This document shows positions 1-64,000 of a stretch of 64,000 nt of DNA, in pieces (positions within the stretch are counted from its first letter, which is position 1; each line of letters starts with the position of its first letter). The stretch is taken from the NCBI GenBank assembly GCA_028279515.1, contig JANQNQ010000008.1:496001-560000 (forward strand). The letters are read 5' to 3'. A model generated the notes under the pieces. It did not search any database. It worked only from the letters and a program-made list of their open reading frames with translations, and was not told the origin of the DNA. The translations under genes and the position numbers were made by a program. The DNA comes from Flavobacteriaceae bacterium (GTDB lineage: Bacteria > Bacteroidota > Bacteroidia > Flavobacteriales > Flavobacteriaceae).

Positions 1-1
1 T

Positions 2-3000
2 GATGCCGAAGGTGAAAAGGTTGATATAGAGATCAAGGAATTCTATGAGCCTTTTTATGTCGAAAAGAAACTCGAAGACCAAAACCGATACCAACTCGTC
101 AATAATCTTTATGATTTAGACGTTTCTAAAGGTTTCACGGTTAGCGAGGGAGACCAGCCTGTTTTTAGATTCGAAGCCCGTGACTTTGTGAAAGATGGTA
201 AGATCTCGAAAACCAAAGCTGTGTATAAGTTTGGAGCGGGGACCAATCCCACCGATTCCATAGAGTTTGATAAGAAGATATTTGTGGGGTATCCGTTTTC
301 AGACCTTTTAGCGCAGAGCAACTTGCCTAAACTCGACGCCCTTCTTGATTTATTTGAAGGAAGCTATTTGCTACGGGGTGAATACAGCACAAATACAGAC
401 AAGTCCCTTAAAGGAGTGCCGCTATACTTTTTTCCGGGGAAGAACCTAGCGGAAGCGACCGACATAAGTATTTCCAATTCGGAAGCGACCCTAACTAATG
501 ATTCAATAAAGCGATCTTTCAGCGTTCAGCTATCACACAATGATCGATTTTATGTCGGACTTGGTAAAGGGGCTACCGAAAAAATGTTGGTCACACTCCC
601 CGAAGGAAGCACCATAGACGATACCGATAAGCGAATCTTGAAGTTTGATTTTCCGCAGAAATTTAAGCTTAAGGGCGACCCAGAAAATCTATTGTTCATC
701 TCGTCTTCACTTGATGAGGTCATCCAAAACACACTGGATGGAGGGTACTATTTTCCACTGTTCGAAAGTTCGGCCAATAAGAATCATTGCCTCGGAAGCA
801 TACGCTACGACAAAGGAGATAGTAAAAAGGCCATCTTATTTCAGATAAATGACCAATACAACGAAAGTGTACCGTCTATCGAGGAATCTAAAGATATTGG
901 TATTGAAGAGGTGTACGCCGATCAAGATTTTTTGCTATCCACTAAAAACAAAGAGCAACAGGTGCAATGGCGATTTCGAGTGACAAATTTAAGGGCGTCT
1001 AATGCACTTAGCTTGTTCAAACTATATGGCTTCATTATCACATATATTGTTCTTGTGATTTTGGTCGTCAGATTAGTGGGAAGTGAAAAAATACATCTGA
1101 TAGAAGTTTGCTCGTACATTGCGCTATTTGTGTTTTTGTTGCTGCGTATTTTACTGCATTGGCGGATCAGTACGTTTGTTCCGATTGAAGATATTTCAAA
1201 GCACGAATACATCAACACGCTACGCAGTGGTACTTGGTTCAATTTTACATTGGGATGGACGCTTTTGTTCTTTGCCTGTCGTATAGCAATACATTATTTG
1301 GGGTCAAAGGCCATCGTTTCCAAAAGCAAAGAAAAACTATTTACATATTGGCAGAAACTCCCTTTTTGGAAATACATGTTGACATATTTAGCCGTATGTC
1401 TTGGAGCGATTTTGGCCAGCATCTACGGTCCAGATTTTGTCGAACGAATTCTGAATATTTTTGTTCCGATCAGCCTGTATTTTGCTGTTTCTTATCTCAA
1501 CAAGCTCAAAAAAACGACATCGTTCACATATTTTGACTTAGAACCCTTTCAACTGTTCAATACACTTTTGATCATGGCTTGGATCTTTGTTGCCGATGCA
1601 GGATTTGGGATCATATTCTTCCTGTTTGTATGTTTAAGAGGCTTCTTGACAGCGTTGATAGGAAAACCATCTCGTACCTCGGGTATAAGGGCTATAGTTT
1701 TCGGAGTGTTTTTTCTAGGAATTATTTTTAGAGGAAGCAAAATTATTAGCACAGCGATTACGCACCGTGAAATTACGTATATCGTGATTTCCGCAATTAC
1801 CATACTGATATTGGCCGGACTTCTGTGGGTCATATATCAGTTCGACCAACTTAAAACACGAGGTTGGTTCAGAATAATGGCCATTGGGCTGGTACTATTT
1901 GTTGGCGCTACTTTGTTCTATGGTTATCAAAGTGGATATCCAGATCGTTTGAGCAAATTCAACTATGTAAAGTACCGAGCGCAAATACATCACACGGCAA
2001 TAGACGACCTGATACAGCAAGAGCAGTTTAAGTCTTCTGAAGTTAGTCAAATTCTAAGAGCCGGTCAAAATCAATGGTTTATCAATGCCTATCTCAAGAA
2101 AGGACAATTTGAGCCCGAAAATAGTACGGCTAAGTATTTTTCTATAAAACCACATTTCAATAAAGGCTCAGGCTATACCACCCAAACCAGGGACGTAGTA
2201 GTCACCAGATATATCATTGCCGAGCATGGTGAACGCATCGTATTGGGGCTTATTCTATTGATCGTGGCCTTGTTGGTCCTGTACATCTTTGAGTATAGAG
2301 TTGCTCATGACCAAATGGGGCTCAACGCGGTGATCTTGCTCTTCACCATTGCCTTTTTTGTTTGGCTCACGGCCACCAATAGATTTATTTTCTTCGGACA
2401 AGATTTTCCCTTCCTTAGTACAACGAGTAAGCTTACGCTGTACCTTCCTTTCTTGTTGTTTTTGGTCAGTATTTTGTCAAAGGAAAAGAGCGATGAAAGC
2501 AAGGCCAAGGATCTTGGTAACACAAAAAGGGTAAAGGTGGTCGTTGCCACCCTTGGAGTCCTACTTGTCACGGGCGCAGTCCTAAAGACACAGGATAACA
2601 TATTGGCGCAGAATCTCTTTGACATTAAAGAGACAATAACCGAAACCAAAGGCAGCATAAACACCCTTAACAAATACTTGAAGGTATACCAAAATGAACT
2701 CAATAATCGCGAAAGTGAATACTACGACCCGAGTTTTGATAAGGACAAGATTGTCGAGTTCTATACCAATCCCAACAATCTGAATCTGTTGGTCGATGGT
2801 TTCAATGACTATTTGGACAGAGAGATCAGAGATGATAGAATCAGTCCAGAAAAGATCAGCAAGATTCCATTCGTAAACAGTATCTACAATTATTTTTGGA
2901 AGGAACTCAGAAACAAGAGAGACCCCGAAGAAATTCTGCATTTGATTGTAAAGAACAACTATTTGCAATTGGCCATTAACGAACAATACTATTTGATCGA

Positions 3001-5041
3001 ACCTCCTTCGCACCAGCAGAACAAATGGATGGGCCATTTATACGCGGCCGAAAAAGAACTCTCTTTTACACTCGAAAACACCAATGATGATACCGAGTAT
3101 ATCGTGCTAGAAAATGATGCTTTTGTAACCGATTTTGATTGGATGACCGAGAAGAAGAACATTCGAAACTATCAGATCTCTGCGATTCCAGCCAGTTGGA
3201 CACATGAGAATGAGATGGCACTATTGCTTAGGCAAAAGGCCACTAACACCAACGAAGAACGCGGTAAGTTCAAAACCATAAATAACGCAAGCAGCTATAC
3301 CTCTTTCGAACAAGCGTACAATAGTTTTGCTTTGCGTTTTATCCCCAATGATTTTATCAATGTCTATGACCCCAAAAATAGAGTCAGCCAATACAAGTTG
3401 GTGAAAAATAGCAACAACTACTTGATGCGTAACCTTTGGCTCAATGGCAAACAGCGATTCTTTTATCCGTTGGGAGAAGACTTTATCTGGGCGTACAATT
3501 ATTCGAATGCGATCAAGGCGAAATATTCCAACAAGAAGAATGTCAATGATAATGTACGAGTAAGTCTCGATTACGATTTGACCAAGCGACTCAATGCCCT
3601 GATCAAAAAATATGCAAAGAAAAAGGGTTGGAACAAACAGAGTTTTGCGGTTTCAGTTGTAGATGGCAACGGACGAATTCGTGCCATGGTAGATTATGTA
3701 AAAGGCAAGCGTTTAAATCCAAATGATATTAAAGGGCTCTTAAAGTTTCGAAGAGAGTCGTATGCCATTCAAAGTCCTTCTTCTGGACGTGATGAAAAAG
3801 GAAACTTAAACTTGTTTCAAACCAAGATCGGCCCTGGTTCTTCCATCAAGCCTGTGATGTATGCCGCAACGACGTCTCAGTACGATTTTGACTGGAGTTC
3901 ACTTTCCCTGCAAACCTTGACACCAGAGTTGAAAGGACAGGTAATGAACCAAAACGGGAAACTAAAAAGTTATGGCGGCAAAAGGATCACACCATGGGCG
4001 TTGACCGAGGTGGATCAATTGGCGAGTAACAATCAAGAGTACTTGATCAAGTCTTCTAACACCTATCATTCATTGGTCATGTTCTTAGGGTCTTACAACA
4101 AAGAAGCGCTTCGTACTAATGCAACCTCGATTTTTAAGCCTTTTGACAGAGATTCCGTGAGTTATCCTTTGTTTGGTTTTAATGGGAGAAAAGCCATGAC
4201 CTTTGATCCAAACGGTTGGCCAAAATCGAAAAAGGACGACAGCGATTTTTTCGGAAATACCAATTCAATTCTTGCCGAAGGGCTTAAGGCTAACTTTGAC
4301 CTAAAGGTGTCCTGGCCTAAGGAGATAAGACGAACCAATCATGTCAATTTTGACCCAATAGGAAATACGAGTGTTTTTGACAATAACCCTACAGAATTCA
4401 AAAGTTTTAGTTATCCCGAAATTTCATCGTTTATACATGATAACAGAGAACAGCGACGAGGCTTTGGTCGTGCGATTCGACAAAGTACGCTTGGGGGGTC
4501 TCCGGTTGTTATCACACCTTTAAAGATGTCAGAAATGGGAGGCCGCTTGATCAGCATGAACCGAAACTTCAAAGTGACCCTAGATGATACAAATACTGTA
4601 CAAGACTTTACTCCTTTTGTGGTGGATGAGGCGTCATGGGGAACACCAGAAAACTACTTTGAGAGTTTCTACAAGCCGCAATTGATCAATAGTCTCGAAA
4701 AGGTCATATCAAGCCCAAGCGGAACCATGAGAAGTTTACAAGGCATCCAAAAGAAATCGCCCTATTTCTACTATGCCAAAACCGGAACCATCAACAACGA
4801 AACGCGCAAGAGAAACAGACAAAGCGATAAGCTATTATTGTTGATGATCAGTCGCGATCGCATTGATGACCTGAGCTTCGAAGAGGTAAGGTCTAACAAG
4901 TTCTACACCATGTACTTTGCTTGCTACGAATGCGGAAATCAACCTTATGAGCTGCTAAAGGACATTATCGAAGAAGTAGAGGTCAATAACGACGGACTTG
5001 AAAAATATTTTAATCAAGGCAAACCCAATAGTACCAATTAG
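2..5041 (+). CDS. SEDS-like membrane region fused to a penicillin-binding transpeptidase domain (5' partial)
   Basis: The frame is open from the first bases of the window, so the start lies upstream; 1679 residues are visible. The first ~335 are soluble. A dense run of membrane helices follows (bases ~1018-2490); its end resembles the C-terminal part of FtsW/RodA/SpoVE proteins (IIAEHGERIVLG near base 2215, then PFLSTTSK near 2410). After ~370 residues of unrecognised extracytoplasmic sequence comes a transpeptidase domain with all three motifs: SSIK within GPGSSIKP (Ser at 3839), SSN at 4052 and KTG at 4778. The domain should acylate peptidoglycan stem peptides. The DP...GYQ stretch that carries the catalytic Asp of RodA is not recognisable, so glycan polymerase activity is doubtful. 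The SEDS assignment is inference from pattern; the transpeptidase call is firm. Confidence 0.8.
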   Translation, partial: DAEGEKVDIEIKEFYEPFYVEKKLEDQNRYQLVNNLYDLDVSKGFTVSEGDQPVFRFEARDFVKDGKISKTKAVYKFGAGTNPTDSIEFDKKIFVGYPFSDLLAQSNLPKLDALLDLFEGSYLLRGEYSTNTDKSLKGVPLYFFPGKNLAEATDISISNSEATLTNDSIKRSFSVQLSHNDRFYVGLGKGATEKMLVTLPEGSTIDDTDKRILKFDFPQKFKLKGDPENLLFISSSLDEVIQNTLDGGYYFPLFESSANKNHCLGSIRYDKGDSKKAILFQINDQYNESVPSIEESKDIGIEEVYADQDFLLSTKNKEQQVQWRFRVTNLRASNALSLFKLYGFIITYIVLVILVVRLVGSEKIHLIEVCSYIALFVFLLLRILLHWRISTFVPIEDISKHEYINTLRSGTWFNFTLGWTLLFFACRIAIHYLGSKAIVSKSKEKLFTYWQKLPFWKYMLTYLAVCLGAILASIYGPDFVERILNIFVPISLYFAVSYLNKLKKTTSFTYFDLEPFQLFNTLLIMAWIFVADAGFGIIFFLFVCLRGFLTALIGKPSRTSGIRAIVFGVFFLGIIFRGSKIISTAITHREITYIVISAITILILAGLLWVIYQFDQLKTRGWFRIMAIGLVLFVGATLFYGYQSGYPDRLSKFNYVKYRAQIHHTAIDDLIQQEQFKSSEVSQILRAGQNQWFINAYLKKGQFEPENSTAKYFSIKPHFNKGSGYTTQTRDVVVTRYIIAEHGERIVLGLILLIVALLVLYIFEYRVAHDQMGLNAVILLFTIAFFVWLTATNRFIFFGQDFPFLSTTSKLTLYLPFLLFLVSILSKEKSDESKAKDLGNTKRVKVVVATLGVLLVTGAVLKTQDNILAQNLFDIKETITETKGSINTLNKYLKVYQNELNNRESEYYDPSFDKDKIVEFYTNPNNLNLLVDGFNDYLDREIRDDRISPEKISKIPFVNSIYNYFWKELRNKRDPEEILHLIVKNNYLQLAINEQYYLIEPPSHQQNKWMGHLYAAEKELSFTLENTNDDTEYIVLENDAFVTDFDWMTEKKNIRNYQISAIPASWTHENEMALLLRQKATNTNEERGKFKTINNASSYTSFEQAYNSFALRFIPNDFINVYDPKNRVSQYKLVKNSNNYLMRNLWLNGKQRFFYPLGEDFIWAYNYSNAIKAKYSNKKNVNDNVRVSLDYDLTKRLNALIKKYAKKKGWNKQSFAVSVVDGNGRIRAMVDYVKGKRLNPNDIKGLLKFRRESYAIQSPSSGRDEKGNLNLFQTKIGPGSSIKPVMYAATTSQYDFDWSSLSLQTLTPELKGQVMNQNGKLKSYGGKRITPWALTEVDQLASNNQEYLIKSSNTYHSLVMFLGSYNKEALRTNATSIFKPFDRDSVSYPLFGFNGRKAMTFDPNGWPKSKKDDSDFFGNTNSILAEGLKANFDLKVSWPKEIRRTNHVNFDPIGNTSVFDNNPTEFKSFSYPEISSFIHDNREQRRGFGRAIRQSTLGGSPVVITPLKMSEMGGRLISMNRNFKVTLDDTNTVQDFTPFVVDEASWGTPENYFESFYKPQLINSLEKVISSPSGTMRSLQGIQKKSPYFYYAKTGTINNETRKRNRQSDKLLLLMISRDRIDDLSFEEVRSNKFYTMYFACYECGNQPYELLKDIIEEVEVNNDGLEKYFNQGKPNSTN

Positions 5042-5042
5042 T

Positions 5043-5573
5043 ATGAGCAGAAGAACGACAATACATAAGATAATATATCCGATAGTTTCGTTGGCTTTGT
5101 TGCTATTGGTGGGGAGTTGGCTTTATCAAACCGAAGCTGCCAATCCATCAAACAGAAATGGTGATGGTCAAACGGGTGAGCTTGATCGCAATTTCAATTC
5201 AGACGATAAGACGATCATAAAGGAGCGACACATCGGAGCCATCAAGCTGGATACGATCAAAATGCTGATTGCGCAAATTGGTTGGGATGAAAAGATTAAA
5301 GTACGAGCGCGAAGTGATAAAGCCTCCTTCCTCTTAGAATCTGATCAAGATAAAGGGGCATTTGAGAAGATATTCTTTAACGGAATGACCCAACAATTTC
5401 TAGAAGCACGCCGTTTTGAAGCAGACCCCATATTCGAGCTTTATAACCAAGATGACGAATACGGCTTTATGGTAAAATATTTTGAGGAAGACGATGTCGA
5501 ATATGTCGAATTTCCCTTCGAGTTTTTATTAGGAATTACAGACGAAAGAGACCGACAAAAAGCAGGCAATTAA
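5043..5573 (+). CDS. Membrane-anchored protein of unknown family
   Basis: The 176-aa protein starts one base after the stop of the PBP-fusion gene, so the two are almost certainly co-transcribed. An in-frame ATG lies 45 bases upstream inside the previous gene; I prefer 5043 because it places a short basic stretch directly before the hydrophobic segment (residues ~10-26, LALLLLVGSWLY), as in an N-terminal anchor. The rest is charged and probably extracytoplasmic, with an acidic end (YFEEDDVEYVEFPFEF). I recognise no family. Position suggests a partner of the transpeptidase protein. Confidence 0.7.
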   Translation: MSRRTTIHKIIYPIVSLALLLLVGSWLYQTEAANPSNRNGDGQTGELDRNFNSDDKTIIKERHIGAIKLDTIKMLIAQIGWDEKIKVRARSDKASFLLESDQDKGAFEKIFFNGMTQQFLEARRFEADPIFELYNQDDEYGFMVKYFEEDDVEYVEFPFEFLLGITDERDRQKAGN

Positions 5574-5585
5574 AAGACGAGCAAT

Positions 5586-6797
5586 ATGGCTAACCTGAGC
5601 AAATATGAGAAATTGTTAGAACAGCTTCAGCAGCGTGAAGCGTTCGAGGCTTTTGTCTTGGCGTATAACAAGTATGCAGGTAGCAAGGGGATTCCGGCAA
5701 GTACGTTAAACAGGGCACTTTTAGAGGCCACGAATAACGGTCAAGAACCCCAGCTTTTAGAAGCCCTGGAGAGAAAACTCGGAATTTCAATCGAAAAACG
5801 ATATCGAGTATTTATTGCCCCCGAAAGAACAAAGGCAGCCAAAAGAATGCTCAAATGGGCTATGCTAAGCATCGCCATTATGGGCCTATTGGGATTCACC
5901 TACTATGGGCTAAATAGTGTTGGTAAAGTCCCCTGGAAAAAATATGAATACCATTATGTGCTTCCAAAGACCTTATACTTAAGGGCAGAAGAGGCCGATA
6001 AGAATTTTATTGACACCCTTCACTATGCACAAAAAGTGGCGTTAGATCAAATAGATACGGTCAGTAACTATGTGACGATCAAGACTTCACCCAATAGTTT
6101 GTTCAATTCAAAAAAGGGCAAGGTGCATGGCTTCTATATTGTAAGCGAAGAAGACATGGTGTTGTACCAATCCATGCTGAAAAGAGGTGAGAAGGACAAC
6201 CTTACCATTAACCAATCATGGATGCGTCGTGCATTGATTGACTATTTTAAAGAGAAGAATTACATAGGAAGCAATATGTCAACAACTGATGTTGAGCGCT
6301 ATCACGAGGGCAAAGATTCCTTACAACGTTGGAGCTTTTCAGGAAACTTGTCCTCAGCCAAGGATGAGGGTGTTATGCTTTACGAGCAATTGAGAAAATG
6401 GTCTAAATATGTAGTACAACATTATAAGTCGGCCGTGCGATTTGGAGAAAAAGTAGTTATAAAGGCAAATGCAGATCAACCCATCGAGCAATTTGCGGCT
6501 TACGTGCTCAAAAATGAAGAGACCAATCAGCAACGTTTAGTAATTTTCGAATTTGATGAAGAACAACGAGGTAGTGCAGTACTCGGATATGATTTCCCAG
6601 AGACAGAAACAGATTTTGTGATTAAAGTAGTACGAAAGGGATCCAGAGAAGTTAGGTCTTTCAGACCTTATGTAAAAGAGTTTGACGCCATCGTCTGCCG
6701 ATCAAAGAACGCCAATAATGACCAGGCGCGATTGTTTTATTGGAACCCAGAAACAGCATTATTCAATGTTTTTGAGACGACAATTCCGGCGAGGTAA
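5586..6797 (+). CDS. Single-pass membrane protein of unknown family
   Basis: The 403-aa protein is third in the operon, 12 bases after the previous gene. Residues 1-80 are predicted helical and cytoplasmic, possibly a small adaptor domain. One membrane helix lies at about 91-110 (MLSIAIMGLLGFTYYGL). The remaining ~290 residues would be periplasmic; they are rich in charged and aromatic residues and contain no motif I recognise. The arrangement of helical cytoplasmic head, single helix and extracytoplasmic domain would suit a link between a cytoplasmic partner and the transpeptidase protein, but that is inference. The downstream redox operon converges on it, with 54 bases between the stops. 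Confidence 0.7.
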   Translation: MANLSKYEKLLEQLQQREAFEAFVLAYNKYAGSKGIPASTLNRALLEATNNGQEPQLLEALERKLGISIEKRYRVFIAPERTKAAKRMLKWAMLSIAIMGLLGFTYYGLNSVGKVPWKKYEYHYVLPKTLYLRAEEADKNFIDTLHYAQKVALDQIDTVSNYVTIKTSPNSLFNSKKGKVHGFYIVSEEDMVLYQSMLKRGEKDNLTINQSWMRRALIDYFKEKNYIGSNMSTTDVERYHEGKDSLQRWSFSGNLSSAKDEGVMLYEQLRKWSKYVVQHYKSAVRFGEKVVIKANADQPIEQFAAYVLKNEETNQQRLVIFEFDEEQRGSAVLGYDFPETETDFVIKVVRKGSREVRSFRPYVKEFDAIVCRSKNANNDQARLFYWNPETALFNVFETTIPAR

Positions 6798-6851
6798 TCA
6801 GATACGTTCTTTTCTTTTTTTTAGAGGAAAGGTTTTAGCTCTGATACAAGC

Positions 6852-7760
6852 TTATTTTTCTTCTGAAATTTTTATTGCCTTTTTTAGGTGGAAGGTATAC
6901 GTGAAATTAAATCCGAAATTTAGATTCGGTGGTTTAAAGTTGAAATTGTTTCGAGTGTCAGCAATGAAAGCATCTTCGACCATGCTTACCGCATTGGTGA
7001 GCATAAACTGAAGCATTACATCACTCAACTCCCAGTTGACCCCTACAGAAAAGGCACCATACCGATCTACCGAGGTTATAGGGTTGAATACATGATAATA
7101 TTCAGACACAGCGAAGACATGACTTCCCAATCGATAACGTCCTCCAAACCCTAAAGCAAAATGACTTTGTGGGTCACTTTCTTGGTATATAAGACCCCTA
7201 TGAATAAAAGTAGGAGAGAGCTGAAACGAGAATTTCGGCGAAAACTTTTTAGCGATCAACACTTGCGTAGTGAACGAACCCCGCTTAGAAAGGTTAGGGT
7301 TTGCCCCAGTATTAAGAAACGGTTCACTAAAATAACTCGCATTCTGAAATAAGGTGACACTAAAAGGAAGTCCTTTACCATCGGTACGCTGCTGTGCGAG
7401 TTTGTATTTCACAAATCCATCAAAACGTCCGTCGAAAGAGGTCCATCCAGCACCAATCAAGAGTCGGTCAGAAACACCGTATTCTAACCCCATTCGAACA
7501 CTAACTTTTTCGGCTAAAAAACTTTGGGAACGCTCACTTGGCGTGTCCCAGAAACGACTGGCTCCAAAGATATCCAATGTACCTTTTTTGCGCGTCTCCA
7601 CCGAGTGTCCAAACGTAATTCTAGAGAACTTAAAAGCCGCCGTGGCATAGGTCGGACTCTCAGGGCGTTCGTTGTCGAGAATCTCCAACAGGTCTTGTGC
7701 ATTCACTGAAGTGATGGATGCAATAAACAAGACAATAAAAAGCAGTTTCTTAGTTCTCAT
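6852..7760 (-). CDS. DUF5777-type outer-membrane beta-barrel protein (copy 2)
   Basis: The 302-aa protein starts at MRTKKLL (7760), which gives a clean signal peptide ending at SVNAQ; an upstream ATG at 7787 would put nine extra residues before it. After the signal comes an alternating pattern of short strands typical of small outer-membrane barrels (for example GVSDRLLIGAGWTSFDG and FALGFGGRYRLG). It is paralogous to the protein at 10362-11213: both have the N-terminal YxTAAFK motif, the LxYGxSDxxxxG motif and the final NFGFNFT/FFGFNLS strand. It is last in the redox operon and its start overlaps the YceI gene by 11 bases. DUF5777 members are uncharacterised barrels that often sit beside YceI genes in Bacteroidota. 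Confidence 0.8.
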   Translation of the reverse strand: MRTKKLLFIVLFIASITSVNAQDLLEILDNERPESPTYATAAFKFSRITFGHSVETRKKGTLDIFGASRFWDTPSERSQSFLAEKVSVRMGLEYGVSDRLLIGAGWTSFDGRFDGFVKYKLAQQRTDGKGLPFSVTLFQNASYFSEPFLNTGANPNLSKRGSFTTQVLIAKKFSPKFSFQLSPTFIHRGLIYQESDPQSHFALGFGGRYRLGSHVFAVSEYYHVFNPITSVDRYGAFSVGVNWELSDVMLQFMLTNAVSMVEDAFIADTRNNFNFKPPNLNFGFNFTYTFHLKKAIKISEEK

Positions 7761-8295
7761 AGGGTTCGTATTCAAATCTGAAATCAATAGAAATGGTCTT
7801 AGCGATGTTTCCGGCTAGTAACGGCGGAATATTGATGTTATAATCTTCTACAAGCACTTGAAAGGTTCCGCTTAATACAACAGCACTATTCTCTCTCTCT
7901 ACCTTTACCTTTATTTCTAAGTCCTTGGTAGCTCCGTGCATGGCAAAAGTACCTTTCACCATACGTATTTGAGGCACATCAAAGTTAGGGTCCAAATCTA
8001 GGATCTTTCCTTCAAAAGTGGCCTTTGGATATATATCAGACTCTATATAACTTTCATTAAAATGCTCTCGCATCAGCGCTTTTTCAAACACAAAAGCGTT
8101 CATCAACATGCTGACCGCAATATCTCCAGAAGACAGGTCGATGATGCTTAGCACTTGATTGTTTTGCGCCTTGATATGTTCTACAGACGTATACGAAAAG
8201 AACGAGACACTGCCTTGCCTGGCGATCAATTTTTCGTTTTGCGCCGTATAGAGAAAAAGGGGCAGGATTAATATGTATAGTAACTTGTTCGCCAT
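7750..8295 (-). CDS. YceI-family periplasmic lipid-binding protein (copy 2)
   Basis: The 181-aa protein has an N-terminal hydrophobic segment (LLYILILPLFLY) and then a YceI-type lipocalin-like barrel. The family pattern is clear: MREHFNESYIESDIYPKATF matches the usual 'M..HF....I.....yP..tF' core, and it ends with TISIDFRFEYEP. YceI proteins bind isoprenoid chains such as quinone precursors in the periplasm. A second YceI gene lies at 11615-12193 in the same operon; the two share the HFNExYIESxxYPKATF stretch. The signal sequence is short and lacks a clear cleavage site, so it could be an uncleaved anchor. Confidence 0.85.
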   Translation of the reverse strand: MANKLLYILILPLFLYTAQNEKLIARQGSVSFFSYTSVEHIKAQNNQVLSIIDLSSGDIAVSMLMNAFVFEKALMREHFNESYIESDIYPKATFEGKILDLDPNFDVPQIRMVKGTFAMHGATKDLEIKVKVERENSAVVLSGTFQVLVEDYNINIPPLLAGNIAKTISIDFRFEYEPYEN

Positions 8296-8298
8296 CTC

Positions 8299-8730
8299 TT
8301 ATTTCGTAATAATACAATTCAAGAAAATGGCATCTTTCAGAAATCCTTTATACACGCCTTTTAGCGTAATGGTATCTTTGGAACTAAACATTGAAATGGC
8401 ATCTTTTTGATTGGTTTGCATATCGCAGATCACATGCGAAGATTGTTTGGTATTCCCTTCGAGTATGATTGTTGTTCGGTTGTTTAAATAGTTGATTTCC
8501 TTGATGACTCCTTCTATCAGCACAATGCTTTCTGCATCAATATAATCACCGCCATTTCTTGCAAAAAGGTTCAGCATCGTACCAGCGTCCCACTCATATG
8601 ACGGAACTTCCTCAGCAATGTCTAGGTCAGACGTTTGCAACACATGCATTCTCAAATACAGAAATACACATATAATCGCAACAAGCGTCAGTATTCCGGT
8701 TATCAAGCCAAACTTTTTAGAGGCACCCAT
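8299..8730 (-). CDS. Small membrane-anchored OB-fold protein, tRNA_anti-like (copy 2)
   Basis: The 143-aa protein starts at MGASKKFG (8730). The frame is open another 60 bases upstream, but those codons run through a strong hairpin and are unlikely to be translated. One membrane helix lies at residues ~8-26. The rest has the five-strand OB-like pattern 'VLIEGVIKEI..NNRTTIILEG...VICDM......DTITLKGVYKGFL' known from the tRNA_anti-like family. Despite that name, members with an N-terminal anchor next to YceI genes act in the envelope; the ligand is not known. The paralogue in this operon is at 11229-11618. It lies three bases before the YceI gene. Confidence 0.75.
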   Translation of the reverse strand: MGASKKFGLITGILTLVAIICVFLYLRMHVLQTSDLDIAEEVPSYEWDAGTMLNLFARNGGDYIDAESIVLIEGVIKEINYLNNRTTIILEGNTKQSSHVICDMQTNQKDAISMFSSKDTITLKGVYKGFLKDAIFLNCIITK

Positions 8731-8758
8731 CGGCAAATCGTTTTTAATCAAACTGAAG

Positions 8759-8786
8759 GGCCTAGGGGAATGACCTCCCCTAGGCC
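8759..8786 (-). terminator. GC-rich hairpin between lipoprotein gene and OB-fold gene
   Basis: A perfect 10-bp stem (GGCCTAGGGG / CCCCTAGGCC, 8-base loop) lies in the 88-base gap after the copper-protein lipoprotein gene. It is not followed by a long T run on the minus strand (CTTCAGTTTG), so it is either a leaky terminator or an mRNA-stabilising hairpin that lowers expression of the last three genes relative to the first six. Confidence 0.5.
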
Positions 8787-8818
8787 TCAAAGTTAGTGAA
8801 AATCTAATTTTCTCTTTT

Positions 8819-10051
8819 TCAATCTACAATATTAAAAGTCCCGGTCATTGGGCCGTGAAACTCGCATACATAGAACAACGTATCAGGAGCGTCATTAGGA
8901 ACCGTAAAGGTTACCGTGCCCTGTGCTGCACCATTGTTAGAAACTCCGTTGTTAAAGGTATTTCCAGTACCCGTACTTTGAACAGATTTGATCAAGAAAG
9001 GGTGTCCTGGAGCGCTCACAACAAACTCGTAAGTCTCTCCTCTTTTCAAGGTGATATCTGGATTTACGGCATTGTTCAAGCCCTCTCCTGAAAATAAATA
9101 GGCAGAGGCTGCTTGGTTGGCTACGTTGTAAACAGTAGCAGACGGTGGATCAGCTGGGGGTGAGGCCTCACTGTTTTGATTTAGTATAGGCCATACACCC
9201 GCAGCCGGAAACCCAACACCGTAATTGTCCCCACGTTGTGCATCTTGGCCAAAATAGTACAGTGGCCATCCCTTGTACGTGAGTTGTTGTCTTCCAAACA
9301 CGTCTATCGTGCTAAAATCATTTCTATTTAAAATGCTTGGTACATTCTCTAAAGTGGCTTCAAAAATTGGCCATACTCCATTGTTCGAGAAGTCAGCAGC
9401 CGTAAAGTTGTTCACACCATTTCGATCGTTTACAAAACCATACAAGGTGTTTCCTTCGGCATCAGTGATATAGAAGGTTTCTTCATCGCCAGGTGTATAG
9501 TTGCTGGTGAGATTGGTTTCAACTCCATTACTATCTCTTCCGACTAACTGAGCGCGTGTAAGCATCACCGTGTAATCAGGTTTGGCAACATACCATACAC
9601 TTCCTGAGCCATCGCCGTTAATATCTCCAGCAGCATTATCATTCGCAAAGAGATACAGCGGCCATCCTTTGTAAGTGGTTTGTTGTGTCCCGTCGTCACG
9701 AGTAATGGTTCCAAAGTCGCTTGCCGCCAATCCGTTGTCAAGTGTTAATTGGCTCGAGTAGAAAGGAGGCCATGCATCGGCACAACCGCCATTACAATTG
9801 GAACTAGCTTTACTGTCTGGTGAGAAGAAATACAGTACAAATCCCTCCGAATTTGTAAGTACATTTCCAAAAGTAGCATCGTTTAACAATCGTACGGCAT
9901 TACTTTCCGCAGGAGGATTGGTGCCACCATACGGGTCGTCATCATCGCTGCTGCAACTTGCCATTGTGACGAGGACAACGGCAACTGTCAGCCAAAGGTT
10001 CAATGTTCTTCTCCCTAATGTAAGGTTGAAATTTTCTAGTAAATGTTTCAT
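8819..10051 (-). CDS. Lipoprotein with two 'secreted repeat' (Lipoprotein_15) units and a cupredoxin-like domain
   Basis: The 410-aa protein has a lipoprotein signal with lipobox VTMASC (Cys33). Two tandem Lipoprotein_15-type units follow, recognisable by NSEGFVLYFFSPD...CADAWPPF and TDAEGNTLYGFVND...NGVWPIF, each with a QLTYKGWPLYYF/TTYKGWPLYLF strand. The last ~100 residues look like a cupredoxin with a full type-1 copper ligand set: His in APGHPF and Cys, His, Met in YVCEFHGPM. It is probably an envelope electron carrier or copper-binding protein exposed to the periplasm or surface. It follows the HMA-like gene by 37 bases. The function of the repeat units is not established. Confidence 0.85.
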   Translation of the reverse strand: MKHLLENFNLTLGRRTLNLWLTVAVVLVTMASCSSDDDDPYGGTNPPAESNAVRLLNDATFGNVLTNSEGFVLYFFSPDSKASSNCNGGCADAWPPFYSSQLTLDNGLAASDFGTITRDDGTQQTTYKGWPLYLFANDNAAGDINGDGSGSVWYVAKPDYTVMLTRAQLVGRDSNGVETNLTSNYTPGDEETFYITDAEGNTLYGFVNDRNGVNNFTAADFSNNGVWPIFEATLENVPSILNRNDFSTIDVFGRQQLTYKGWPLYYFGQDAQRGDNYGVGFPAAGVWPILNQNSEASPPADPPSATVYNVANQAASAYLFSGEGLNNAVNPDITLKRGETYEFVVSAPGHPFLIKSVQSTGTGNTFNNGVSNNGAAQGTVTFTVPNDAPDTLFYVCEFHGPMTGTFNIVD

Positions 10052-10088
10052 GTCATTGCTTTTTGTGAGTTATACATATTTAGTGTTG

Positions 10089-10349
10089 TTATTTGCATTG
10101 GCAAATGGGCTTTGTTGCTCCCATCGCTGGATAGGGGTCTCCTTCAGGAGGATAACCCAGATCGGTTAATGTATTGAGTACTTCAGATACTTGGTGCGCT
10201 CTCATAAAATTGAATACGACCAGAGAGTCTGAAGGATACAGGGCTATGTTCTGTACATCCTTTACTTCCATCACTTTCTTTTTTATGGCGTCCTTGCACA
10301 GGGTACAAAAAGAGTTCTGAACAAAAATTCTAGCAAAGCTTGTTTTCAT
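10089..10349 (-). CDS. Small HMA-like protein with CxxC and CxC motifs
   Basis: The 86-aa protein fits the ferredoxin-like fold of heavy-metal-associated domains: a first strand, a loop with SFCTLCKDAIKK (CxxC at the usual metal-binding position), a second strand-helix with VKDVQNIALYPSDSLVVF, and LNTLTDLGYPPE at the end of the second helix. An extra CQC lies at the C-terminus. No signal peptide is seen, so it would be cytoplasmic although its neighbours are envelope proteins. It could deliver or sense copper for the adjacent copper-protein lipoprotein. The family is fairly clear; the metal is inferred. Confidence 0.65.
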   Translation of the reverse strand: MKTSFARIFVQNSFCTLCKDAIKKKVMEVKDVQNIALYPSDSLVVFNFMRAHQVSEVLNTLTDLGYPPEGDPYPAMGATKPICQCK

Positions 10350-10361
10350 AATGGTTGGGGT

Positions 10362-11213
10362 TTAAAAAACTCTAGAAAGGTTAAATCCGAAAAAGAAGTC
10401 ACCATCTCCCCAATCACCAGCAGCACGACCCAAAAAGGTATTCACGTTCATGGGTTGAGCATTGGTAAAATGCAATTGGAAAACGTGTCCGCCAGTCTCG
10501 AGATCAAAACCGATGGAAAGTGGATTCTTAAAGGGAGAGCCCGAAGCTCTGTTCAAGTGTATTCCGTAATCGAGGTTTATAGACCACCTTTTGGTGAGTT
10601 TTTGTCGACCACCGATTCCGAGAGCATATTGTGTGTTGTCTTGCGGTTCAAAGCTTACCAAGTTGTCGTGAAAGATGGTTGGAATTAGCTGAAGCGAAAG
10701 ATCTTTACTGAACTTCTTTGAGATCAACAGTTGAGATGCATAGCTCAAACGGTTTTTAAACTCAAGTTTTGGAAGTATGTCCTTATCCAGCGCCGTGTTG
10801 ACGAGTACAGTATTAAACAACACAACGGTAAAAGGAGATGCTCCTTTTTTCTGACGTACCAGTCTTAGTTTTAAGGACCCTTCATAGGTTTTTAAGAAGG
10901 AACTTCTTGAGAATCCGACATTGATTCCGTCAGAGATTCCATAGATGAGGTTCAAACGTGTAACGGCTTGATCTAACCCGAAGAAGTCTTTGATACCCGT
11001 CTTTACCGATCCAAATCGGTGCGAGACTACAAAGTAGAGTTCTTTTTTCGAGACCATTTTAGTCGACTCGAAATTGACGATCTTCAATCCTTTAAACGCA
11101 GCAGTTTCGTAATCCTGAACGGTTTCTTCAGAATCGATTTCGTTTAATAGGTCATCTTGTGCCAATAGGCCGAAGGATGACAATATCAGTATGGATAAAA
11201 TGAATTTTTTCAT
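10362..11213 (-). CDS. DUF5777-type outer-membrane beta-barrel protein (copy 1)
   Basis: The 283-aa protein starts with a signal peptide (MKKFILSILILSSFGLLAQ). The mature N-terminus DDLLNEID...YETAAFKGLKIVNFESTKMVSKKEL parallels the copy at 6852-7760 (DLLEILD...YATAAFKFSRITFGHSVETRKKGTL). The remainder alternates short amphipathic strands and ends in the aromatic strand FFFGFNLSRVF, typical of outer-membrane barrels. It lies 13 bases before the HMA-like gene and 15 after the OB-fold gene, within the same minus-strand operon. Substrate unknown. Confidence 0.8.
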   Translation of the reverse strand: MKKFILSILILSSFGLLAQDDLLNEIDSEETVQDYETAAFKGLKIVNFESTKMVSKKELYFVVSHRFGSVKTGIKDFFGLDQAVTRLNLIYGISDGINVGFSRSSFLKTYEGSLKLRLVRQKKGASPFTVVLFNTVLVNTALDKDILPKLEFKNRLSYASQLLISKKFSKDLSLQLIPTIFHDNLVSFEPQDNTQYALGIGGRQKLTKRWSINLDYGIHLNRASGSPFKNPLSIGFDLETGGHVFQLHFTNAQPMNVNTFLGRAAGDWGDGDFFFGFNLSRVF

Positions 11214-11228
11214 GTTAGGTACGGTGTG

Positions 11229-11618
11229 TTAGTTATTTAGTAAGGTTGCTTGATCAATTTTCACGAGCTCGAGCAAGTCGTCATAGCCTAGGCATCTTCC
11301 TTTGATGACTACTTTCTTTTCAATGACTATATTAGAAGGATCCATTGCGGTCAGATCAACTTGGATGACCTCGTTGAGAATGATCGATTGGTTTTCAACT
11401 CCTGTAATAGTGCCAGAAACTTGAATGACCTTGTCAACATACTCTTTAGCACTCTCTGCATTGGCCATTACATTAACAAGTTGCGTTGCTTGAAATTCAT
11501 AGTCGATCTCAGCGGCGGCAATGTCTCGATGTTCTGCGTACATATATCTGTAGATTGAAACCCCTCCGACCAGAATGGCCAGCAGAATGATTACGGCAAA
11601 TACGTTTCTTCTTTTCAT
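11229..11618 (-). CDS. Small membrane-anchored OB-fold protein, tRNA_anti-like (copy 1)
   Basis: The 129-aa protein has one N-terminal membrane helix (residues ~7-25, VFAVIILLAILVGGVSIYRY) and an OB-like domain with the order YVDKVIQVSGTITGVE...IILNEVIQVDL...VVIKGRCLGYDDLL. It is the counterpart of the protein at 8299-8730. Its start overlaps the upstream YceI stop by four bases (translational coupling), so this OB-fold protein and its YceI partner are likely made in step. Role in the envelope not established. Confidence 0.75.
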   Translation of the reverse strand: MKRRNVFAVIILLAILVGGVSIYRYMYAEHRDIAAAEIDYEFQATQLVNVMANAESAKEYVDKVIQVSGTITGVENQSIILNEVIQVDLTAMDPSNIVIEKKVVIKGRCLGYDDLLELVKIDQATLLNN

Positions 11619-12193
11619 TTTTTAACCAATTTAAAGTCGAGATTCACTTGCACATTTTTGGCGATCTTGTTGCGTACGATCTTTGGAATTTCTATATCAA
11701 AGTCAGAAGGACTTACCACAAACTGTCCGGTCATAGAAATGGTTTCCGCTACCTTCAAAAGTGTTAGCTCGGTTTCGATTTCCTTTTCTTTACCGCGAAT
11801 TTTAAGGATGCCTTTTACGCGCACTTTGGTTTCTTCGGCACCTAGGTCGTTAAAGTCAAGATCTATTAGTTCCCCTCTAAAAGTTGCCTTGGGATAGGCG
11901 CTCGATTCGATGTAATTCTCGTTAAAGTGTTCTTCCATCAAGGAGTTTTTGAAACGAAATCCTTTCATAAGGGCCAGGGCTGCGATCTGATTTGTTTTGG
12001 AATCAAATATGGCCGTTGCCGAACTGTTTGTTGCCTTGACTTCTTCAAACAACTTTTCAGAAGCTTCGAATATCACGACCGCGTTTTTGTCAAAGTATTT
12101 TTCTTGTGCTACGGCTTTAGAAAGCATAGCGGCTGCCATTAAGATGACAATCCAAAGTAGGGCAGGAAGTATTTTTTTGTTTGTAGTTTTCAT
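11615..12193 (-). CDS. YceI-family periplasmic lipid-binding protein (copy 1)
   Basis: The 192-aa protein has a signal peptide (cleavage likely after AVAQ) and a YceI barrel. The conserved core MEEHFNENYIESSAYPKATFRG is near-identical to that of the second copy; the last strand is VQVNLDFKLVKK. The family binds isoprenoid-type lipids in the periplasm. It lies 18 bases after the haem c lipoprotein gene and overlaps the OB-fold gene by four bases. In this copy the order is YceI-OB-DUF5777; in the other it is OB-YceI-DUF5777. Confidence 0.85.
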   Translation of the reverse strand: MKTTNKKILPALLWIVILMAAAMLSKAVAQEKYFDKNAVVIFEASEKLFEEVKATNSSATAIFDSKTNQIAALALMKGFRFKNSLMEEHFNENYIESSAYPKATFRGELIDLDFNDLGAEETKVRVKGILKIRGKEKEIETELTLLKVAETISMTGQFVVSPSDFDIEIPKIVRNKIAKNVQVNLDFKLVKK

Positions 12194-12211
12194 AGGGTGA
12201 TAGTTTGTTTT

Positions 12212-12595
12212 TTATTCCTCTAAAAGTCCATCTTGGATCCATGCTTCGATCAGGTCAAGTGTCGCTTGAGACAGTCTACCCGACGGTGGCATGATTCTTG
12301 GATCGCCTGCTTGTCGACTCATGGCGTTAAGCAGTTGACCATTTTCGGCCCTCAAACGCACTTGATCATAATTGACCAAACCAAATGGTGCACCATTTGT
12401 TGGTGGGTCAGAGTGACAAGCCAAGCAGTTATTGTTGATGATTGGCCTGATATCATCATTGTACGTGATGGGCGTTTCCTCGACCACCTCTTCACCGGTT
12501 TCTTCTGGCTCGAAAAGATCACTTTCGGCGTCACTTGAACAACTGATGAACAGTAAAAGGGTCAATGCGAAAATGGGTTTGATGAATTTTTTCAT
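12212..12595 (-). CDS. Cytochrome c-type lipoprotein
   Basis: The 127-aa protein is the first gene of the nine-gene operon. It has a lipobox (FISC, Cys19), a haem c motif CLACH near residue 56 and a probable axial methionine in PRIMPPSG, followed by LDLIEAWIQDGL, the helix that closes many mono-haem cytochromes c. It would be a small single-haem electron carrier tethered to the outer or inner membrane. With the copper protein downstream it makes the operon look like an envelope electron-transfer or redox-stress module. The 270 bases upstream are shared with the divergent LytTR regulator gene. Confidence 0.85.
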   Translation of the reverse strand: MKKFIKPIFALTLLLFISCSSDAESDLFEPEETGEEVVEETPITYNDDIRPIINNNCLACHSDPPTNGAPFGLVNYDQVRLRAENGQLLNAMSRQAGDPRIMPPSGRLSQATLDLIEAWIQDGLLEE

Positions 12596-12865
12596 GTTTC
12601 TAGTGTTTGGCGTTGTTGCTTTTTAATATTTTCTTCGGAAAAAGTCTGCAATCCTCCGTCGTTCTTGCATTACAAAGGAATCACCAAATTCGCGTGTATA
12701 CCTATAAAACCTTTGTGAGAGGGAAAAATCACAGCTGAAAGGGAATATTTCCACCTGAATAAATGTGAGTGAAATGGAAATTTCGAGCGTTTGGCTCACT
12801 GTGTCCTGTTTGTAGTTTTGTTTACACCTTAATTCTTATCTTAGCCGCAACTATAAGTCTCGATA

Positions 12866-13987
12866 ATGAGAAAAGACAGTCTCTATTTCTTCACATTCTT
12901 GTTTATCAGCGCTTCGTATTTGATCATAGCAAGCATTGCTTTTCACTATTTGGTTCGTGAAAGTTCGTATCGACTACTCGAAACCCATTTGGAGTTTAGC
13001 AAGAAGGAGGCGGGTTCATTTGCTATTTTAGTCGGGCAACAATTGGAGTACGAAATTTCGAAGGATTCGATTGTTGGGAACATACAACAAAGTCTAAGTG
13101 GTACGGACCTGAAGATAGGATTCTTAAGTATGTATGACTGGTCTGGAAAAATCGTGGCACATCCAGACATTAAGAATGTCGGACAACTGGCTAGCACAAA
13201 TAACTCGTATGTTTCTTCGGTGGCCGACAATCTAAATACCTTCAGTTTTTATGACCTGTTGCTCAACGACCTTGACAAAATGGAAACTACAGAGATCAAG
13301 GAAAATGAAGTGTTTTCAAAGGTGATTTCACTACATGCTGTAAAAAACTCTGACTGGGTCGTGGCAGCCCATGTCAATGTCGATAGCATCGGAACACAAA
13401 TAAAGGACTTTAAACGACAGTTTTTCCTGATCTTTTTAGTGATGGGTCTACTGGTCATTCTTAGCTCAATACTTGTATTGCGTTTTCTAGGAAGCTCGTA
13501 TGAAAAACGACTCGAATTGAAGAATGAAAAGCTGGAAGATGAAGTGATCAACCTTTCCAAGTTGAATCGTGCTGTGGGTGATTATCAGCAAAAGGTAATT
13601 GAAAAGGAAGTAGATACTGAAGAGGAGAACGGACAAGACGCAGTTGGTTCAAAGAGTAGAATTTTGACCTACGTGCGCAATGAGCTTATCCCAATTTCGA
13701 TTGAAGAAATTGCCTATATCTATACCGAAAACACCATTACCTATGTAGTGTGCAAGGATACGAAGCGTTCTACTTCAAACCTGAGTTTGGACGAATTGTT
13801 TTCGCAATTGGACGAATCCATCTTCTTTAGAGCCAACCGTCAATTCATTATTGGGATATCCAGTATTGATAAGATCGTCAAATACGGAAACAATCAGTTA
13901 AAGATCCTAGTGACTCCGGACTCTGAAACTAGTATTATCATCAGCAAAAACAAGGCGGCTCAGTTTAAGCAGTGGCTTAATATGTAG
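12866..13987 (+). CDS. Membrane-bound one-component LytTR transcriptional regulator
   Basis: The 373-aa protein has a membrane helix at residues ~9-30, an extracytoplasmic sensor (~31-180) resembling a single Cache/PAS fold (GFLSMYDWSGKIVAHPD), a second helix at ~186-208, a coiled coil, and a C-terminal LytTR DNA-binding domain (from ~262, IPISIEEIAYIYTENTITYVVC to the end). It therefore senses outside and binds DNA directly, without a kinase. It is divergent from the redox operon and is the obvious candidate for its regulator. The shared 270-base gap holds a GGAAATATTCCC-type palindrome on the minus strand (12740-12751); whether it is the LytTR site is unknown. A -7-like TATCTTAG lies at 12837-12844. 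Confidence 0.85.
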   Translation: MRKDSLYFFTFLFISASYLIIASIAFHYLVRESSYRLLETHLEFSKKEAGSFAILVGQQLEYEISKDSIVGNIQQSLSGTDLKIGFLSMYDWSGKIVAHPDIKNVGQLASTNNSYVSSVADNLNTFSFYDLLLNDLDKMETTEIKENEVFSKVISLHAVKNSDWVVAAHVNVDSIGTQIKDFKRQFFLIFLVMGLLVILSSILVLRFLGSSYEKRLELKNEKLEDEVINLSKLNRAVGDYQQKVIEKEVDTEEENGQDAVGSKSRILTYVRNELIPISIEEIAYIYTENTITYVVCKDTKRSTSNLSLDELFSQLDESIFFRANRQFIIGISSIDKIVKYGNNQLKILVTPDSETSIIISKNKAAQFKQWLNM

Positions 13988-14051
13988 TTTGAAAAGACTT
14001 AACTTATTTATTATTACTATATTTAACTCCTCCCCCTACTTTTTGAGTAAT

Positions 14052-14071
14052 CTAAATCTTTAAAGATTTAG
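14052..14071. promoter_or_regulatory. Perfect 20-bp palindrome before the phosphoesterase cassette
   Basis: CTAAATCTTTAAAGATTTAG is a perfect palindrome, 38 bases before the first ATG of the cassette and 65 after the LytTR stop. It is followed by TGTTTTTTAG. It could be an operator for the cassette or a weak AT-rich terminator of the LytTR gene. The absence of any loop favours an operator. Confidence 0.45.
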
Positions 14072-14108
14072 TGTTTTTTAGTCTTTGTTAAGGAAAGCTC
14101 CTTGATGA

Positions 14109-16853
14109 ATGACCCTATATAATAAAAAAGTACTTAGAATGAACCATCAGGAATTTGGTGTACACATTGCATTGACAAAGTATCCATTAGGGGAGGTAAA
14201 CGAATACATAAAGAATATTGGAGAGCTTTATTCCAATTATAAAACAAACATTGCTAAATACTTAGGGTATAAAAAAGATAATGAGGGTGTGAAGAGTTAT
14301 CTCGAACCTCTTTATAATCCGAATGTCTTTCATCTTTTTTCGCACTTTGATGCCGCATTCATTTCAATTATTGATAGTTATAAGTTCACCCAGCGGGTCT
14401 TTGAACCAAGGGGAGGTCTTAAGAATCAACTTTTCTCTAAAAATGTGAGCTATCAAATCATTAGCGGGTCATTGATTGAAGGAAAATCTCCAACTGAAGT
14501 AAACGATTTTCTGTCTAAGCCTAAAAGGTACTTGAATATTGTTCAGCTTAAAATAACCAACGGACTGGTGATCGGAAATGGAGATGACATCTTTAAATCT
14601 TCTATCAAAAGAATTTCTGAAATCTTAGAAAAATACAAAATAGAAGATCATGTATTGGTTGACTCATTTAACTGGTCAGAACTGGTATTGATCGCTTCTC
14701 ACGAGCAGTCAGATATAATTACTCAGGCGCTTCTGGAAATTCGGAGAATCAAACTTAAAGAATTGCACAACTTCGAGGAGGTTAGTGAAAATTCCTTGTA
14801 CAAAAAATGGGGTGTAGAAAATATTCTAGAATCGCATGTGTTTAATGACACACACTCGTACATTGGAGTTGATTATAATTCCCTGAACAGTGGAGTGTTT
14901 AATGGGGACGATGATTTTGAGACCCAGATCGAATGGCAAATAAAGCCAGGCCATTTTCCTTTTTTTCTGCAAGAGGCGAAGAGCTTCTTGTCGGGTGAAG
15001 ATTTTGATGTCGCCAGATTTACCTACGGGAAGACCGATTTTGTGGTATCTGAGGCAACCCCAGGCAAATTCAAATCCAATCAAGATGCATTTCGACAGAT
15101 CAGGACCAATGAGTTGCTTCGCAACCATGTTAGAAAAATCAAAACCAAGTCGTCCTTTAAGTTTGGAGAACAATTAATGAAGGCCTATTCACAGGACCTT
15201 TCTGAAGGATTTTCAGGGCCCTGTTCTACCGAAAATGAGCTAGAACGCTACTTGGTTGATGCCGAAAAGAAGACCGCCAAGTACCTTCGGGCACTCAATA
15301 TTTCAAGAAATATCCGGAAGAAGGTTAGGAAGATCATTTATAATTTCAACCAAGGAATTCAAGACCCCGTACTCTATATATATTATATAGACCTATATAC
15401 ACTGTTGAACAAATTTATCGATATCATTGAAGTGAAGCATGAAGTTTTTGAGACAGCTATTACAAGCGGAAAAGTGGACCGGGTGTCATTGGCGGGAGAT
15501 GAAAGCTCACTGGATTGGCAAACACATTTGAAGACCAAGCGCGTTGAAGATATGATCAACAGCTACGTTGAGGTCTTTGAAGAGGCCCTCCAAGATCGAC
15601 TCCTTAACAATTACAACTTTGAAGATTTGAATGAGTTTAGTTTAGATATCAATAGTGCTAACACCTCCATTCTAAGTTCGTACGATGCTATTGTTAAAAT
15701 ATGTGCTACATGTTTTCGAGATTCATACGATACAGGCATTGTAACGCGTATTAACGATATTGAAACGATTTCAAATAGTATCTCGGTAAATTACAACATA
15801 GACAATATCAACTGCCCACCATTGGTCTTTGCTACACTGTTGAAAGAGATACTGAACATTGATAAGAAGAATTTTGACCAGAAAAACGATATACTTTTTG
15901 ATAAGCTTTATGAGAAATGGAAGACATTAATTTCTTCTGATGAGAGTGAGCTAAGTGAAGAAGAGATAAGACTCATGAGTTATCAACGCCTTGACTACTT
16001 CGAAATTGACTTCAAGAAGTTCTATTTAACATACTTCAAAAGAGATGATCTATTCCTCTTTTGGCATTGGGGATATGCACTACAAAATACAAGCTCCTAT
16101 AGCTCAGTAGGAAATTTTGATGAGGTCAATTTTATACGAGAGTTGTTTAGGGTAATGTTAATTTCTGAAGCTCTAGGATTCGAAGGTGAGCATGCACTAG
16201 AAAACATGAAGTGCCCAATTCCAGAGTTGAAGTCATTTTGGGACCGACATTTTAAAAGACTTTGTAGGGTGGTCAAGATCCTTGCGAATTTGGAGGAGTT
16301 TAAATTATGGGTGCAAAGTCTTGAAGAACAAGTATACCAAATTCTCTACGAAATTAACTTTCCAAAACCGGACGAAGCAAAAGGAATTAAAATTAAGAAG
16401 GGAATGCTCAATTTGAAGTACAAAAGCATTAGAGACGTCATCCTAGAATGGTTTTACGAAGAAGACACCTATGGCATTAAACAACCTGTTGACCTTCCTT
16501 TAGAAGAGTTCATAAACAATTATGAAAGCTATCTTCAAGACCAGAAAGGCGAAAGCAGTAATCTGGATAAAATTCAGAAGATATCGATCTTGTCCTATTT
16601 CTGTCTGGATTTTATATATAACAAGTTTGAGAGCAAGGTGAAATTACTTCGACGAAACTACGCCACAGGAAAACCAATTCCTCATTTCTTAATTGAATCA
16701 TCCTGGTATATCGATCCAATGGGAGGGTTTTTTATTAATTGCCATGAAGAACGAAAAGAATTTAATCACTTTAATAATTGTGTCCTGCATTTGGTTTGGA
16801 GCCTAGGAGTCTATTTAAAAAAGGATCAATTATTTGTTCAAAACGAATCGTAA
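14109..16853 (+). CDS. Large protein of unknown family, first gene of the phosphoesterase cassette
   Basis: The protein has 914 residues (904 if the ATG at 14139 is used). I recognise no named family. Its first ~340 residues appear to contain three similar alpha/beta units about 110-118 residues apart. Each has a long helix followed by a strand-turn-strand with a related pattern: LFSHFDAAFISII (near residue 77), LVDSFNWSELVLIA (near 183) and VARFTYGKTDFVVS (near 301). This looks like repeated ferredoxin-like (beta-alpha-beta) units, an inference. The rest is mostly helical and ends with ESSWYIDPMGGFFINCHEE. There is no signal peptide or membrane helix, so it is cytoplasmic. One base separates it from the phosphoesterase ATG. 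The region is noticeably AT-rich. Confidence 0.8.
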   Translation: MTLYNKKVLRMNHQEFGVHIALTKYPLGEVNEYIKNIGELYSNYKTNIAKYLGYKKDNEGVKSYLEPLYNPNVFHLFSHFDAAFISIIDSYKFTQRVFEPRGGLKNQLFSKNVSYQIISGSLIEGKSPTEVNDFLSKPKRYLNIVQLKITNGLVIGNGDDIFKSSIKRISEILEKYKIEDHVLVDSFNWSELVLIASHEQSDIITQALLEIRRIKLKELHNFEEVSENSLYKKWGVENILESHVFNDTHSYIGVDYNSLNSGVFNGDDDFETQIEWQIKPGHFPFFLQEAKSFLSGEDFDVARFTYGKTDFVVSEATPGKFKSNQDAFRQIRTNELLRNHVRKIKTKSSFKFGEQLMKAYSQDLSEGFSGPCSTENELERYLVDAEKKTAKYLRALNISRNIRKKVRKIIYNFNQGIQDPVLYIYYIDLYTLLNKFIDIIEVKHEVFETAITSGKVDRVSLAGDESSLDWQTHLKTKRVEDMINSYVEVFEEALQDRLLNNYNFEDLNEFSLDINSANTSILSSYDAIVKICATCFRDSYDTGIVTRINDIETISNSISVNYNIDNINCPPLVFATLLKEILNIDKKNFDQKNDILFDKLYEKWKTLISSDESELSEEEIRLMSYQRLDYFEIDFKKFYLTYFKRDDLFLFWHWGYALQNTSSYSSVGNFDEVNFIRELFRVMLISEALGFEGEHALENMKCPIPELKSFWDRHFKRLCRVVKILANLEEFKLWVQSLEEQVYQILYEINFPKPDEAKGIKIKKGMLNLKYKSIRDVILEWFYEEDTYGIKQPVDLPLEEFINNYESYLQDQKGESSNLDKIQKISILSYFCLDFIYNKFESKVKLLRRNYATGKPIPHFLIESSWYIDPMGGFFINCHEERKEFNHFNNCVLHLVWSLGVYLKKDQLFVQNES

Positions 16854-16854
16854 G

Positions 16855-18495
16855 ATGAATCAGTTCAATATTTGTGTAATAAGCGACATTCATTTAAAAG
16901 AGTCTTATGCTGGCGATGGCCATCAAGTGAGGAAGGTTTTCGATTCTTTTCAGCAACAATTTTTAACCATACATGCAAAAGAGCCAATAGATTGTGTGGT
17001 AATTTCTGGAGATTTATCATTTAAGGGTGATATTGATGAGTTTACAAAACTCAAAGAGATCTTAGATGATATTGTTCCAAAGCATATTCCTATCTTAAGT
17101 GTTGTAGGTAATCACGACGTGCATTGGGATATTTTGAAAGGAGTTCTGGGGCAAGGACGAGAACTTCCTGAGCTCTTTAAAATTGAAAAGAAAGAATTTT
17201 TTAAAGGGAAGTTCAATCAAGTTTTCAAGAACTTTGAAAACCAGTTTATTAAAGGAATGAAAAATCGATTGCACGATAAGAACTTTGCTTACGAGAAGGG
17301 ACATTTTGCTGGGTACTATCATTTCCCTGAAAATAAAGTGCTGTTCTTGTTGCTTAACAGTAGCTGGAAGTCTTTTGGCCCAGGAGTGGTTGGTGAATAC
17401 TATGATTCTTATGTGAGCGATTTTGGGGACAAAGAAATCCGAAAAGAACTAAAAGATTTCGTTATTGGCGATAAATTAAGTCAGCGAGGAAAACAATCCT
17501 ATTTTTTGAACCCCAATTATTACCCCTTTTGGAATGATATTAATACAATAAAAGAATCTTATCCTGAGACAAGAATTGTCACAGTAGCGCACCATCCTCC
17601 TTCCTGGCTAGAATGGGATGAGCAGTTTTCGAAAACAGAAGGTGCTGATGTTAGATTGGATGGCCTTTTAGAAATATCGGACATTTTGATCACAGGGCAT
17701 GAACATGTGCCCATGACTAGCGAGCCTATCAAGCTACCAAAAGGATGCCATAATGTTCAAATGGGTAGTTTTCTGGATTACCATTTCATTGAGAACGAAG
17801 AAAACGAAACGACCGCATCAAGATTTCCGAATAACTGGTTTAGTGTGCTAAAATTAAAGTCATTTAAGTGCTCTCAAGAGAACTATAAATTAGAGGTTAA
17901 AGGAAGTGAAATGCGAGGAAATGTCGAGTTTTTTTGGGAGAAAAGAAAAGACTCTATAGATTTTTACTTTAGAGATATTGCCAATGATAGTGCCGCAAAT
18001 GAGAAATATCTAGAAGAAAACTTGGACGAAGAGCAGATTCTCGAGTTCAAGCTGCCCGTAGATTCGAATGAATTAAAAGAAATCATAGAAAATGAGCGAA
18101 AGAATTTATTTGAGAGCGAATTTCTACCGGCCATTACCTCAGGACAACTAATTAGGGCTTCGATAAATGAGGAAACTTATGTGATAGCTCCCAATACCCT
18201 CGATGGGGTATTCGATACGATCGGACAGTCAGAGGAGGGCATTGGGTTTTCTGAATTTTTAGAAAACCACCCATTTTTCAAAGAATTGCACGATATTATT
18301 GACAAGGAAGAAGTTGCAAACTTATCGTTTTATGATTTTATTGCTGTGAGAAAATCAAAGCACTATGAAGACTTTTATAACAGTCAATTCATTAAATTTC
18401 AATCATTTAAGCATGATTTCTTTGGAAAATTCGAGGAATTTTATACATTTAGAGAATTAAACATAAATTATGATTGTTTTATAACAAATCGTTAA
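16855..18495 (+). CDS. Calcineurin-type metallophosphoesterase with long C-terminal extension
   Basis: The 546-aa protein starts at 16855, one base after the previous stop; an upstream in-frame ATG (16834) lies inside that gene. All metal-binding motifs of the family are present: DIH (Asp11, His13), GD (Asp53), GNHD (Asn86, His87), AHH (near 246) and GHEH (near 282). It should be an active dinuclear-metal phosphodiesterase or phosphatase; the substrate could be nucleotide, nucleic acid or protein. Residues ~330-546 form an extra domain without recognised family. The lack of a signal peptide places it in the cytoplasm. Fixed partnership with the 914-aa protein resembles effector/sensor gene pairs in conflict systems, but that role is inference. 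Confidence 0.9.
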   Translation: MNQFNICVISDIHLKESYAGDGHQVRKVFDSFQQQFLTIHAKEPIDCVVISGDLSFKGDIDEFTKLKEILDDIVPKHIPILSVVGNHDVHWDILKGVLGQGRELPELFKIEKKEFFKGKFNQVFKNFENQFIKGMKNRLHDKNFAYEKGHFAGYYHFPENKVLFLLLNSSWKSFGPGVVGEYYDSYVSDFGDKEIRKELKDFVIGDKLSQRGKQSYFLNPNYYPFWNDINTIKESYPETRIVTVAHHPPSWLEWDEQFSKTEGADVRLDGLLEISDILITGHEHVPMTSEPIKLPKGCHNVQMGSFLDYHFIENEENETTASRFPNNWFSVLKLKSFKCSQENYKLEVKGSEMRGNVEFFWEKRKDSIDFYFRDIANDSAANEKYLEENLDEEQILEFKLPVDSNELKEIIENERKNLFESEFLPAITSGQLIRASINEETYVIAPNTLDGVFDTIGQSEEGIGFSEFLENHPFFKELHDIIDKEEVANLSFYDFIAVRKSKHYEDFYNSQFIKFQSFKHDFFGKFEEFYTFRELNINYDCFITNR

Positions 18496-18522
18496 AATCA
18501 ATATAATTTTGTAACTTTCTAT

Positions 18523-18530
18523 TAAATTTG
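18523..18530 (+). promoter_or_regulatory. Bacteroidota-type -7 box before the third cassette gene
   Basis: TAAATTTG matches the consensus TAnnTTTG exactly and lies 19 bases before the ATG at 18550. No TTG occurs at the expected 17-23-base distance (the nearest is 11 bases away), so recognition may depend on other contacts. It suggests that the small third gene can be expressed apart from the two large ones. Confidence 0.5.
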
Positions 18531-18549
18531 TAGTCTTTTATATAAAAAG

Positions 18550-18972
18550 ATGTCTAGACTTAATCACCGATATTCGAGCGATTCAAATTTGAATGATTTG
18601 TTTGAAGAACTTGCCGAGAGGCTATTCCTCACCAAACTTACTAATTTAAATCTATTTGTTCTTAACTTCATTGTTAAGAACGCTGACCGTATTTCAGAGT
18701 TAGATTTGAGCTCCTTTGAAATTTCAAATCTAAATTTGAAATTTGATACTAACGCCCTGTCAGCAGATGAGCGTATGAAGTTGGTTAAAGCAGCAACATT
18801 TTTGCAAGATAAATTGAAAGAGATTAAAAAGGACTCTGACCTGGTCGAGATTACCATTCTACCAGAAAAAGAACCTTCTATGGAAGAGATTCACAGAGGG
18901 TTGATGTATAGTGGCAACAATGATACCAGTTATGACTTCATACCCAATACGTTTACAATAGGAAATTATTAG
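18550..18972 (+). CDS. Small helical protein of unknown family, third cassette gene
   Basis: The 140-aa protein has no signal peptide or membrane helix. Its sequence is mostly charged and leucine-rich (LNDLFEELAERLFLTKL...LVKAATFLQDKLKEIKK), consistent with a helical or coiled-coil adaptor. The last ~30 residues are different, polar and aromatic (SGNNDTSYDFIPNTFTIG). I recognise no family. It is 54 bases after the phosphoesterase gene, has its own -7 box, and is closed by an intrinsic terminator, which makes the three genes one unit. A regulator, inhibitor or antitoxin-like partner are possible roles. Confidence 0.65.
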   Translation: MSRLNHRYSSDSNLNDLFEELAERLFLTKLTNLNLFVLNFIVKNADRISELDLSSFEISNLNLKFDTNALSADERMKLVKAATFLQDKLKEIKKDSDLVEITILPEKEPSMEEIHRGLMYSGNNDTSYDFIPNTFTIGNY

Positions 18973-18992
18973 AGATGTTTTAATTATATGAG

Positions 18993-19023
18993 AAGCCTCG
19001 AGTGTAAACTCGGGGCTTTTTTT
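18993..19023 (+). terminator. Intrinsic terminator of the phosphoesterase cassette
   Basis: A 10-bp stem AAGCCTCGAG / CTCGGGGCTT with a six-base loop and a run of seven Ts lies 20 bases after the stop of the small third gene. One G-T pair is present. It marks the right end of the cassette and faces the 3' end of the acyl-CoA dehydrogenase-like gene. Confidence 0.85.
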
Positions 19024-19033
19024 ATTGAGCTAA

Positions 19034-20182
19034 TCATCCGACGTCTCCAAAATACCCCACCACATCCTGATTACTCATGGGTTGTAACGGTCCAAACACC
19101 ACATGTCTAAACGCCTTTTCAGTTACAGAATCGGGCGCCATAAAGGCTACACCCATCAACTTTCGAACTTCGTGTATGATGTTTTCGGCCGTTTGTGTAC
19201 CATGATATTTGGCAAGAGCCGAGGTTTCGAACAATTGCTCTAACAAATGCTTGTTTCCACGTCTAAATTGATGCAGCGCTGTAGCGGCTTGTTTGCAAAG
19301 CACACGGGCAGTTCTGTAGCTAAGCGTAAGGCTTCCGAGTTGGTTGGTGAGGCAATCAGATTCGGCTAGGAGTTTTCCGTGTTTTACTTTTTTAAGGCTG
19401 AAATCCTTCAGCTTAGAAATTACCCGAAGCGCCGCTCCCAAATAACAAGCAGGCAACAACGATTGAAACCATGAGCGTTGATATACCAAGATCTCACTGT
19501 TGGAAGCCTCGGTCGCGTTTAGTTCCAACACATTCGTGTCGTTGACAATCGCATGGTCAAAACGAACCGATCGCGTATAAGAACCCGGCATACTATTGCC
19601 GATAGGTGAGTCATGAAAACTAATGCCTTTGGTATCGGTCGGAATAAAAAAGACCGCTTTTTCTCCCTGCTCTAATGTGGCCGTAAAAACAAAATAATCT
19701 GCTACACCAGCAAGGGACATAAAAGGCGTTTCCCCATCGATCACATATTGATTGCAGACCTTTTCGGCAACGATGGGGGTATCGCTGCGTGCATCTTTAT
19801 AGGTGCGTACAGACCCCGTATTGGCGATCAACAAGCCTTCCTTGTTGATCTTCCGAAGCAATAATTCACGTTTCCAATAGGCACTACTTTTCAATGAAAA
19901 AGGGTAGGAGGCAATGGCACTCAGCAAATAGTAATGCATCGAGATCGCCACCGAAACCGGAATGGACACCTTGCTGAGTTCGTGCAATACGTGAAAGCAC
20001 TTTTCAAAGCACATTTCTACATTGCGTTCTGAAGACGGAATAACAGGCAAGGAGGAAGCTTTAAAATGGTCGTAAAAGGTGGCGTATTCCCCAGAAGATT
20101 CTGCGATTTTAAGCTGTTCTAAAACCGAGGCCAATCCGTCCTTTATTTTAGGCGGTGATGAAGGTATGGTGATTGTGTTCAT
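19034..20182 (-). CDS. Acyl-CoA dehydrogenase-like flavoprotein
   Basis: The 382-aa protein starts at MNTITIPSS (20182); the frame is open further upstream, but the extra part overlaps the previous gene and has no protein-like character. The order of the middle strand domain (NQYVIDGETPFMSLAGVADYFVFTA, KAVFFIPTD) and the C-terminal four-helix bundle (SLTLSYRTARVLCKQAATALHQ...QTAENIIHEVRKLMG) matches the acyl-CoA dehydrogenase fold. It may use FAD to oxidise an acyl thioester, or be a monooxygenase-like relative; the substrate is not evident and the catalytic Glu is not assigned. It is last in the GntR/ABC transcription unit, 35 bases after the DUF4395 gene. Confidence 0.75.
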   Translation of the reverse strand: MNTITIPSSPPKIKDGLASVLEQLKIAESSGEYATFYDHFKASSLPVIPSSERNVEMCFEKCFHVLHELSKVSIPVSVAISMHYYLLSAIASYPFSLKSSAYWKRELLLRKINKEGLLIANTGSVRTYKDARSDTPIVAEKVCNQYVIDGETPFMSLAGVADYFVFTATLEQGEKAVFFIPTDTKGISFHDSPIGNSMPGSYTRSVRFDHAIVNDTNVLELNATEASNSEILVYQRSWFQSLLPACYLGAALRVISKLKDFSLKKVKHGKLLAESDCLTNQLGSLTLSYRTARVLCKQAATALHQFRRGNKHLLEQLFETSALAKYHGTQTAENIIHEVRKLMGVAFMAPDSVTEKAFRHVVFGPLQPMSNQDVVGYFGDVG

Positions 20183-20217
20183 TTTTTGATGTTTTTGTGA
20201 TGAATGATAAAGTGTTG

Positions 20218-20880
20218 TTAAGGCGTGGTGGTGCCTTGAATGATATCCCAGAGATTGTCTGGAGGAATTACATAGAGGTCGTTCAACAAGAAAACCATGC
20301 CTGTGATATAAGCAGCAAAGCCCAAGACAATAAGCCATTGTGCTTTTGAAGTCTTTTGAATGGCTTGTCGGTCTTCTTTGGCGCACACTTCGCCTGGACA
20401 GTATTGTACTTTGTCTTTATAGAAAAGACCGTAAAACTTGCACCCTAGACAAATGCCAAAGGCAGTTTCCCAAAAAAGAAAGACCAGACAGATCAAGCAG
20501 ACCAGTGCCGTGATCGGCCCATAAGAATTGACCACGTTCGATAGAATGAAGATCAATGAAGAGAGTCCGAAGCCAATAAACCAAGCAAATTTCTTCTGTG
20601 GTGCTCCGACATACTCAGGAACTTGATTCCTAACGGCCCAACGTCCAATGATCAAGAAGGGCGAATACTTCGGATTGATAAAGACGCGAATCGAGATGTC
20701 TGTTAAAAAGATGGTCACCGTATATTTTAGTAATGTGAAATCACCAATAAAAATAACTACCAATATGGCCACGAGCATTAACAGGAATAGAATGCCCGCA
20801 GCAGCTCTGATCTCGCGTTCGTTTAATACAGGGATGTTGTATCCTTCGACCTTTTCGCCGAATTGAATGATGTTGTTCAT
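20218..20880 (-). CDS. DUF4395 membrane protein
   Basis: The 220-aa protein starts at MNNIIQFG (20880); an upstream ATG would extend it into a repeat unit. It has four to five membrane helices. The cytoplasmic loop between the last helices holds CLGCKFYGLFYKDKVQYCPGEVC, with four cysteines in a pattern (CxxC...CxxxxC) that could bind metal or form disulfides. The family is uncharacterised; some members sit beside thioredoxin or rhodanese genes. Here it lies between a small membrane protein and the acyl-CoA dehydrogenase-like gene. Confidence 0.75.
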   Translation of the reverse strand: MNNIIQFGEKVEGYNIPVLNEREIRAAAGILFLLMLVAILVVIFIGDFTLLKYTVTIFLTDISIRVFINPKYSPFLIIGRWAVRNQVPEYVGAPQKKFAWFIGFGLSSLIFILSNVVNSYGPITALVCLICLVFLFWETAFGICLGCKFYGLFYKDKVQYCPGEVCAKEDRQAIQKTSKAQWLIVLGFAAYITGMVFLLNDLYVIPPDNLWDIIQGTTTP

Positions 20881-20902
20881 AATTGTTTGTTTTTGTGATG
20901 GA

Positions 20903-20936
20903 CCTTTGCTAAAGCTTCGGGCCATGTTGATGAATG
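20903..20936. repeat. Single copy of the 'CTAAAGCTTCGG' intergenic repeat
   Basis: CCTTTGCTAAAGCTTCGG followed by GCCATGTTGATGAATGA matches, with a few changes, the units at 21431-21566. It lies directly before the DUF4395 start codon. Confidence 0.55.
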
Positions 20937-20944
20937 AGTAGTTG

Positions 20945-21406
20945 TTAATTTGAAGGCCTATGACCTGCGAACGGAACTAGATTCTTGAAATATGTCCTGT
21001 ACACATATCGCCAAGGAATGATTAGTAAGTCCAGGACCACGGCTATCAAAAAGATGCGTACGAATTCTTGACCGACAGCATCAAGGTTTCCGTTTAACCA
21101 TGAGGGATAACCAATGGTGAGCAGCCAAACAGATTTATAAAAAAGCTGCAGCATTAAAAGTGGTAGCATCTTAAGCGGATACCGAATGCCAATGCCCATG
21201 AGTACAGAATACGCACCCCAAAATGCATAGGCAACGCCTTCTGTAGGATCCCATGTGCTGTTTGAAAATAAGAGGGTTTCCCATGTCTGGTATCCGAGTG
21301 ATAAAAAGGTCAGCAGGTAGATGCCTTTCATGGCATACCACCTAATTTTAGAGACTTCTCTCTTGTGAACCACCGAAGAAGGTGCGCTCATGGTGTTAGA
21401 TTTCAT
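20945..21406 (-). CDS. Small multi-pass membrane protein of unknown family
   Basis: The 153-aa protein starts at MKSNTMSAP (21406); the frame upstream runs through the intergenic repeat array. It has four predicted membrane helices (IYLLTFLSLGYQTW, YAFWGAYSVLMGIGI, MLPLLMLQLFYKSVWLL, IFLIAVVLDLLIIPWRYV). I recognise no named family with certainty. It lies 64 bases before the DUF4395 gene in the GntR/ABC unit. Confidence 0.65.
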   Translation of the reverse strand: MKSNTMSAPSSVVHKREVSKIRWYAMKGIYLLTFLSLGYQTWETLLFSNSTWDPTEGVAYAFWGAYSVLMGIGIRYPLKMLPLLMLQLFYKSVWLLTIGYPSWLNGNLDAVGQEFVRIFLIAVVLDLLIIPWRYVYRTYFKNLVPFAGHRPSN

Positions 21407-21430
21407 AACTGTTCGTTTTTTGATCTTTAT

Positions 21431-21566
21431 GGGCCGTAGCCTCGGCGAAGGCCCATGTGGATGATTGATTGATGATGAACCTTCGCTAAAGCTTCGGTCC
21501 ATGTGGATGATTGATTGATGAATGAAGGATAGACCTACGCCAAGGCTTCGGACTATGTGGATTGCG
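21431..21566. repeat. Three tandem degenerate intergenic repeats
   Basis: Three units of roughly 48 bases each combine a GC-rich core (GCCTCGGCGAAGG, CTTCGCTAAAGCTTCGG, CTACGCCAAGGCTTCGG) with a tail CATGTGGATGATTGATTGA or CTATGTGGATTG. The cores resemble decayed versions of the palindrome CCGCTAAAGCTTCAGCGG found at 24523-24540. They fill most of the 185-base gap between the GIN protein and the small membrane protein. Confidence 0.6.
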
Positions 21567-21591
21567 GCTGTTATTTCATGATTGTTGTTTT

Positions 21592-22137
21592 TTAGTTTGA
21601 AAAATTAATGTTGCGACTGTCGCCAGTGATCTTTACGTCGGCTTCAGACGATAGTTTGCACTGTACATCGTCGTATGAAAGCTGAAGCCTTCCGATGGTG
21701 TTCGCCTGAAAATTCAATTTCAAGTTCTTTCCCGAAATGACACCTATACTTTCGACAGACGCTCCTGTGTCTGCGGTGATTCCATCTAAATAAGGATGAG
21801 CGATCTCTACTACGACCGAGTCATTTTTGGTGACCCGATCGGTTTTCTGAATGGTCAAGGTTGTATTGTTGACCTCAGTGGTGATGCTGCCAATGAGGTC
21901 ATCGGCCGCCATCACACTAATTCTTTTTACACTGTCCTGCTTAAAGGATACATGTATGCTATGACTTACGGTAATGCTCGCGTAGTCAGAAATAGATCGT
22001 TCATGAGTAATGAACGTAATAGGTTCCTCCCCAAGATCTCCACTATCCATGCGCTTTTTCATGGCCACTTGAAGCGCCAAGAAGAAGGTCAGCATTAAGC
22101 CAAAAGCGATCAATAGCATTACATTACTTTTCTTCAT
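21592..22137 (-). CDS. GIN-domain (DUF2807) envelope protein
   Basis: The 181-aa protein starts at MKKSNVM (22137), overlapping the GntR gene by 14 bases. It has one N-terminal helix (VMLLIAFGLMLTFFLALQVAM) and then the right-handed beta-helix-like GIN pattern: ISVMAADDLIGSITTEVNNTTLTIQ, VVVEIAHPYLDGITADTGASVES, NLKLNFQANTIGRLQLSYDDVQCKL. Members are surface or periplasmic and often follow PspC or GntR regulators in Bacteroidota. It is part of the GntR/ABC operon; it may respond to the same envelope stress. Confidence 0.8.
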   Translation of the reverse strand: MKKSNVMLLIAFGLMLTFFLALQVAMKKRMDSGDLGEEPITFITHERSISDYASITVSHSIHVSFKQDSVKRISVMAADDLIGSITTEVNNTTLTIQKTDRVTKNDSVVVEIAHPYLDGITADTGASVESIGVISGKNLKLNFQANTIGRLQLSYDDVQCKLSSEADVKITGDSRNINFSN

Positions 22138-22504
22138 GACGGTTTTCTTTTTTGTTTTGGTCATAGGCCTTTGAAATTTCTTCAAAGTTGATCGATAATA
22201 GGCTCATCTTTTTAAATAGGGCAGGGAGCATATCGCCCATAAATTCTTTCTTTTTGATGTTCAAGACTTTCTCATAACCATCAGCCGACACAAAATAACC
22301 GATGCCCCGTTTGTTATAGATCACACCTTGCTCTTGCAAGAAGGTAAAGGCCCGAATGGCAGTATTCGGATTTACTTCGACCATCACCGCTACTTCGCGT
22401 ACTGACGGAATGCGTTCTTCAGCTTGCCACTTCTTGGCCAAAATGTTCTCATAGAAAACATCGGCGATCTGTAAGTATATTGGCTTGCTGTTATCAAAAT
22501 CCAT
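22124..22504 (-). CDS. GntR-family regulator, YtrA type
   Basis: The 126-aa protein has an N-terminal GntR winged helix (KPIYLQIADVFYENIL...RIPSVREVAVMVEVNPNTAIRAFTFLQEQGVIYNKRGIGYFV) and only a short C-terminal helix for dimerisation, the hallmark of the YtrA subfamily. YtrA-type proteins repress an adjacent ABC transporter operon and bind a dyad operator near its start. A matching dyad is present at 24101-24122, before the ATPase gene. The regulator is third in the operon, three bases after the permease stop codon, so it is autoregulated. Confidence 0.9.
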   Translation of the reverse strand: MDFDNSKPIYLQIADVFYENILAKKWQAEERIPSVREVAVMVEVNPNTAIRAFTFLQEQGVIYNKRGIGYFVSADGYEKVLNIKKKEFMGDMLPALFKKMSLLSINFEEISKAYDQNKKENRHEEK

Positions 22505-22507
22505 AAC

Positions 22508-23260
22508 CTACACCTCTTTTTCGGTTAGCCTAAAATAGGCTGCTAACAACATCATGGGCCCCAATGCAATGCCAAATAGCCATTTACCCAAGGGTCTCAC
22601 ATCTTTAAAAGCCAATTCAAACGCTCTTGTTGCGGTATCGTCTTCGGCAAAAAAGCCGCGTAGGCCACTATTAAATGCCAAGCAAAAGAACATGTTGAGG
22701 ATCATAAACCCCAAGATCGTTACGGCAATGGCTAGCCAAGTTTTGCCCATACCATTCTTTCTAAATCGTACGGCACCGTACAAAAAGATGGGCTGGGTCA
22801 CCAAATAAAAACCAACCAAAGACAGGTAACGGCTGTTGAACATGTCTAACAGATGCACCTTGGTTCCGAATAAGACGCTCCCGAATAAAACCACCATTTG
22901 TCCGATTAAAAAACCGAGAACCGTGAAGGCCAAGGTATATAGGATACTGGTGCTAAACCAGGCTGCTGTGATACGTTCTAGTGACGAAGCGGGCAAGGTG
23001 AAATAGAACTGATTCGATTTCTGTTGATTCACTTCTCTGAAGGTCGAAAAGGAAAGCCAGACCCCGATGATGATGTACAACACTGTAAACGCATTGTAAA
23101 ACTCATCGGCAGAAAGATGGTAATCCCCTTTTAAACTGATAAAACAAGCAATGAGCAACAAGACACTTGTGACGGCAATGGCTGTCAGTATCGTTCCTTT
23201 TCTAAGGATCACATCCCTTTGGATCAGGTGTTTTATGCGTTGTAAATTAAACTGAGGCAT
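22508..23260 (-). CDS. ABC transporter permease
   Basis: The 250-aa protein starts at MPQFNLQRI (23260), overlapping the ATPase gene by 14 bases. It has six predicted membrane helices, for example ILTAIAVTSVLLLIACFISL, WFSTSILYTLAFTVLGFLIG and WLAIAVTILGFMILNMFF, and no ATPase motif. It is the membrane half of an ABC-2-like exporter with the neighbouring ATPase. YtrA-regulated transporters are linked to cell-envelope stress; the substrate here is unknown. Confidence 0.85.
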   Translation of the reverse strand: MPQFNLQRIKHLIQRDVILRKGTILTAIAVTSVLLLIACFISLKGDYHLSADEFYNAFTVLYIIIGVWLSFSTFREVNQQKSNQFYFTLPASSLERITAAWFSTSILYTLAFTVLGFLIGQMVVLFGSVLFGTKVHLLDMFNSRYLSLVGFYLVTQPIFLYGAVRFRKNGMGKTWLAIAVTILGFMILNMFFCLAFNSGLRGFFAEDDTATRAFELAFKDVRPLGKWLFGIALGPMMLLAAYFRLTEKEV

Positions 23261-24095
23261 GTGCTGTTGTTTTGATGATGTGATCAATTTTCTGAGGTGC
23301 TTCCAATACGGCATTGAACAACAGTTCAAGGTCGATGTCGCTCTCTTCTTTGTTTTTTAGAGGAAGAACAACTCTTCCTCCAAAAGAAGATTCCGAATAA
23401 ATGATATCGTCTTCATCTCCTGCATGCGGCCTTCCAAACCAAAGTGCTTCGGAAACAGAGGACAAAGATTGATCAAAGATCACTTTCGATTGGTCTAAAA
23501 TAACCACATGATTGATCAAACTGTGCAGGTCACGCACCTGGTGGGTGGCAATGATGACACATTTTCCTTGATCCACGATCGTGGCCATGATCTTGCGAAA
23601 TTGACTTTTTGACGGAATATCAAGTCCGTTGGTTGGTTCGTCCATCAACAAGAATTGTGTGTTGGTAGCTATCCCAAAAGCGATCAACACCTTTTTCTTT
23701 TGCCCGAAGGATAGCGAAGCGATATTTTCATGCGGAGCAAGTCCAAACTCCTTGATGGATCGATAGAATTCGTCTTTCGAGAAATTTGGATAAAAGGGCG
23801 CATTGATGCGCTCGTAAGTAGCAATCTTCACCTTCGGAAGCTCAAAATCTTCAGGAATCAAGAACATATCTTGTAACCCTTTCACAGGTCGTTTGGAAGT
23901 ATCTTCACCCAATGAATAGCAACTTCCCGATTTCGGAAACAACAAACCGGTCATCAATTTGATGAGTGTGCTCTTTCCTTCTCCATTTCGTCCGAAGAGG
24001 CCATAAATGTTTCCATGGGTGAGACTCAAAGAGACATCGTCCAAGATCATTCGGCCGTTGGGATAGTGAAACTGAAGCTTATCAACTTGCAACAT
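23247..24095 (-). CDS. ABC transporter ATP-binding protein
   Basis: The 282-aa protein has Walker A GRNGEGKST, signature LSFGQKKK (a variant of LSGGQ), Walker B FLLMDEP and the H-loop ATHQ. The ~70-residue C-terminal extension after the ATPase core is typical of ABC-2 type ATPases. It is the first gene of the operon, preceded by a promoter and the GntR operator. It powers the permease encoded next. Confidence 0.93.
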   Translation of the reverse strand: MLQVDKLQFHYPNGRMILDDVSLSLTHGNIYGLFGRNGEGKSTLIKLMTGLLFPKSGSCYSLGEDTSKRPVKGLQDMFLIPEDFELPKVKIATYERINAPFYPNFSKDEFYRSIKEFGLAPHENIASLSFGQKKKVLIAFGIATNTQFLLMDEPTNGLDIPSKSQFRKIMATIVDQGKCVIIATHQVRDLHSLINHVVILDQSKVIFDQSLSSVSEALWFGRPHAGDEDDIIYSESSFGGRVVLPLKNKEESDIDLELLFNAVLEAPQKIDHIIKTTAHASV

Positions 24096-24100
24096 ATCTA

Positions 24101-24122
24101 GTGTATTAGTTGTCTAGTACAC
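24101..24122 (-). promoter_or_regulatory. Probable YtrA-type GntR operator
   Basis: On the minus strand GTGTACTAG-ACAA-CTAATACAC forms a 9+9 dyad with one mismatch, five bases before the ATPase start codon and three bases downstream of the -7 box. This is the position from which a GntR repressor would block transcription of its own operon. Confidence 0.7.
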
Positions 24123-24124
24123 CA

Positions 24125-24155
24125 CAAACTTAGAAAAGGAAATTGATCTTTGCAA
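24125..24155 (-). promoter_or_regulatory. Promoter of the ABC/GntR operon
   Basis: On the minus strand a TTG at 24153-24155 and TAAGTTTG at 24125-24132 are separated by 20 bases. This matches the Bacteroidota consensus TTG-N17-23-TAnnTTTG. The operator lies immediately downstream. Confidence 0.65.
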
Positions 24156-24260
24156 GTTTTTATGCTTAGTTCTTGGTTTTTAGTTGTTGGTTGTTAGTGA
24201 GTTATGTTTTAAAACCTGTGCGATTATTGGTTTGTAGGTTTAACTGAGTTTTCTCAAACC

Positions 24261-24427
24261 CTCCGTCTTTTGGTTCGGTTACGAACCAAAATCCACCTCC
24301 CTTTAAACAAAGGGAGGAGCTTTATATCGGGTTATGATTAACATCATCCAAGAATTTAGTTAACGTTGTATTTTTGGCTCCCCTCTTTGGTCAAAGAGGG
24401 GTGGTTCAGCTATGCTGAAGCGGGGAG
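24261..24427. repeat. Cluster of long hairpins, interspersed-repeat type
   Basis: Four inverted repeats follow each other: TTTTGGTTCG/CGAACCAAAA (24268-24291), CCTCCCTTT/AAAGGGAGG (24296-24317), CCCCTCTTTG/CAAAGAGGGG (24380-24401) and TTCAGC/GCTGAA (24405-24419). CTCCCC/GGGGAG (24378-24427) encloses the last two. The block is non-coding and looks like a REP or MITE-like intergenic element. The remainder of the 478-base gap is low-complexity T/G-rich sequence without genes. Confidence 0.6.
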
Positions 24428-24505
24428 TTCGTGTTCCTTGTTTCATCTGATGTTAATGAAGGAAAGGCACTAAGTTTCAACAACATTAAAGAAACCCTGA
24501 AAAAG

Positions 24506-24557
24506 ATTCCCGCCTTGTGCCTCCGCTAAAGCTTCAGCGGCACGCGGGCGCGGGAAT
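24506..24557. repeat. Nested palindromic repeat (REP-like)
   Basis: ATTCCCGC (24506-24513) pairs with GCGGGAAT (24550-24557); inside it, GTG pairs with CAC, and CCGCT with AGCGG around AAAGCTTC (24523-24540). The result is a 52-base cruciform. The inner core is the likely parent of the decayed units at 20903 and 21431-21566. It lies 16 bases past the end of the truncated haemoglobin gene and may also end its transcript. Confidence 0.65.
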
Positions 24558-24573
24558 GACACACTCTTTGTAC

Positions 24574-24975
24574 TTAATACTTTGTACTCTGTACTCTACT
24601 CTCAAAAATTTTCAGGTACATGAACGAAGACATTTTACGAGCGCGTCGCTTGGCGGTTTGGGCATTATCTCCTGTAAATAAAGAATCGATGGTCTCGAAC
24701 CAAAGGTTGAGCCAAATCCCAAAGTGTTCTTGTTCGAGGGAATTATCAAAGGTTGCGTCTACTTTAGCATGTACTTCAAACGGATTGCCTTTATACTTGC
24801 GAACGAATAGGAGGTTGGTTTCCCAGAAATCAGTGAGTCGGTCGATATGGGCCGGCCAATCCGTGATCGTTTCGTTGAAGAAGGTGCCGATATCTTGATT
24901 GGCGCGCACTTTTTGGTAAAATGAAGTAACCAGGATTGCAATATCCTCTCGTGTAGTTATATCGTTCTTTTTCAT
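24574..24975 (-). CDS. Truncated haemoglobin, group III-like
   Basis: The 133-aa protein has the 2-on-2 globin layout. FYQKVRANQDIGTFFNETITDW carries the B-C-E region; HIDRLTDFWETNLLF lies before the F helix, with the proximal His probably in PFEVHAKVD; FGIWLNLWFETIDSLF is the G helix, and the H-helix tail is basic. Such proteins bind O2 or NO at a b-type haem in the cytoplasm. It is two bases after the small membrane gene and shares its FNR-like promoter, which places it in the nitric oxide response. Confidence 0.88.
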   Translation of the reverse strand: MKKNDITTREDIAILVTSFYQKVRANQDIGTFFNETITDWPAHIDRLTDFWETNLLFVRKYKGNPFEVHAKVDATFDNSLEQEHFGIWLNLWFETIDSLFTGDNAQTAKRRARKMSSFMYLKIFESRVQSTKY

Positions 24976-24977
24976 CC

Positions 24978-25259
24978 TTAAACTAGATTCAGAACGATAA
25001 CGATTAGACTTGTGAATACGCTCATCAGCAATATATTGAACATGATCTTAGCGCTCAATTGCGCCAATACGGCCCCGTTGAAGCTCATGCAAACGATGGT
25101 GATAAAAAAGAGTTGCGTCATTTGTGAGGCTTCTACACCATTCATCAGTAATAGCATTACTGCAACAGATCCTAAACAACTTTGTCCGATGATTGCCAAA
25201 GTGGCGTATCCCATAGCTCCTTTTTTGAATTCCTGCAGCATTGTATTGTATAGTTTCAT
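24978..25259 (-). CDS. Small membrane protein of the NO-response cluster
   Basis: The 93-aa protein has three predicted membrane helices (YATLAIIGQSCLGSVAVMLLL, LFFITIVCMSFNGAVLAQL, ILLMSVFTSLIVIVLNLV). No characterised family is recognised. Its start is 23 bases from a perfect TATCTTTG -7 box and its stop is two bases from the haemoglobin start, so it is the first gene of a two-gene NO-response transcript. Confidence 0.75.
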   Translation of the reverse strand: MKLYNTMLQEFKKGAMGYATLAIIGQSCLGSVAVMLLLMNGVEASQMTQLFFITIVCMSFNGAVLAQLSAKIMFNILLMSVFTSLIVIVLNLV

Positions 25260-25281
25260 GATCGTTTTTTTAAGTTTAGCA

Positions 25282-25327
25282 CAAAGATATTTGACCGTGT
25301 ATCCACGATTTTATGATTGCAATCATA
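25282..25327 (-). promoter_or_regulatory. Promoter with FNR-like site before the membrane protein/haemoglobin genes
   Basis: The -7 box TATCTTTG (25282-25289) has no TTG at the usual distance. Instead a perfect 16-bp palindrome TATGATTGCAATCATA (25312-25327) is centred 37.5 bases upstream of the last base of the box, i.e. near -43 from the expected start. The core ATGAT-N4-ATCAT is one change per arm from the FNR box TTGAT-N4-ATCAA. The position is that of a class II activator. Confidence 0.75.
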
Positions 25328-25335
25328 TCAGAGAC

Positions 25336-26073
25336 CTATGCCAAGAGGTTTTCTTCTAGGGCAATGGCTTTTTTAAAGAGGATGTTGTTTTCAATGTGAA
25401 TGTGCAAATGCAAATCTTCTTCAAATTCTTTGAGCATCAGAAAGGTTACCTTGTAGGTGGTGCATGCATCTGACGGCGGAGTATAATCATCGGTCAACTT
25501 AGAAATTTCTGCGAAGGCATCACCTTCGAACACATGTTCTTCGTCCATTTGGGCAATGGGATTCTTGATCGTGCCAAATGGAGGAGGCGTTAAGGATTGC
25601 CCCTGTAGCTGTGCTGTGACCATTTTTCGAATGTATGGAAACAAGATGATCTCTTCCTTTTTCATGTGCTTGATAAGCTCATCACTGGCATTCTGAAAGA
25701 TAGTATTGACGGTAGTAAGCTCTGGATGCTGCTTGCCATGTACGGTTTCGATCTTGTTCAAATACGCTTTTAGTACCGGTACTTTCTTTTCCACATTACG
25801 ATGGTGCAGTTTTTCGACATGGTCTATAACGAGATCCAAAGGCCAATGGATATAGTCTGCATCTTTGGCAGCACCCTGAGTTTCTACGAGATTATTGAGT
25901 TCATAAAGTAGTTGGTCTTGTTTTCTAGGCGGAAGGCCTTCGTGCTCACAACTTTCTTGAATACTACGGCTACCGCCGCAGCAAAAATCGAGTCCGTATT
26001 TTTTAAATATTTCGGCTGTTTTATAGTTGGAAGCGACCACGTCACCTACAACGGTCTGTTCTTTGATCAACAT
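25336..26073 (-). CDS. ric: Iron-sulfur cluster repair di-iron protein (ScdA/DnrN/Ric)
   Basis: The 245-aa protein has the N-terminal ScdA domain with GLDFCCGG (residues ~28-35) and a C-terminal hemerythrin-like four-helix domain with iron-ligand candidates: HVEKLHHRNVEKK, KHMKKEEIILFPYI, DEEHVFEGD and HLHIHIENNILF. This is the family that repairs iron-sulfur clusters and di-iron centres damaged by nitric oxide or peroxide. It is preceded by its own FNR-like promoter and follows the Crp/Fnr gene by 85 bases. Confidence 0.93.
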   Translation of the reverse strand: MLIKEQTVVGDVVASNYKTAEIFKKYGLDFCCGGSRSIQESCEHEGLPPRKQDQLLYELNNLVETQGAAKDADYIHWPLDLVIDHVEKLHHRNVEKKVPVLKAYLNKIETVHGKQHPELTTVNTIFQNASDELIKHMKKEEIILFPYIRKMVTAQLQGQSLTPPPFGTIKNPIAQMDEEHVFEGDAFAEISKLTDDYTPPSDACTTYKVTFLMLKEFEEDLHLHIHIENNILFKKAIALEENLLA

Positions 26074-26098
26074 CGGTATGAGGTTTAAAATTATAGGA

Positions 26099-26144
26099 CA
26101 AAACTACGCTGCGCTGACTCTATTATTTTATGACCTGAATCATA
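26099..26144 (-). promoter_or_regulatory. Promoter with FNR-like site before the ric gene
   Basis: The -7 box TAGTTTTG (26099-26106) again lacks a -33 TTG. The imperfect palindrome TATGACCTGAATCATA (26129-26144) is centred 37.5 bases upstream of the last base of the box, exactly the geometry of the promoter at 25282-25327. One arm differs from the perfect copy by one base (read 5'-3' on the top strand: ATGAC/ATCAT). Confidence 0.72.
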
Positions 26145-26158
26145 CACGATGCTTGAAG

Positions 26159-26749
26159 CTATTGCAAGACGATCTTCCCTTTTTGAATATGTAGTATGCC
26201 AGAAGTTTCTAGTTTTTTGATGGCCCTGATCACGGTCTCAACGCGTAGCCCGGTGAGTTCGGCGATTTCGCGACGGGTCAGGTCCACGGTGGATCCTTGT
26301 GATAGACGGTCGGTGTTTTTGAGATAGTTGAGCAAGGTGGTGATGCGATGTTCGGGCGAGTACAATGATAGCTCTTGCAGGATCATCGCCTTGTAGTGCA
26401 ATTTGTGACTAAGCGCAGCCGACAGCTTTAAGTGAATCTCGGGATTTTCGCGCAGCAGATCCAGAAAACGATCTTTGGATAAACGAAATAATACCGAAGG
26501 TTTTGTGGCCATGCAACCTGCGGGATACGGAAAATCACCGATGATGGCAGGTTCGCCAAAGGATTGTCCGTCACCAAAGATTCCTTGTGTAAACTCTTTG
26601 CCTTCTTCAGAGAGGTTGTACATCTTAACTTCTCCGGCCTTCACTTGAAAATAATACCGACCTGCACTTTGCTGTTCGAAGAGCACCTCATTCTTTTCGT
26701 AGGTTACTTCTTGTGCTCCGTATGAGATCAAGATGTCTTCGGCGATCAT
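26159..26749 (-). CDS. Crp/Fnr-family transcriptional regulator
   Basis: The 196-aa protein has an N-terminal cyclic-nucleotide-binding fold (residues ~10-110; GEVKMYNLSEEGKEFTQGIF, FGEPAIIGDFPYPAG) and a C-terminal winged helix (TRREIAELTGLRVETVIRAIKKLE). The recognition helix VETxxR is the FNR type, which fits the ATGAY-N4-ATCAT sites at 25312 and 26129. The N-terminal cysteines of FNR are missing, as in DNR/NnrR regulators that sense NO through haem. Its start overlaps the upstream membrane gene by four bases. It most likely activates ric and the haemoglobin operon. Confidence 0.9.
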   Translation of the reverse strand: MIAEDILISYGAQEVTYEKNEVLFEQQSAGRYYFQVKAGEVKMYNLSEEGKEFTQGIFGDGQSFGEPAIIGDFPYPAGCMATKPSVLFRLSKDRFLDLLRENPEIHLKLSAALSHKLHYKAMILQELSLYSPEHRITTLLNYLKNTDRLSQGSTVDLTRREIAELTGLRVETVIRAIKKLETSGILHIQKGKIVLQ

Positions 26750-27174
26750 AGGACTCTTTTAAAAAGTTTCACCACAAAGGTAGCCAGCAGGGCTACTTTG
26801 GCAACTTCAAAAATGACATAGATAAGATGCAGCTTGGACGCTTCCACTTGTGTGCCTTCGATGATCTTTACGGCACGCTCATCCAAAGCCGGATGCAAAT
26901 AGAAGGTTTGTACAAGTAGCAATGCCAATGGAATAACGAAAAGTGTGTGCCATTTGCTAAACCCTTCCGCAGAAAAGAAAAGCTGAATCAATATGATGAG
27001 CGCAAAGAACAACTCGACCCTATTGAGTGCTTTGAAAACAAGGCGCCCTATACTGAGGCCGGTTTCTAGTGTGACACCTGGCGCTCTAAATTTTAACCAA
27101 GCTTCCATAAAACTAATGGCTAATACAAAGCCGATCCATAGTAAGGAAGCTGTGATGAGAATTGGATATTTCAT
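26746..27174 (-). CDS. Four-helix membrane protein in the NO-response operon
   Basis: The 142-aa protein has four predicted membrane helices (ILITASLLWIGFVLAISFM, VELFFALIILIQLFF, LFVIPLALLLVQTFYL, LIYVIFEVAKVALLATFVV). Histidines near the membrane boundaries (SKWHTLF, FYLHPAL, SKLHLIY) could in principle hold haem, but this is speculative. It lies between the Rrf2 regulator (10 bases) and the Crp/Fnr gene (4-base overlap). Confidence 0.75.
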   Translation of the reverse strand: MKYPILITASLLWIGFVLAISFMEAWLKFRAPGVTLETGLSIGRLVFKALNRVELFFALIILIQLFFSAEGFSKWHTLFVIPLALLLVQTFYLHPALDERAVKIIEGTQVEASKLHLIYVIFEVAKVALLATFVVKLFKRVL

Positions 27175-27184
27175 AGGCGTTTGT

Positions 27185-27619
27185 TTATCGTTTTAAGAAA
27201 GTGAGTCCGTCGTTTAGTTCATCGGCTACGGTATCTAAGGTGGTTTGGGTAAGTACCGTGGTCAATTGTGCCCTTATTTGCATAAAATCATTGTGAATAG
27301 GGCATGGGCGCTCTTCATCGCATTGATCTAAACCCAAGGTGCAGCCCGAAAAAAGACGGTCTCCGTCAATGGCTTCTACTACATCTTTTATATTGATTGT
27401 TGACAAACGGTCTTTTGATATCATAAAACCACCATAAGGACCTTTTAAGGAGTTTACAAGTTGTGCCTTGACCAATGCCTGAAGAATTTTCGCGGTAAAT
27501 GCGACTGGAGAATCGATAGCCTCGGCGATCTGTGTTAGACTAACACGCGTTTCGTCTTGAGATTTCTGAGCGACGAATAGCATGGCCTTGATGCCGTATG
27601 TGCAAGCTTTGGAAAACAT
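27185..27619 (-). CDS. Rrf2-family regulator, NsrR-like
   Basis: The 144-aa protein has an Rrf2 winged helix (SLTQIAEAIDSPVAFTAKILQALVKAQLV...GPYGGFMI) and a cluster-binding loop with three cysteines, CTLGLDQCDEERPC, at the position where NsrR and IscR hold an iron-sulfur cluster. Its place at the head of a cluster with Ric, a truncated haemoglobin and a Crp/Fnr protein supports an NO sensor. It is the first gene of the Rrf2-membrane-Crp transcript. Confidence 0.88.
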   Translation of the reverse strand: MFSKACTYGIKAMLFVAQKSQDETRVSLTQIAEAIDSPVAFTAKILQALVKAQLVNSLKGPYGGFMISKDRLSTINIKDVVEAIDGDRLFSGCTLGLDQCDEERPCPIHNDFMQIRAQLTTVLTQTTLDTVADELNDGLTFLKR

Positions 27620-27623
27620 ACTG

Positions 27624-27631
27624 CAAAGGTA
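27624..27631 (-). promoter_or_regulatory. -7 box of the Rrf2 operon
   Basis: TACCTTTG on the minus strand matches TAnnTTTG exactly, four bases before the Rrf2 start codon, so the mRNA would be leaderless or nearly so. No TTG is found at the usual distance. The AT-rich stretch 27640-27656 upstream (TTTAGGATAAA core) could be an autoregulatory site. Confidence 0.5.
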
Positions 27632-27697
27632 GTGGATTCTTATTTAGGATAAAAATGTCCGAAATAAAAAATAATAACCTTGTACTTCTTTTTTAAA

Positions 27698-27863
27698 CAA
27701 AAACCTCCACTTGTAAAAGTGGAGGTTTTGTAGCCACATGTCAAATAAACCCCTTGCATTATTTGACCGTGCCTATGGACTATGCAACCCAATATTTGTA
27801 GCTGATCGTATTAACCTAACCATGTTGATCAGCACTCATTTTGAAGCCATAGCAAAAGCTTCA
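27698..27863 (-). ncRNA. Candidate structured small RNA ending in an intrinsic terminator
   Basis: Four hairpins follow in a row without a reading frame: TGAAGC/GCTTCA (27842-27863), GCTGATC/GATCAGC (27801-27833), GTCAAATAA/TTATTTGAC extended by CAC/GTG (27735-27771), and a 13-bp terminator-like stem AAAACCTCCACTT/AAGTGGAGGTTTT (27700-27729). On the minus strand the last is followed by a T-rich tail. No protein gene on either strand needs this terminator. I cannot match it to tRNA, tmRNA, SRP or RNase P. No clear promoter was found. Confidence 0.35.
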
Positions 27864-27984
27864 GGTTGTCATGAACATTTTTTATTAAGCCGAAAATGAG
27901 AAACAGCCTGTATGATAGCTCAAAAAAATACAAGATAAATCTTGTTTATTTGAGGACTAAGATAGGGCGAGGTATTGTGTTTAA

Positions 27985-28014
27985 ACATACGAAGTACTAC
28001 GTATATTTTACGTG
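27985..28014 (+). promoter_or_regulatory. ACGTAGTAC element, third copy
   Basis: On the minus strand this stretch reads ACGTAAAATATACGTAGTAC, nearly identical to part of the element upstream of the giant secreted protein gene at 35413-35443, but in the opposite orientation relative to the map. It lies between the terminator of that gene and the candidate small RNA. Confidence 0.45.
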
Positions 28015-28059
28015 CCAGGGCCTACGTACTCTCGGATTTTTGACGTAGAGACATGTTAC

Positions 28060-28095
28060 AAAAAAGAAGGCCCCAACCCACTGGTCGAGGCCTTC
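28060..28095 (-). terminator. Intrinsic terminator of the 2394-aa secreted protein gene
   Basis: On the minus strand GAAGGCC and GGCCTTC form a 7-bp stem (28066-28072 with 28089-28095), directly followed by a run of six Ts (28060-28065). It lies 68 bases past the stop codon, after a second hairpin at 28097-28130. Confidence 0.85.
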
Positions 28096-28096
28096 A

Positions 28097-28130
28097 GAAA
28101 CTTTATCACCCCTTACATTGATAAAGTTTC
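28097..28130 (-). other. Conserved 3'-UTR hairpin
   Basis: GAAACTTTATCA pairs perfectly with TGATAAAGTTTC (12 bp, 10-base loop) between the stop codon and the terminator. The same hairpin, loop and flanks occur at 35623-35656 after the paralogous gene. Confidence 0.7.
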
Positions 28131-28163
28131 GAAAGTCGCTATTAATAAACTAAACTACTTATC

Positions 28164-31100
28164 TTATGGCATCTGTTCTATTATGGTGTAGAATACCGAG
28201 TTGAAGACGGCATTTCCTGGATGTGCCAGTATGTTGTCTCTGATAAAGAGGAGTTCGTTTCCTGCATTTAGGAAGATGACCTCTCCGTCCATGTTGATGT
28301 CCTCGACATAGTATCCCACTGGTTTATAGAATACGGATGGTCCGAATGGACTTTCTGCGGCTGATACATCTAAAACTTGCTGTTTTATCTCAACCGACTC
28401 TGCCCCAGTGTTGAGGAAGATGACCCTCTTGATACCGTCACTGTCCTCGTCATTGGCATTACCGGCCCACATCCCTAGGATGCCACTTGGCATGCCGAAG
28501 CTGGTCTGTGCGTTGGTGCCGTATGTCTGGGTGGTCCCGTCGGTAAAGTCAACATTTGCTGTTGTGCTACCGCTCAGTGCAATGGCCATGTTACTAATGA
28601 TCCCAAGGTGATTTCTGTGGTGTATGGCCACATAGTAGGAAGAAGCAGCCTGACCAAATGTGATCGGGCTTGTCCCATCAAGGTCTACGACGTCCCCGTC
28701 CCTTTGCAGTAGTGCGGATCTTCCGTCGATTACGATCTTGTTGTCAGCGGCATCCCTAAGCTCTATCCAGACCCAGTCAACAATGGCATTGCTTCCGGTA
28801 GGAATAAATACCACAGGAGTGCAGTTGGCCGAGTCGGCATACGGGCTCGTTGTTGAAAGGTGCCCGCCGGCACGCAGGTCGTCGCGCATCAACATTTCTT
28901 CGCCAGAATTTGGATTCAATGCAGCACCTTGTAGGTATACTTTTGGTTGTAGCACTACAATTCGTGATGGATTAATTTGTCCGAAGGTACCATTCTGGGT
29001 TGGGGCATCATCGAAAATCGAGGCATCGACTGCCGTTCCATTATTGTCAAAAATCACTCCTGAAGAAGTAGAAATTTGATAAAAATCTCCAACGCTTCCC
29101 TCTCTAAAAATAGCACTAGGGTTATTTCCAACATTTGGTAGATTGACACCTCCAAAATCGGTACCATAGGTAACGTCCAATGGGCAACATGCACCTCCAT
29201 CGCTAACACCAACAGCATCATATATTATGGCTCCAAAAGATGACAAGTCTTCAGCAACGCCATCGTTATCTGTATCGATATCTGTCACATCCACCGTTCC
29301 GCTAAAAGAATTTGCCAGTACCGCTGTATGGGTCGGGTCTGTCAAGTTAGGAGCTGATACGGTCAGTATCCCGTCTGCGTTGAAGTCTCCTGAAATATTT
29401 ATTACATCCGTGACCACACCTCTACCGTTTCTGCTATTATCTCCATCGATAATCACAAAGACGCCACTAAAGGATTCATTTGCGGGTCCCTTAAACTCTA
29501 TAGTTTGAGGAGCGCTAGCATCTAAGGTGATAGGCTGGTACTCACTTATCAAAACTGGAACTAAATTATTCAGATCAGGAGTCAATGACACGTCATTTCC
29601 GTCTCCACCGACATAGCTAATAAATCCACTATAGTTGCCAAAGGATATGGCTGAACCTTCAGGCAAGCCGTTGAATGTACCAGATACTGGATCTGGCCCA
29701 TCATTATTTATAATTATTATTTCACCAGCTAGTTGTGCCAAAAATCCATCTGTTGGAGTTAAGTTGGCATCGTTCAGGCTAAGGGTTCCATTTACGTTCA
29801 ATCTATCGAAATCAAATCCTCCGTCGCCTACAATTCGAGGGGCAAAGGTCGCCCCTGTATTCATGACCAGGTCATCAAAGGTATAATCAAATCCAGTGGT
29901 TCCTCCTCCTGGTCGAATTGTAGCATCATTTGAAATGGTCGTAACCTCTCCTCGTATGATTGGTAAACCTGTCATTAAGGTCGTAGCTCCAGAGAAATTG
30001 GCAGCATCCAAAATATTGATTAATACATCTCCAGCACCCACGTTGCCAGTAGCATTGAGAACTCCGAAAGTGAAGCTTACACCAGGGCCACCTCCAGGGA
30101 AACCAGAAGTGTCGCTGTTCAAGTTTGTAATGGTTCCTGCGGCGCCATTGTACGTAACTCTACCATTGAAATCATTGGTTTCACCATTGAAATTGATGGT
30201 CCCGGCATTGTGATTAAAAATGGCAGTTCCTGTTCCAGTATTGATATCAATATCTGCATTGAAGTTACTAACACCTGACCCATTCTTTGTGATGAGTGTA
30301 AAATCAGGCTCCAGATCAAACTGAGGTGCTGTCAAGGTAAACTCATCTACGATAATGTCTGATAAGAATGTATTTGTAGCATTGGTAAACGAAAGGTTGG
30401 TAAATGCACTTTGATCAGCATTGAATGGATTCTGTACAGCGATTGCACCTACAGTATTGGCCTGGTCTAATACAGCAGTTCCTGAACCATTACCTCTAAG
30501 TATTAGAAAGCCTTTGTTAATGATACCACTTTGTTGGAAAATACCATCGTTACTTGCTATAAATAAATTGGTATTGGTATCGGTTATATTCACATTACCA
30601 TCTAATGTCACCGTACCAGGAGACGCTATCAAGAAGTTTTGAAGCGGATCTGTAGCATCTATGGTAACTTCACTAAACGTAATATTTGCTCCGGCCGTGA
30701 TGGTTATTCTTTCAGCTTCTATATTTATTGCACCACCAAATGAGTGATTCCCTTCTCCATCGTCTATGGCGATTTGTCCAGAAGCTGAGAGCGTCGAAAC
30801 TCCTGTCACTGTTATGATGCTTCCCACATCTGTGATTTGAGTAAACCCTACAATATTTAGGTCTCCAATATTGATGGCGTCCAATTCCATGGTTGCAGTA
30901 TTATCGCCTTCGATATCAATCGCAGTTGCTGAAGAAGTTGCAACGGTAACCGCATTGGTTCCTCCTTTCGTATTTATTAGCATTCCTCCTGTGAACAGGG
31001 ACATATCTACTGTTACGGTAGTGTCGTCCACTAAAACGGGCCCTCCAGAAACCTCTACCGGTGATGTTAGGTTGCTAATGGTTAACGTAGTACCATCATC

Positions 31101-34100
31101 AGATAGGGTGATGTCATCGTCAGAGACCCCTCCATTGACATCTTCGATGGTCAAAATATCACTATCGATGCTTACTAAGGTTTCGTCTAGCGTCACAGAA
31201 ACTGTAAACGTACATACGCTTTCATTACCACAAGCATCCGTTATCGAGAAGGTATTGGTGGTCACCCCTTCAGGGAATACTTCACCAGACGCAATCCCCG
31301 CTGTTTGTGTGATGGTCACATCACCACAATTATCTGTGGCTTCAGGAAAGTCATAGGTAATCGTAGCTTCTGTCTCTCCTTCTGCCAATTCGAACGTGAT
31401 ATCTTCTGGACATGAAGTAATTTGAGGGGCAGTTGTATCAGTAATTGTAATGGTTTGCACACACGTACTTGCATTTCCATCTGCGTCGGTGGCCGTCCAG
31501 GTACGTTCTGTAGTTCCTGTATTACCACAGGCCCCTGATACCAATACATCACTATATGTTATTGTAGGAGTTCCTTGAGTATCGGTAGCTGTAGCAGTAC
31601 CTGTTGCGGCAGGGTCTGTAGGGTCTGGATTAGGATTCAAGGCTACAATTTTGACCTGCCAAGACACAAGGGTTCCTGTATCCTGAAATACTTGGTCGCG
31701 TATAATTAAGGTCCAGTCCCCATTTATAGGGCTTCCATTGGCATTGATCTCGCTTATGAGTTGTGCAAAGGCATCCGTTCCGCCCATAGCAGTATATTCG
31801 CAAATATTGTCGACTTGGCAAACGGCTTCTGAATTATCAATCGTCTCTCCGATATCGTTTGCCGGAACGCTAGCGGAATCAGTAAATGTAATGGGAAAGG
31901 CAGCATTTAAATCGCTACTCTCAGCAAGAGACTCTGCGAATAGGACCACAGATTCTCCGCCCGGTGCAGTAACTTCCATCGCTAGATCTCCTATCCAAGT
32001 ATGGTTTATAGCTGTTTGTACTGTAATTTCTATTACCTCAAAATTAGAGGCTATCCCTGTAACATTGGCGATACTTGTAATGCCCGTACCATCATTATCG
32101 GGAATGTTGATCGGCGTGTCTGCACTTACACCTAAACCTATGGCTGTCCCACACTCCAATGTAATATCTGGTGGGCAGCTGATCACTGGGGCAAAGGTGC
32201 TTTCTCGTGTTAGTGTGATGTCGTTTCCATCACCGCCTACATAACTGATGGTAAAGTCTTCTGAAGTTCCTGGAAGTGTTACTTGGGCACCCTCAGCCAA
32301 ACCATTGAAGGTCCCTACTATCGGGTCTACTCCATCGTTATTGATCAATGTAATGACCCCGATGCTGGCATCGTCGATGCTAAAATCTCCCGTAGGTAAA
32401 AAATCTGCATCGGTCAAGGTCACTGTACCAACGACATTCAATTGATCAAACGCGCTGTCGCTATCTATATATGGTGCAAAAACACCATCATTAAATTCAA
32501 TATTTCTTACAGTTAATACAGATGGTGTTGTTCCATTACCTGGTGCTATTGTACCTTCTTGTTCTACTGTTGTTGAAGTACCTGTTAAGGTTCCAGTACC
32601 TGATAATACACTATTAAATCTATCTATTAATAGCTCGTCTAAAACTTCAATATTAATACCACTTGTGCCAATATTTACAGGCGCCTGTATGACTAGGGTT
32701 CCAAATTCTAATGAAAGGTCTACATCATTAAAGGTCGTATTGCCATCCAAGAATCGCGTCCTTGTTCCTGAAACTCCGCTATAATCTAACTTTTCAACTG
32801 TAATCGTACTTCCAAAAAATTCTAAAGTACCTGCATTATGTTCAATATTAGCTACAGAATCATTTGTTGGGTTGGTAATATTAATTGTACTTATATCTGT
32901 CCCTAAGGTTAATGACCCTGTTCCTGTCTTAAGAATATTTGTATTCTCTGTGAGATTCATAGTTGGTGCAAAAAGACTTGCATCTCCAATTGTTAATAGA
33001 CCAATCTCCATATCATCGATATCATTAAATACAATGAGTCCCATGGTTCGTCCAGTTTCTACTTCAATTATATTTATATCATTGTCTCCAAAGAATAGAG
33101 CTACTGTATCTCCGTTATCGCTTCCATCAAAAACTAGTTTATCTGTTGTAATGGTCCCTGTAGGTTTATTAATCGTATTTTCTGCTCTTAAATAAAGGTC
33201 AGAGTCTCCAGCTGTTACTACGTCAGCTGTTAGCGTTAAATCTCCAGAACCTACATAAATTTCGTTCCTTGGATTATCCACAGAATCTGTGGAAGTAATA
33301 GTCCCAAGCTCTAAAGATTGAGAAGATGCAACATAAAATGCTTCTGCACTTATACTTACTAATCCACCAAAAGAATGAGGTGCTGTAGCTCCCAGGCTTA
33401 TGTCGACATTTTCAGTTGTTTGGATATTTGTAGTACCTGTTATAGTTATTGGGTACCCTGGAAATTGATCGGATAAAGAATTTATTCCTGTTACGTCAAA
33501 ACTCTGAGCCGTTAACGCTCTCTGAATTGTAAGATTCAGTGCTATACTCTCAGAAACTTTAAAAGCCCCTGTAATTGTAATGGCTCCATTTTGAGTAAAC
33601 GTGTTTATATTTTTAATATCAAAATCACCATTAATACTGATATCAGAATCTATAGAGATGCTATTATTTCCGTTTCCGCCAATAAATTCAATACCATTTG
33701 TAATATTAGACATTGGAACCGTAACCGTAGTTGCATCTATTTTTACCACACCACTTCCAGAGACAGTTGGCACAACTAAATCACTAATCGTTAGTGTTGT
33801 ACCATCGCTAGATAATATAATTTGATCATCAGAATCATTTTCTATATCTGTAATCGTTAATTTACCATTGCTCAGTTCTACTAAAGTTTCAAAAGGATTT
33901 TCATTTACTACAACATCAAAAGAACATGTCCCAACATTACCATAGGCATCGGTAGCCTCGAAGGTATTTGTAGTTGTACCTAAAGGAAATTCACTTCCTG
34001 ACGGCAAACCAGCTGTTTGTGTTACGCTAGATGTAGCTGAAGACGAAAATTGTACAAGAAAGCGTCTTTGAACAGTACCGCCTAGATCATTCCAACCTCC

Positions 34101-35348
34101 GTTTGATAGCATGACTGCATAATCTTCGTTCCCAGAATTATTGGGTTGACCTGAAGCCCAATTCTCATACCCATCGTTTTCTGAACCCGCGTACCAAAGA
34201 AAGTTGCCTTCTATAAATCGATCGGTATATCCCAATAATACCTGAACATTCGTTTCGTCAGTTACAAAGTTTATTGATTCTCTAAGCCAATCATTATGGT
34301 CTTGGTCTATAACGGTGACTAAATTACCGCCAACGGCGAATGCTTCATCAAATCCATCTTCAAGTGCTATGGTGTTATCTGACAGGTAATAGTTACGTAC
34401 ATCTCCATCAGGATCGGTATACAACCCTAAGTGTGTAAATCCTGCCGGGGTCTCTACCGTACAATCGTCAACAGTTGGTGTATCGTAATTTACAATGGCG
34501 GGATTTGGGAAATCAGGGTCGACATCTACTGTAATATCATCTGGGCAGCTCAATACTGGATCTTGGCCGTCTGTAATAAAAACTGTGGTAGTGCAAGCCG
34601 CATTTTGCCCTGAGGTATCCTGAATGATAAGGGTCACGTCCTGAGGCCCCACATCATCACAATCGAAAGATGAAGGATTGATAGAACGTATGAGTACGGA
34701 CTCTCCATCTGAAGGACCGCTACCGGCACTAACCTGGCTGAAAGAAACATTTACCGTTCCGTTTGCACCTAAGGCAAATGAACGGCCTTCACGACATGTT
34801 ACATATGGGCTTTGATCTACCCAATTAACACGAAAACGCAAATCGACCGCACCGCCGACTGCATTTTCCCAGCCACTAGTACTTTCTTCTATCCAGTATA
34901 AAGTACCATCTGGATAAGGATCTGCTGCTCTAAAATTGAAGCCTATATCATCGCCATTGGAAAACACAAACGCAAAAGCGTAGGTTTGTCCTGCTGTTAG
35001 ATTGGACGCACTGGAAAAATCAATAACGTTCTGGCTGGCACCCGATGGCGATGCCGGAAACGTAAAAGTAAAGTCTTCCAATATAGTACTACCTACTGGA
35101 TTAGCTCCTTGTGTCAAGAAAACATTTGCAGTATAAGAGGTAGTGCTTTCATGCCATACCGTTATATTATCAACAATGCCATTGCAATCGGGTGTAAAGG
35201 TTTGATAGAAGGCCCAACGTGTGCCTAGAGGAATAGGTCCATCTACTTCATTTTGATTAATGTTGTTTGGAGTTCCGCAGGTCTGTGCTGAAATTTGAAA
35301 GAAACACAATAGACCCACTAACAGAATTAAAGGGGAATTTGTTTTCAT
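28164..35348 (-). CDS. Giant modular secreted protein (HYR, C-type lectin-like, P-domain, dockerin-like)
   Basis: The 2394-aa protein has a signal peptide (cleavage after ISAQ). In order: an N-terminal ~180-residue domain of unknown type; a HYR repeat near 265 (LSCPDDITVD); a C-type-lectin-like domain at ~310-435 (WASGQPNNSGNEDYAVM, GGWNDLGG); long parallel-beta-like repeats, each opened by LSxGxLTI.D...DDxITLSxDGTTLTI; a proprotein-convertase P-domain-like segment at ~1100-1235; more HYR repeats (ITSCPEDITFELAEG near 1315); a lamin-tail-like segment near 1930; and a dockerin-like end. It is probably a surface or released adhesin. No typical type IX secretion C-terminal domain was recognised. 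It is paralogous to 35689-42327. Confidence 0.85.
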   Translation of the reverse strand: MKTNSPLILLVGLLCFFQISAQTCGTPNNINQNEVDGPIPLGTRWAFYQTFTPDCNGIVDNITVWHESTTSYTANVFLTQGANPVGSTILEDFTFTFPASPSGASQNVIDFSSASNLTAGQTYAFAFVFSNGDDIGFNFRAADPYPDGTLYWIEESTSGWENAVGGAVDLRFRVNWVDQSPYVTCREGRSFALGANGTVNVSFSQVSAGSGPSDGESVLIRSINPSSFDCDDVGPQDVTLIIQDTSGQNAACTTTVFITDGQDPVLSCPDDITVDVDPDFPNPAIVNYDTPTVDDCTVETPAGFTHLGLYTDPDGDVRNYYLSDNTIALEDGFDEAFAVGGNLVTVIDQDHNDWLRESINFVTDETNVQVLLGYTDRFIEGNFLWYAGSENDGYENWASGQPNNSGNEDYAVMLSNGGWNDLGGTVQRRFLVQFSSSATSSVTQTAGLPSGSEFPLGTTTNTFEATDAYGNVGTCSFDVVVNENPFETLVELSNGKLTITDIENDSDDQIILSSDGTTLTISDLVVPTVSGSGVVKIDATTVTVPMSNITNGIEFIGGNGNNSISIDSDISINGDFDIKNINTFTQNGAITITGAFKVSESIALNLTIQRALTAQSFDVTGINSLSDQFPGYPITITGTTNIQTTENVDISLGATAPHSFGGLVSISAEAFYVASSQSLELGTITSTDSVDNPRNEIYVGSGDLTLTADVVTAGDSDLYLRAENTINKPTGTITTDKLVFDGSDNGDTVALFFGDNDINIIEVETGRTMGLIVFNDIDDMEIGLLTIGDASLFAPTMNLTENTNILKTGTGSLTLGTDISTINITNPTNDSVANIEHNAGTLEFFGSTITVEKLDYSGVSGTRTRFLDGNTTFNDVDLSLEFGTLVIQAPVNIGTSGINIEVLDELLIDRFNSVLSGTGTLTGTSTTVEQEGTIAPGNGTTPSVLTVRNIEFNDGVFAPYIDSDSAFDQLNVVGTVTLTDADFLPTGDFSIDDASIGVITLINNDGVDPIVGTFNGLAEGAQVTLPGTSEDFTISYVGGDGNDITLTRESTFAPVISCPPDITLECGTAIGLGVSADTPINIPDNDGTGITSIANVTGIASNFEVIEITVQTAINHTWIGDLAMEVTAPGGESVVLFAESLAESSDLNAAFPITFTDSASVPANDIGETIDNSEAVCQVDNICEYTAMGGTDAFAQLISEINANGSPINGDWTLIIRDQVFQDTGTLVSWQVKIVALNPNPDPTDPAATGTATATDTQGTPTITYSDVLVSGACGNTGTTERTWTATDADGNASTCVQTITITDTTAPQITSCPEDITFELAEGETEATITYDFPEATDNCGDVTITQTAGIASGEVFPEGVTTNTFSITDACGNESVCTFTVSVTLDETLVSIDSDILTIEDVNGGVSDDDITLSDDGTTLTISNLTSPVEVSGGPVLVDDTTVTVDMSLFTGGMLINTKGGTNAVTVATSSATAIDIEGDNTATMELDAINIGDLNIVGFTQITDVGSIITVTGVSTLSASGQIAIDDGEGNHSFGGAINIEAERITITAGANITFSEVTIDATDPLQNFLIASPGTVTLDGNVNITDTNTNLFIASNDGIFQQSGIINKGFLILRGNGSGTAVLDQANTVGAIAVQNPFNADQSAFTNLSFTNATNTFLSDIIVDEFTLTAPQFDLEPDFTLITKNGSGVSNFNADIDINTGTGTAIFNHNAGTINFNGETNDFNGRVTYNGAAGTITNLNSDTSGFPGGGPGVSFTFGVLNATGNVGAGDVLINILDAANFSGATTLMTGLPIIRGEVTTISNDATIRPGGGTTGFDYTFDDLVMNTGATFAPRIVGDGGFDFDRLNVNGTLSLNDANLTPTDGFLAQLAGEIIIINNDGPDPVSGTFNGLPEGSAISFGNYSGFISYVGGDGNDVSLTPDLNNLVPVLISEYQPITLDASAPQTIEFKGPANESFSGVFVIIDGDNSRNGRGVVTDVINISGDFNADGILTVSAPNLTDPTHTAVLANSFSGTVDVTDIDTDNDGVAEDLSSFGAIIYDAVGVSDGGACCPLDVTYGTDFGGVNLPNVGNNPSAIFREGSVGDFYQISTSSGVIFDNNGTAVDASIFDDAPTQNGTFGQINPSRIVVLQPKVYLQGAALNPNSGEEMLMRDDLRAGGHLSTTSPYADSANCTPVVFIPTGSNAIVDWVWIELRDAADNKIVIDGRSALLQRDGDVVDLDGTSPITFGQAASSYYVAIHHRNHLGIISNMAIALSGSTTANVDFTDGTTQTYGTNAQTSFGMPSGILGMWAGNANDEDSDGIKRVIFLNTGAESVEIKQQVLDVSAAESPFGPSVFYKPVGYYVEDINMDGEVIFLNAGNELLFIRDNILAHPGNAVFNSVFYTIIEQMP

Positions 35349-35412
35349 AATTGCTTGATTTTTAGCTTACAACTAATGTATTTCAGAATGAATGGCTAGG
35401 CAGTAAGAACCA

Positions 35413-35443
35413 TTACGTAAAATGTACGTAGTACTACTTATAT
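35413..35443 (-). promoter_or_regulatory. ACGTAGTAC element upstream of the 2394-aa protein gene
   Basis: The stretch contains the palindromes TTACGTAA and GTAGTACTAC and lies 65 bases before the start codon. It matches the element at 42391-42424, which lies 64 bases before the paralogue. It is a probable binding site of a shared regulator; the nearest candidate is the NarL-type regulator at 42508-43158. Confidence 0.6.
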
Positions 35444-35583
35444 CTGAAGGGATTTAGCAATGATCACAGTAGAGACCGCTCTAATGATGTGGGAAAACCC
35501 TCTTTTTGATATGGTAGAAAGTGCATGTTGGCCCATTCAGCATCGAGATGAGTGAATGTACTACAGCACATTGTTTATGCAAC

Positions 35584-35621
35584 TAAAAGGGAATGCCTCG
35601 ACCCGCCCGGCCGAGGCATTC
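35584..35621 (-). terminator. Intrinsic terminator of the 2212-aa secreted protein gene
   Basis: GAATGCCTCG (35591-35600) pairs perfectly with CGAGGCATTC (35612-35621). On the minus strand the stem is followed by CCCTTTTAG, a short T run. It lies in the same place as the terminator of the paralogous gene. Confidence 0.8.
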
Positions 35622-35622
35622 A

Positions 35623-35656
35623 GAAACTTCATCACCCCTTACATTGATAAAGTTTC
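35623..35656 (-). other. Conserved 3'-UTR hairpin
   Basis: GAAACTTCATCA / TGATAAAGTTTC forms the same hairpin as at 28097-28130 with one mismatch in the stem and an identical 10-base loop. Confidence 0.65.
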
Positions 35657-35688
35657 GAAATTGCTATTAAAAAACTAAACAAAGTATC

Positions 35689-38600
35689 TTATGGCATCTG
35701 CGCATTAATTACGTAGAACACTGAGTTGAATACAGCATTCTCTGGATGTGCCAGTACGTTGTCTTTAATAAATAAAAGCTCATTTCCTGCATTGAGGAAG
35801 ATGACCTCTCCGTCCATATTGATGTCTTCATCATAGTATCCTGCTGGTTTATAGAATACTGAGGCGCCAAACGGACTTTCAGCAGCTGATACGTCCAACA
35901 CCGTTTGCTTGATCTTGACAGACTCTGCGCCTGTGTTGAGAAAGATAACCTGCCCATCTTCATTGGCATCTCCCGCCCACATGGCAACAATACCACTAGG
36001 CATACCATAGCTTGTCTGAGCATTGTTGCCAAAGGTGGGGGTAGACCCATCACTGAAATTTACGAACGTTTGAACTCCTGATAGGCCGATAGGGGCGTCG
36101 GTCATAATGCTCAAGTGGTTTCTATGGTGAACGGCTACGTAGTAGTTGCCAGACGGTTGCGCAAAGGTAAGTGTGCCGCTTCCGTTAGTGTCAACAATGT
36201 CTCCATCGCGTTGTAATAGGGCAGAGCGCCCAACTATAATATTGGTGTTATCTGTAGCATCCCGTAATTCAACCCAAACCCAATCTACTATGTTATTATT
36301 AGGTTCTACATCAGAAAATGTACTTGGGTCGGTTGATAGATCTCCATAAGGACTATCCGTTGGTAATAAACCTGCTACACGTAAATCATCGCGCATAAAG
36401 AGCTCTTGACCAGTATTGGGGTTTAAGGCTGCACCCTGTAAATATACTTTAGGTCGAAGCTTGATCACACGTCTTGGATTGATTGCTCCGAAGGTTCCGC
36501 TACCAGCGCGTGGATCTTGATCAAATTCTGAGGGCGCTATGACATTTCCATTGACATCATAGATATTGTCGCCATTGCCGATTATATAGAAATCTCCGGT
36601 ACTTCCATCTCTAAACGCCAAGCGCGGACGGTCGTTTATATTTGGCATATCAACACCGCCTAGATCGCTTCCGTGGGTAAAGCCAACGTCCAGATTTTCG
36701 TCGACGACTCCAATCGCGTCAAAGATGTTTCCTAGGTCGGCAATGTTGTCAGCGGGGCGTGTTTCTTCTCCACCTGTATCAATATCCGTAACGCCTACCT
36801 GTCCGGTAAAAGAGTCTGATAATACAAGCGTGTGTGATGGGGTTACAATCTTTGGAATCGAAACCGTAAGAAGCCCATTGCTGTCGAAGGTGCCAGAAAT
36901 AAAATCGGCGCTTCGTACAAGACCTACCTCTCCACTATCACGATCACCTTCAATAACAATTAAATATCCGCCGAATAATTCTCCAGCTGCACCTGATATT
37001 TCTACCATTTGTGGATTTGGAGCAATGATATTTACATTTTCAGGCTCATATTCGCTGATCAGTACAGGGAGCGTGTTTGTTATCCCTGAAGCAACGGTTA
37101 TGGTCGCTGTACATTGGGCGCTATTTCCATTACCGTCTATTACGGTAAGTGTTACATCGTGGGAACCAATATTTGCAAAGCTGAAGACGATTTGAGAAGA
37201 CCCTTCGATCAACAATTGAGCGATGCCCGCATTGTCGCTAGAACCGCCATCAATATCACTGGCCGAAACCGTAACGTCTGAACCTGGAATTACGTTAACG
37301 GTGATATCCTGGCACACGGCCACTGGATCCACAAAATCCGGAACAATGGTCACGTCATTTCCGTCTCCACCCACATAGCTGATGATTCCTCCATAGCCTG
37401 GAAGTGAGACTGCGCTGCCTTCAGGGTAGCCGTTAAAGGTTCCCACAACGGCATCTGTGCCATCATTGTATATAAGTACAATTTCATTATCATCTGGTTG
37501 AGGTGTAAAACCTCCTATTGGACTAAAAGTCGCATTTGTAAGCGTAAGCGTACCACTAACTTCAATGCTGTCGTAGCTAGTATCACTCTCAATTAGCGGA
37601 GCAAACGTACTGCCGTTAATTTCGAGATCGGCAAATTTAAGACTGTAAGTGTTTGTGGAACCACCAGGTTGCAGTGTAGCACCTGAGAATAAGGTAGAAG
37701 GTCCTCCCGAAACGAATCCGATACCTTGCACCAAGGTTGTACTTCCAATGAATCTAGCTTCATTTAAGATGCTTATGTTGGAATCACCAATCCAAATAGA
37801 GCCCAGTACATTCAAGTAGCCAAATGTAACGCTCACACCAGGTCCTCCGATAGGTAAATTCGTGATAGTACCGTAAAAATTAGTTATACTCCCCGAGGCG
37901 CCATTATAGGCTAGTCGACCTCCTAAGTCATTGGTAGGACCATTAAAATCTATACTACCTGAATTATGATTGATAGTTGCTGTACCCGTTGCAGAAGAAG
38001 CTGTAACATCTATATTTCCCATGAGAGAAACAACTCCGGTGCCATTTTTGGTAAAGTTGGTATTCTCTGAGAGTTCTATGGTCGTGGCAAACAAGGTCAT
38101 GCCGTTGGTGCTTAGGCTACCAATTTCTATGTCGTCAATATCATTGAATACTATTAGCTCCAGATCAGATAAACCGGCAGTCGCGATTTGATTGACATCA
38201 TTGTCGTTAAAAAAGAACGCTGTTGACGTGTTCGAAGGCCCTGAGTTTAACTCCAAGCGGTCTGCGGTTATAACACCCCCTGGTTGGGTAATGTTACCCG
38301 TGGTGCGCAACCGCAGGTCCGAATTTCCAGCAATATTGACATCTCCAGTAAGGATAATGTTACCGGGGGAAACAGTTAAATCGTTTAGTAAGTTACCACC
38401 ATTAGAAGTGGTAAAATTACCAACGGTAAGGTCGCTTCCAGCTTCAAAATTCAATACCTGACCAGCGTTTAGGGTTACTTCACCCGTGAAGCTGTGTCTC
38501 CCTTGTCCATTCTTAATTTCGATGATATTGTTAGCCGTAAGTTGAGTAGTGCCGCTTATGGTCAATGCAAGTGCCTGATCGGCAATATTGTTAACACCAC

Positions 38601-41600
38601 TTACTTGCAAGTTGTTAGCCGTGAGTTGTCCAAAAGTAAGGTTAAATCCGGTTGCATTTGTAATATTGAAATCCCCACCGATATTGATATGACCGTTTTG
38701 GGTATATCCACTGAGTTCATTCAATGTAATGTCATTATCAGTTCCTGCCAGCGCCAGATCGCTGTTAAAATTGATGGTATTATTTCCTCCTTCGCCTAGG
38801 AAAGTGATTCCAGATGTAATACTACTTATCGGTACCGAGACCGAATTCGCAGTGAGCAACGTTACATCATTAGAGATCCCTACGGGAGAGGTTAGGTTGC
38901 TAATAGTTAATGTAGTTCCATCATTGGATAGGGTAATGTCATCATCAGATGTACCTCCGTTAACATCAGTTATGGTTAATTTTCCGTTGCTTAGTACAAC
39001 CGTTGTTTCTGAAGGAGGTAATAAGGTGACATCGTTTCCATCACCTCCAACATAGCTGATCCTACCATTATAACTTCCGAAGGAAATGTCGCTTCCTTCA
39101 GGTAAATTGTTGAAGGTCCCGTTAACAGGGTCTGTTCCATCATTGTCGATGAGCATGATCTCGAAATCGCTCGGGCTGGATGTGAACCCACCAGTAGGAC
39201 TTAAGGTCGCGTTTGTAAGTGTTACCGTTCCTGCTACTTCCAAAATATCGTAGTCATCGTCGTTCTCAACGGTAGGGGCAAAAGTACCCGAAGATATCTG
39301 CAGATCGTTCGTTGAGATGCTCCTTACATTTCCTATGGTACCGGGAGCGATGGTTGCACCGGTCTCAATGATCGTAGGCCCTCCTCCCAGAGATCCTACA
39401 CCTTTTAACAAGGTGGCTCCTCCAGTAAATCGTGCTTCATTCAAAATATTTGTGAAGACGTCAAGAGAGAATGTTCCAGTTACGTTTAGATATCCGAAAA
39501 ACGGACTGATCCCTTCAGTGCTCAAATTGGTTGTGCCGCTAAAATTTGTGGTGGTGTCTACGACCCCATTATAATCCAGTTTTCCTGTAAGGTCGATAGT
39601 GGTGCCAACAAAGGACAGAGTACCTGCATAATGATTAACAGTGGCTGCATTAGCTGCCCCTGTGCTTGTTGCATCGATATCTCCTGAGAACGTTGCTGTT
39701 CCCGTACCATTCTTGTTGAATACGGTATTTTCTGAAAGTTGAATGGTCGAAGCTGTGATATTTGTAGTTTGATCTACGGACACGGTACCCAACTCCAATG
39801 TATTGGCATCTGTTAAGGTCAAACCTATACCTGGGGTGTTTACATGTATAAGGCCTACAAAGTTGTTTCCGCCATTGTCAAGAACAATATTGACATTTGC
39901 AATGGGTAGAACATTTTGAAAGGTTGTATTTCCGTTGATGGTAATCGGACCGGTCTGTGACATACCACCCGATGAGAAAACGGTTAGATCGTTAAACGCT
40001 GAGGTTCCCACAAAGCTGATGGGTCCGGCAGCGCCTCCACTACCATTGGTTAATTCAAAATCGGTAGCTCCCATATTTACACTATCGATGGTCATTGTTG
40101 ATAGACTATCAACTGTAATGGATAGCACTTTGATCTGGCCAGCAGTGACGTTGGCAAGATCGGCATCTGTAATTTCGAAAGTACCATCGGTTGCATCTGC
40201 TGTAGCAACTCCGAAGAAAGTAGTGTCTTCATCCCTATTTGTTAGACTTAAAATAGTAGTTTCAACACTGTTCGGAATCGAAATATCCGGTGCCGAAACT
40301 CCCAAATTTGTGTTTATGCCATTTAAGAAGGTTTCCGGAATTTCAAATTCACCAGAACCAGCCGTGAACTGTGCGATAAAGTTTCCTGTGTTTATCAATC
40401 GACTTGAAGCGCCTCCTAAAACGTTCACTGAAAGGGTTCCATTGGCTACTATGAAGACGACCCCACTTCCATTAATATTTCCATTAGAACTTATAGCAAC
40501 GTTTCCGCCAGTACTTCTAACAGTTGCATTGGTAAGTGAAATAGTGCCGCTACTAGTTATAGTAATATTTCCTGAAGCAATCAAATCAGTGGTTTGTGTG
40601 TGGCTTTCTACATCATTGACCTGAAAACCGTTATTGCTTCCGCCTAAAGTAAGCGCGTCAGAGAGTGTTACAGAATCTGTACCTCCATTGGCATTCACAA
40701 TAATTCCGTTGGTGATACTTGCCATGGGCACAGTTACCGTATTCGCGTCCACTAGTGTTACTCCCGCTGAAACTTGAACAGGATTCACAAGATTGCCAAT
40801 GGTTAATGTGGTCCCATCGTTTGATAGGGTAATCGAGTCATCAGATGCAGTTTCTATATCGGCAATTGTCAAGGTGCCTCCTGATAGTGAAACATCAGTT
40901 TCATAAGGACTTTCGACTACGGTTACTGTAAAGGAACAGGTACCTGTATTGCCTTCACCATCCATCGCTTCAAATGTATTGGTGGTAGTTCCTACGGGAA
41001 ATACACTTCCAGAAGCCAGACCGGCTGTTTGTGTAATAGCTGCAGAAGACAGCTCCAAAATATAATTACGTGTGGCGTTACTTTTAATATCGTTCCATAA
41101 TCCATCGGTTCGCATAACGGTGTAGTCCTCGTTTCCTGAATTATTAGGCTCGTTTGGAAGGTTCCAATTGGTGTAGGTCGCTGTGGATCCACTGTGCCAT
41201 TCAAACGTATTTTCAACCGAAACATCATTGTATCCGATCATTATTTGAACGTTATACCCGGCATTGTTGGCAGCAGTTCTGATAAAATCGTTCTGTTCTT
41301 GGCTAGTGATGGTGGCGGCAAAGCCTCCTAAAGATTCGGCTTGGGCAAAGGCCTGACCAGCCTGAACCGTATTGTTTGAAATAAAATAGTACTTGCTGTC
41401 CCAATACCCTAAAAAAGTATATCCGCTAGGGGTTTCAATAGAGCAATCCGAATAGTCAATATCCCCATAGTTGACCACTGCTGGGACTCCTGGGTCTGTG
41501 TAGACCGTCATATCTCCAGGACAGGTGAGTACTGGAGGGTTATCATCCGTAATGGTCACTGTTGCCTGACAGGTGCTTGCATTGCCATTTTGATCTCTAA

Positions 41601-42327
41601 CGGTCAATGTTACGGTATTGTCTCCGATATTTGAGCAGTCGAAGGTGCTTGGAGAAACAAAATAAGAGGCAATTCCTGAGTCTGCATCGCTTGAGTTATT
41701 GTTGACATTTACACCCGATATGCTTACCGTTCCGTTGGCGCCAAGGGCTCGTGTGATGTTTCTGCAATTCGCATTGGGTGCTACCTCGTCAAAATAATGA
41801 ATCTGAAACCTCATATCGATGTTTGACGAAGACCAAAAGTCATTATAGAGTCTTTTTCCTCCAGAATAAGGATTCCCAGAGTTGTGAAGTGGCCTGACAT
41901 TATATTCCGAATCATTTTTTAAAATTCGATATCCATATTCTATTCCGGCGGTCAATTGAGGTTTGTCGTCGAATATGACATATTGCTCTGTTCTAGACGA
42001 ACTAAAAGGGACATCCGTGGTTTCGCTTGAAATTAAAACGCGGCTGTCGCTAAACGGATTTCTATATAACTGAACAGTTATCGAAACACCTCCAATAGAA
42101 CCTCCTGTTACATTGGATGTCCAAAAGGAAATACCTTCTAATTTTCCAGAGCATGTGGGTGTAAAAGAGTTTCCGAAGGCAAAATAAAAATCGCTATACC
42201 CAAAACTGGTTCCTCCTGTATTTTGTATGATGTCATTTGTGGCGTCGCATTGTGCGTTACCGTATTGAGTGCTGAAGAAAAGTGCTACCATACTGAGCAC
42301 TAGAACTTTAAGGGGAATTGCTTTCAT
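35689..42327 (-). CDS. Giant modular secreted protein, paralogue (HYR, C-type lectin-like, dockerin-like)
   Basis: The 2212-aa protein starts at MKAIPLK (42327), which gives a proper signal peptide ending at YGNAQ; nine more codons upstream are possible. It has an N-terminal domain like that of the paralogue, a HYR repeat near 266 (LTCPGDMTVYTDP), a C-type-lectin-like domain at ~350-430 (NEPNNSGNEDYTVM, GLWNDIKS), two or more long beta-repeat blocks (near 475 and 1105), another HYR-like unit near 1690, a lamin-tail-like segment near 1750 and a dockerin-like end. It lacks the P-domain of the paralogue. The last ~90 residues (from GDANEDGQVIFLNTG) are the best conserved part of the pair. Probably a surface adhesin. 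Confidence 0.85.
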   Translation of the reverse strand: MKAIPLKVLVLSMVALFFSTQYGNAQCDATNDIIQNTGGTSFGYSDFYFAFGNSFTPTCSGKLEGISFWTSNVTGGSIGGVSITVQLYRNPFSDSRVLISSETTDVPFSSSRTEQYVIFDDKPQLTAGIEYGYRILKNDSEYNVRPLHNSGNPYSGGKRLYNDFWSSSNIDMRFQIHYFDEVAPNANCRNITRALGANGTVSISGVNVNNNSSDADSGIASYFVSPSTFDCSNIGDNTVTLTVRDQNGNASTCQATVTITDDNPPVLTCPGDMTVYTDPGVPAVVNYGDIDYSDCSIETPSGYTFLGYWDSKYYFISNNTVQAGQAFAQAESLGGFAATITSQEQNDFIRTAANNAGYNVQIMIGYNDVSVENTFEWHSGSTATYTNWNLPNEPNNSGNEDYTVMRTDGLWNDIKSNATRNYILELSSAAITQTAGLASGSVFPVGTTTNTFEAMDGEGNTGTCSFTVTVVESPYETDVSLSGGTLTIADIETASDDSITLSNDGTTLTIGNLVNPVQVSAGVTLVDANTVTVPMASITNGIIVNANGGTDSVTLSDALTLGGSNNGFQVNDVESHTQTTDLIASGNITITSSGTISLTNATVRSTGGNVAISSNGNINGSGVVFIVANGTLSVNVLGGASSRLINTGNFIAQFTAGSGEFEIPETFLNGINTNLGVSAPDISIPNSVETTILSLTNRDEDTTFFGVATADATDGTFEITDADLANVTAGQIKVLSITVDSLSTMTIDSVNMGATDFELTNGSGGAAGPISFVGTSAFNDLTVFSSGGMSQTGPITINGNTTFQNVLPIANVNIVLDNGGNNFVGLIHVNTPGIGLTLTDANTLELGTVSVDQTTNITASTIQLSENTVFNKNGTGTATFSGDIDATSTGAANAATVNHYAGTLSFVGTTIDLTGKLDYNGVVDTTTNFSGTTNLSTEGISPFFGYLNVTGTFSLDVFTNILNEARFTGGATLLKGVGSLGGGPTIIETGATIAPGTIGNVRSISTNDLQISSGTFAPTVENDDDYDILEVAGTVTLTNATLSPTGGFTSSPSDFEIMLIDNDGTDPVNGTFNNLPEGSDISFGSYNGRISYVGGDGNDVTLLPPSETTVVLSNGKLTITDVNGGTSDDDITLSNDGTTLTISNLTSPVGISNDVTLLTANSVSVPISSITSGITFLGEGGNNTINFNSDLALAGTDNDITLNELSGYTQNGHINIGGDFNITNATGFNLTFGQLTANNLQVSGVNNIADQALALTISGTTQLTANNIIEIKNGQGRHSFTGEVTLNAGQVLNFEAGSDLTVGNFTTSNGGNLLNDLTVSPGNIILTGDVNIAGNSDLRLRTTGNITQPGGVITADRLELNSGPSNTSTAFFFNDNDVNQIATAGLSDLELIVFNDIDDIEIGSLSTNGMTLFATTIELSENTNFTKNGTGVVSLMGNIDVTASSATGTATINHNSGSIDFNGPTNDLGGRLAYNGASGSITNFYGTITNLPIGGPGVSVTFGYLNVLGSIWIGDSNISILNEARFIGSTTLVQGIGFVSGGPSTLFSGATLQPGGSTNTYSLKFADLEINGSTFAPLIESDTSYDSIEVSGTLTLTNATFSPIGGFTPQPDDNEIVLIYNDGTDAVVGTFNGYPEGSAVSLPGYGGIISYVGGDGNDVTIVPDFVDPVAVCQDITVNVIPGSDVTVSASDIDGGSSDNAGIAQLLIEGSSQIVFSFANIGSHDVTLTVIDGNGNSAQCTATITVASGITNTLPVLISEYEPENVNIIAPNPQMVEISGAAGELFGGYLIVIEGDRDSGEVGLVRSADFISGTFDSNGLLTVSIPKIVTPSHTLVLSDSFTGQVGVTDIDTGGEETRPADNIADLGNIFDAIGVVDENLDVGFTHGSDLGGVDMPNINDRPRLAFRDGSTGDFYIIGNGDNIYDVNGNVIAPSEFDQDPRAGSGTFGAINPRRVIKLRPKVYLQGAALNPNTGQELFMRDDLRVAGLLPTDSPYGDLSTDPSTFSDVEPNNNIVDWVWVELRDATDNTNIIVGRSALLQRDGDIVDTNGSGTLTFAQPSGNYYVAVHHRNHLSIMTDAPIGLSGVQTFVNFSDGSTPTFGNNAQTSYGMPSGIVAMWAGDANEDGQVIFLNTGAESVKIKQTVLDVSAAESPFGASVFYKPAGYYDEDINMDGEVIFLNAGNELLFIKDNVLAHPENAVFNSVFYVINAQMP

Positions 42328-42390
42328 GATTTCTAGTTTGTTAATCATGCACAAGGTATTTTGCAGGGTGTGAGCATCATATAAGCCCCT

Positions 42391-42424
42391 TTACGTAATA
42401 AGTTAGTAGTACTACGTATAGAAG
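42391..42424 (-). promoter_or_regulatory. ACGTAGTAC element upstream of the 2212-aa protein gene
   Basis: TTACGTAA and GTAGTACTAC palindromes 64 bases before the start codon, in the same order and nearly the same spacing as at 35413-35443. The response regulator gene ends 84 bases further upstream. Confidence 0.6.
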
Positions 42425-42507
42425 TGACCTATCTGCGTCTGATGGATTCTAAATGTGAGAAAAGTAGTAAGAAAAAAAGCAGTTGTAAACCTGTCTAAAA
42501 ATGGTTG

Positions 42508-43158
42508 TTACATCTCTAAAATGATCTGTCGATGCGCTAAGGCCCATTTGATCAAGCTGTTGGTCTCTGTTTTGATATCTAGCTTGGCGATGATGTTGCT
42601 TCGGTGTTTTTCAATGGTCCTTACCGAGACAAAAAGAGATTCGGCAATAGCGTTTGTAGACGTTTCTTGCGCGATCAATTTAAGGATGGTGCGTTCTGAG
42701 GCCGTAAGTGTCTGTAGTTTTTTTATTTCTTCGGAAGCCGTACTCAACGAACTTTCTTCAAAAGATTTGCTGAAGTAGGTACCTCCATTGGCCACCTTTA
42801 GGATTCCTTGTTCGATCTCGAGGAAATTGTCTTCCTTTAAAAGATACCCATCGATCTGAAGCGCTCTGGCCTGCATTAAAAAATCGGTAGACTTGTGAAG
42901 GGTCAACATAACGAATTTGGTGGCAGCCCCCTTTTCTCGAGCCATTTTTACTACATCGAAGCCCGAAAGCAAGGGCATGTCAATATCCAAAATGGCAATC
43001 GTTGGATTTAACGTAAGGATCAGCTCTAAGGCTTTCATGCCTTGGTCAGCCTGGCCTGACACGCTAAAGCCATGCTCTATCAACTCGTTATACAATCCCT
43101 TTCGTAGCATAGGATGGTCGTCGGCAATCACTAACGTAATGTCATTCTTTTGTATCAT
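42508..43158 (-). CDS. NarL/FixJ-family response regulator
   Basis: The 216-aa protein has a receiver domain (acidic pair DD in VIADDHPML, phospho-acceptor Asp in AILDIDMPLL, Lys in YLLKEDN) and a C-terminal LuxR-type HTH (LTASERTILKLIAQETSTNAIAESLFVSVRTIEKHRSNI in outline). Its start overlaps the upstream kinase stop by four bases, so the two form a pair. It lies directly upstream of the giant secreted protein genes and is the obvious candidate to control them. Confidence 0.93.
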   Translation of the reverse strand: MIQKNDITLVIADDHPMLRKGLYNELIEHGFSVSGQADQGMKALELILTLNPTIAILDIDMPLLSGFDVVKMAREKGAATKFVMLTLHKSTDFLMQARALQIDGYLLKEDNFLEIEQGILKVANGGTYFSKSFEESSLSTASEEIKKLQTLTASERTILKLIAQETSTNAIAESLFVSVRTIEKHRSNIIAKLDIKTETNSLIKWALAHRQIILEM

Positions 43159-44930
43159 ACCGGAATTTGCATTTTAATGATAGTACCCTTGTTAATTTCA
43201 CTTGCTACTTGCAATTTGGACCCCATAATTTTGGCGCGTTCAAGAAGCGTCTTCATGCCAAAACCTGTGCTTACGCCCAATTTTTCTGTAAAGTTAAACC
43301 CTTTTCCGTTATCTTCAATGGTAGCTTCGATAACTTCTTCTTTTCTTTTGATGTCTATCGAGACCGCTTTGGCCTCGGCATGTTTGATGATGTTGTTCAA
43401 CGATTCTTGAATGATTCGATAAAAGTGCAGTGATTGCTCTTCATCGAGGTCATTGTCGATGGAATCGATGTCATACGTAAAAAAGATATTGGTGTTTTCG
43501 TCTACCTCGTTGATCAAAGATTCAAGTGATTTAGAGACGCCAATACGCTCTAATGTCGGAGGGTGTAATCCGTTAAGAATTCCTCTTAGCTCATCTAACG
43601 TGTTTCCTGAAAGGTCTTTCATATCTTTTTCACCCATAGAATCTGACTTCTTAATAAGCAATGCCAATTTTTGCCCTACACTATCGTGCAATTCTCTAGC
43701 GATACGAAAACGCTCATCTTCTTGACCCTTGATCAGGTTTTGAGAAAACTGTTCTTGCAATTGTTGCTTGTTTCTTACGAACTTTCGTGATCGCAGTAGA
43801 TAGATGATCGTGAACAGAGCCAACAACCCCAAGCCCCCGAACAATATCCATTGGTTCTTTACTCTGTTTTTAGCTTCTAAAGTCTCTATTTGTGCTTGCG
43901 ATACTTCCTCTTGCTTTTCGAATTCATACCTGAGCTCTAATTCATTGATTTTCTTAATATTTTCCTTGTTAATGAGAGAATCGTTGTAAATTTTTATAAG
44001 CTTAGCATCCTCATAAGCATTTTTATAATTCCCCAATGCTGCTTCTATTTGACTCTTCTCAACGTAACCTAGAACAATATTTTTCTTATTGTTCTGTTTT
44101 AGTGCAAGGTTTAGTGACTGGTCGATATATTTTAGTGCGTTATTGTAATCCTCTTTTTTCTTATAAACCTGCGCCAATTTTTTAGTATATATCACAGGGT
44201 ACAACTCATGTACCTCGTTTTCAGTGCTAAAGGCTATACATTCTTTTAATAAATTAATACCGTCTTCATAGTTTCCTTTTTCTGCATGCATAAGTGCCAG
44301 ATCTGATCTCGCATCATGGAATCCAATTGTATTGCCAGCCATCTTACTAAATTGAGCTGATTTTTCATACGCCATTAATGCCGAATCAATTTTTTTATCC
44401 TTTTTATAGCAGTCACCCAATACGACATAATTGTATGCCAAGGCAAAGGTGTCCTTAAACGCCTCATTGATCTCTTTGGCTTTTAAAGTAATGGTTTTGG
44501 CATCTTCAATATTCCCCTGATCAAAATGAAGTACAGACAAATTATAATAGACATTAGCGATTCTTAGAGAGTCATTAATTTTCCTAAATTGCCTTTCTGC
44601 CTCGATAAACTGCTCCATGGCAACCGTAAAATTTCCTTGATCATTATTTATGGCTGCCAAATAGTGATAAATTTCTCCGCGCAACATAATGTTTGCTTCC
44701 GGGTAGGGTAAAAGATCGATCGCCTCCTGCAAAAGTTTTCGTGCTCGAGGATTGTCTGTTCCATACAAACGCGCACCAATATTAAATAAGGCATCTGCTT
44801 TTACGGTATCGACAGTAGCTTCTTCTAACTTCTTTTCCCAAGTAAGAAGATCAGATTTGGCGTCACCTTGCCCATAAACAAGATACGCGCAGGATACGAA
44901 TAAAATGAAAACTGCATTTCTCATCATCAC
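43155..44930 (-). CDS. TPR-containing sensor histidine kinase (HisKA_3 type), partner of the NarL regulator
   Basis: The 591-aa protein has a signal peptide (AYLVYGQ), about 320 residues of tetratricopeptide repeats (for example ALFNIGARLYG, VYYNLSVLHFDQGN, ALKYIDQSLNLALKQ) placed in the periplasm, a membrane helix (WILFGGLGLLALFTIIYLL, ~370), then a HisKA_3 domain with ARELHDSVGQ and an ATPase domain with NNIIKHA and DNGKGF. It phosphorylates the response regulator it overlaps. A TPR sensor suggests that it detects a protein or peptide. It is paralogous to the kinase at 44987-47005. Confidence 0.92.
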   Translation of the reverse strand: MMMRNAVFILFVSCAYLVYGQGDAKSDLLTWEKKLEEATVDTVKADALFNIGARLYGTDNPRARKLLQEAIDLLPYPEANIMLRGEIYHYLAAINNDQGNFTVAMEQFIEAERQFRKINDSLRIANVYYNLSVLHFDQGNIEDAKTITLKAKEINEAFKDTFALAYNYVVLGDCYKKDKKIDSALMAYEKSAQFSKMAGNTIGFHDARSDLALMHAEKGNYEDGINLLKECIAFSTENEVHELYPVIYTKKLAQVYKKKEDYNNALKYIDQSLNLALKQNNKKNIVLGYVEKSQIEAALGNYKNAYEDAKLIKIYNDSLINKENIKKINELELRYEFEKQEEVSQAQIETLEAKNRVKNQWILFGGLGLLALFTIIYLLRSRKFVRNKQQLQEQFSQNLIKGQEDERFRIARELHDSVGQKLALLIKKSDSMGEKDMKDLSGNTLDELRGILNGLHPPTLERIGVSKSLESLINEVDENTNIFFTYDIDSIDNDLDEEQSLHFYRIIQESLNNIIKHAEAKAVSIDIKRKEEVIEATIEDNGKGFNFTEKLGVSTGFGMKTLLERAKIMGSKLQVASEINKGTIIKMQIPV

Positions 44931-44953
44931 ATTTAAATTACATGAACAAAGGA

Positions 44954-44972
44954 TAAGATCAATTTGATCTTA
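44954..44972. promoter_or_regulatory. 19-bp palindrome before the TPR kinase gene
   Basis: TAAGATCAA-T-TTGATCTTA has perfect 9-base arms, 24 bases before the kinase start codon and 15 bases before the end of the second kinase gene. It may be an operator or a transcript hairpin between the two kinase genes. Confidence 0.45.
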
Positions 44973-44986
44973 CATTTTCAGCACTC

Positions 44987-47005
44987 CTAAATAGGAATGT
45001 TTAATGTCATTTCGGTACCTTGGTCTGGCGTGCTTTCTACATTGATCAATGCTCCCATGATCTTGGCACGTTCCAACAAGGTTTTCATCCCGAATCCGTT
45101 TCCAGACCTAATTTTTTCCAAAAAATTAAATCCCTTTCCGTTGTCGCTTACCAGCGCTTCTATAGATCCTTCTTTACGTTCTATTCTAATAGAGACGGCC
45201 TTCGCTTCTGCATGTTTAATGATGTTGTTCAATGATTCCTGAATGATGCGATAGAAATGAAGGGATTGTTCTTTGTCAAGATCTTTGTCGATCAGGTCAA
45301 TGTCATAGGTAAAAAAGATATCAGTGTTCTCATCTACTTCGTTTATTAAAGATTCAAGGGATTTGGAGATGCCAATACGTTCTAGGCTAGGTGGGTGAAG
45401 TCCATTGAGGACACCTCTTAATTCATCCAGCATGTTTCCCGAAAGGTCCTTGATATCTTCTTCACCTTTAGAGCTTGATTTCTTGATCAACAACGCTAGT
45501 TTTTGCCCAACACCATCGTGCAACTCCCTGGCTATACGAAACCGCTCTTCTTCCTGACCTTTAATGAGTTTTTGCGAGAAGTTGACCTGCATTTTTCGTT
45601 TACGTAAGGCTGTCAATCTAGAACGCCATAGCAAAAAGCCTACAAAAAGTGCTAACAACCCAATACCTCCAAAGATCATCCACTGTTGTTTTAGTTTATT
45701 TTCTTGATCAAGAAAGGTGATCTCGGATTCTTGCGCCGCTATTTTGGCATCGCGCTTTTCGGTCTCATACAACGTTTGATAATAGGCTAGTGAGCGCCTG
45801 CCTTGTTGACTTTGATAACTGTCGTTAAGCGCTTTTGAGGTCTTAAAATGGTATAAAGCGTTATCACTATCACCCTTTCGTTCATAGGCGTTGGCAAGAA
45901 ATAGGTGCCCTCGAATTTTATGTTCAACGTTGCCTGATGTTTCCTTTAATGTCAAAAATTGTTTCCCCAAACGAATGGCCTCAGAAATGTCCCCTGTGAC
46001 GTAGCTGTAGATACTCAATGCTTCCAAATAACCATCTTTAAAGCTTCCTTTTGAGTAACGGTCGAGGTCACTTTTCATGAGCTTCAAAATGCCCTCTGCC
46101 TTTTCAAGGCTATCCGTCAATGCATAGGTTTGTAATAGCAGAATTTGAATTTGGGGCTCGTATTGGTCATACAATTCAGAATTCTTCGAAAGAGAAAGTG
46201 CTTTTTTCAAGTTTTTGACGCGCGAACGGTAATTTTCTTGCTTTCGATCGTCAACAGTAGCGCTTATCAATCCAGATAAGATGGCAGGATAATATCCAAT
46301 TTGCTCTGAAAGTGCCATCATTTCTTCTCTCTCCTTTTTCGCTTCATCAAAGAACCCGATTCTACTATATAGATTGGCTCTAGAATTTCTTGTATTGATC
46401 AATCGAATGGTGTCTTTCTGGGCCGCATAGATCTCTTCTGCCTGCCTTAAATATTGGCTTGCTTCGGCAAAATTTCCTTCGTCGGCGTACGCATCTGAGA
46501 TATATTTTTTGGTAGTGGCCAATAAAGAAGAATCATTGGCCTTTAATGCATATTCTCCAGCCTTTGAATATAAGGTGATCGACTCAATTGTCTCATCGAG
46601 AAAGAAGTAGCTGTCTCCACCATTAATATACATTCGCGCCCATAGTCTATCATTGTCAACGGCAATCTCGCGGTCTAGAAAATCATTAAATACCTTTTTC
46701 CCTGCTTCAGAGTTTCCAACACGATTGGTAAGATAAAAGATGACACGCCCTGTATAGTCCATAGCCATTTCAAGCGAATCTTGCTTATAGGCTTCGTCTA
46801 TGGTCAATTGTGCAATAGAGTCATATGGAAAACCTCGTTTGTTCCAGATAAGTGTCGTCGCACTATCCAATAAAGACAAACGTTCCGTTCCATCAACGAC
46901 CTCGGCTTTCTCGAGAAGTTGTTGAACGTTCTTTTCTAGCATGGTGTCTTGCGCCACCATGACCACAGAAGTCAATAGTAGTAGTAATAAAATCTTTAAA
47001 TTCAA
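44987..47005 (-). CDS. TPR-containing sensor histidine kinase, second paralogue
   Basis: The 672-aa protein starts with TTG at 47005: no ATG is available between the upstream in-frame stop and a complete signal peptide (MNLKILLLLLLTSVVMVAQ). It contains tetratricopeptide repeats, a membrane helix (WMIFGGIGLLALFVGFLLW), HisKA_3 with ARELHDGVGQ and an ATPase domain with DNGKGFNF. Residues from LLIKKSxSxGE to the end are very close to those of the first kinase, whereas the TPR part differs. It has no regulator of its own next to it, so both kinases may feed the same NarL-type protein with different inputs. Confidence 0.9.
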   Translation of the reverse strand: MNLKILLLLLLTSVVMVAQDTMLEKNVQQLLEKAEVVDGTERLSLLDSATTLIWNKRGFPYDSIAQLTIDEAYKQDSLEMAMDYTGRVIFYLTNRVGNSEAGKKVFNDFLDREIAVDNDRLWARMYINGGDSYFFLDETIESITLYSKAGEYALKANDSSLLATTKKYISDAYADEGNFAEASQYLRQAEEIYAAQKDTIRLINTRNSRANLYSRIGFFDEAKKEREEMMALSEQIGYYPAILSGLISATVDDRKQENYRSRVKNLKKALSLSKNSELYDQYEPQIQILLLQTYALTDSLEKAEGILKLMKSDLDRYSKGSFKDGYLEALSIYSYVTGDISEAIRLGKQFLTLKETSGNVEHKIRGHLFLANAYERKGDSDNALYHFKTSKALNDSYQSQQGRRSLAYYQTLYETEKRDAKIAAQESEITFLDQENKLKQQWMIFGGIGLLALFVGFLLWRSRLTALRKRKMQVNFSQKLIKGQEEERFRIARELHDGVGQKLALLIKKSSSKGEEDIKDLSGNMLDELRGVLNGLHPPSLERIGISKSLESLINEVDENTDIFFTYDIDLIDKDLDKEQSLHFYRIIQESLNNIIKHAEAKAVSIRIERKEGSIEALVSDNGKGFNFLEKIRSGNGFGMKTLLERAKIMGALINVESTPDQGTEMTLNIPI

Positions 47006-47129
47006 GGATGACGGTGTTAAGGGAACTCTAATTTAAGCAAATTTCCTCTAAAAACTAAGAAAATCAAGCACGTATAAACCCCTGTTTTTAGGACTTTAAC
47101 AAACTAACCCGTTAACTAAACCGATTGTA

Positions 47130-48950
47130 CTATGCCATTAAGGCCTTCCCAATACGTTTCCAAGTCCTGTACAATAAAAACCCTGAAACGATGACAACGC
47201 CTAACAGCATGAATGCTTGTGAAATATTTCCGTAGATGAAGTTCCCTGTTGTGAACAGTACGCTGTATACAAGAATACACCCTAAGACCATGGCCAATAT
47301 TCCCTGCGGAATCATCCATTTTCCTTTGTCGGTTACGATATCTTGGTTTTCAGCGGCTGCTTTGGCAAGTACTTTTTTCCAACCTGGTCCTCCGGGTTGA
47401 ATGCGTTTATAAAAGTCGAAGAGCTTGCTATCATCATCAGGCTTTGTCATAAAGGTTACAGTCAACCAAATAATAGTGGTAGTGATCACCACAAACGGAA
47501 ATTGAAACCAATCTGGAAACCATCCCTCTTGGCCGTCAGCGCCAAACATCATAGCTTTTACAGTCGGGGTGCTTATGATCACCGAAATGATGCCCGAAGA
47601 GAACATGGCCGAGATCTCACTCCAAGCATTGATACGCCACCAGAACCAACGTAAGATGAAGATCAGTCCGGTTCCTGCACCAAACATGATGATATAATCA
47701 AACAATTGCACGGCATTGGTTAAGGCCAAAGCGATCAAAGTGCTAACTACCATGAGTAATACGGTAGAAAGTCTTCCCACGGCTACCAGTTTCTTTTCCG
47801 AAGCATCCTTGTCCACAAATTCCTTATACACATCATTCACTAAATAGGAAGCTCCCCAATTAAGGTGCGTCGAGATAGTAGACATATACGCAGCGACCAA
47901 CGAAGCAACTACCAAGCCTAGCAATCCTGCTGGCAACATAGTTAGCATTGCAGGGTAGGCGAGGTCATGCCCCAATTTATCTTCAGTAATCCCTGGAAAG
48001 GCTTCTTGAATACTGGCCAAGTCCGGAAATACTACCAACGACGCCAATGCTACCAAGATCCATGGCCACGGACGTAATGCATAATGCATGATGTTAAAAA
48101 AGAAAGTTGCACCAATGGCATGATTCTCGTTTTTGGCAGCCAACATACGCTGAGCGATGTATCCGCCTCCACCGGGTTCAGCGCCCGGGTACCAAGAACT
48201 CCACCACTGTATCGCCAACGGAATGATGAGCAATGTAATCACTGCCTTTTTATCACTCCAACTCGGTACCAATCCAAGTTTATCTTTGATATCCGGATTT
48301 GAGACCAACTTGTCAATGCCTCCAACTTCTGGTAAATTCACGCAGTAATAAGCAGCGCCAATAGCCCCGATCATCGCTACAAAAAACAATAGAAAATCTG
48401 AATATACCACGCCTTTAAAACCACCAAGCGCACTAAAGACCAAGGTAACGGCTGCAGCATAACCCACAGTTTCCCAAGCCGAAAGGCCAAGCATTACTTG
48501 CCCGATTTTAATGGCGGCCAAGGTGACACCTGACATCGCCAAGATGTTAAAGACAAAACCAAGATACACCGAACGAAACCCACGTAAAAAACGAGCAGGC
48601 TTTCCTGAGTACCGTAGCTCATAGAATTCCATGTCAGTATTGACATTAGAGCGACGCCAAAGACGTGCATAGATAAAGACCGTAAGCAACCCTGTGAGCA
48701 AAAAAGCCCACCAGACCCAGTTTCCGGCCACACCATCCTGACGAACAAGATCAGTTACTAGATTAGGAGTGTCGGTCGAAAAGGTGGTAGCCACCATCGA
48801 AAATCCAAGTAACCACCAAGGCATGTTTCGCCCAGAAAGAAAATACTCTGAAGTATTCTTTCCAGATTTTCTGGCAACAACTAGACCAATGGTCAAAGTG
48901 GTCAAGAAAAAGAATATGATGATGCTATAATCTAAGGTAGTTAGTTCCAT
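47130..48950 (-). CDS. Sodium:solute symporter family (SSS) transporter
   Basis: The 606-aa protein has about 14 membrane helices, starting with YSIIIFFFLTTLTIGLVVA. The family pattern is clear: NTSEYFLSGRNMPWWLLGFSMVATTFSTDTPNLVTDLV near the N-terminus and ALGGFKGVVYSDFLLFF after helix 5. It should couple sodium influx to uptake of a sugar or related solute. It is 12 bases after the LytTR regulator gene, so it is likely controlled by it. It could bring in the amino sugar released by the neighbouring GH20/SusCD system, which is inference. Confidence 0.92.
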   Translation of the reverse strand: MELTTLDYSIIIFFFLTTLTIGLVVARKSGKNTSEYFLSGRNMPWWLLGFSMVATTFSTDTPNLVTDLVRQDGVAGNWVWWAFLLTGLLTVFIYARLWRRSNVNTDMEFYELRYSGKPARFLRGFRSVYLGFVFNILAMSGVTLAAIKIGQVMLGLSAWETVGYAAAVTLVFSALGGFKGVVYSDFLLFFVAMIGAIGAAYYCVNLPEVGGIDKLVSNPDIKDKLGLVPSWSDKKAVITLLIIPLAIQWWSSWYPGAEPGGGGYIAQRMLAAKNENHAIGATFFFNIMHYALRPWPWILVALASLVVFPDLASIQEAFPGITEDKLGHDLAYPAMLTMLPAGLLGLVVASLVAAYMSTISTHLNWGASYLVNDVYKEFVDKDASEKKLVAVGRLSTVLLMVVSTLIALALTNAVQLFDYIIMFGAGTGLIFILRWFWWRINAWSEISAMFSSGIISVIISTPTVKAMMFGADGQEGWFPDWFQFPFVVITTTIIWLTVTFMTKPDDDSKLFDFYKRIQPGGPGWKKVLAKAAAENQDIVTDKGKWMIPQGILAMVLGCILVYSVLFTTGNFIYGNISQAFMLLGVVIVSGFLLYRTWKRIGKALMA

Positions 48951-48962
48951 GTGGATCCTATT

Positions 48963-49688
48963 TTATTTTAATAAATTGGATTGATTTTTTAAGATGCGTT
49001 GTTTTGCATGAATGGCATAATTTCTTCCTATAGGAATGCGTTTATCACTGACTTCGACCAAATTGCCCTCAATGGCTTTGACTTTGTCGATGGCGATTGT
49101 ATATGACTTGTGTACACGTACGAAATTCTCTGACGGAAGCTCCTCACTAATACTGGTCAATGATTTATGTGATAAGAACGAGCCTTCTAAAGTACTCACT
49201 CGAATATAATCCTTAAGACTCTCGATGAAGAGAATGTCGCTCAGCAAGATCTTCACCAGTTTCTTGTCTACCTTCAAAAAGATATGTGCCGGTTGTACCA
49301 ATTCGGGTGAAGGGTCGTGCTTTTTGATGGTGATCAGGCGTGCCGTAAGCTTGTTGATCGACTTCAAGAATCGATTGAAGGAAATCGGCTTCACCAGATA
49401 GTCTAATACTTCTAATTCATAGCTTTCTAAAGCGTATTCCTTATAGGCGGTTGTAATAATGACCTGCGGATACTCATGAAGGCTTTTTAAAAACTCAAGA
49501 CCATTCATTCTAGGCATGTTGATATCTAAGAATATGGCATCAATGTCGCCTTCCTCTAAAAGGGGAAGCGCCTCGATAGGACTCTTAAAGGTATCGATGA
49601 TCTCGATGTTCTTGAATTCTTCTAAGAAGGATTCAATCACCTCTATCGCCAGGGGTTCGTCATCGATTATGATACATTTAATGGTCAT
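48963..49688 (-). CDS. LytTR-family response regulator
   Basis: The 241-aa protein has a receiver domain (DDEP, phospho-acceptor Asp in AIFLDINMPRMNG, Lys in DYLVKPISF) and a C-terminal LytTR DNA-binding domain (IFLKVDKKLVKILLSDILFIESLKDYIRV, ENFVRVHKSYTIAIDKV in outline). Its start overlaps the kinase stop by one base (TAATG). This pair sits between the symporter and the divergent SusC gene and may control both. Confidence 0.93.
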   Translation of the reverse strand: MTIKCIIIDDEPLAIEVIESFLEEFKNIEIIDTFKSPIEALPLLEEGDIDAIFLDINMPRMNGLEFLKSLHEYPQVIITTAYKEYALESYELEVLDYLVKPISFNRFLKSINKLTARLITIKKHDPSPELVQPAHIFLKVDKKLVKILLSDILFIESLKDYIRVSTLEGSFLSHKSLTSISEELPSENFVRVHKSYTIAIDKVKAIEGNLVEVSDKRIPIGRNYAIHAKQRILKNQSNLLK

Positions 49689-50710
49689 TATACAGGTATT
49701 TTGAGTTGAACGGTATATTCATTGTTTTCTTTGGCAATGTTCAATGAGTAACTGTTAGGGTATAAAAGTTGCAGCCTTCGCTTCACATTTTGAATGCCAA
49801 TTCCGTTCGATTGTGTTTTTTGATCTTTGGGTTGATAATAGTTGTTTTTCGAGCTAAAAGTTAGTTCATTTCGCGCTCTTTCAAAAGCAATTGACAAACG
49901 CATTTCGTCATTATCCTTTAGCCCATGTTTAAATGCATTCTCTATAAAAGGTAGAAACAACATCGGCACCACTTTTACTCCATCAATATTACCTGTGATA
50001 TCTACTTGCGAAACAACACGATTACTATGCCGCATCTTTTCGAGTTCAATGTAATTGTCAATATGTTCAATTTCTTGCACCAGCGGAAGCTTTTTCTTCT
50101 TGGCATCGTAGATCACATACCGCATAAAGTCAGAAAGCTTTAACACGAGATTGGGCGCCAGATCTGATTTCTTGATAGAAAGTGAATAAAGGCTATTCAA
50201 AGTATTAAAGAAAAAGTGCGGTTGGATCTGAGCTTTCAGATATTTGAGCTCAGTGGTGTATTGCAGCTCTGTCAATTTGCGATTCTTGTTCTGCACGGTG
50301 AGAAAATCGACCGTAAACTTGATGGCCGATGTAAGACCTACCACATACAATTCCCCAATGACAACGGCTACGATGTGATTAAATCCAAACGGAGCCAACC
50401 TTCCTTCAACCTCTGGCCATATATCTTCGGTAACCAACAACAGATTCAGTCCAGACCTTAACAAGTAATGCACGCCCAAAGTAGCACATAGAAGAATGAC
50501 ATATGAAGCGTACTTCTTCTTAAAAATGAATTTAGGTACCAGATAATAAATGTTGAAGTAGACCAAAGCAATATGAAGCGGGAACTCAACAAGATTCGAT
50601 TTTAGTGAGTACCAATAGTCATTGAAATAACTACCCCATCGGACAACATTGAATGAAAAGTAAATGATCCAAAAGTATAGGTGATATCGTCTTTTAATTG
50701 TCCTATTCAC
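49688..50710 (-). CDS. LytS/YehU-type histidine kinase
   Basis: The 340-aa protein has four membrane helices at residues ~10-150, then the His_kinase domain with the acceptor motif AQIQPHFFFNTLNSLYSL (usual form QINPHFLFN) and the ATP-binding motif FIENAFKHGLK, ending with GIGIQNVKRRLQLLYP. No separate sensor domain is seen, so the membrane part is probably the sensor. It partners the LytTR regulator. The 247-base gap to the divergent SusC gene is AT-rich; only an imperfect -7 box (TTACTTTG, 50922) was seen for SusC. Confidence 0.9.
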   Translation of the reverse strand: MNRTIKRRYHLYFWIIYFSFNVVRWGSYFNDYWYSLKSNLVEFPLHIALVYFNIYYLVPKFIFKKKYASYVILLCATLGVHYLLRSGLNLLLVTEDIWPEVEGRLAPFGFNHIVAVVIGELYVVGLTSAIKFTVDFLTVQNKNRKLTELQYTTELKYLKAQIQPHFFFNTLNSLYSLSIKKSDLAPNLVLKLSDFMRYVIYDAKKKKLPLVQEIEHIDNYIELEKMRHSNRVVSQVDITGNIDGVKVVPMLFLPFIENAFKHGLKDNDEMRLSIAFERARNELTFSSKNNYYQPKDQKTQSNGIGIQNVKRRLQLLYPNSYSLNIAKENNEYTVQLKIPV

Positions 50711-50957
50711 ACGCAGTTAGGTTCTGATGAAATCTATAAAAAATCAAGAAAAAGTTATGTTATTATTAATAAATGCGGTGAAAATGTATGACTAATTAAA
50801 GAGAAAAACAAAAAATCTGAGAATATGAAAATTTGGAAAAACTGTCATCTGCAATTGAATGTCGTATGTGTTCAAAATGATGTTGTTTGTCTAAAAAAAA
50901 TTTTTCTAAGACCATAAAGAATTACTTTGTCGGCAATTCATTAAACTTCATTATGGT

Positions 50958-53900
50958 ATGAAACCAAATAAACTAACTTTAATTATTCTATTGTTGTTTT
51001 CTGTACTGGCATTTGGTCAGGAAGTACAAATAACAGGAACAGTGACAGCAGCCTCCGACGGAGCACCCTTACCAGGAGTTAACATTTTGGTGGCGGGTAC
51101 CTCAACCGGGGTGCAATCCGATTTTGATGGAAACTATACGATAGCCGCCTCAGCGGGTCAAACGTTGCAATTTTCATACGTCGGGATGAAAACGGTAAGC
51201 ATTACCGTGGGAACACAGCGTGTTATCAATGTGCAACTCGAAGAAGACGCTGAGTCTTTGAACGAGGTCGTTGTTACCGCCCTCGGAATCAAAAAGACAC
51301 GAAAGTCTTTGACCTATGCCGCGCAAGATATCGACGCCGACGAACTTAGCAAAGTAAAACAAACCAACCCAGTAAATAGCTTGTCTGGGAAAGTTTCGGG
51401 AGTCGTGATCAACCGTAGCTCATCGGGAGCAGGAGGTTCTGTAAAGGTTACACTTCGTGGAAACAACTCCTTCGGAAACAACCAACCCTTGTATGTGGTA
51501 GATGGAGTTCCTTTATCTAACCCTACAGCAGGGCAGCCAGAAGATACCTTCGGAAGCATTAGTGGAGGTAACTTAGACGGTGGTGACGCACTTTCGTTGA
51601 TCAATCCTGATGATGTAGAATCGATTACGGTACTTAAAGGAGCCTCGGCTTCGGCATTATATGGTAGCGCCGGACTTAACGGTGTTATTTTGATAACTAC
51701 CAAAAGAGGAAGAGCCGGAAACTTTAAAGTTGATGTCTCTTCTAATGTGTTGGTCGATGACGCGGCCTATTTTATTGACCTCAATGGCGAGGCCCAAAGT
51801 AATGTCGATGACTTTTTCGATACAGGTGTAACGAGCATCAATTCGGTCTCTCTTTCAGGAGGAACAGATAGAGCTCAAACCTATTTTTCATACTCTAATA
51901 CCTTTGCAAGTGGGATCGTACCTACCAATAAGCTAAAGCAGCATACGATCAATTTAAGAGAAACCGCTCAGTTCTTTGATAACAAATTACAGGTGAACGC
52001 AAGCGTATTGGCATCTTCACAGACCATTGACAACAGACCTGTATCAGGATTGTACTTCAATCCATTGGTTGGAGTATATGGATTTGATTCGCCAGGAGAA
52101 AGCCTGTCAGACTACGAAGACTTTGAAGAGTTTGACCCAGGAAGAAACATTCAGGCGCAACGCTGGTATCGGGCGACTTCAGATATCGAGCAAAACCCGT
52201 ATTGGATTCTAAACAGAAACCCTAACGAGACGACCAATAAGAAATTGTTGGCATCTTTAAGTTTGAATTTTCCAATCAATGAATGGTTGTCTATCCAAAC
52301 AAGAGGAACTTATGATCAATCACGTTTGACCAGTGAGAATAGAATCTTTGCAACTACTGAAGCTACGTTGTCTCATATCAACGGACGATATATTGTAAAT
52401 GAACAAGATATTACACAATTGTATGGTGATATTATTGCAACCATTAACAAGGACTTTTCAGATAAGATTAGCTTTAATGCCAATTTAGGGGCAAGTATTA
52501 CTAGAAACAATGCTGAGTTGTTCAATGCAGATTCAGGAACCAATGGCGGACTCCAGTTTGCCAATGTGTTCTCGTTCCAAAACTTTAATGCAAACGCATC
52601 AGTTTTGTTCAATCAATCCACTTTAAAAAATCGCACCAATTCGATTTTTGCAAGTGCAACAGTTGGTTTCGAAGATAAGATCTATTTAGACGTTACGGCA
52701 CGTAATGACTGGACGTCAACCCTTCCAGAAGGTAATAACTCTTTCTTCTATCCTTCGGTAGGTGTTACAGGTATGCTAAGCGAGTTCTTTGACCTTGGAG
52801 AGACCGTTACATTTGCCAAGTTGAGAGCTTCGTATGCTGAGGTAGGTAACGGGTTTGCCACCGATGCGATTTCTCCAAACAGAAGCATTGTCTTTGGCGG
52901 AGGAATCAGCTCTACAGATCCGATCAGACCGTTCCCCGGCACCATTCCAGAACCAGAAAGACAGCGTTCTTTCGAAATCGGTACTGAATGGAGATTCTTG
53001 AACAATCGCTTAGGAATTGATATAGGATATTACAGGACCAGTACCATCAACCAGTACTTTCCGTTTCCAACGTCTGCTGCAATTATCGGTGCATCGAGCG
53101 CTGGACTTAATTCAGGAGATATTGTAAACAGTGGTATAGAAGGAACCATTTACGGAGTTCCAATCCAGAATGACAACTTTAAATGGACAAGTACCATCAA
53201 CTTTGCAGCCAATGATAACGAAGTGAAAAGTATCTATGACGGTACTGTAGCCGATGGTTTGATCGAACCTTCGTTTTTTGTGGTATCTGCTAAAGGAGTG
53301 AACACCTTTGGTTCGTATCTTGTAGAGGGAGGGTCTTTTGGAGATATCTACGCTCGTGTAGTACGAAGAGATGCGAACGGAGTACCAATTGTTGATGGTG
53401 GAGCACTGCTTGAAAATGATGAAGACTTAGTCGACGGACTTAGAAAAGTGGGTAATGCCAATCCGGACTTTACTTTAGGATGGAACAATACCCTCGAATA
53501 CAAGAACTTTGTACTTGACTTCTTGATCGACGGAAAGTTTGGAGGTGAAACAGTAAGTATGACCGAAGGAATTGTAGAAGGGCTTAGTAACAATACAGCC
53601 AGAGAGACTGCCAACGGAACCATCAATGTTGTCGACCTAAGCGGAACGCCTTCGACTTTAACAGCGCAAGAGTATTATGGCCTTGCCGGCGGAAGAAATG
53701 GATTTACAGGAGAATATGTGTACAGCGCAACCAACGTTCGATTAGCTGAGATTGCTTTAGGATACAATTTTAAACTAAATGACAACTCATTCTTTAAATC
53801 GATACGTGCATCACTTATCGGAAGCAACTTGTTCTTCTTCTATAAAGATGCACCACATGATCCAAACATTGCTTTAAGTACAGGAAATGCGCTTCAAGGA

Positions 53901-53963
53901 GTAGATGTGTTAGGACTTCCTTCAACAAGAAGTACCGGATTGAATCTTAAGTTAACATTCTAA
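50958..53963 (+). CDS. SusC-family TonB-dependent outer-membrane receptor
   Basis: The 1001-aa protein has a signal peptide (FSVLAFGQ), an N-terminal carboxypeptidase-D-regulatory-like domain (GTVTAASDGAPLPGVNILVAGT...FDGNYTI, residues ~25-100), a TonB-box-like stretch and plug domain (NEVVVTALGIKK, PLYVVDGVPL, ESITVLKGASASALYGS) and a 22-strand barrel that ends in GLNLKLTF. It imports an oligosaccharide across the outer membrane together with the SusD lipoprotein encoded next. The genes that follow point to an amino-sugar oligosaccharide. Confidence 0.95.
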   Translation: MKPNKLTLIILLLFSVLAFGQEVQITGTVTAASDGAPLPGVNILVAGTSTGVQSDFDGNYTIAASAGQTLQFSYVGMKTVSITVGTQRVINVQLEEDAESLNEVVVTALGIKKTRKSLTYAAQDIDADELSKVKQTNPVNSLSGKVSGVVINRSSSGAGGSVKVTLRGNNSFGNNQPLYVVDGVPLSNPTAGQPEDTFGSISGGNLDGGDALSLINPDDVESITVLKGASASALYGSAGLNGVILITTKRGRAGNFKVDVSSNVLVDDAAYFIDLNGEAQSNVDDFFDTGVTSINSVSLSGGTDRAQTYFSYSNTFASGIVPTNKLKQHTINLRETAQFFDNKLQVNASVLASSQTIDNRPVSGLYFNPLVGVYGFDSPGESLSDYEDFEEFDPGRNIQAQRWYRATSDIEQNPYWILNRNPNETTNKKLLASLSLNFPINEWLSIQTRGTYDQSRLTSENRIFATTEATLSHINGRYIVNEQDITQLYGDIIATINKDFSDKISFNANLGASITRNNAELFNADSGTNGGLQFANVFSFQNFNANASVLFNQSTLKNRTNSIFASATVGFEDKIYLDVTARNDWTSTLPEGNNSFFYPSVGVTGMLSEFFDLGETVTFAKLRASYAEVGNGFATDAISPNRSIVFGGGISSTDPIRPFPGTIPEPERQRSFEIGTEWRFLNNRLGIDIGYYRTSTINQYFPFPTSAAIIGASSAGLNSGDIVNSGIEGTIYGVPIQNDNFKWTSTINFAANDNEVKSIYDGTVADGLIEPSFFVVSAKGVNTFGSYLVEGGSFGDIYARVVRRDANGVPIVDGGALLENDEDLVDGLRKVGNANPDFTLGWNNTLEYKNFVLDFLIDGKFGGETVSMTEGIVEGLSNNTARETANGTINVVDLSGTPSTLTAQEYYGLAGGRNGFTGEYVYSATNVRLAEIALGYNFKLNDNSFFKSIRASLIGSNLFFFYKDAPHDPNIALSTGNALQGVDVLGLPSTRSTGLNLKLTF

Positions 53964-53974
53964 AAAAACATTCG

Positions 53975-55561
53975 ATGAAAAAATTTAATAAGATAATCGC
54001 ATATCTAGCCATCATAGGACTGATCGGTACGGCTTGTGACAATGGGTTAGAGGATCTTAATCAGAATCCGCGAAATATCACCGATGAAGAGCTCGAAGTT
54101 GACTTTCAGCACGTAGGCTCTCTATACAAACCGATCTTTGAGAATATCTATCAATACAGCCCTGCGTGGTCATATCAATTGCAGCAAAACCTAAATGCAG
54201 ATGTATACTCGGGATATATGACCAATCCGCGTCCTTTTGTAGCAGGAGCTAATAACACGACCTATAACTTGGTTAGTGGATGGAACAATTTCATCTGGTC
54301 AGTACCGTACTCTAACGTGATGAACAACGTGAAGACGATCACAGACCTAACTGGAGAAGATTTTCCAACGCTAAACGCGGTAACACTGATTCTAAAGGTA
54401 GAAGCAATGCACAGAGTATCTGATGTTTTCGGACCTATTGTGTATACCAACTTCGGAGACCTTCAGAATGCTGGGGTGTACGATTCGCAACAAGAAGCAT
54501 ACAATGCCTTTTTTGCAGATCTGGATACTGCAGTAGCAGCCTTGATGGCCGATATTGACAGTGAACGATTCACAGCGTTTGATTTGGCGTACGGCGGGGA
54601 TTATGAAAAATGGGTAAAGTTTGCAAATTCGCTTCGTTTACGTTTGGCCATTCGAATCTCAAAAGTAGATCCGACAAAAGCCAAGACCGAAGGCGAAAAA
54701 GCCTTAGCACAAACACTAGGCGTTATCAGTACCAATGACGAAGGGTTCTTCGTAAATGGTTCTTTAGACCACCCACTACAAACCATCGACAATTCATGGG
54801 GAGACATCAGAATGAATGCTTCTATGGAATCTATCCTGGTAGGATACGATGACCCAAGAGGAAGCGCTTACTTTGACAATTCTGTAGATACAGGTGACCT
54901 GAAGGGAGTGCGTGGCGGATTGCCTTTACTGCCCGGATACGCTGATGAGCTTGCACAAAAAGCAGACTATATCAACTACTCGGCATTGAATGACAATATC
55001 CACACACCAAGAGTTCAATTGATGACCGCTGCCGAAGTATATTTCTTAAGAGCAGAGGCGGCCTTAAGAGGATGGGCCAATGCAGGAGATGCACAAAGCA
55101 ACTATGAAATGGGCATCAATATGTCTTTCTCACAGCATGGTGCTAGCGGTGCGGCAACATATATAGCCGATAACACCTCGACTCCTCAAGACTACATTGA
55201 CACCTTCAACCCAGCAAACAATATCACTGCATTAAGCAACATCACTATTGCTTGGGATGCTGGAGGAACCAATGAAGAAAACTTAGAACGAATCATCACC
55301 CAAAAATGGATCGCTATGTTCCCTGATGGCCAAGAAGCTTGGAGTGAATTTAGACGAACAGGTTATCCGAAGATATTCCCAGTTGTGAGCAACCAAAGTG
55401 GTGGTACAATCGATACTGATATTCAAATTAGAAGAATTCCTTTCGTTGATAGTGAACGATCTACCAATGCAGCAGGAGTAGACAACGCTGTGACGCTGCT
55501 AGGTGGCGCTGATGACGGAGGCACAAGATTGTGGTGGGATACAGGAGGCCCAAACTTCTAG
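53975..55561 (+). CDS. SusD/RagB-like nutrient-binding lipoprotein
   Basis: The 528-aa protein has a lipobox (IGTAC, Cys21) and the helical SusD fold (SusD-like family 2), e.g. ILKVEAMHRVSDVFGPIVYTNFGD, EKWVKFANSLRLRLAIRI, EVYFLRAEAALRGW and ITQKWIAMFPDGQEAWSEFRRTGYP. It captures oligosaccharides at the cell surface and closes over the SusC channel. It lies 11 bases after SusC and is followed by a strong hairpin. Confidence 0.94.
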   Translation: MKKFNKIIAYLAIIGLIGTACDNGLEDLNQNPRNITDEELEVDFQHVGSLYKPIFENIYQYSPAWSYQLQQNLNADVYSGYMTNPRPFVAGANNTTYNLVSGWNNFIWSVPYSNVMNNVKTITDLTGEDFPTLNAVTLILKVEAMHRVSDVFGPIVYTNFGDLQNAGVYDSQQEAYNAFFADLDTAVAALMADIDSERFTAFDLAYGGDYEKWVKFANSLRLRLAIRISKVDPTKAKTEGEKALAQTLGVISTNDEGFFVNGSLDHPLQTIDNSWGDIRMNASMESILVGYDDPRGSAYFDNSVDTGDLKGVRGGLPLLPGYADELAQKADYINYSALNDNIHTPRVQLMTAAEVYFLRAEAALRGWANAGDAQSNYEMGINMSFSQHGASGAATYIADNTSTPQDYIDTFNPANNITALSNITIAWDAGGTNEENLERIITQKWIAMFPDGQEAWSEFRRTGYPKIFPVVSNQSGGTIDTDIQIRRIPFVDSERSTNAAGVDNAVTLLGGADDGGTRLWWDTGGPNF

Positions 55562-55584
55562 AATAAACATTGAGTTAGCCTTTT

Positions 55585-55624
55585 AAAGAGATGAGCTATA
55601 CGGGACTTCATAGCTCATCTCTTT
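55585..55624 (+). terminator. Long hairpin after the SusC/SusD pair
   Basis: AAAGAGATGAGCTAT pairs perfectly with ATAGCTCATCTCTTT (15 bp, 10-base loop). The following TTTACCCC is not a strong T run, so it may act as a partial terminator that keeps SusC/SusD levels above those of the enzymes downstream. Confidence 0.65.
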
Positions 55625-55751
55625 ACCCCAAAAGGTGATGAAAATAGAACGAATCAAAAACAAACAAGAAACGACACTGTTCTTAGCTCGCTAGCGCCCT
55701 TATCTGCTAGAAAGGCAAGTGCAAAAGCTGAAAAACAAAAAATTCGAACCC

Positions 55752-57668
55752 ATGAAATTAATTCAAGAAATTGAACATAAGCAGGTTGGAAAGTTTGAAG
55801 ACACCAAGTTCGAGAAAATTCACAGTGAGATATTTACCGATTCGAAGAATGCGTCTGTTTTAGTGGCCAACGAAATAGCCAGTTTGATCAAACAACGCCA
55901 AGAAGAAGGAAAGCATTGTGTACTCGGTTTGGCTACGGGGTCTTCTCCTATAAAAGTGTATGAAGAATTGGTGAATCAACACCGTTCAGGGGAACTTAGT
56001 TTTTGCAATGTGGTAACTTTTAATCTGGATGAGTACTACCCGATGGAACCCGAGCATCAGCAAAGTTACCATCACTTTATGTGTCAGCATTTGTTTGACC
56101 ATGTAGACATCAATCCAGAGAACATCTTCATTCCAGATGGCACCACGCCACTCGAAGAGATGGATCAGTATTGTATTGACTACGAGATGAAGATCAAGGA
56201 ATTTGGCGGACTCGATTTTCAGCTTTTGGGAATCGGGCGTACTGGACACATCGGGTTCAACGAACCTGGCTCGCATCCAAATTCAGGGACAAGGATTATT
56301 ACATTAGACCATGTAACGCGTACTGATGCCGCTTCCGATTTTAACGGTTTAGAACAAGTTCCGAAGAAGGCGGTCACCATGGGAATTAGCACCATCATGA
56401 AAGCGCGCAGAATCATTCTGCTGGCTTGGGGTCATAAAAAAGCCTCTGTGGTACAAGAGACCATTGAAGGAGAGATCACTTCAAATATTCCAGCTTCCTT
56501 CCTCCAAAATCATAGAAATACGACCATCGTACTTGATAGCGAAGCAGCTTCAGAGTTAACCCGTATAAAGACACCTTGGTTGGTAGATCAATGTATCTGG
56601 ACAGAACAGCTAAAATTCAAAGCGGTAACATGGCTTAGTCAAGTACTCAATAAGCCCGTTTTAAAACTAACAGACAAAGACTATAACGACCATGGTATGT
56701 CAGGATTATTGGCCATTGAAGGGTCGTCTTATGACTTAAACATTAAGATCTTCAATAAGCTACAGCATACCATCACCGGTTGGCCAGGCGGAAAACCCAA
56801 TGCCGACGACACCAACCGACCAGAACGAGCGCAACCAGCAAAGAAACGAGTATTGATCTTTAGTCCGCATCCCGATGACGATGTCATCTCTATGGGAGGA
56901 ACGTTTCTAAGATTGATAGATCAAGGACACGAAGTACATGTTGCCTATCAAACCTCCGGAAATATTGCTGTGACCGACGAAGAAGCGCTGAAGTTCGCAG
57001 AGGTTGCTGCTGGATTTCAACCCGAAGGGAAGAACTTTGAGGAGGTAATAACGTTTTTAAAGGCCAAGAATCAAGGAGATATAGACATTCCGGCAGTTAG
57101 GTCGATCAAAGGACTCATTCGTAGAATGGAATCTATTGGCGCTACGCGCTACTTCGAATTACCGGACGAAAAAGTACATTTTCTGGACCTTCCGTTTTAC
57201 GAAACAGGAACAATTAAGAAGAATCCGATAGGAGAAACAGATGTAAAGATCATCGAAGACCTGATCGAAACAGTTCGCCCCCATCAAATATATGCAGCAG
57301 GAGACTTAGCAGATCCACACGGGACGCACAAGGTATGTCTGGATGCGATATTCGCCGCCATCGACAGACTCAAAAACAAATCATACATGAACGATTGTTG
57401 GGTATGGTTGTATCGTGGGGCATGGCAAGAATGGGACGTCTCCGAAATAGAAATGGCGGTGCCATTAAGCCCGCTTGAAGTAAGCAAAAAGATCAATGCC
57501 ATTTTATACCATCAGTCTCAAAAGGACCGCGTCATGTTTCAAGGCGAGGATTCAAGAGAGTTTTGGGTAAGGGCACAAGAAAGAAATAGAAATACTGCGA
57601 TTTTATACGATGCTTTGGGATTAGCAGATTACGAGGCTATTGAAGCCTTCAAGAGATATCATTTTTAG
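55752..57668 (+). CDS. nagB: Glucosamine-6-phosphate deaminase fused to a PIG-L deacetylase domain
   Basis: The 638-aa protein starts at MKLIQEIEH (55752); 11 more codons upstream are possible. Residues ~1-300 are NagB: LATGSSPIKVYEEL, FNLDEYYP and GIGRTGHIGFNEPGS. In E. coli NagB the catalytic Asp141 precedes GH; here it is Thr (RTGH), a variant common in Bacteroidota homologues. Residues from ~365 form a PIG-L/LmbE-type domain with the zinc motif SPHPDDD and a later DLADPHGTH. The first domain converts GlcN-6-P to fructose-6-P and ammonia; the second could remove acetyl groups from a GlcNAc derivative. No NagA is seen nearby, so the second domain may fill that step. Confidence 0.92.
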   Translation: MKLIQEIEHKQVGKFEDTKFEKIHSEIFTDSKNASVLVANEIASLIKQRQEEGKHCVLGLATGSSPIKVYEELVNQHRSGELSFCNVVTFNLDEYYPMEPEHQQSYHHFMCQHLFDHVDINPENIFIPDGTTPLEEMDQYCIDYEMKIKEFGGLDFQLLGIGRTGHIGFNEPGSHPNSGTRIITLDHVTRTDAASDFNGLEQVPKKAVTMGISTIMKARRIILLAWGHKKASVVQETIEGEITSNIPASFLQNHRNTTIVLDSEAASELTRIKTPWLVDQCIWTEQLKFKAVTWLSQVLNKPVLKLTDKDYNDHGMSGLLAIEGSSYDLNIKIFNKLQHTITGWPGGKPNADDTNRPERAQPAKKRVLIFSPHPDDDVISMGGTFLRLIDQGHEVHVAYQTSGNIAVTDEEALKFAEVAAGFQPEGKNFEEVITFLKAKNQGDIDIPAVRSIKGLIRRMESIGATRYFELPDEKVHFLDLPFYETGTIKKNPIGETDVKIIEDLIETVRPHQIYAAGDLADPHGTHKVCLDAIFAAIDRLKNKSYMNDCWVWLYRGAWQEWDVSEIEMAVPLSPLEVSKKINAILYHQSQKDRVMFQGEDSREFWVRAQERNRNTAILYDALGLADYEAIEAFKRYHF

Positions 57669-57717
57669 ATACAATAGTTTTTCAAGGTTAATTTTCATTA
57701 TTCCGCGCCCAAACATC

Positions 57718-57748
57718 TTGACCCCTTGCGTGTAAACCAAGGGGTCAA
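57718..57748 (+). terminator. Hairpin before the LacI-type regulator gene
   Basis: TTGACCCCTTG pairs perfectly with CAAGGGGTCAA (11 bp, 9-base loop), followed by TAAATC rather than a T run. It lies 31 bases before the regulator start codon and 49 after the nagB stop. A leaky terminator or mRNA end is likely. Confidence 0.6.
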
Positions 57749-57779
57749 TAAATCTCATTATAAAAAAAAGACTACAGCT

Positions 57780-58457
57780 ATGGTATCTAATATCACCTTA
57801 AAGCAAATGTCTCATATTTTGGGCATTTCGGTTTCAACCGTTTCCAAATCGCTGAGCAATAGTGACGAAATAAGCGAGCGCACAAAACAACGAGTTTTTG
57901 CCATTGCCGAGCACTACAATTATCGACCCAATAGTTTGGCACAAAATCTACGGTTACAAAAGTCGAATACGATAGGCTTGATCGTTCCGGATCTTAACGA
58001 GACCGGGATGCTAGCTTTGGCCGATTCCATTTCGGATCACACAATGAAACGCGGATTGAAACTCATGCTGTATCAATCAAAAGGAATGGCTAACAAAGAG
58101 AAGATCCTCATTAAATTATTGACCAACGGTTGTACAGACGGGCTCATTATCTTCCTTTCGGAAGACACCCTCAAGAAAGAACGCATAGAACCATTGATGG
58201 ATCTGGCGAAAACCCACTTTCCGTTGGTACTTTTGAACGATGTTGAAGGCATTAACTGTCACAAGGTATGTGTACCAAAAAATAATGAGGAAGAATCCAG
58301 ATTAGGCAAAGAAGTGTTTCAGCTTTTGGGAGCAGAAGCCGTTCGAGTACTTAAAAAAACCATCGATAAAAAGGAAACATCAACGAAGGTGCATCACCTA
58401 AGTCTCGATACGATGCTGTTTGAAGATGATGATCAACCAAAACAAGAAGCCTCATGA
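57780..58457 (+). CDS. LacI-family regulator with shortened effector domain
   Basis: The 225-aa protein starts at MVSNITLKQ (57780). It has a standard LacI HTH and hinge (HILGISVSTVSKSLSNSDEISERTKQRVFAIAEHYNYRPNSLAQNLR in outline). It then has the first part of the periplasmic-binding-like fold (NTIGLIVPDLNETGMLALADSI, DGLIIFLSED) but jumps after ~residue 165 to what resembles the normal last 40 residues (LGAEAVRVLKKTIDKKE...LDTMLFED). Members usually have 330-340 residues, so ~110 central residues that form most of the second lobe are missing. The frame is intact and overlaps the next gene by four bases, so it is not a recent break. It probably represses the amino-sugar genes, perhaps with altered effector response. 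Confidence 0.85.
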   Translation: MVSNITLKQMSHILGISVSTVSKSLSNSDEISERTKQRVFAIAEHYNYRPNSLAQNLRLQKSNTIGLIVPDLNETGMLALADSISDHTMKRGLKLMLYQSKGMANKEKILIKLLTNGCTDGLIIFLSEDTLKKERIEPLMDLAKTHFPLVLLNDVEGINCHKVCVPKNNEEESRLGKEVFQLLGAEAVRVLKKTIDKKETSTKVHHLSLDTMLFEDDDQPKQEAS

Positions 58458-59320
58458 TTTTGATAGCAGACAGCGGTTCGACAAAATGCGATTGGATTGT
58501 AGCCAGTAAAAAGGGGAAACATCGCCATCAACTACAAACACCAGGAATCAATCCAACCATATTATCGGCCAAAGAGATCGAAGAGATCGTCATGAACGCT
58601 CAACCTGTAGTATCGAGTCGCGAAAAGATACGCGAGATCCATTTTTATGGCGCCGGCTGTGGTACTGAAAAGGCCGATATGAAGATCAAACGATTGTTCG
58701 GCGATATTTTTCAAAACTCGAAACGCATTGAAGTGTCAGAAGACATCGTAGCCGCTGTGCATGCCACTACCAATACGCCGGGGGTCGTGTGTATTTTAGG
58801 CACAGGATCTAATTGCTGTTATTTTGATGGCACAAAGGTCATTCAAAAAGTACCCGCTTTGGGATACCTATTATCAGATGAAGGGAGCGGTAATTTCTTC
58901 GGAAAACGACTCCTTAAAAGCTACTACATGAAAACCATGCCGAGTATGCTGGCCAGACGATTCGAAGAAGATTATGAACCCGTCTTGGATGAAGTATTTA
59001 GACACCTATACCGCTTGGATCGTCCCAACCGCTATTTAGCATCTTATGCACGATTTGCCTTCAAATATCGCGAACATCCTTTCATCAAAGAAATGGTTCA
59101 GACCGGAATCGATCAATTCCTAGATACGTATCTGCCTCATTATAAAAAAGAATTGGCCGAATGTCCAATTCACTTTGTAGGTTCTGTTGCCTATCATGCG
59201 CAGGACATGATTGCCCAATCACTTGCAGAGAGAGGGTATCAGATCAAAAGCTTTGTGAAAAAACCCATCGATAACCTTGTACGATACATCGTTCAAAGAA
59301 ATACCATTAGCAATTCATGA
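58454..59320 (+). CDS. N-acetylglucosamine kinase-like ATPase (BadF/BadG family)
   Basis: The 288-aa protein has the ASKHA-fold motifs of the BadF/NAGK group: phosphate-1 loop IADSGSTKCDW at the N-terminus, a conserved FYGAGCG, the second phosphate motif VCILGTGSNCCYFDG, and LSDEGSGNFFGKRLL. It should phosphorylate GlcNAc (or a related amino sugar or anhydro-sugar) with ATP in the cytoplasm. It overlaps the regulator before it and the hexosaminidase after it by four bases each. Confidence 0.88.
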   Translation: MILIADSGSTKCDWIVASKKGKHRHQLQTPGINPTILSAKEIEEIVMNAQPVVSSREKIREIHFYGAGCGTEKADMKIKRLFGDIFQNSKRIEVSEDIVAAVHATTNTPGVVCILGTGSNCCYFDGTKVIQKVPALGYLLSDEGSGNFFGKRLLKSYYMKTMPSMLARRFEEDYEPVLDEVFRHLYRLDRPNRYLASYARFAFKYREHPFIKEMVQTGIDQFLDTYLPHYKKELAECPIHFVGSVAYHAQDMIAQSLAERGYQIKSFVKKPIDNLVRYIVQRNTISNS

Positions 59321-61641
59321 GAATAAAAATAACTACCATATATTCCCTTTTACTTTGCATGCTTTTTTGGGGATGCAAAAGTTCCCCAGAAAGCACAGAA
59401 CAACTATTCGTCACACCAAAGCCTGCACAGATCAATTGGCTCGAAGGAACTTTTATTTTCAATGCGGAAACCCAAGTGGTTGCAGTTGATGATGAGGTGC
59501 AACAAGTAGCCGATTTTTTTCGCGAGCAGCTTAAAGAACGCTTACAAATTCAGCTTGAAACGGTATCTCAAAAACCAACTAAAAACTATATACAGTTGCG
59601 CTTAGACGCAACAGGTGACACCGAAGAAGGGTACCAACTTCACATCATTCCCCAAGGGATTGAAGTAACAGCAAAAACACCAAATGGAATTTTCTACGGA
59701 CTGCAATCACTAACACAATTGGTGCTTCAATCCGAAAATAATAAGAACAACTTTTCGCTTCCATCAATGACGATAAAAGATACACCAAGGTTCTCTTGGC
59801 GTGGATTTCATTTAGATGTTTCCAGACACTTCTTTTCAGTCGATTTCATCAAAAAACAGTTGGATTTGTTGGCTTTGTTCAAAGTGAACAAATTCCACTG
59901 GCATTTGACCGATGACCAAGGATGGCGCATTGAAATAAAGAAATACCCAAAACTCACCTCAATAGGCTCAAAACGCAAAGAAGCCGACGGAAGCATTCAC
60001 CAAGGATACTATACACAAGAAGAAATCAAGGAAGTTGTTCAATACGCGAAAGAACGGTTCATAGATGTCATCCCCGAGTTTGATACACCGGGTCATGCCA
60101 TAGCCATATTGGCAGCATATCCCGAACTCTCTTGTGAAGAAAACACCTATGAAGTACGAAACCTTTGGGGAGTAGAATCCAACATACTCTGTGCCGGAAA
60201 AGAACAAACCTATACGTTCATTGCAGACGTGATAGAAGAGCTTGTAACACTTTTTCCCTACCAGTATTATCACATGGGAGGTGATGAGGTGCCGAAAGAT
60301 AAATGGGCAGACTCAGCAGATTGTCAAGCCATGATGAAACGAGAAGGTTTAGAAGATGAAAAAGCACTACAAAGCTATTTCATGGCACGCGTAGAGAAGA
60401 TATTAGCAAAGCACCAAAAGAAAATGATAGGCTGGGATGAGATACTTGAAGGTGGCATCACCCCAACAACGACCATCATGTCTTGGCAAGGAGAAGAAGG
60501 CGGTATTAAAGCTGCCAACCAAGGGCACGATGTGGTCATGTCTCCCATTTCTTATGTATATTTTAATTTCTATCAAGGAGACCATCATGCTGAACCCTTG
60601 GCTTTTGGAGGATATATTCCGTTAGAAAAAGTGTATAACTACAATCCCATACCTTCAGAAATCAATAAAGACAAACAAAAGCACATCTTAGGCTCGCAAG
60701 GAAATCTCTGGACCGAGTACGCAAAAGAGGAAGCAACCGTTGAGTATTTGCTGTATCCACGAATTATTGCCTTGGCCGAAACCAATTGGACTCCGCTTGA
60801 ACAAAAAGAGTATAGTGGTTTTCTAGAAAGAATGGCGGGTGTCTACAATGTTTTGGACAAGTACAATGTAAATTACCACATTCCGCTACCTGAAGGGCCA
60901 AAGACCAATCAGATTGTCTTTACCGATAGTGTGCAAGTTCCCTTCACGACTACGCGTTCATTGAAGATGGTCTATACAACCGATGGAAAAACCCCAAATG
61001 TCAATAGTGCCATATATAAAGACACACTGATATTTACGGAAAATACCACCTTAAAGATCGCGTCCATATCAGAACACAACAAAATAAGTCCGATTAGAAC
61101 GATACAATTGTCAAAGGAAGAGGCCATGCAGCCTGTGGTGATGAAGCAATGGTTCCCAGGGTTGCAAATGACTTCCATTCCAGGACATTTTCAAAACTTA
61201 GCCGAGATAGACTTTAATAACGGGTCAGATGCAGCAATCGTTGCAAAAATTGAAGATGCCAACACCACCTATCATTGGGGGCATGAAATAAAGGAAGAAA
61301 ACTTTAAGGCGGTGCAACTTGATGGCTATATAGAAGTGCCAGAGGATGGCGTCTACTATTTCGCAAGTGCACAAGAGCAAGTATGGGTTGGGGGCCGCTT
61401 GGTCGTTGATCATAATGCTGTTATAAGAAAGCATGAACAAGTAGGAGCAATTGCCTTAGAAAAAGGAAAACACGCACTCAAAATCATCTATTTAAATAAC
61501 GTTGTGAATGGCTGGGCCAGTGATTGGAATACCGTAACACTTCAATATAGAAAAGCCGAAGAAACTGAATACAAAACCGTTTCGGCCGAGATGCTATTTC
61601 ACCCCTTTAAAAATGAGCTTGCACACTTAAAAAAGGAATAA
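59317..61641 (+). CDS. GH20 beta-N-acetylhexosaminidase lipoprotein
   Basis: The 774-aa protein has a lipobox (LFWGC, Cys20), a GH20b-type N-terminal domain, and a GH20 catalytic barrel from ~155 (RGFHLDVSRHFFSV, WHLTDDQGWRIEIKKYP) with the catalytic Asp-Glu pair in HMGGDEV (Asp323, Glu324). A chitobiase C-terminal-like domain follows (~540-600, TTDGKTPNVNSAIYK). The last ~150 residues are PA14-like (DGVYYFASAQEQVWVGGRLVVD), a possible sugar-binding unit. It removes terminal GlcNAc or GalNAc from the substrate. The lipoprotein anchor puts it on the outer membrane surface or in the periplasm. Confidence 0.93.
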   Translation: MRIKITTIYSLLLCMLFWGCKSSPESTEQLFVTPKPAQINWLEGTFIFNAETQVVAVDDEVQQVADFFREQLKERLQIQLETVSQKPTKNYIQLRLDATGDTEEGYQLHIIPQGIEVTAKTPNGIFYGLQSLTQLVLQSENNKNNFSLPSMTIKDTPRFSWRGFHLDVSRHFFSVDFIKKQLDLLALFKVNKFHWHLTDDQGWRIEIKKYPKLTSIGSKRKEADGSIHQGYYTQEEIKEVVQYAKERFIDVIPEFDTPGHAIAILAAYPELSCEENTYEVRNLWGVESNILCAGKEQTYTFIADVIEELVTLFPYQYYHMGGDEVPKDKWADSADCQAMMKREGLEDEKALQSYFMARVEKILAKHQKKMIGWDEILEGGITPTTTIMSWQGEEGGIKAANQGHDVVMSPISYVYFNFYQGDHHAEPLAFGGYIPLEKVYNYNPIPSEINKDKQKHILGSQGNLWTEYAKEEATVEYLLYPRIIALAETNWTPLEQKEYSGFLERMAGVYNVLDKYNVNYHIPLPEGPKTNQIVFTDSVQVPFTTTRSLKMVYTTDGKTPNVNSAIYKDTLIFTENTTLKIASISEHNKISPIRTIQLSKEEAMQPVVMKQWFPGLQMTSIPGHFQNLAEIDFNNGSDAAIVAKIEDANTTYHWGHEIKEENFKAVQLDGYIEVPEDGVYYFASAQEQVWVGGRLVVDHNAVIRKHEQVGAIALEKGKHALKIIYLNNVVNGWASDWNTVTLQYRKAEETEYKTVSAEMLFHPFKNELAHLKKE

Positions 61642-61642
61642 A

Positions 61643-63553
61643 ATGAAGACAATAGGATCATTTTCAGAATATCAAGAAACCTATCAAAGAAGCATAGAAG
61701 ACCCAGAAGCATTTTGGAATGAAATAGCCGAAGATTTTCTGTGGAAGAAAAAATGGGATTCAGTACTAGAATACGATTGGTCGGTTCCAGAGACCAAATG
61801 GTTTTCGGGCGGAATGCTTAACATCACCGAAAATTGCATCGATCGTCATTTGGAAACAAAAGCCGATCAACCCGCCATCATATGGGAGCCCAATGATCCA
61901 AGTGCCTCTGCCATCTCAATGACCTATCAAGAATTACACGATAGTGTATGTCAATTCGCTAACGTGCTAAAGAAAAACGGAATCAAAAAAGGAGACCGGG
62001 TCTGCATTTACATGCCCATGGTGGTCGAATTGACGGTGGCTGTTTTAGCTTGTGCAAGAATCGGAGCCGTACATTCGGTGGTCTTCGCCGGATTTTCTTC
62101 GACGGCACTAGCAGCAAGAATCAATGACGCTTCCTGTAAAATGCTCATTACTTCTGACGGAAGCTACAGAGGGTCTAAAACCATTCCTCTAAAAGACATA
62201 TCAGATAAGGCCTTGAAAGAATGCGAAAGTGTCGAACACGTAATCGTATTAAAAAACACCGAACAAGACATTCAATGGTACCCCGGAAGAGATCTTTGGT
62301 GGCACCTAGAAATGAGAGACGCTTCAGCAGTATGTGAGCCAACGCCTATGCAAGCCGAAGATCCATTGTTCATTCTATACACCTCTGGATCCACCGGAAA
62401 ACCAAAAGGCATGGTACATAGTTGCGCAGGTTATATGGTCTACACTGCGTACACATTCAAGAATGTCTTTCAATACGAAGACGGAGATATTTTTTGGTGC
62501 ACCGCAGACATTGGTTGGATCACGGGACACAGCTATATCATTTACGGTCCCTTGGCCAACGGAGCTACGACTGTGATGTTTGAGGGCATTCCAAGCTATC
62601 CCAATTATGATCGTTTTTGGAAGATCTGTGATAAGCACAAAGTGACGCATTTCTATACGGCACCAACTGCCATACGAACCTTAGAAAAACATCCAACCAG
62701 CTTGATCGAGCCCTACGACCTATCCAATCTGAAAGTGCTGGGCAGCGTTGGCGAACCTATTAATGCCGAGGCTTGGCATTGGTATGACACCCATATCGGA
62801 AAGCAACAATGTCCCATTGTAGATACATGGTGGCAAACCGAAACAGGAGGCATCATGATTTCGTCGCTTGCAGGTGTTACACCACAAAAGCCCACGTATG
62901 CCACCTTACCTTTGCCGGGCATTCAACCCATAATACTGGATGCTGAAGGCCACGAGCTAAGTGCAAACGAAGCCGAGGGAATCTTAGCCATAAAATACCC
63001 CTGGCCTTCGATGGCAAGAACGATATACGGTGACCATGAACGATACAAACAGGTATACTTTTCGGCTTTTGAAGGCTGTTATTTCCCTGGAGATGGCGTG
63101 TCCAGAGATGCCCATGGAAATTATAGGATCACAGGTCGTATTGACGATGTGGTAATTGTCTCAGGGCACAATCTTGGGACGGCGCCCATTGAAGATGCCA
63201 TCAACGAACACCCAGAAGTTATCGAAAGCGCTTTGGTAGGATATCCCCACGATATTAAAGGAAATGCCTTGTACGCCTTTGTAACTTCTTTCAATACCGA
63301 GGTAGACGAAGCACGTTTGTACAAGGAAATCTGTGATCAAGTGGCCAAGTCGGTTGGCCCTATAGCCAAACCAGACAGAATACAATTTGTTACAGGCTTA
63401 CCAAAGACAAGAAGTGGCAAGATCATGCGTAGGATTTTAAGAAAAATTGCGACCAATGACCTTGAGCGTATTGGCGATACATCAACATTGTTAAATCCAG
63501 ATGTGGTTGAAGATATTATCGCTGGAAATGAAGAAATGCTGACTTCATCGTAA
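61643..63553 (+). CDS. acs: Acetyl-CoA synthetase-type AMP-forming ligase
   Basis: The 636-aa protein has the adenylation motifs YTSGSTGKPKGMVH (P-loop), WWQTETGG and GRIDDVVIVSGHNLG, and the C-terminal lysine in RSGKIMRRILRK. The length and N-terminal domain (FWNEIAEDFLWKKKWDSVLE) fit acetyl-CoA synthetase. It could activate the acetate released when GlcNAc is deacetylated, which explains its place one base after the GH20 gene. A propionyl- or acetoacetyl-CoA synthetase cannot be excluded by eye. Confidence 0.9.
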   Translation: MKTIGSFSEYQETYQRSIEDPEAFWNEIAEDFLWKKKWDSVLEYDWSVPETKWFSGGMLNITENCIDRHLETKADQPAIIWEPNDPSASAISMTYQELHDSVCQFANVLKKNGIKKGDRVCIYMPMVVELTVAVLACARIGAVHSVVFAGFSSTALAARINDASCKMLITSDGSYRGSKTIPLKDISDKALKECESVEHVIVLKNTEQDIQWYPGRDLWWHLEMRDASAVCEPTPMQAEDPLFILYTSGSTGKPKGMVHSCAGYMVYTAYTFKNVFQYEDGDIFWCTADIGWITGHSYIIYGPLANGATTVMFEGIPSYPNYDRFWKICDKHKVTHFYTAPTAIRTLEKHPTSLIEPYDLSNLKVLGSVGEPINAEAWHWYDTHIGKQQCPIVDTWWQTETGGIMISSLAGVTPQKPTYATLPLPGIQPIILDAEGHELSANEAEGILAIKYPWPSMARTIYGDHERYKQVYFSAFEGCYFPGDGVSRDAHGNYRITGRIDDVVIVSGHNLGTAPIEDAINEHPEVIESALVGYPHDIKGNALYAFVTSFNTEVDEARLYKEICDQVAKSVGPIAKPDRIQFVTGLPKTRSGKIMRRILRKIATNDLERIGDTSTLLNPDVVEDIIAGNEEMLTSS

Positions 63554-63563
63554 AATAACGATT

Positions 63564-64000
63564 ATGAAAATTGTGACTGCAGACCGAATTTCCTTCCTTC
63601 AAGAGAAAGGATATCTTGTGGTTAACGATCTGTTGTCGCAACAAGAAGTAGCAACCTACCTAAAGATTTACGATGATTTTTTGTCCAATACCATCGATGC
63701 CTCTAAATATCGATCGGACCTTTCTGGAAAAAGCGAGGATCAAAAGCAAGAACGGATCACACAGATCATGGTGCCAAGTAAAGTGTTTCCGAAGCTTTTA
63801 AACATGTCACTTCATACAAGAACATTACAGATTGCAAAGCAACTTTTGGGTGATGACATGGCACTAGATTTTGATATGCTGATCAACAAAGCACCCTACA
63901 CAGATACACCGACGCCTTGGCACCAAGACAAGGCCTATTGGGTGTCTTTGCCCGATACCCGAGCTTTGAGCTTTTGGGTGGCTTTAGACCGAGCCTATAT
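63564..64000 (+). CDS. Phytanoyl-CoA dioxygenase-like protein (3' partial)
   Basis: The reading frame starts at 63564, 10 bases after acs, and continues past the end of the window; 145 residues are visible. FLQEKGYLVVNDLLSQQEVA at the N-terminus and WHQDKAYW (His and Asp of the HxD iron site) are typical of the PhyH family of 2-oxoglutarate/Fe(II) dioxygenases. The second iron His and the 2-oxoglutarate Arg lie beyond the window. Its substrate and its link to the amino-sugar pathway are not evident. Confidence 0.82.
   Translation, partial: MKIVTADRISFLQEKGYLVVNDLLSQQEVATYLKIYDDFLSNTIDASKYRSDLSGKSEDQKQERITQIMVPSKVFPKLLNMSLHTRTLQIAKQLLGDDMALDFDMLINKAPYTDTPTPWHQDKAYWVSLPDTRALSFWVALDRAY

Follow-up and report, generated by a model that had tools for sequence, protein, structure and literature searches.

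A Crp/Fnr-Family Regulator and Its Predicted Class II Operators in a NO-Response Gene Cluster of Flavobacteriaceae

Gene Cluster and Promoters

The window analysed here, a stretch of 64,000 nucleotides from a Flavobacteriaceae bacterium (contig JANQNQ010000008.1, positions 496,001 to 560,000), carries a cluster of six minus-strand genes: an Rrf2 regulator comes first, followed by a predicted membrane protein of 142 aa, a Crp/Fnr regulator, ric, MP93 and haemoglobin. The first gene (27185..27619) encodes an Rrf2-family regulator with three C-terminal cysteines, NsrR/IscR-like (Pfam Rrf2, 3.9e-26). The 142-aa predicted membrane protein (26746..27174) gave no match in family searches and by eye resembles proteins of two NO clusters (L290, L296). 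It is followed by the gene for a Crp/Fnr-family regulator of 196 aa (26159..26749; Pfam cNMP_binding, 7e-20, and HTH_Crp_2, 2.8e-9), hereafter the window Crp. The product of ric (25336..26073) is a ScdA/YtfE-type di-iron repair protein of the DFCCGG type (NCBIfam TIGR03652, an equivalog, 8.4e-68, above cut-off), and MP93 (24978..25259) is a predicted membrane protein of 93 aa that matches no known family. The last gene (24574..24975) encodes a Group III truncated haemoglobin (trHb); a Pfam search of this product gave no match, and its name rests on a phmmer match to a solved structure of that group (2ig3, 3.6e-12).

Two promoters of this cluster share the same geometry. The putative operator of ric occupies 26129..26144 (centre 26136.5) and reads TATGATTCAGGTCATA towards ric, with T at position 7 and G at position 10; the -7 box of this promoter, TAGTTTTG, lies at 26106..26099 on the minus strand. 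The putative operator of the MP93-haemoglobin operon, TATGATTGCAATCATA (25312..25327, centre 25319.5), is a perfect palindrome, and its -7 box, TATCTTTG, lies at 25289..25282 on the minus strand. Both palindromes are of the type TATGAN6TCATA. According to the preliminary description, each is centred exactly 37.5 bases upstream of the final base of a perfect -7 box (TAnnTTTG), and we found both at these positions again, counted in either promoter from the last G of the box. As it had also stated, neither promoter has a -33 TTG, the 22-bp spacers being free of this triplet. In Flavobacterium psychrophilum the TAnnTTTG box covers -12 to -5 (PMC9723704), and by this mapping the window operators would be centred near -42.5, the class II position. 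A correction applies to the spacing: most often in the family it is shorter by one base than in the window, which would put the centres near -41.5.

The pattern ATGAN6TCAT-N23-TAnnTTTG was matched twice in the window and in none of 100 shuffles; the window holds no further pair with this spacing. The palindrome searched alone with at most one mismatch was not enriched there (48 matches versus 45 expected), indicating that the signal is the pairing of an operator with a -7 box. This genome has 11 exact 16-mers, and promoters of such geometry are found only at the two window sites; ric and the haemoglobin operon are, as predicted targets go, the only qualifying ones in this genome. Two other candidates were rejected. 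On the plus strand, at 24334-24376, ATGATTAACATCAT (at 24334) is followed at 21 bp by the -7-like TATTTTTG, but the pair faces no gene and was attributed to chance; the match at C9:62373 was set aside as asymmetric (TCTCAT).

The Crp/Fnr Protein

The window Crp belongs to the CRP/FNR superfamily: it combines a beta-roll of the cNMP-binding-like type with a C-terminal winged HTH, both Pfam domains scoring above cut-off. Its AlphaFold model (pLDDT 85.6) is matched by Foldseek to CRP structures with a probability of 1.00, and the solved structures closest to it in sequence include DNR (3dkw, 1.8e-15). The preliminary description had assigned it an FNR-type VETxxR helix and no cluster cysteines, and this reading is correct: the recognition helix is LRVETVIR, nearly invariant among orthologs, and the sole cysteine, Cys79, is not conserved.

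The [4Fe-4S] cysteine motif of FNR proper is absent from the window Crp, which is distinct from the family's FNRs of the CxxC..C type. In an alignment to CRP made by eye, the positions of the cAMP-binding Arg82-Ser83 are occupied by Pro76-Ala77, which are at least 90% conserved in orthologs. Since the cysteine cluster is missing and Pro-Ala replaces Arg-Ser, sensing through an Fe-S cluster or cAMP is unlikely. Only Met43, His106 and His134 are near-invariant among possible haem ligands, a pattern that proves nothing on sensing. At the position of CRP E181 the protein has an invariant glutamate, and at that of R180 a valine; by published rules (PMC1274295), operators that lack the G of the CRP site are consistent with this valine.

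Sites in Related Genomes

An ortholog of the window Crp was found in 32 of 149 genomes of the family, as a rule one per genome; a 33rd match of the ortholog search, in G126, is a receiver-Crp fusion (REC-Crp) and was left out. Of 30 loci with the ortholog, 26 have a perfect TATGAN6TCATA next to crp or to a linked target, mostly at the MP93-haemoglobin promoter. In G028 and G030 crp is located elsewhere in the genome, yet the haemoglobin promoter keeps the palindrome. No such site was found upstream of the haemoglobin gene in any of 34 genomes without the ortholog (Crp-), where the gene mostly has the same neighbours. In these 34 genomes the haemoglobin gene, which usually lies between ResB and a DUF2520-like gene (loci L134-L152, L153 and L154-L168), is kept without crp, MP93 or operator; besides the regulated copy of the window, the present genome has a second haemoglobin of this flanked type at C14:82157.

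For the DFCCGG-type ric, Crp+ relatives add nine promoters with the site to that of the window, and in eight of the nine a -7-like box follows at a distance of 22 or 23 bp. The ric genes of three Crp+ genomes (G030, G049, G120) have no site, and no ric gene inside an Rrf2 operon bears one. The MP93-haemoglobin and ric promoters are joined in the family by those of the copper nitrite reductase NirK (G006, G027) and of flavohaemoglobin, Hmp (G033).

An independent scan of named genomes with the Crp alignment returned at least 568 relatives, of which the best 80 loci, from Flavobacteriaceae, Prolixibacteraceae, Cytophagales and others, were examined. An intergenic perfect site occurs in 70 of these 80, in several Bacteroidota lineages, and among the MP93 promoters an (N)AnnTTTG-like box stands 22 or 23 bp from the site in 52 of 53 cases. 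In Prolixibacteraceae the gene divergent from crp encodes a further predicted target, a NorB-type NO reductase. Placement of the DNR/NnrR type is seen, at the level of sequence, for ric, trHb, Hmp, NirK and NorB, whose sites lie 22-23 bp from a -7 box.

Taken together, the same site at the same spacing next to NO genes in many Bacteroidota makes a recurrent regulon well supported as a prediction, and comparative genomics supports the earlier proposal that ric and the haemoglobin operon are targets of the window Crp through class II sites. The spacing also bears on whether the protein might instead be mainly a repressor, of crp or of the cluster, when NO is absent. At many divergent loci a palindrome does lie 22-26 bp upstream of crp, as such a role could explain; however, no fixed spacing is kept on the crp side, where 38 of 50 cases have no box, whereas on the target side many genera keep the -7 box at a distance of 22-23 bp, which is what class II activation would require, and the window promoters have no -33 elements. 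We regard mainly repressive action as most improbable.

Two Classes of Operator

The half-site pattern with its spacing is widespread, with about 737 matches in 130 of the 149 genomes of the family and few matches in controls. In the genome of the window it is also found before hemN, moeA, usp and a rhodanese/metallo-beta-lactamase gene, and nearly so before napA; the matches of the bare palindrome in this genome fall mostly within genes. The preliminary description had named the occurrence of this spaced motif at many genes unrelated to NO as grounds for refutation and, read literally, such occurrence is what we see; the sites at these genes, however, form a second class with different inner bases.

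The number of motifs per genome follows the presence of REC-Crp (mean of 6.6 versus 3.5, p = 4e-7) and showed no link to the window Crp in the 149 genomes (p = 0.18). Those site-rich genomes that were checked and have no clear REC-Crp ortholog carry a CxxC..C FNR with the same recognition helix, TATESxIR, the counterpart of LRVETVIR. The general class of the motif is an anaerobic FNR-type regulon, and we provisionally assign its sites to the REC-Crp/FNR proteins, whose helix differs from that of the window Crp.

The two classes were compared at positions 7 and 10 of the operator, read towards the promoter. Of 31 crp-linked sites in the family, 29 carry T at position 7 and none carries T at position 10; the bases seen at position 7 in the window class are T and C. 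For the general class, 54 sites taken from the matches listed have A at position 7 in 41 cases and T at position 10 in 37. In the named loci, 68 crp-linked promoters chosen blind to the inner bases showed A at position 7 once and T at position 10 never. A spacing of 23 versus 22 bp had also been considered as a mark of the two regulators and was dropped, as the crp-linked promoters split into 26 and 26.

Promoters with the T-class pattern occur in 22 of the 32 Crp+ genomes and in 8 of the 117 that are Crp- (p = 1.8e-12 by Fisher's test, a value that overstates independence because related species are counted separately); the eight Crp- genomes that carry such sites are a counterpoint to the assignment. 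We asked whether the window sites belong to the O2-responsive REC-Crp, ric and haemoglobin then being part of its anaerobic regulon together with hemN, nap, moeA and usp. Identical half-sites, near-identical spacing at the genes of that regulon and the motif counts given above agree with this. Nevertheless, the inner bases differ between the two classes, T-class sites track the window Crp, and the haemoglobin site is gone where this Crp is missing, even from genomes that keep REC-Crp, so that we consider such an origin of the sites very unlikely. As the half-sites of the two classes are identical, cross-binding between the regulators may be possible.

It is a tentative idea, and one we lean slightly against, that a cell would hold two Crp/Fnr activators with the same half-site and distance, insulated only by the inner bases (7T/10A versus 7A/10T). 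If so, a swap of two base pairs would separate the NO response from the O2 response, by indirect readout or a shifted contact; operator positions 7 and 10 are not known to be touched by the recognition helix.

REC-Crp, the receiver-Crp fusion, was seen in about half of the sampled genomes of the family. In this genome its gene (C8:169312-170361) lies beside a PAS histidine kinase and ccoN, followed by usp with an FNR-class site, and the PAS kinase/REC-Crp locus (L055, 5080-7365; G000:C8, about 163-174 kb) has a FixL/FixK-like arrangement. In the intergenic region between moeA and the napA operon of L032 (1996-2059), two FNR-class palindromes lie 50 bp apart, one facing each way.

Proposed Mechanism and Parallel Control by Rrf2

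Our best explanation, which we hold to be highly probable on these comparative data, is that the window Crp would be a class II activator dedicated to the NO response, with an operator of its own. The protein would respond to NO or to a nitrosative signal, the probable sensor being bound haem or a different pocket ligand and not an Fe-S cluster or cAMP. Its dimer would bind operators of the type TATGAYTnnARTCATA, whose centres lie some 41.5-42.5 bp before the predicted start, where it may stand in for the missing -33 contact and recruit RNA polymerase to the TAnnTTTG box in a class II manner. Two promoters would be driven in this way in the present genome, those of ric and of MP93 with the truncated haemoglobin, and in relatives also those of flavohaemoglobin, nirK and norB. 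Separation from the O2-responsive REC-Crp/FNR activators, which share half-sites and spacing, would be achieved mainly through inner bases 7 and 10.

The cluster contains another regulator that may respond to NO. Just upstream of the window Rrf2 gene lies a candidate Rrf2 operator, GGATAAAAATGTCC (27647..27660; one match versus 0.04 expected). In relatives, Rrf2 orthologs head Rrf2-ric operons, and in 14 of 30 loci a palindrome like GGATAAAAATGTCC lies some 59 nt ahead of rrf2. The AAGATAAATTTGTCTT-like palindrome may be the operator of an NsrR-like repressor in flavobacteria, which suggests a second, parallel NO control. In loci L177-L210 such a palindrome precedes the Rrf2-ric operons by about 59 nt.

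This arrangement leaves room for an NsrR-like Rrf2 as the real NO sensor, with the Crp answering another cue (low O2 or nitrite) and ric and haemoglobin being NO-regulated by it only indirectly. A three-cysteine Rrf2 heads the window cluster behind its candidate operator, most Crp- genomes that have ric carry Rrf2-ric operons with a similar palindrome, and the Crp has no identifiable site for an NO cofactor. On the other hand, throughout Bacteroidota the predicted targets of the Crp are genes of NO metabolism or defence (trHb, ric, Hmp, NirK and NorB), also at loci whose crp had no Rrf2 gene within 5 kb, and the ric genes that bear the Crp operator are mostly outside Rrf2 operons. We judge it unlikely, on balance, that Rrf2 is the real NO sensor in this sense, and retain the window Crp as the predicted activator of the NO response.

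Comparison with Known Systems

In function, the window Crp appears by analogy to resemble NssR and DNR/NnrR. NssR of Campylobacter jejuni, a member of the Crp/Fnr family, activates a small nitrosative-stress regulon that includes the truncated haemoglobin Ctb (PMC4601167). The functional likeness lies in predicted positive regulation and in a truncated-haemoglobin target of the same group as Ctb; unlike NssR, the window Crp belongs to a different phylum, and the predicted targets of its group also include ric, NorB, NirK, Hmp and MP93. The operator and promoter type of NssR differ from those predicted for the window Crp as well. DNR of Pseudomonas aeruginosa and NnrR of alphaproteobacteria are likewise Crp/Fnr proteins without Fe-S cysteines, and activate nir and nor genes on NO. 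The DNR box is the FNR-like TTGATnnnnATCAA (PMC1274295), whereas the predicted half-site of the window Crp is TATGA with selected inner bases.

HcpR and HcpR2 (Bacteroides, Porphyromonas, Desulfovibrio) also provide a Crp/Fnr-type NO response, in part within Bacteroidota. HcpR2 recognises GTAACnnnnGTTAC and has Pro, Ser or Gln at position 181 (PMC1274295); the window Crp differs in its invariant Glu171 at the aligned residue and in its predicted TATGAN6TCATA operators. With the FNR/FixK-type O2 regulons, including those of REC-Crp and the CxxC FNR of the family, it shares the half-site spacing, the class II placement and an E..IR helix, but these regulators have inner bases 7A/10T, the TATESxIR helix and, here, hemN, nap and usp as targets, the FNR forms also having cluster cysteines.

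Our literature search returned no flavobacterial NO-responsive Crp, and NO regulation in Bacteroidota only as HcpR in Bacteroides and Porphyromonas; in Flavobacteriaceae and related, often marine, Bacteroidota this regulation appears little described. The present analysis yields a regulator group with a predicted operator, promoter position and set of targets, in a phylum whose promoters are unusual, and an NO regulon that may be told apart from an overlapping O2 regulon by two base positions.

MP93 is possibly an unrecognised component of NO or respiratory defence. Its gene was found in 30 of 32 Crp+ genomes versus 15 of 117 Crp- genomes, often adjoining ric, trHb or Crp. Besides the window (24978-25259), it recurs at 3262-3543 of L288, in L289 and in L293-L297, with ric, truncated haemoglobin and Crp as neighbours. 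A second copy in this genome adjoins cydAB.
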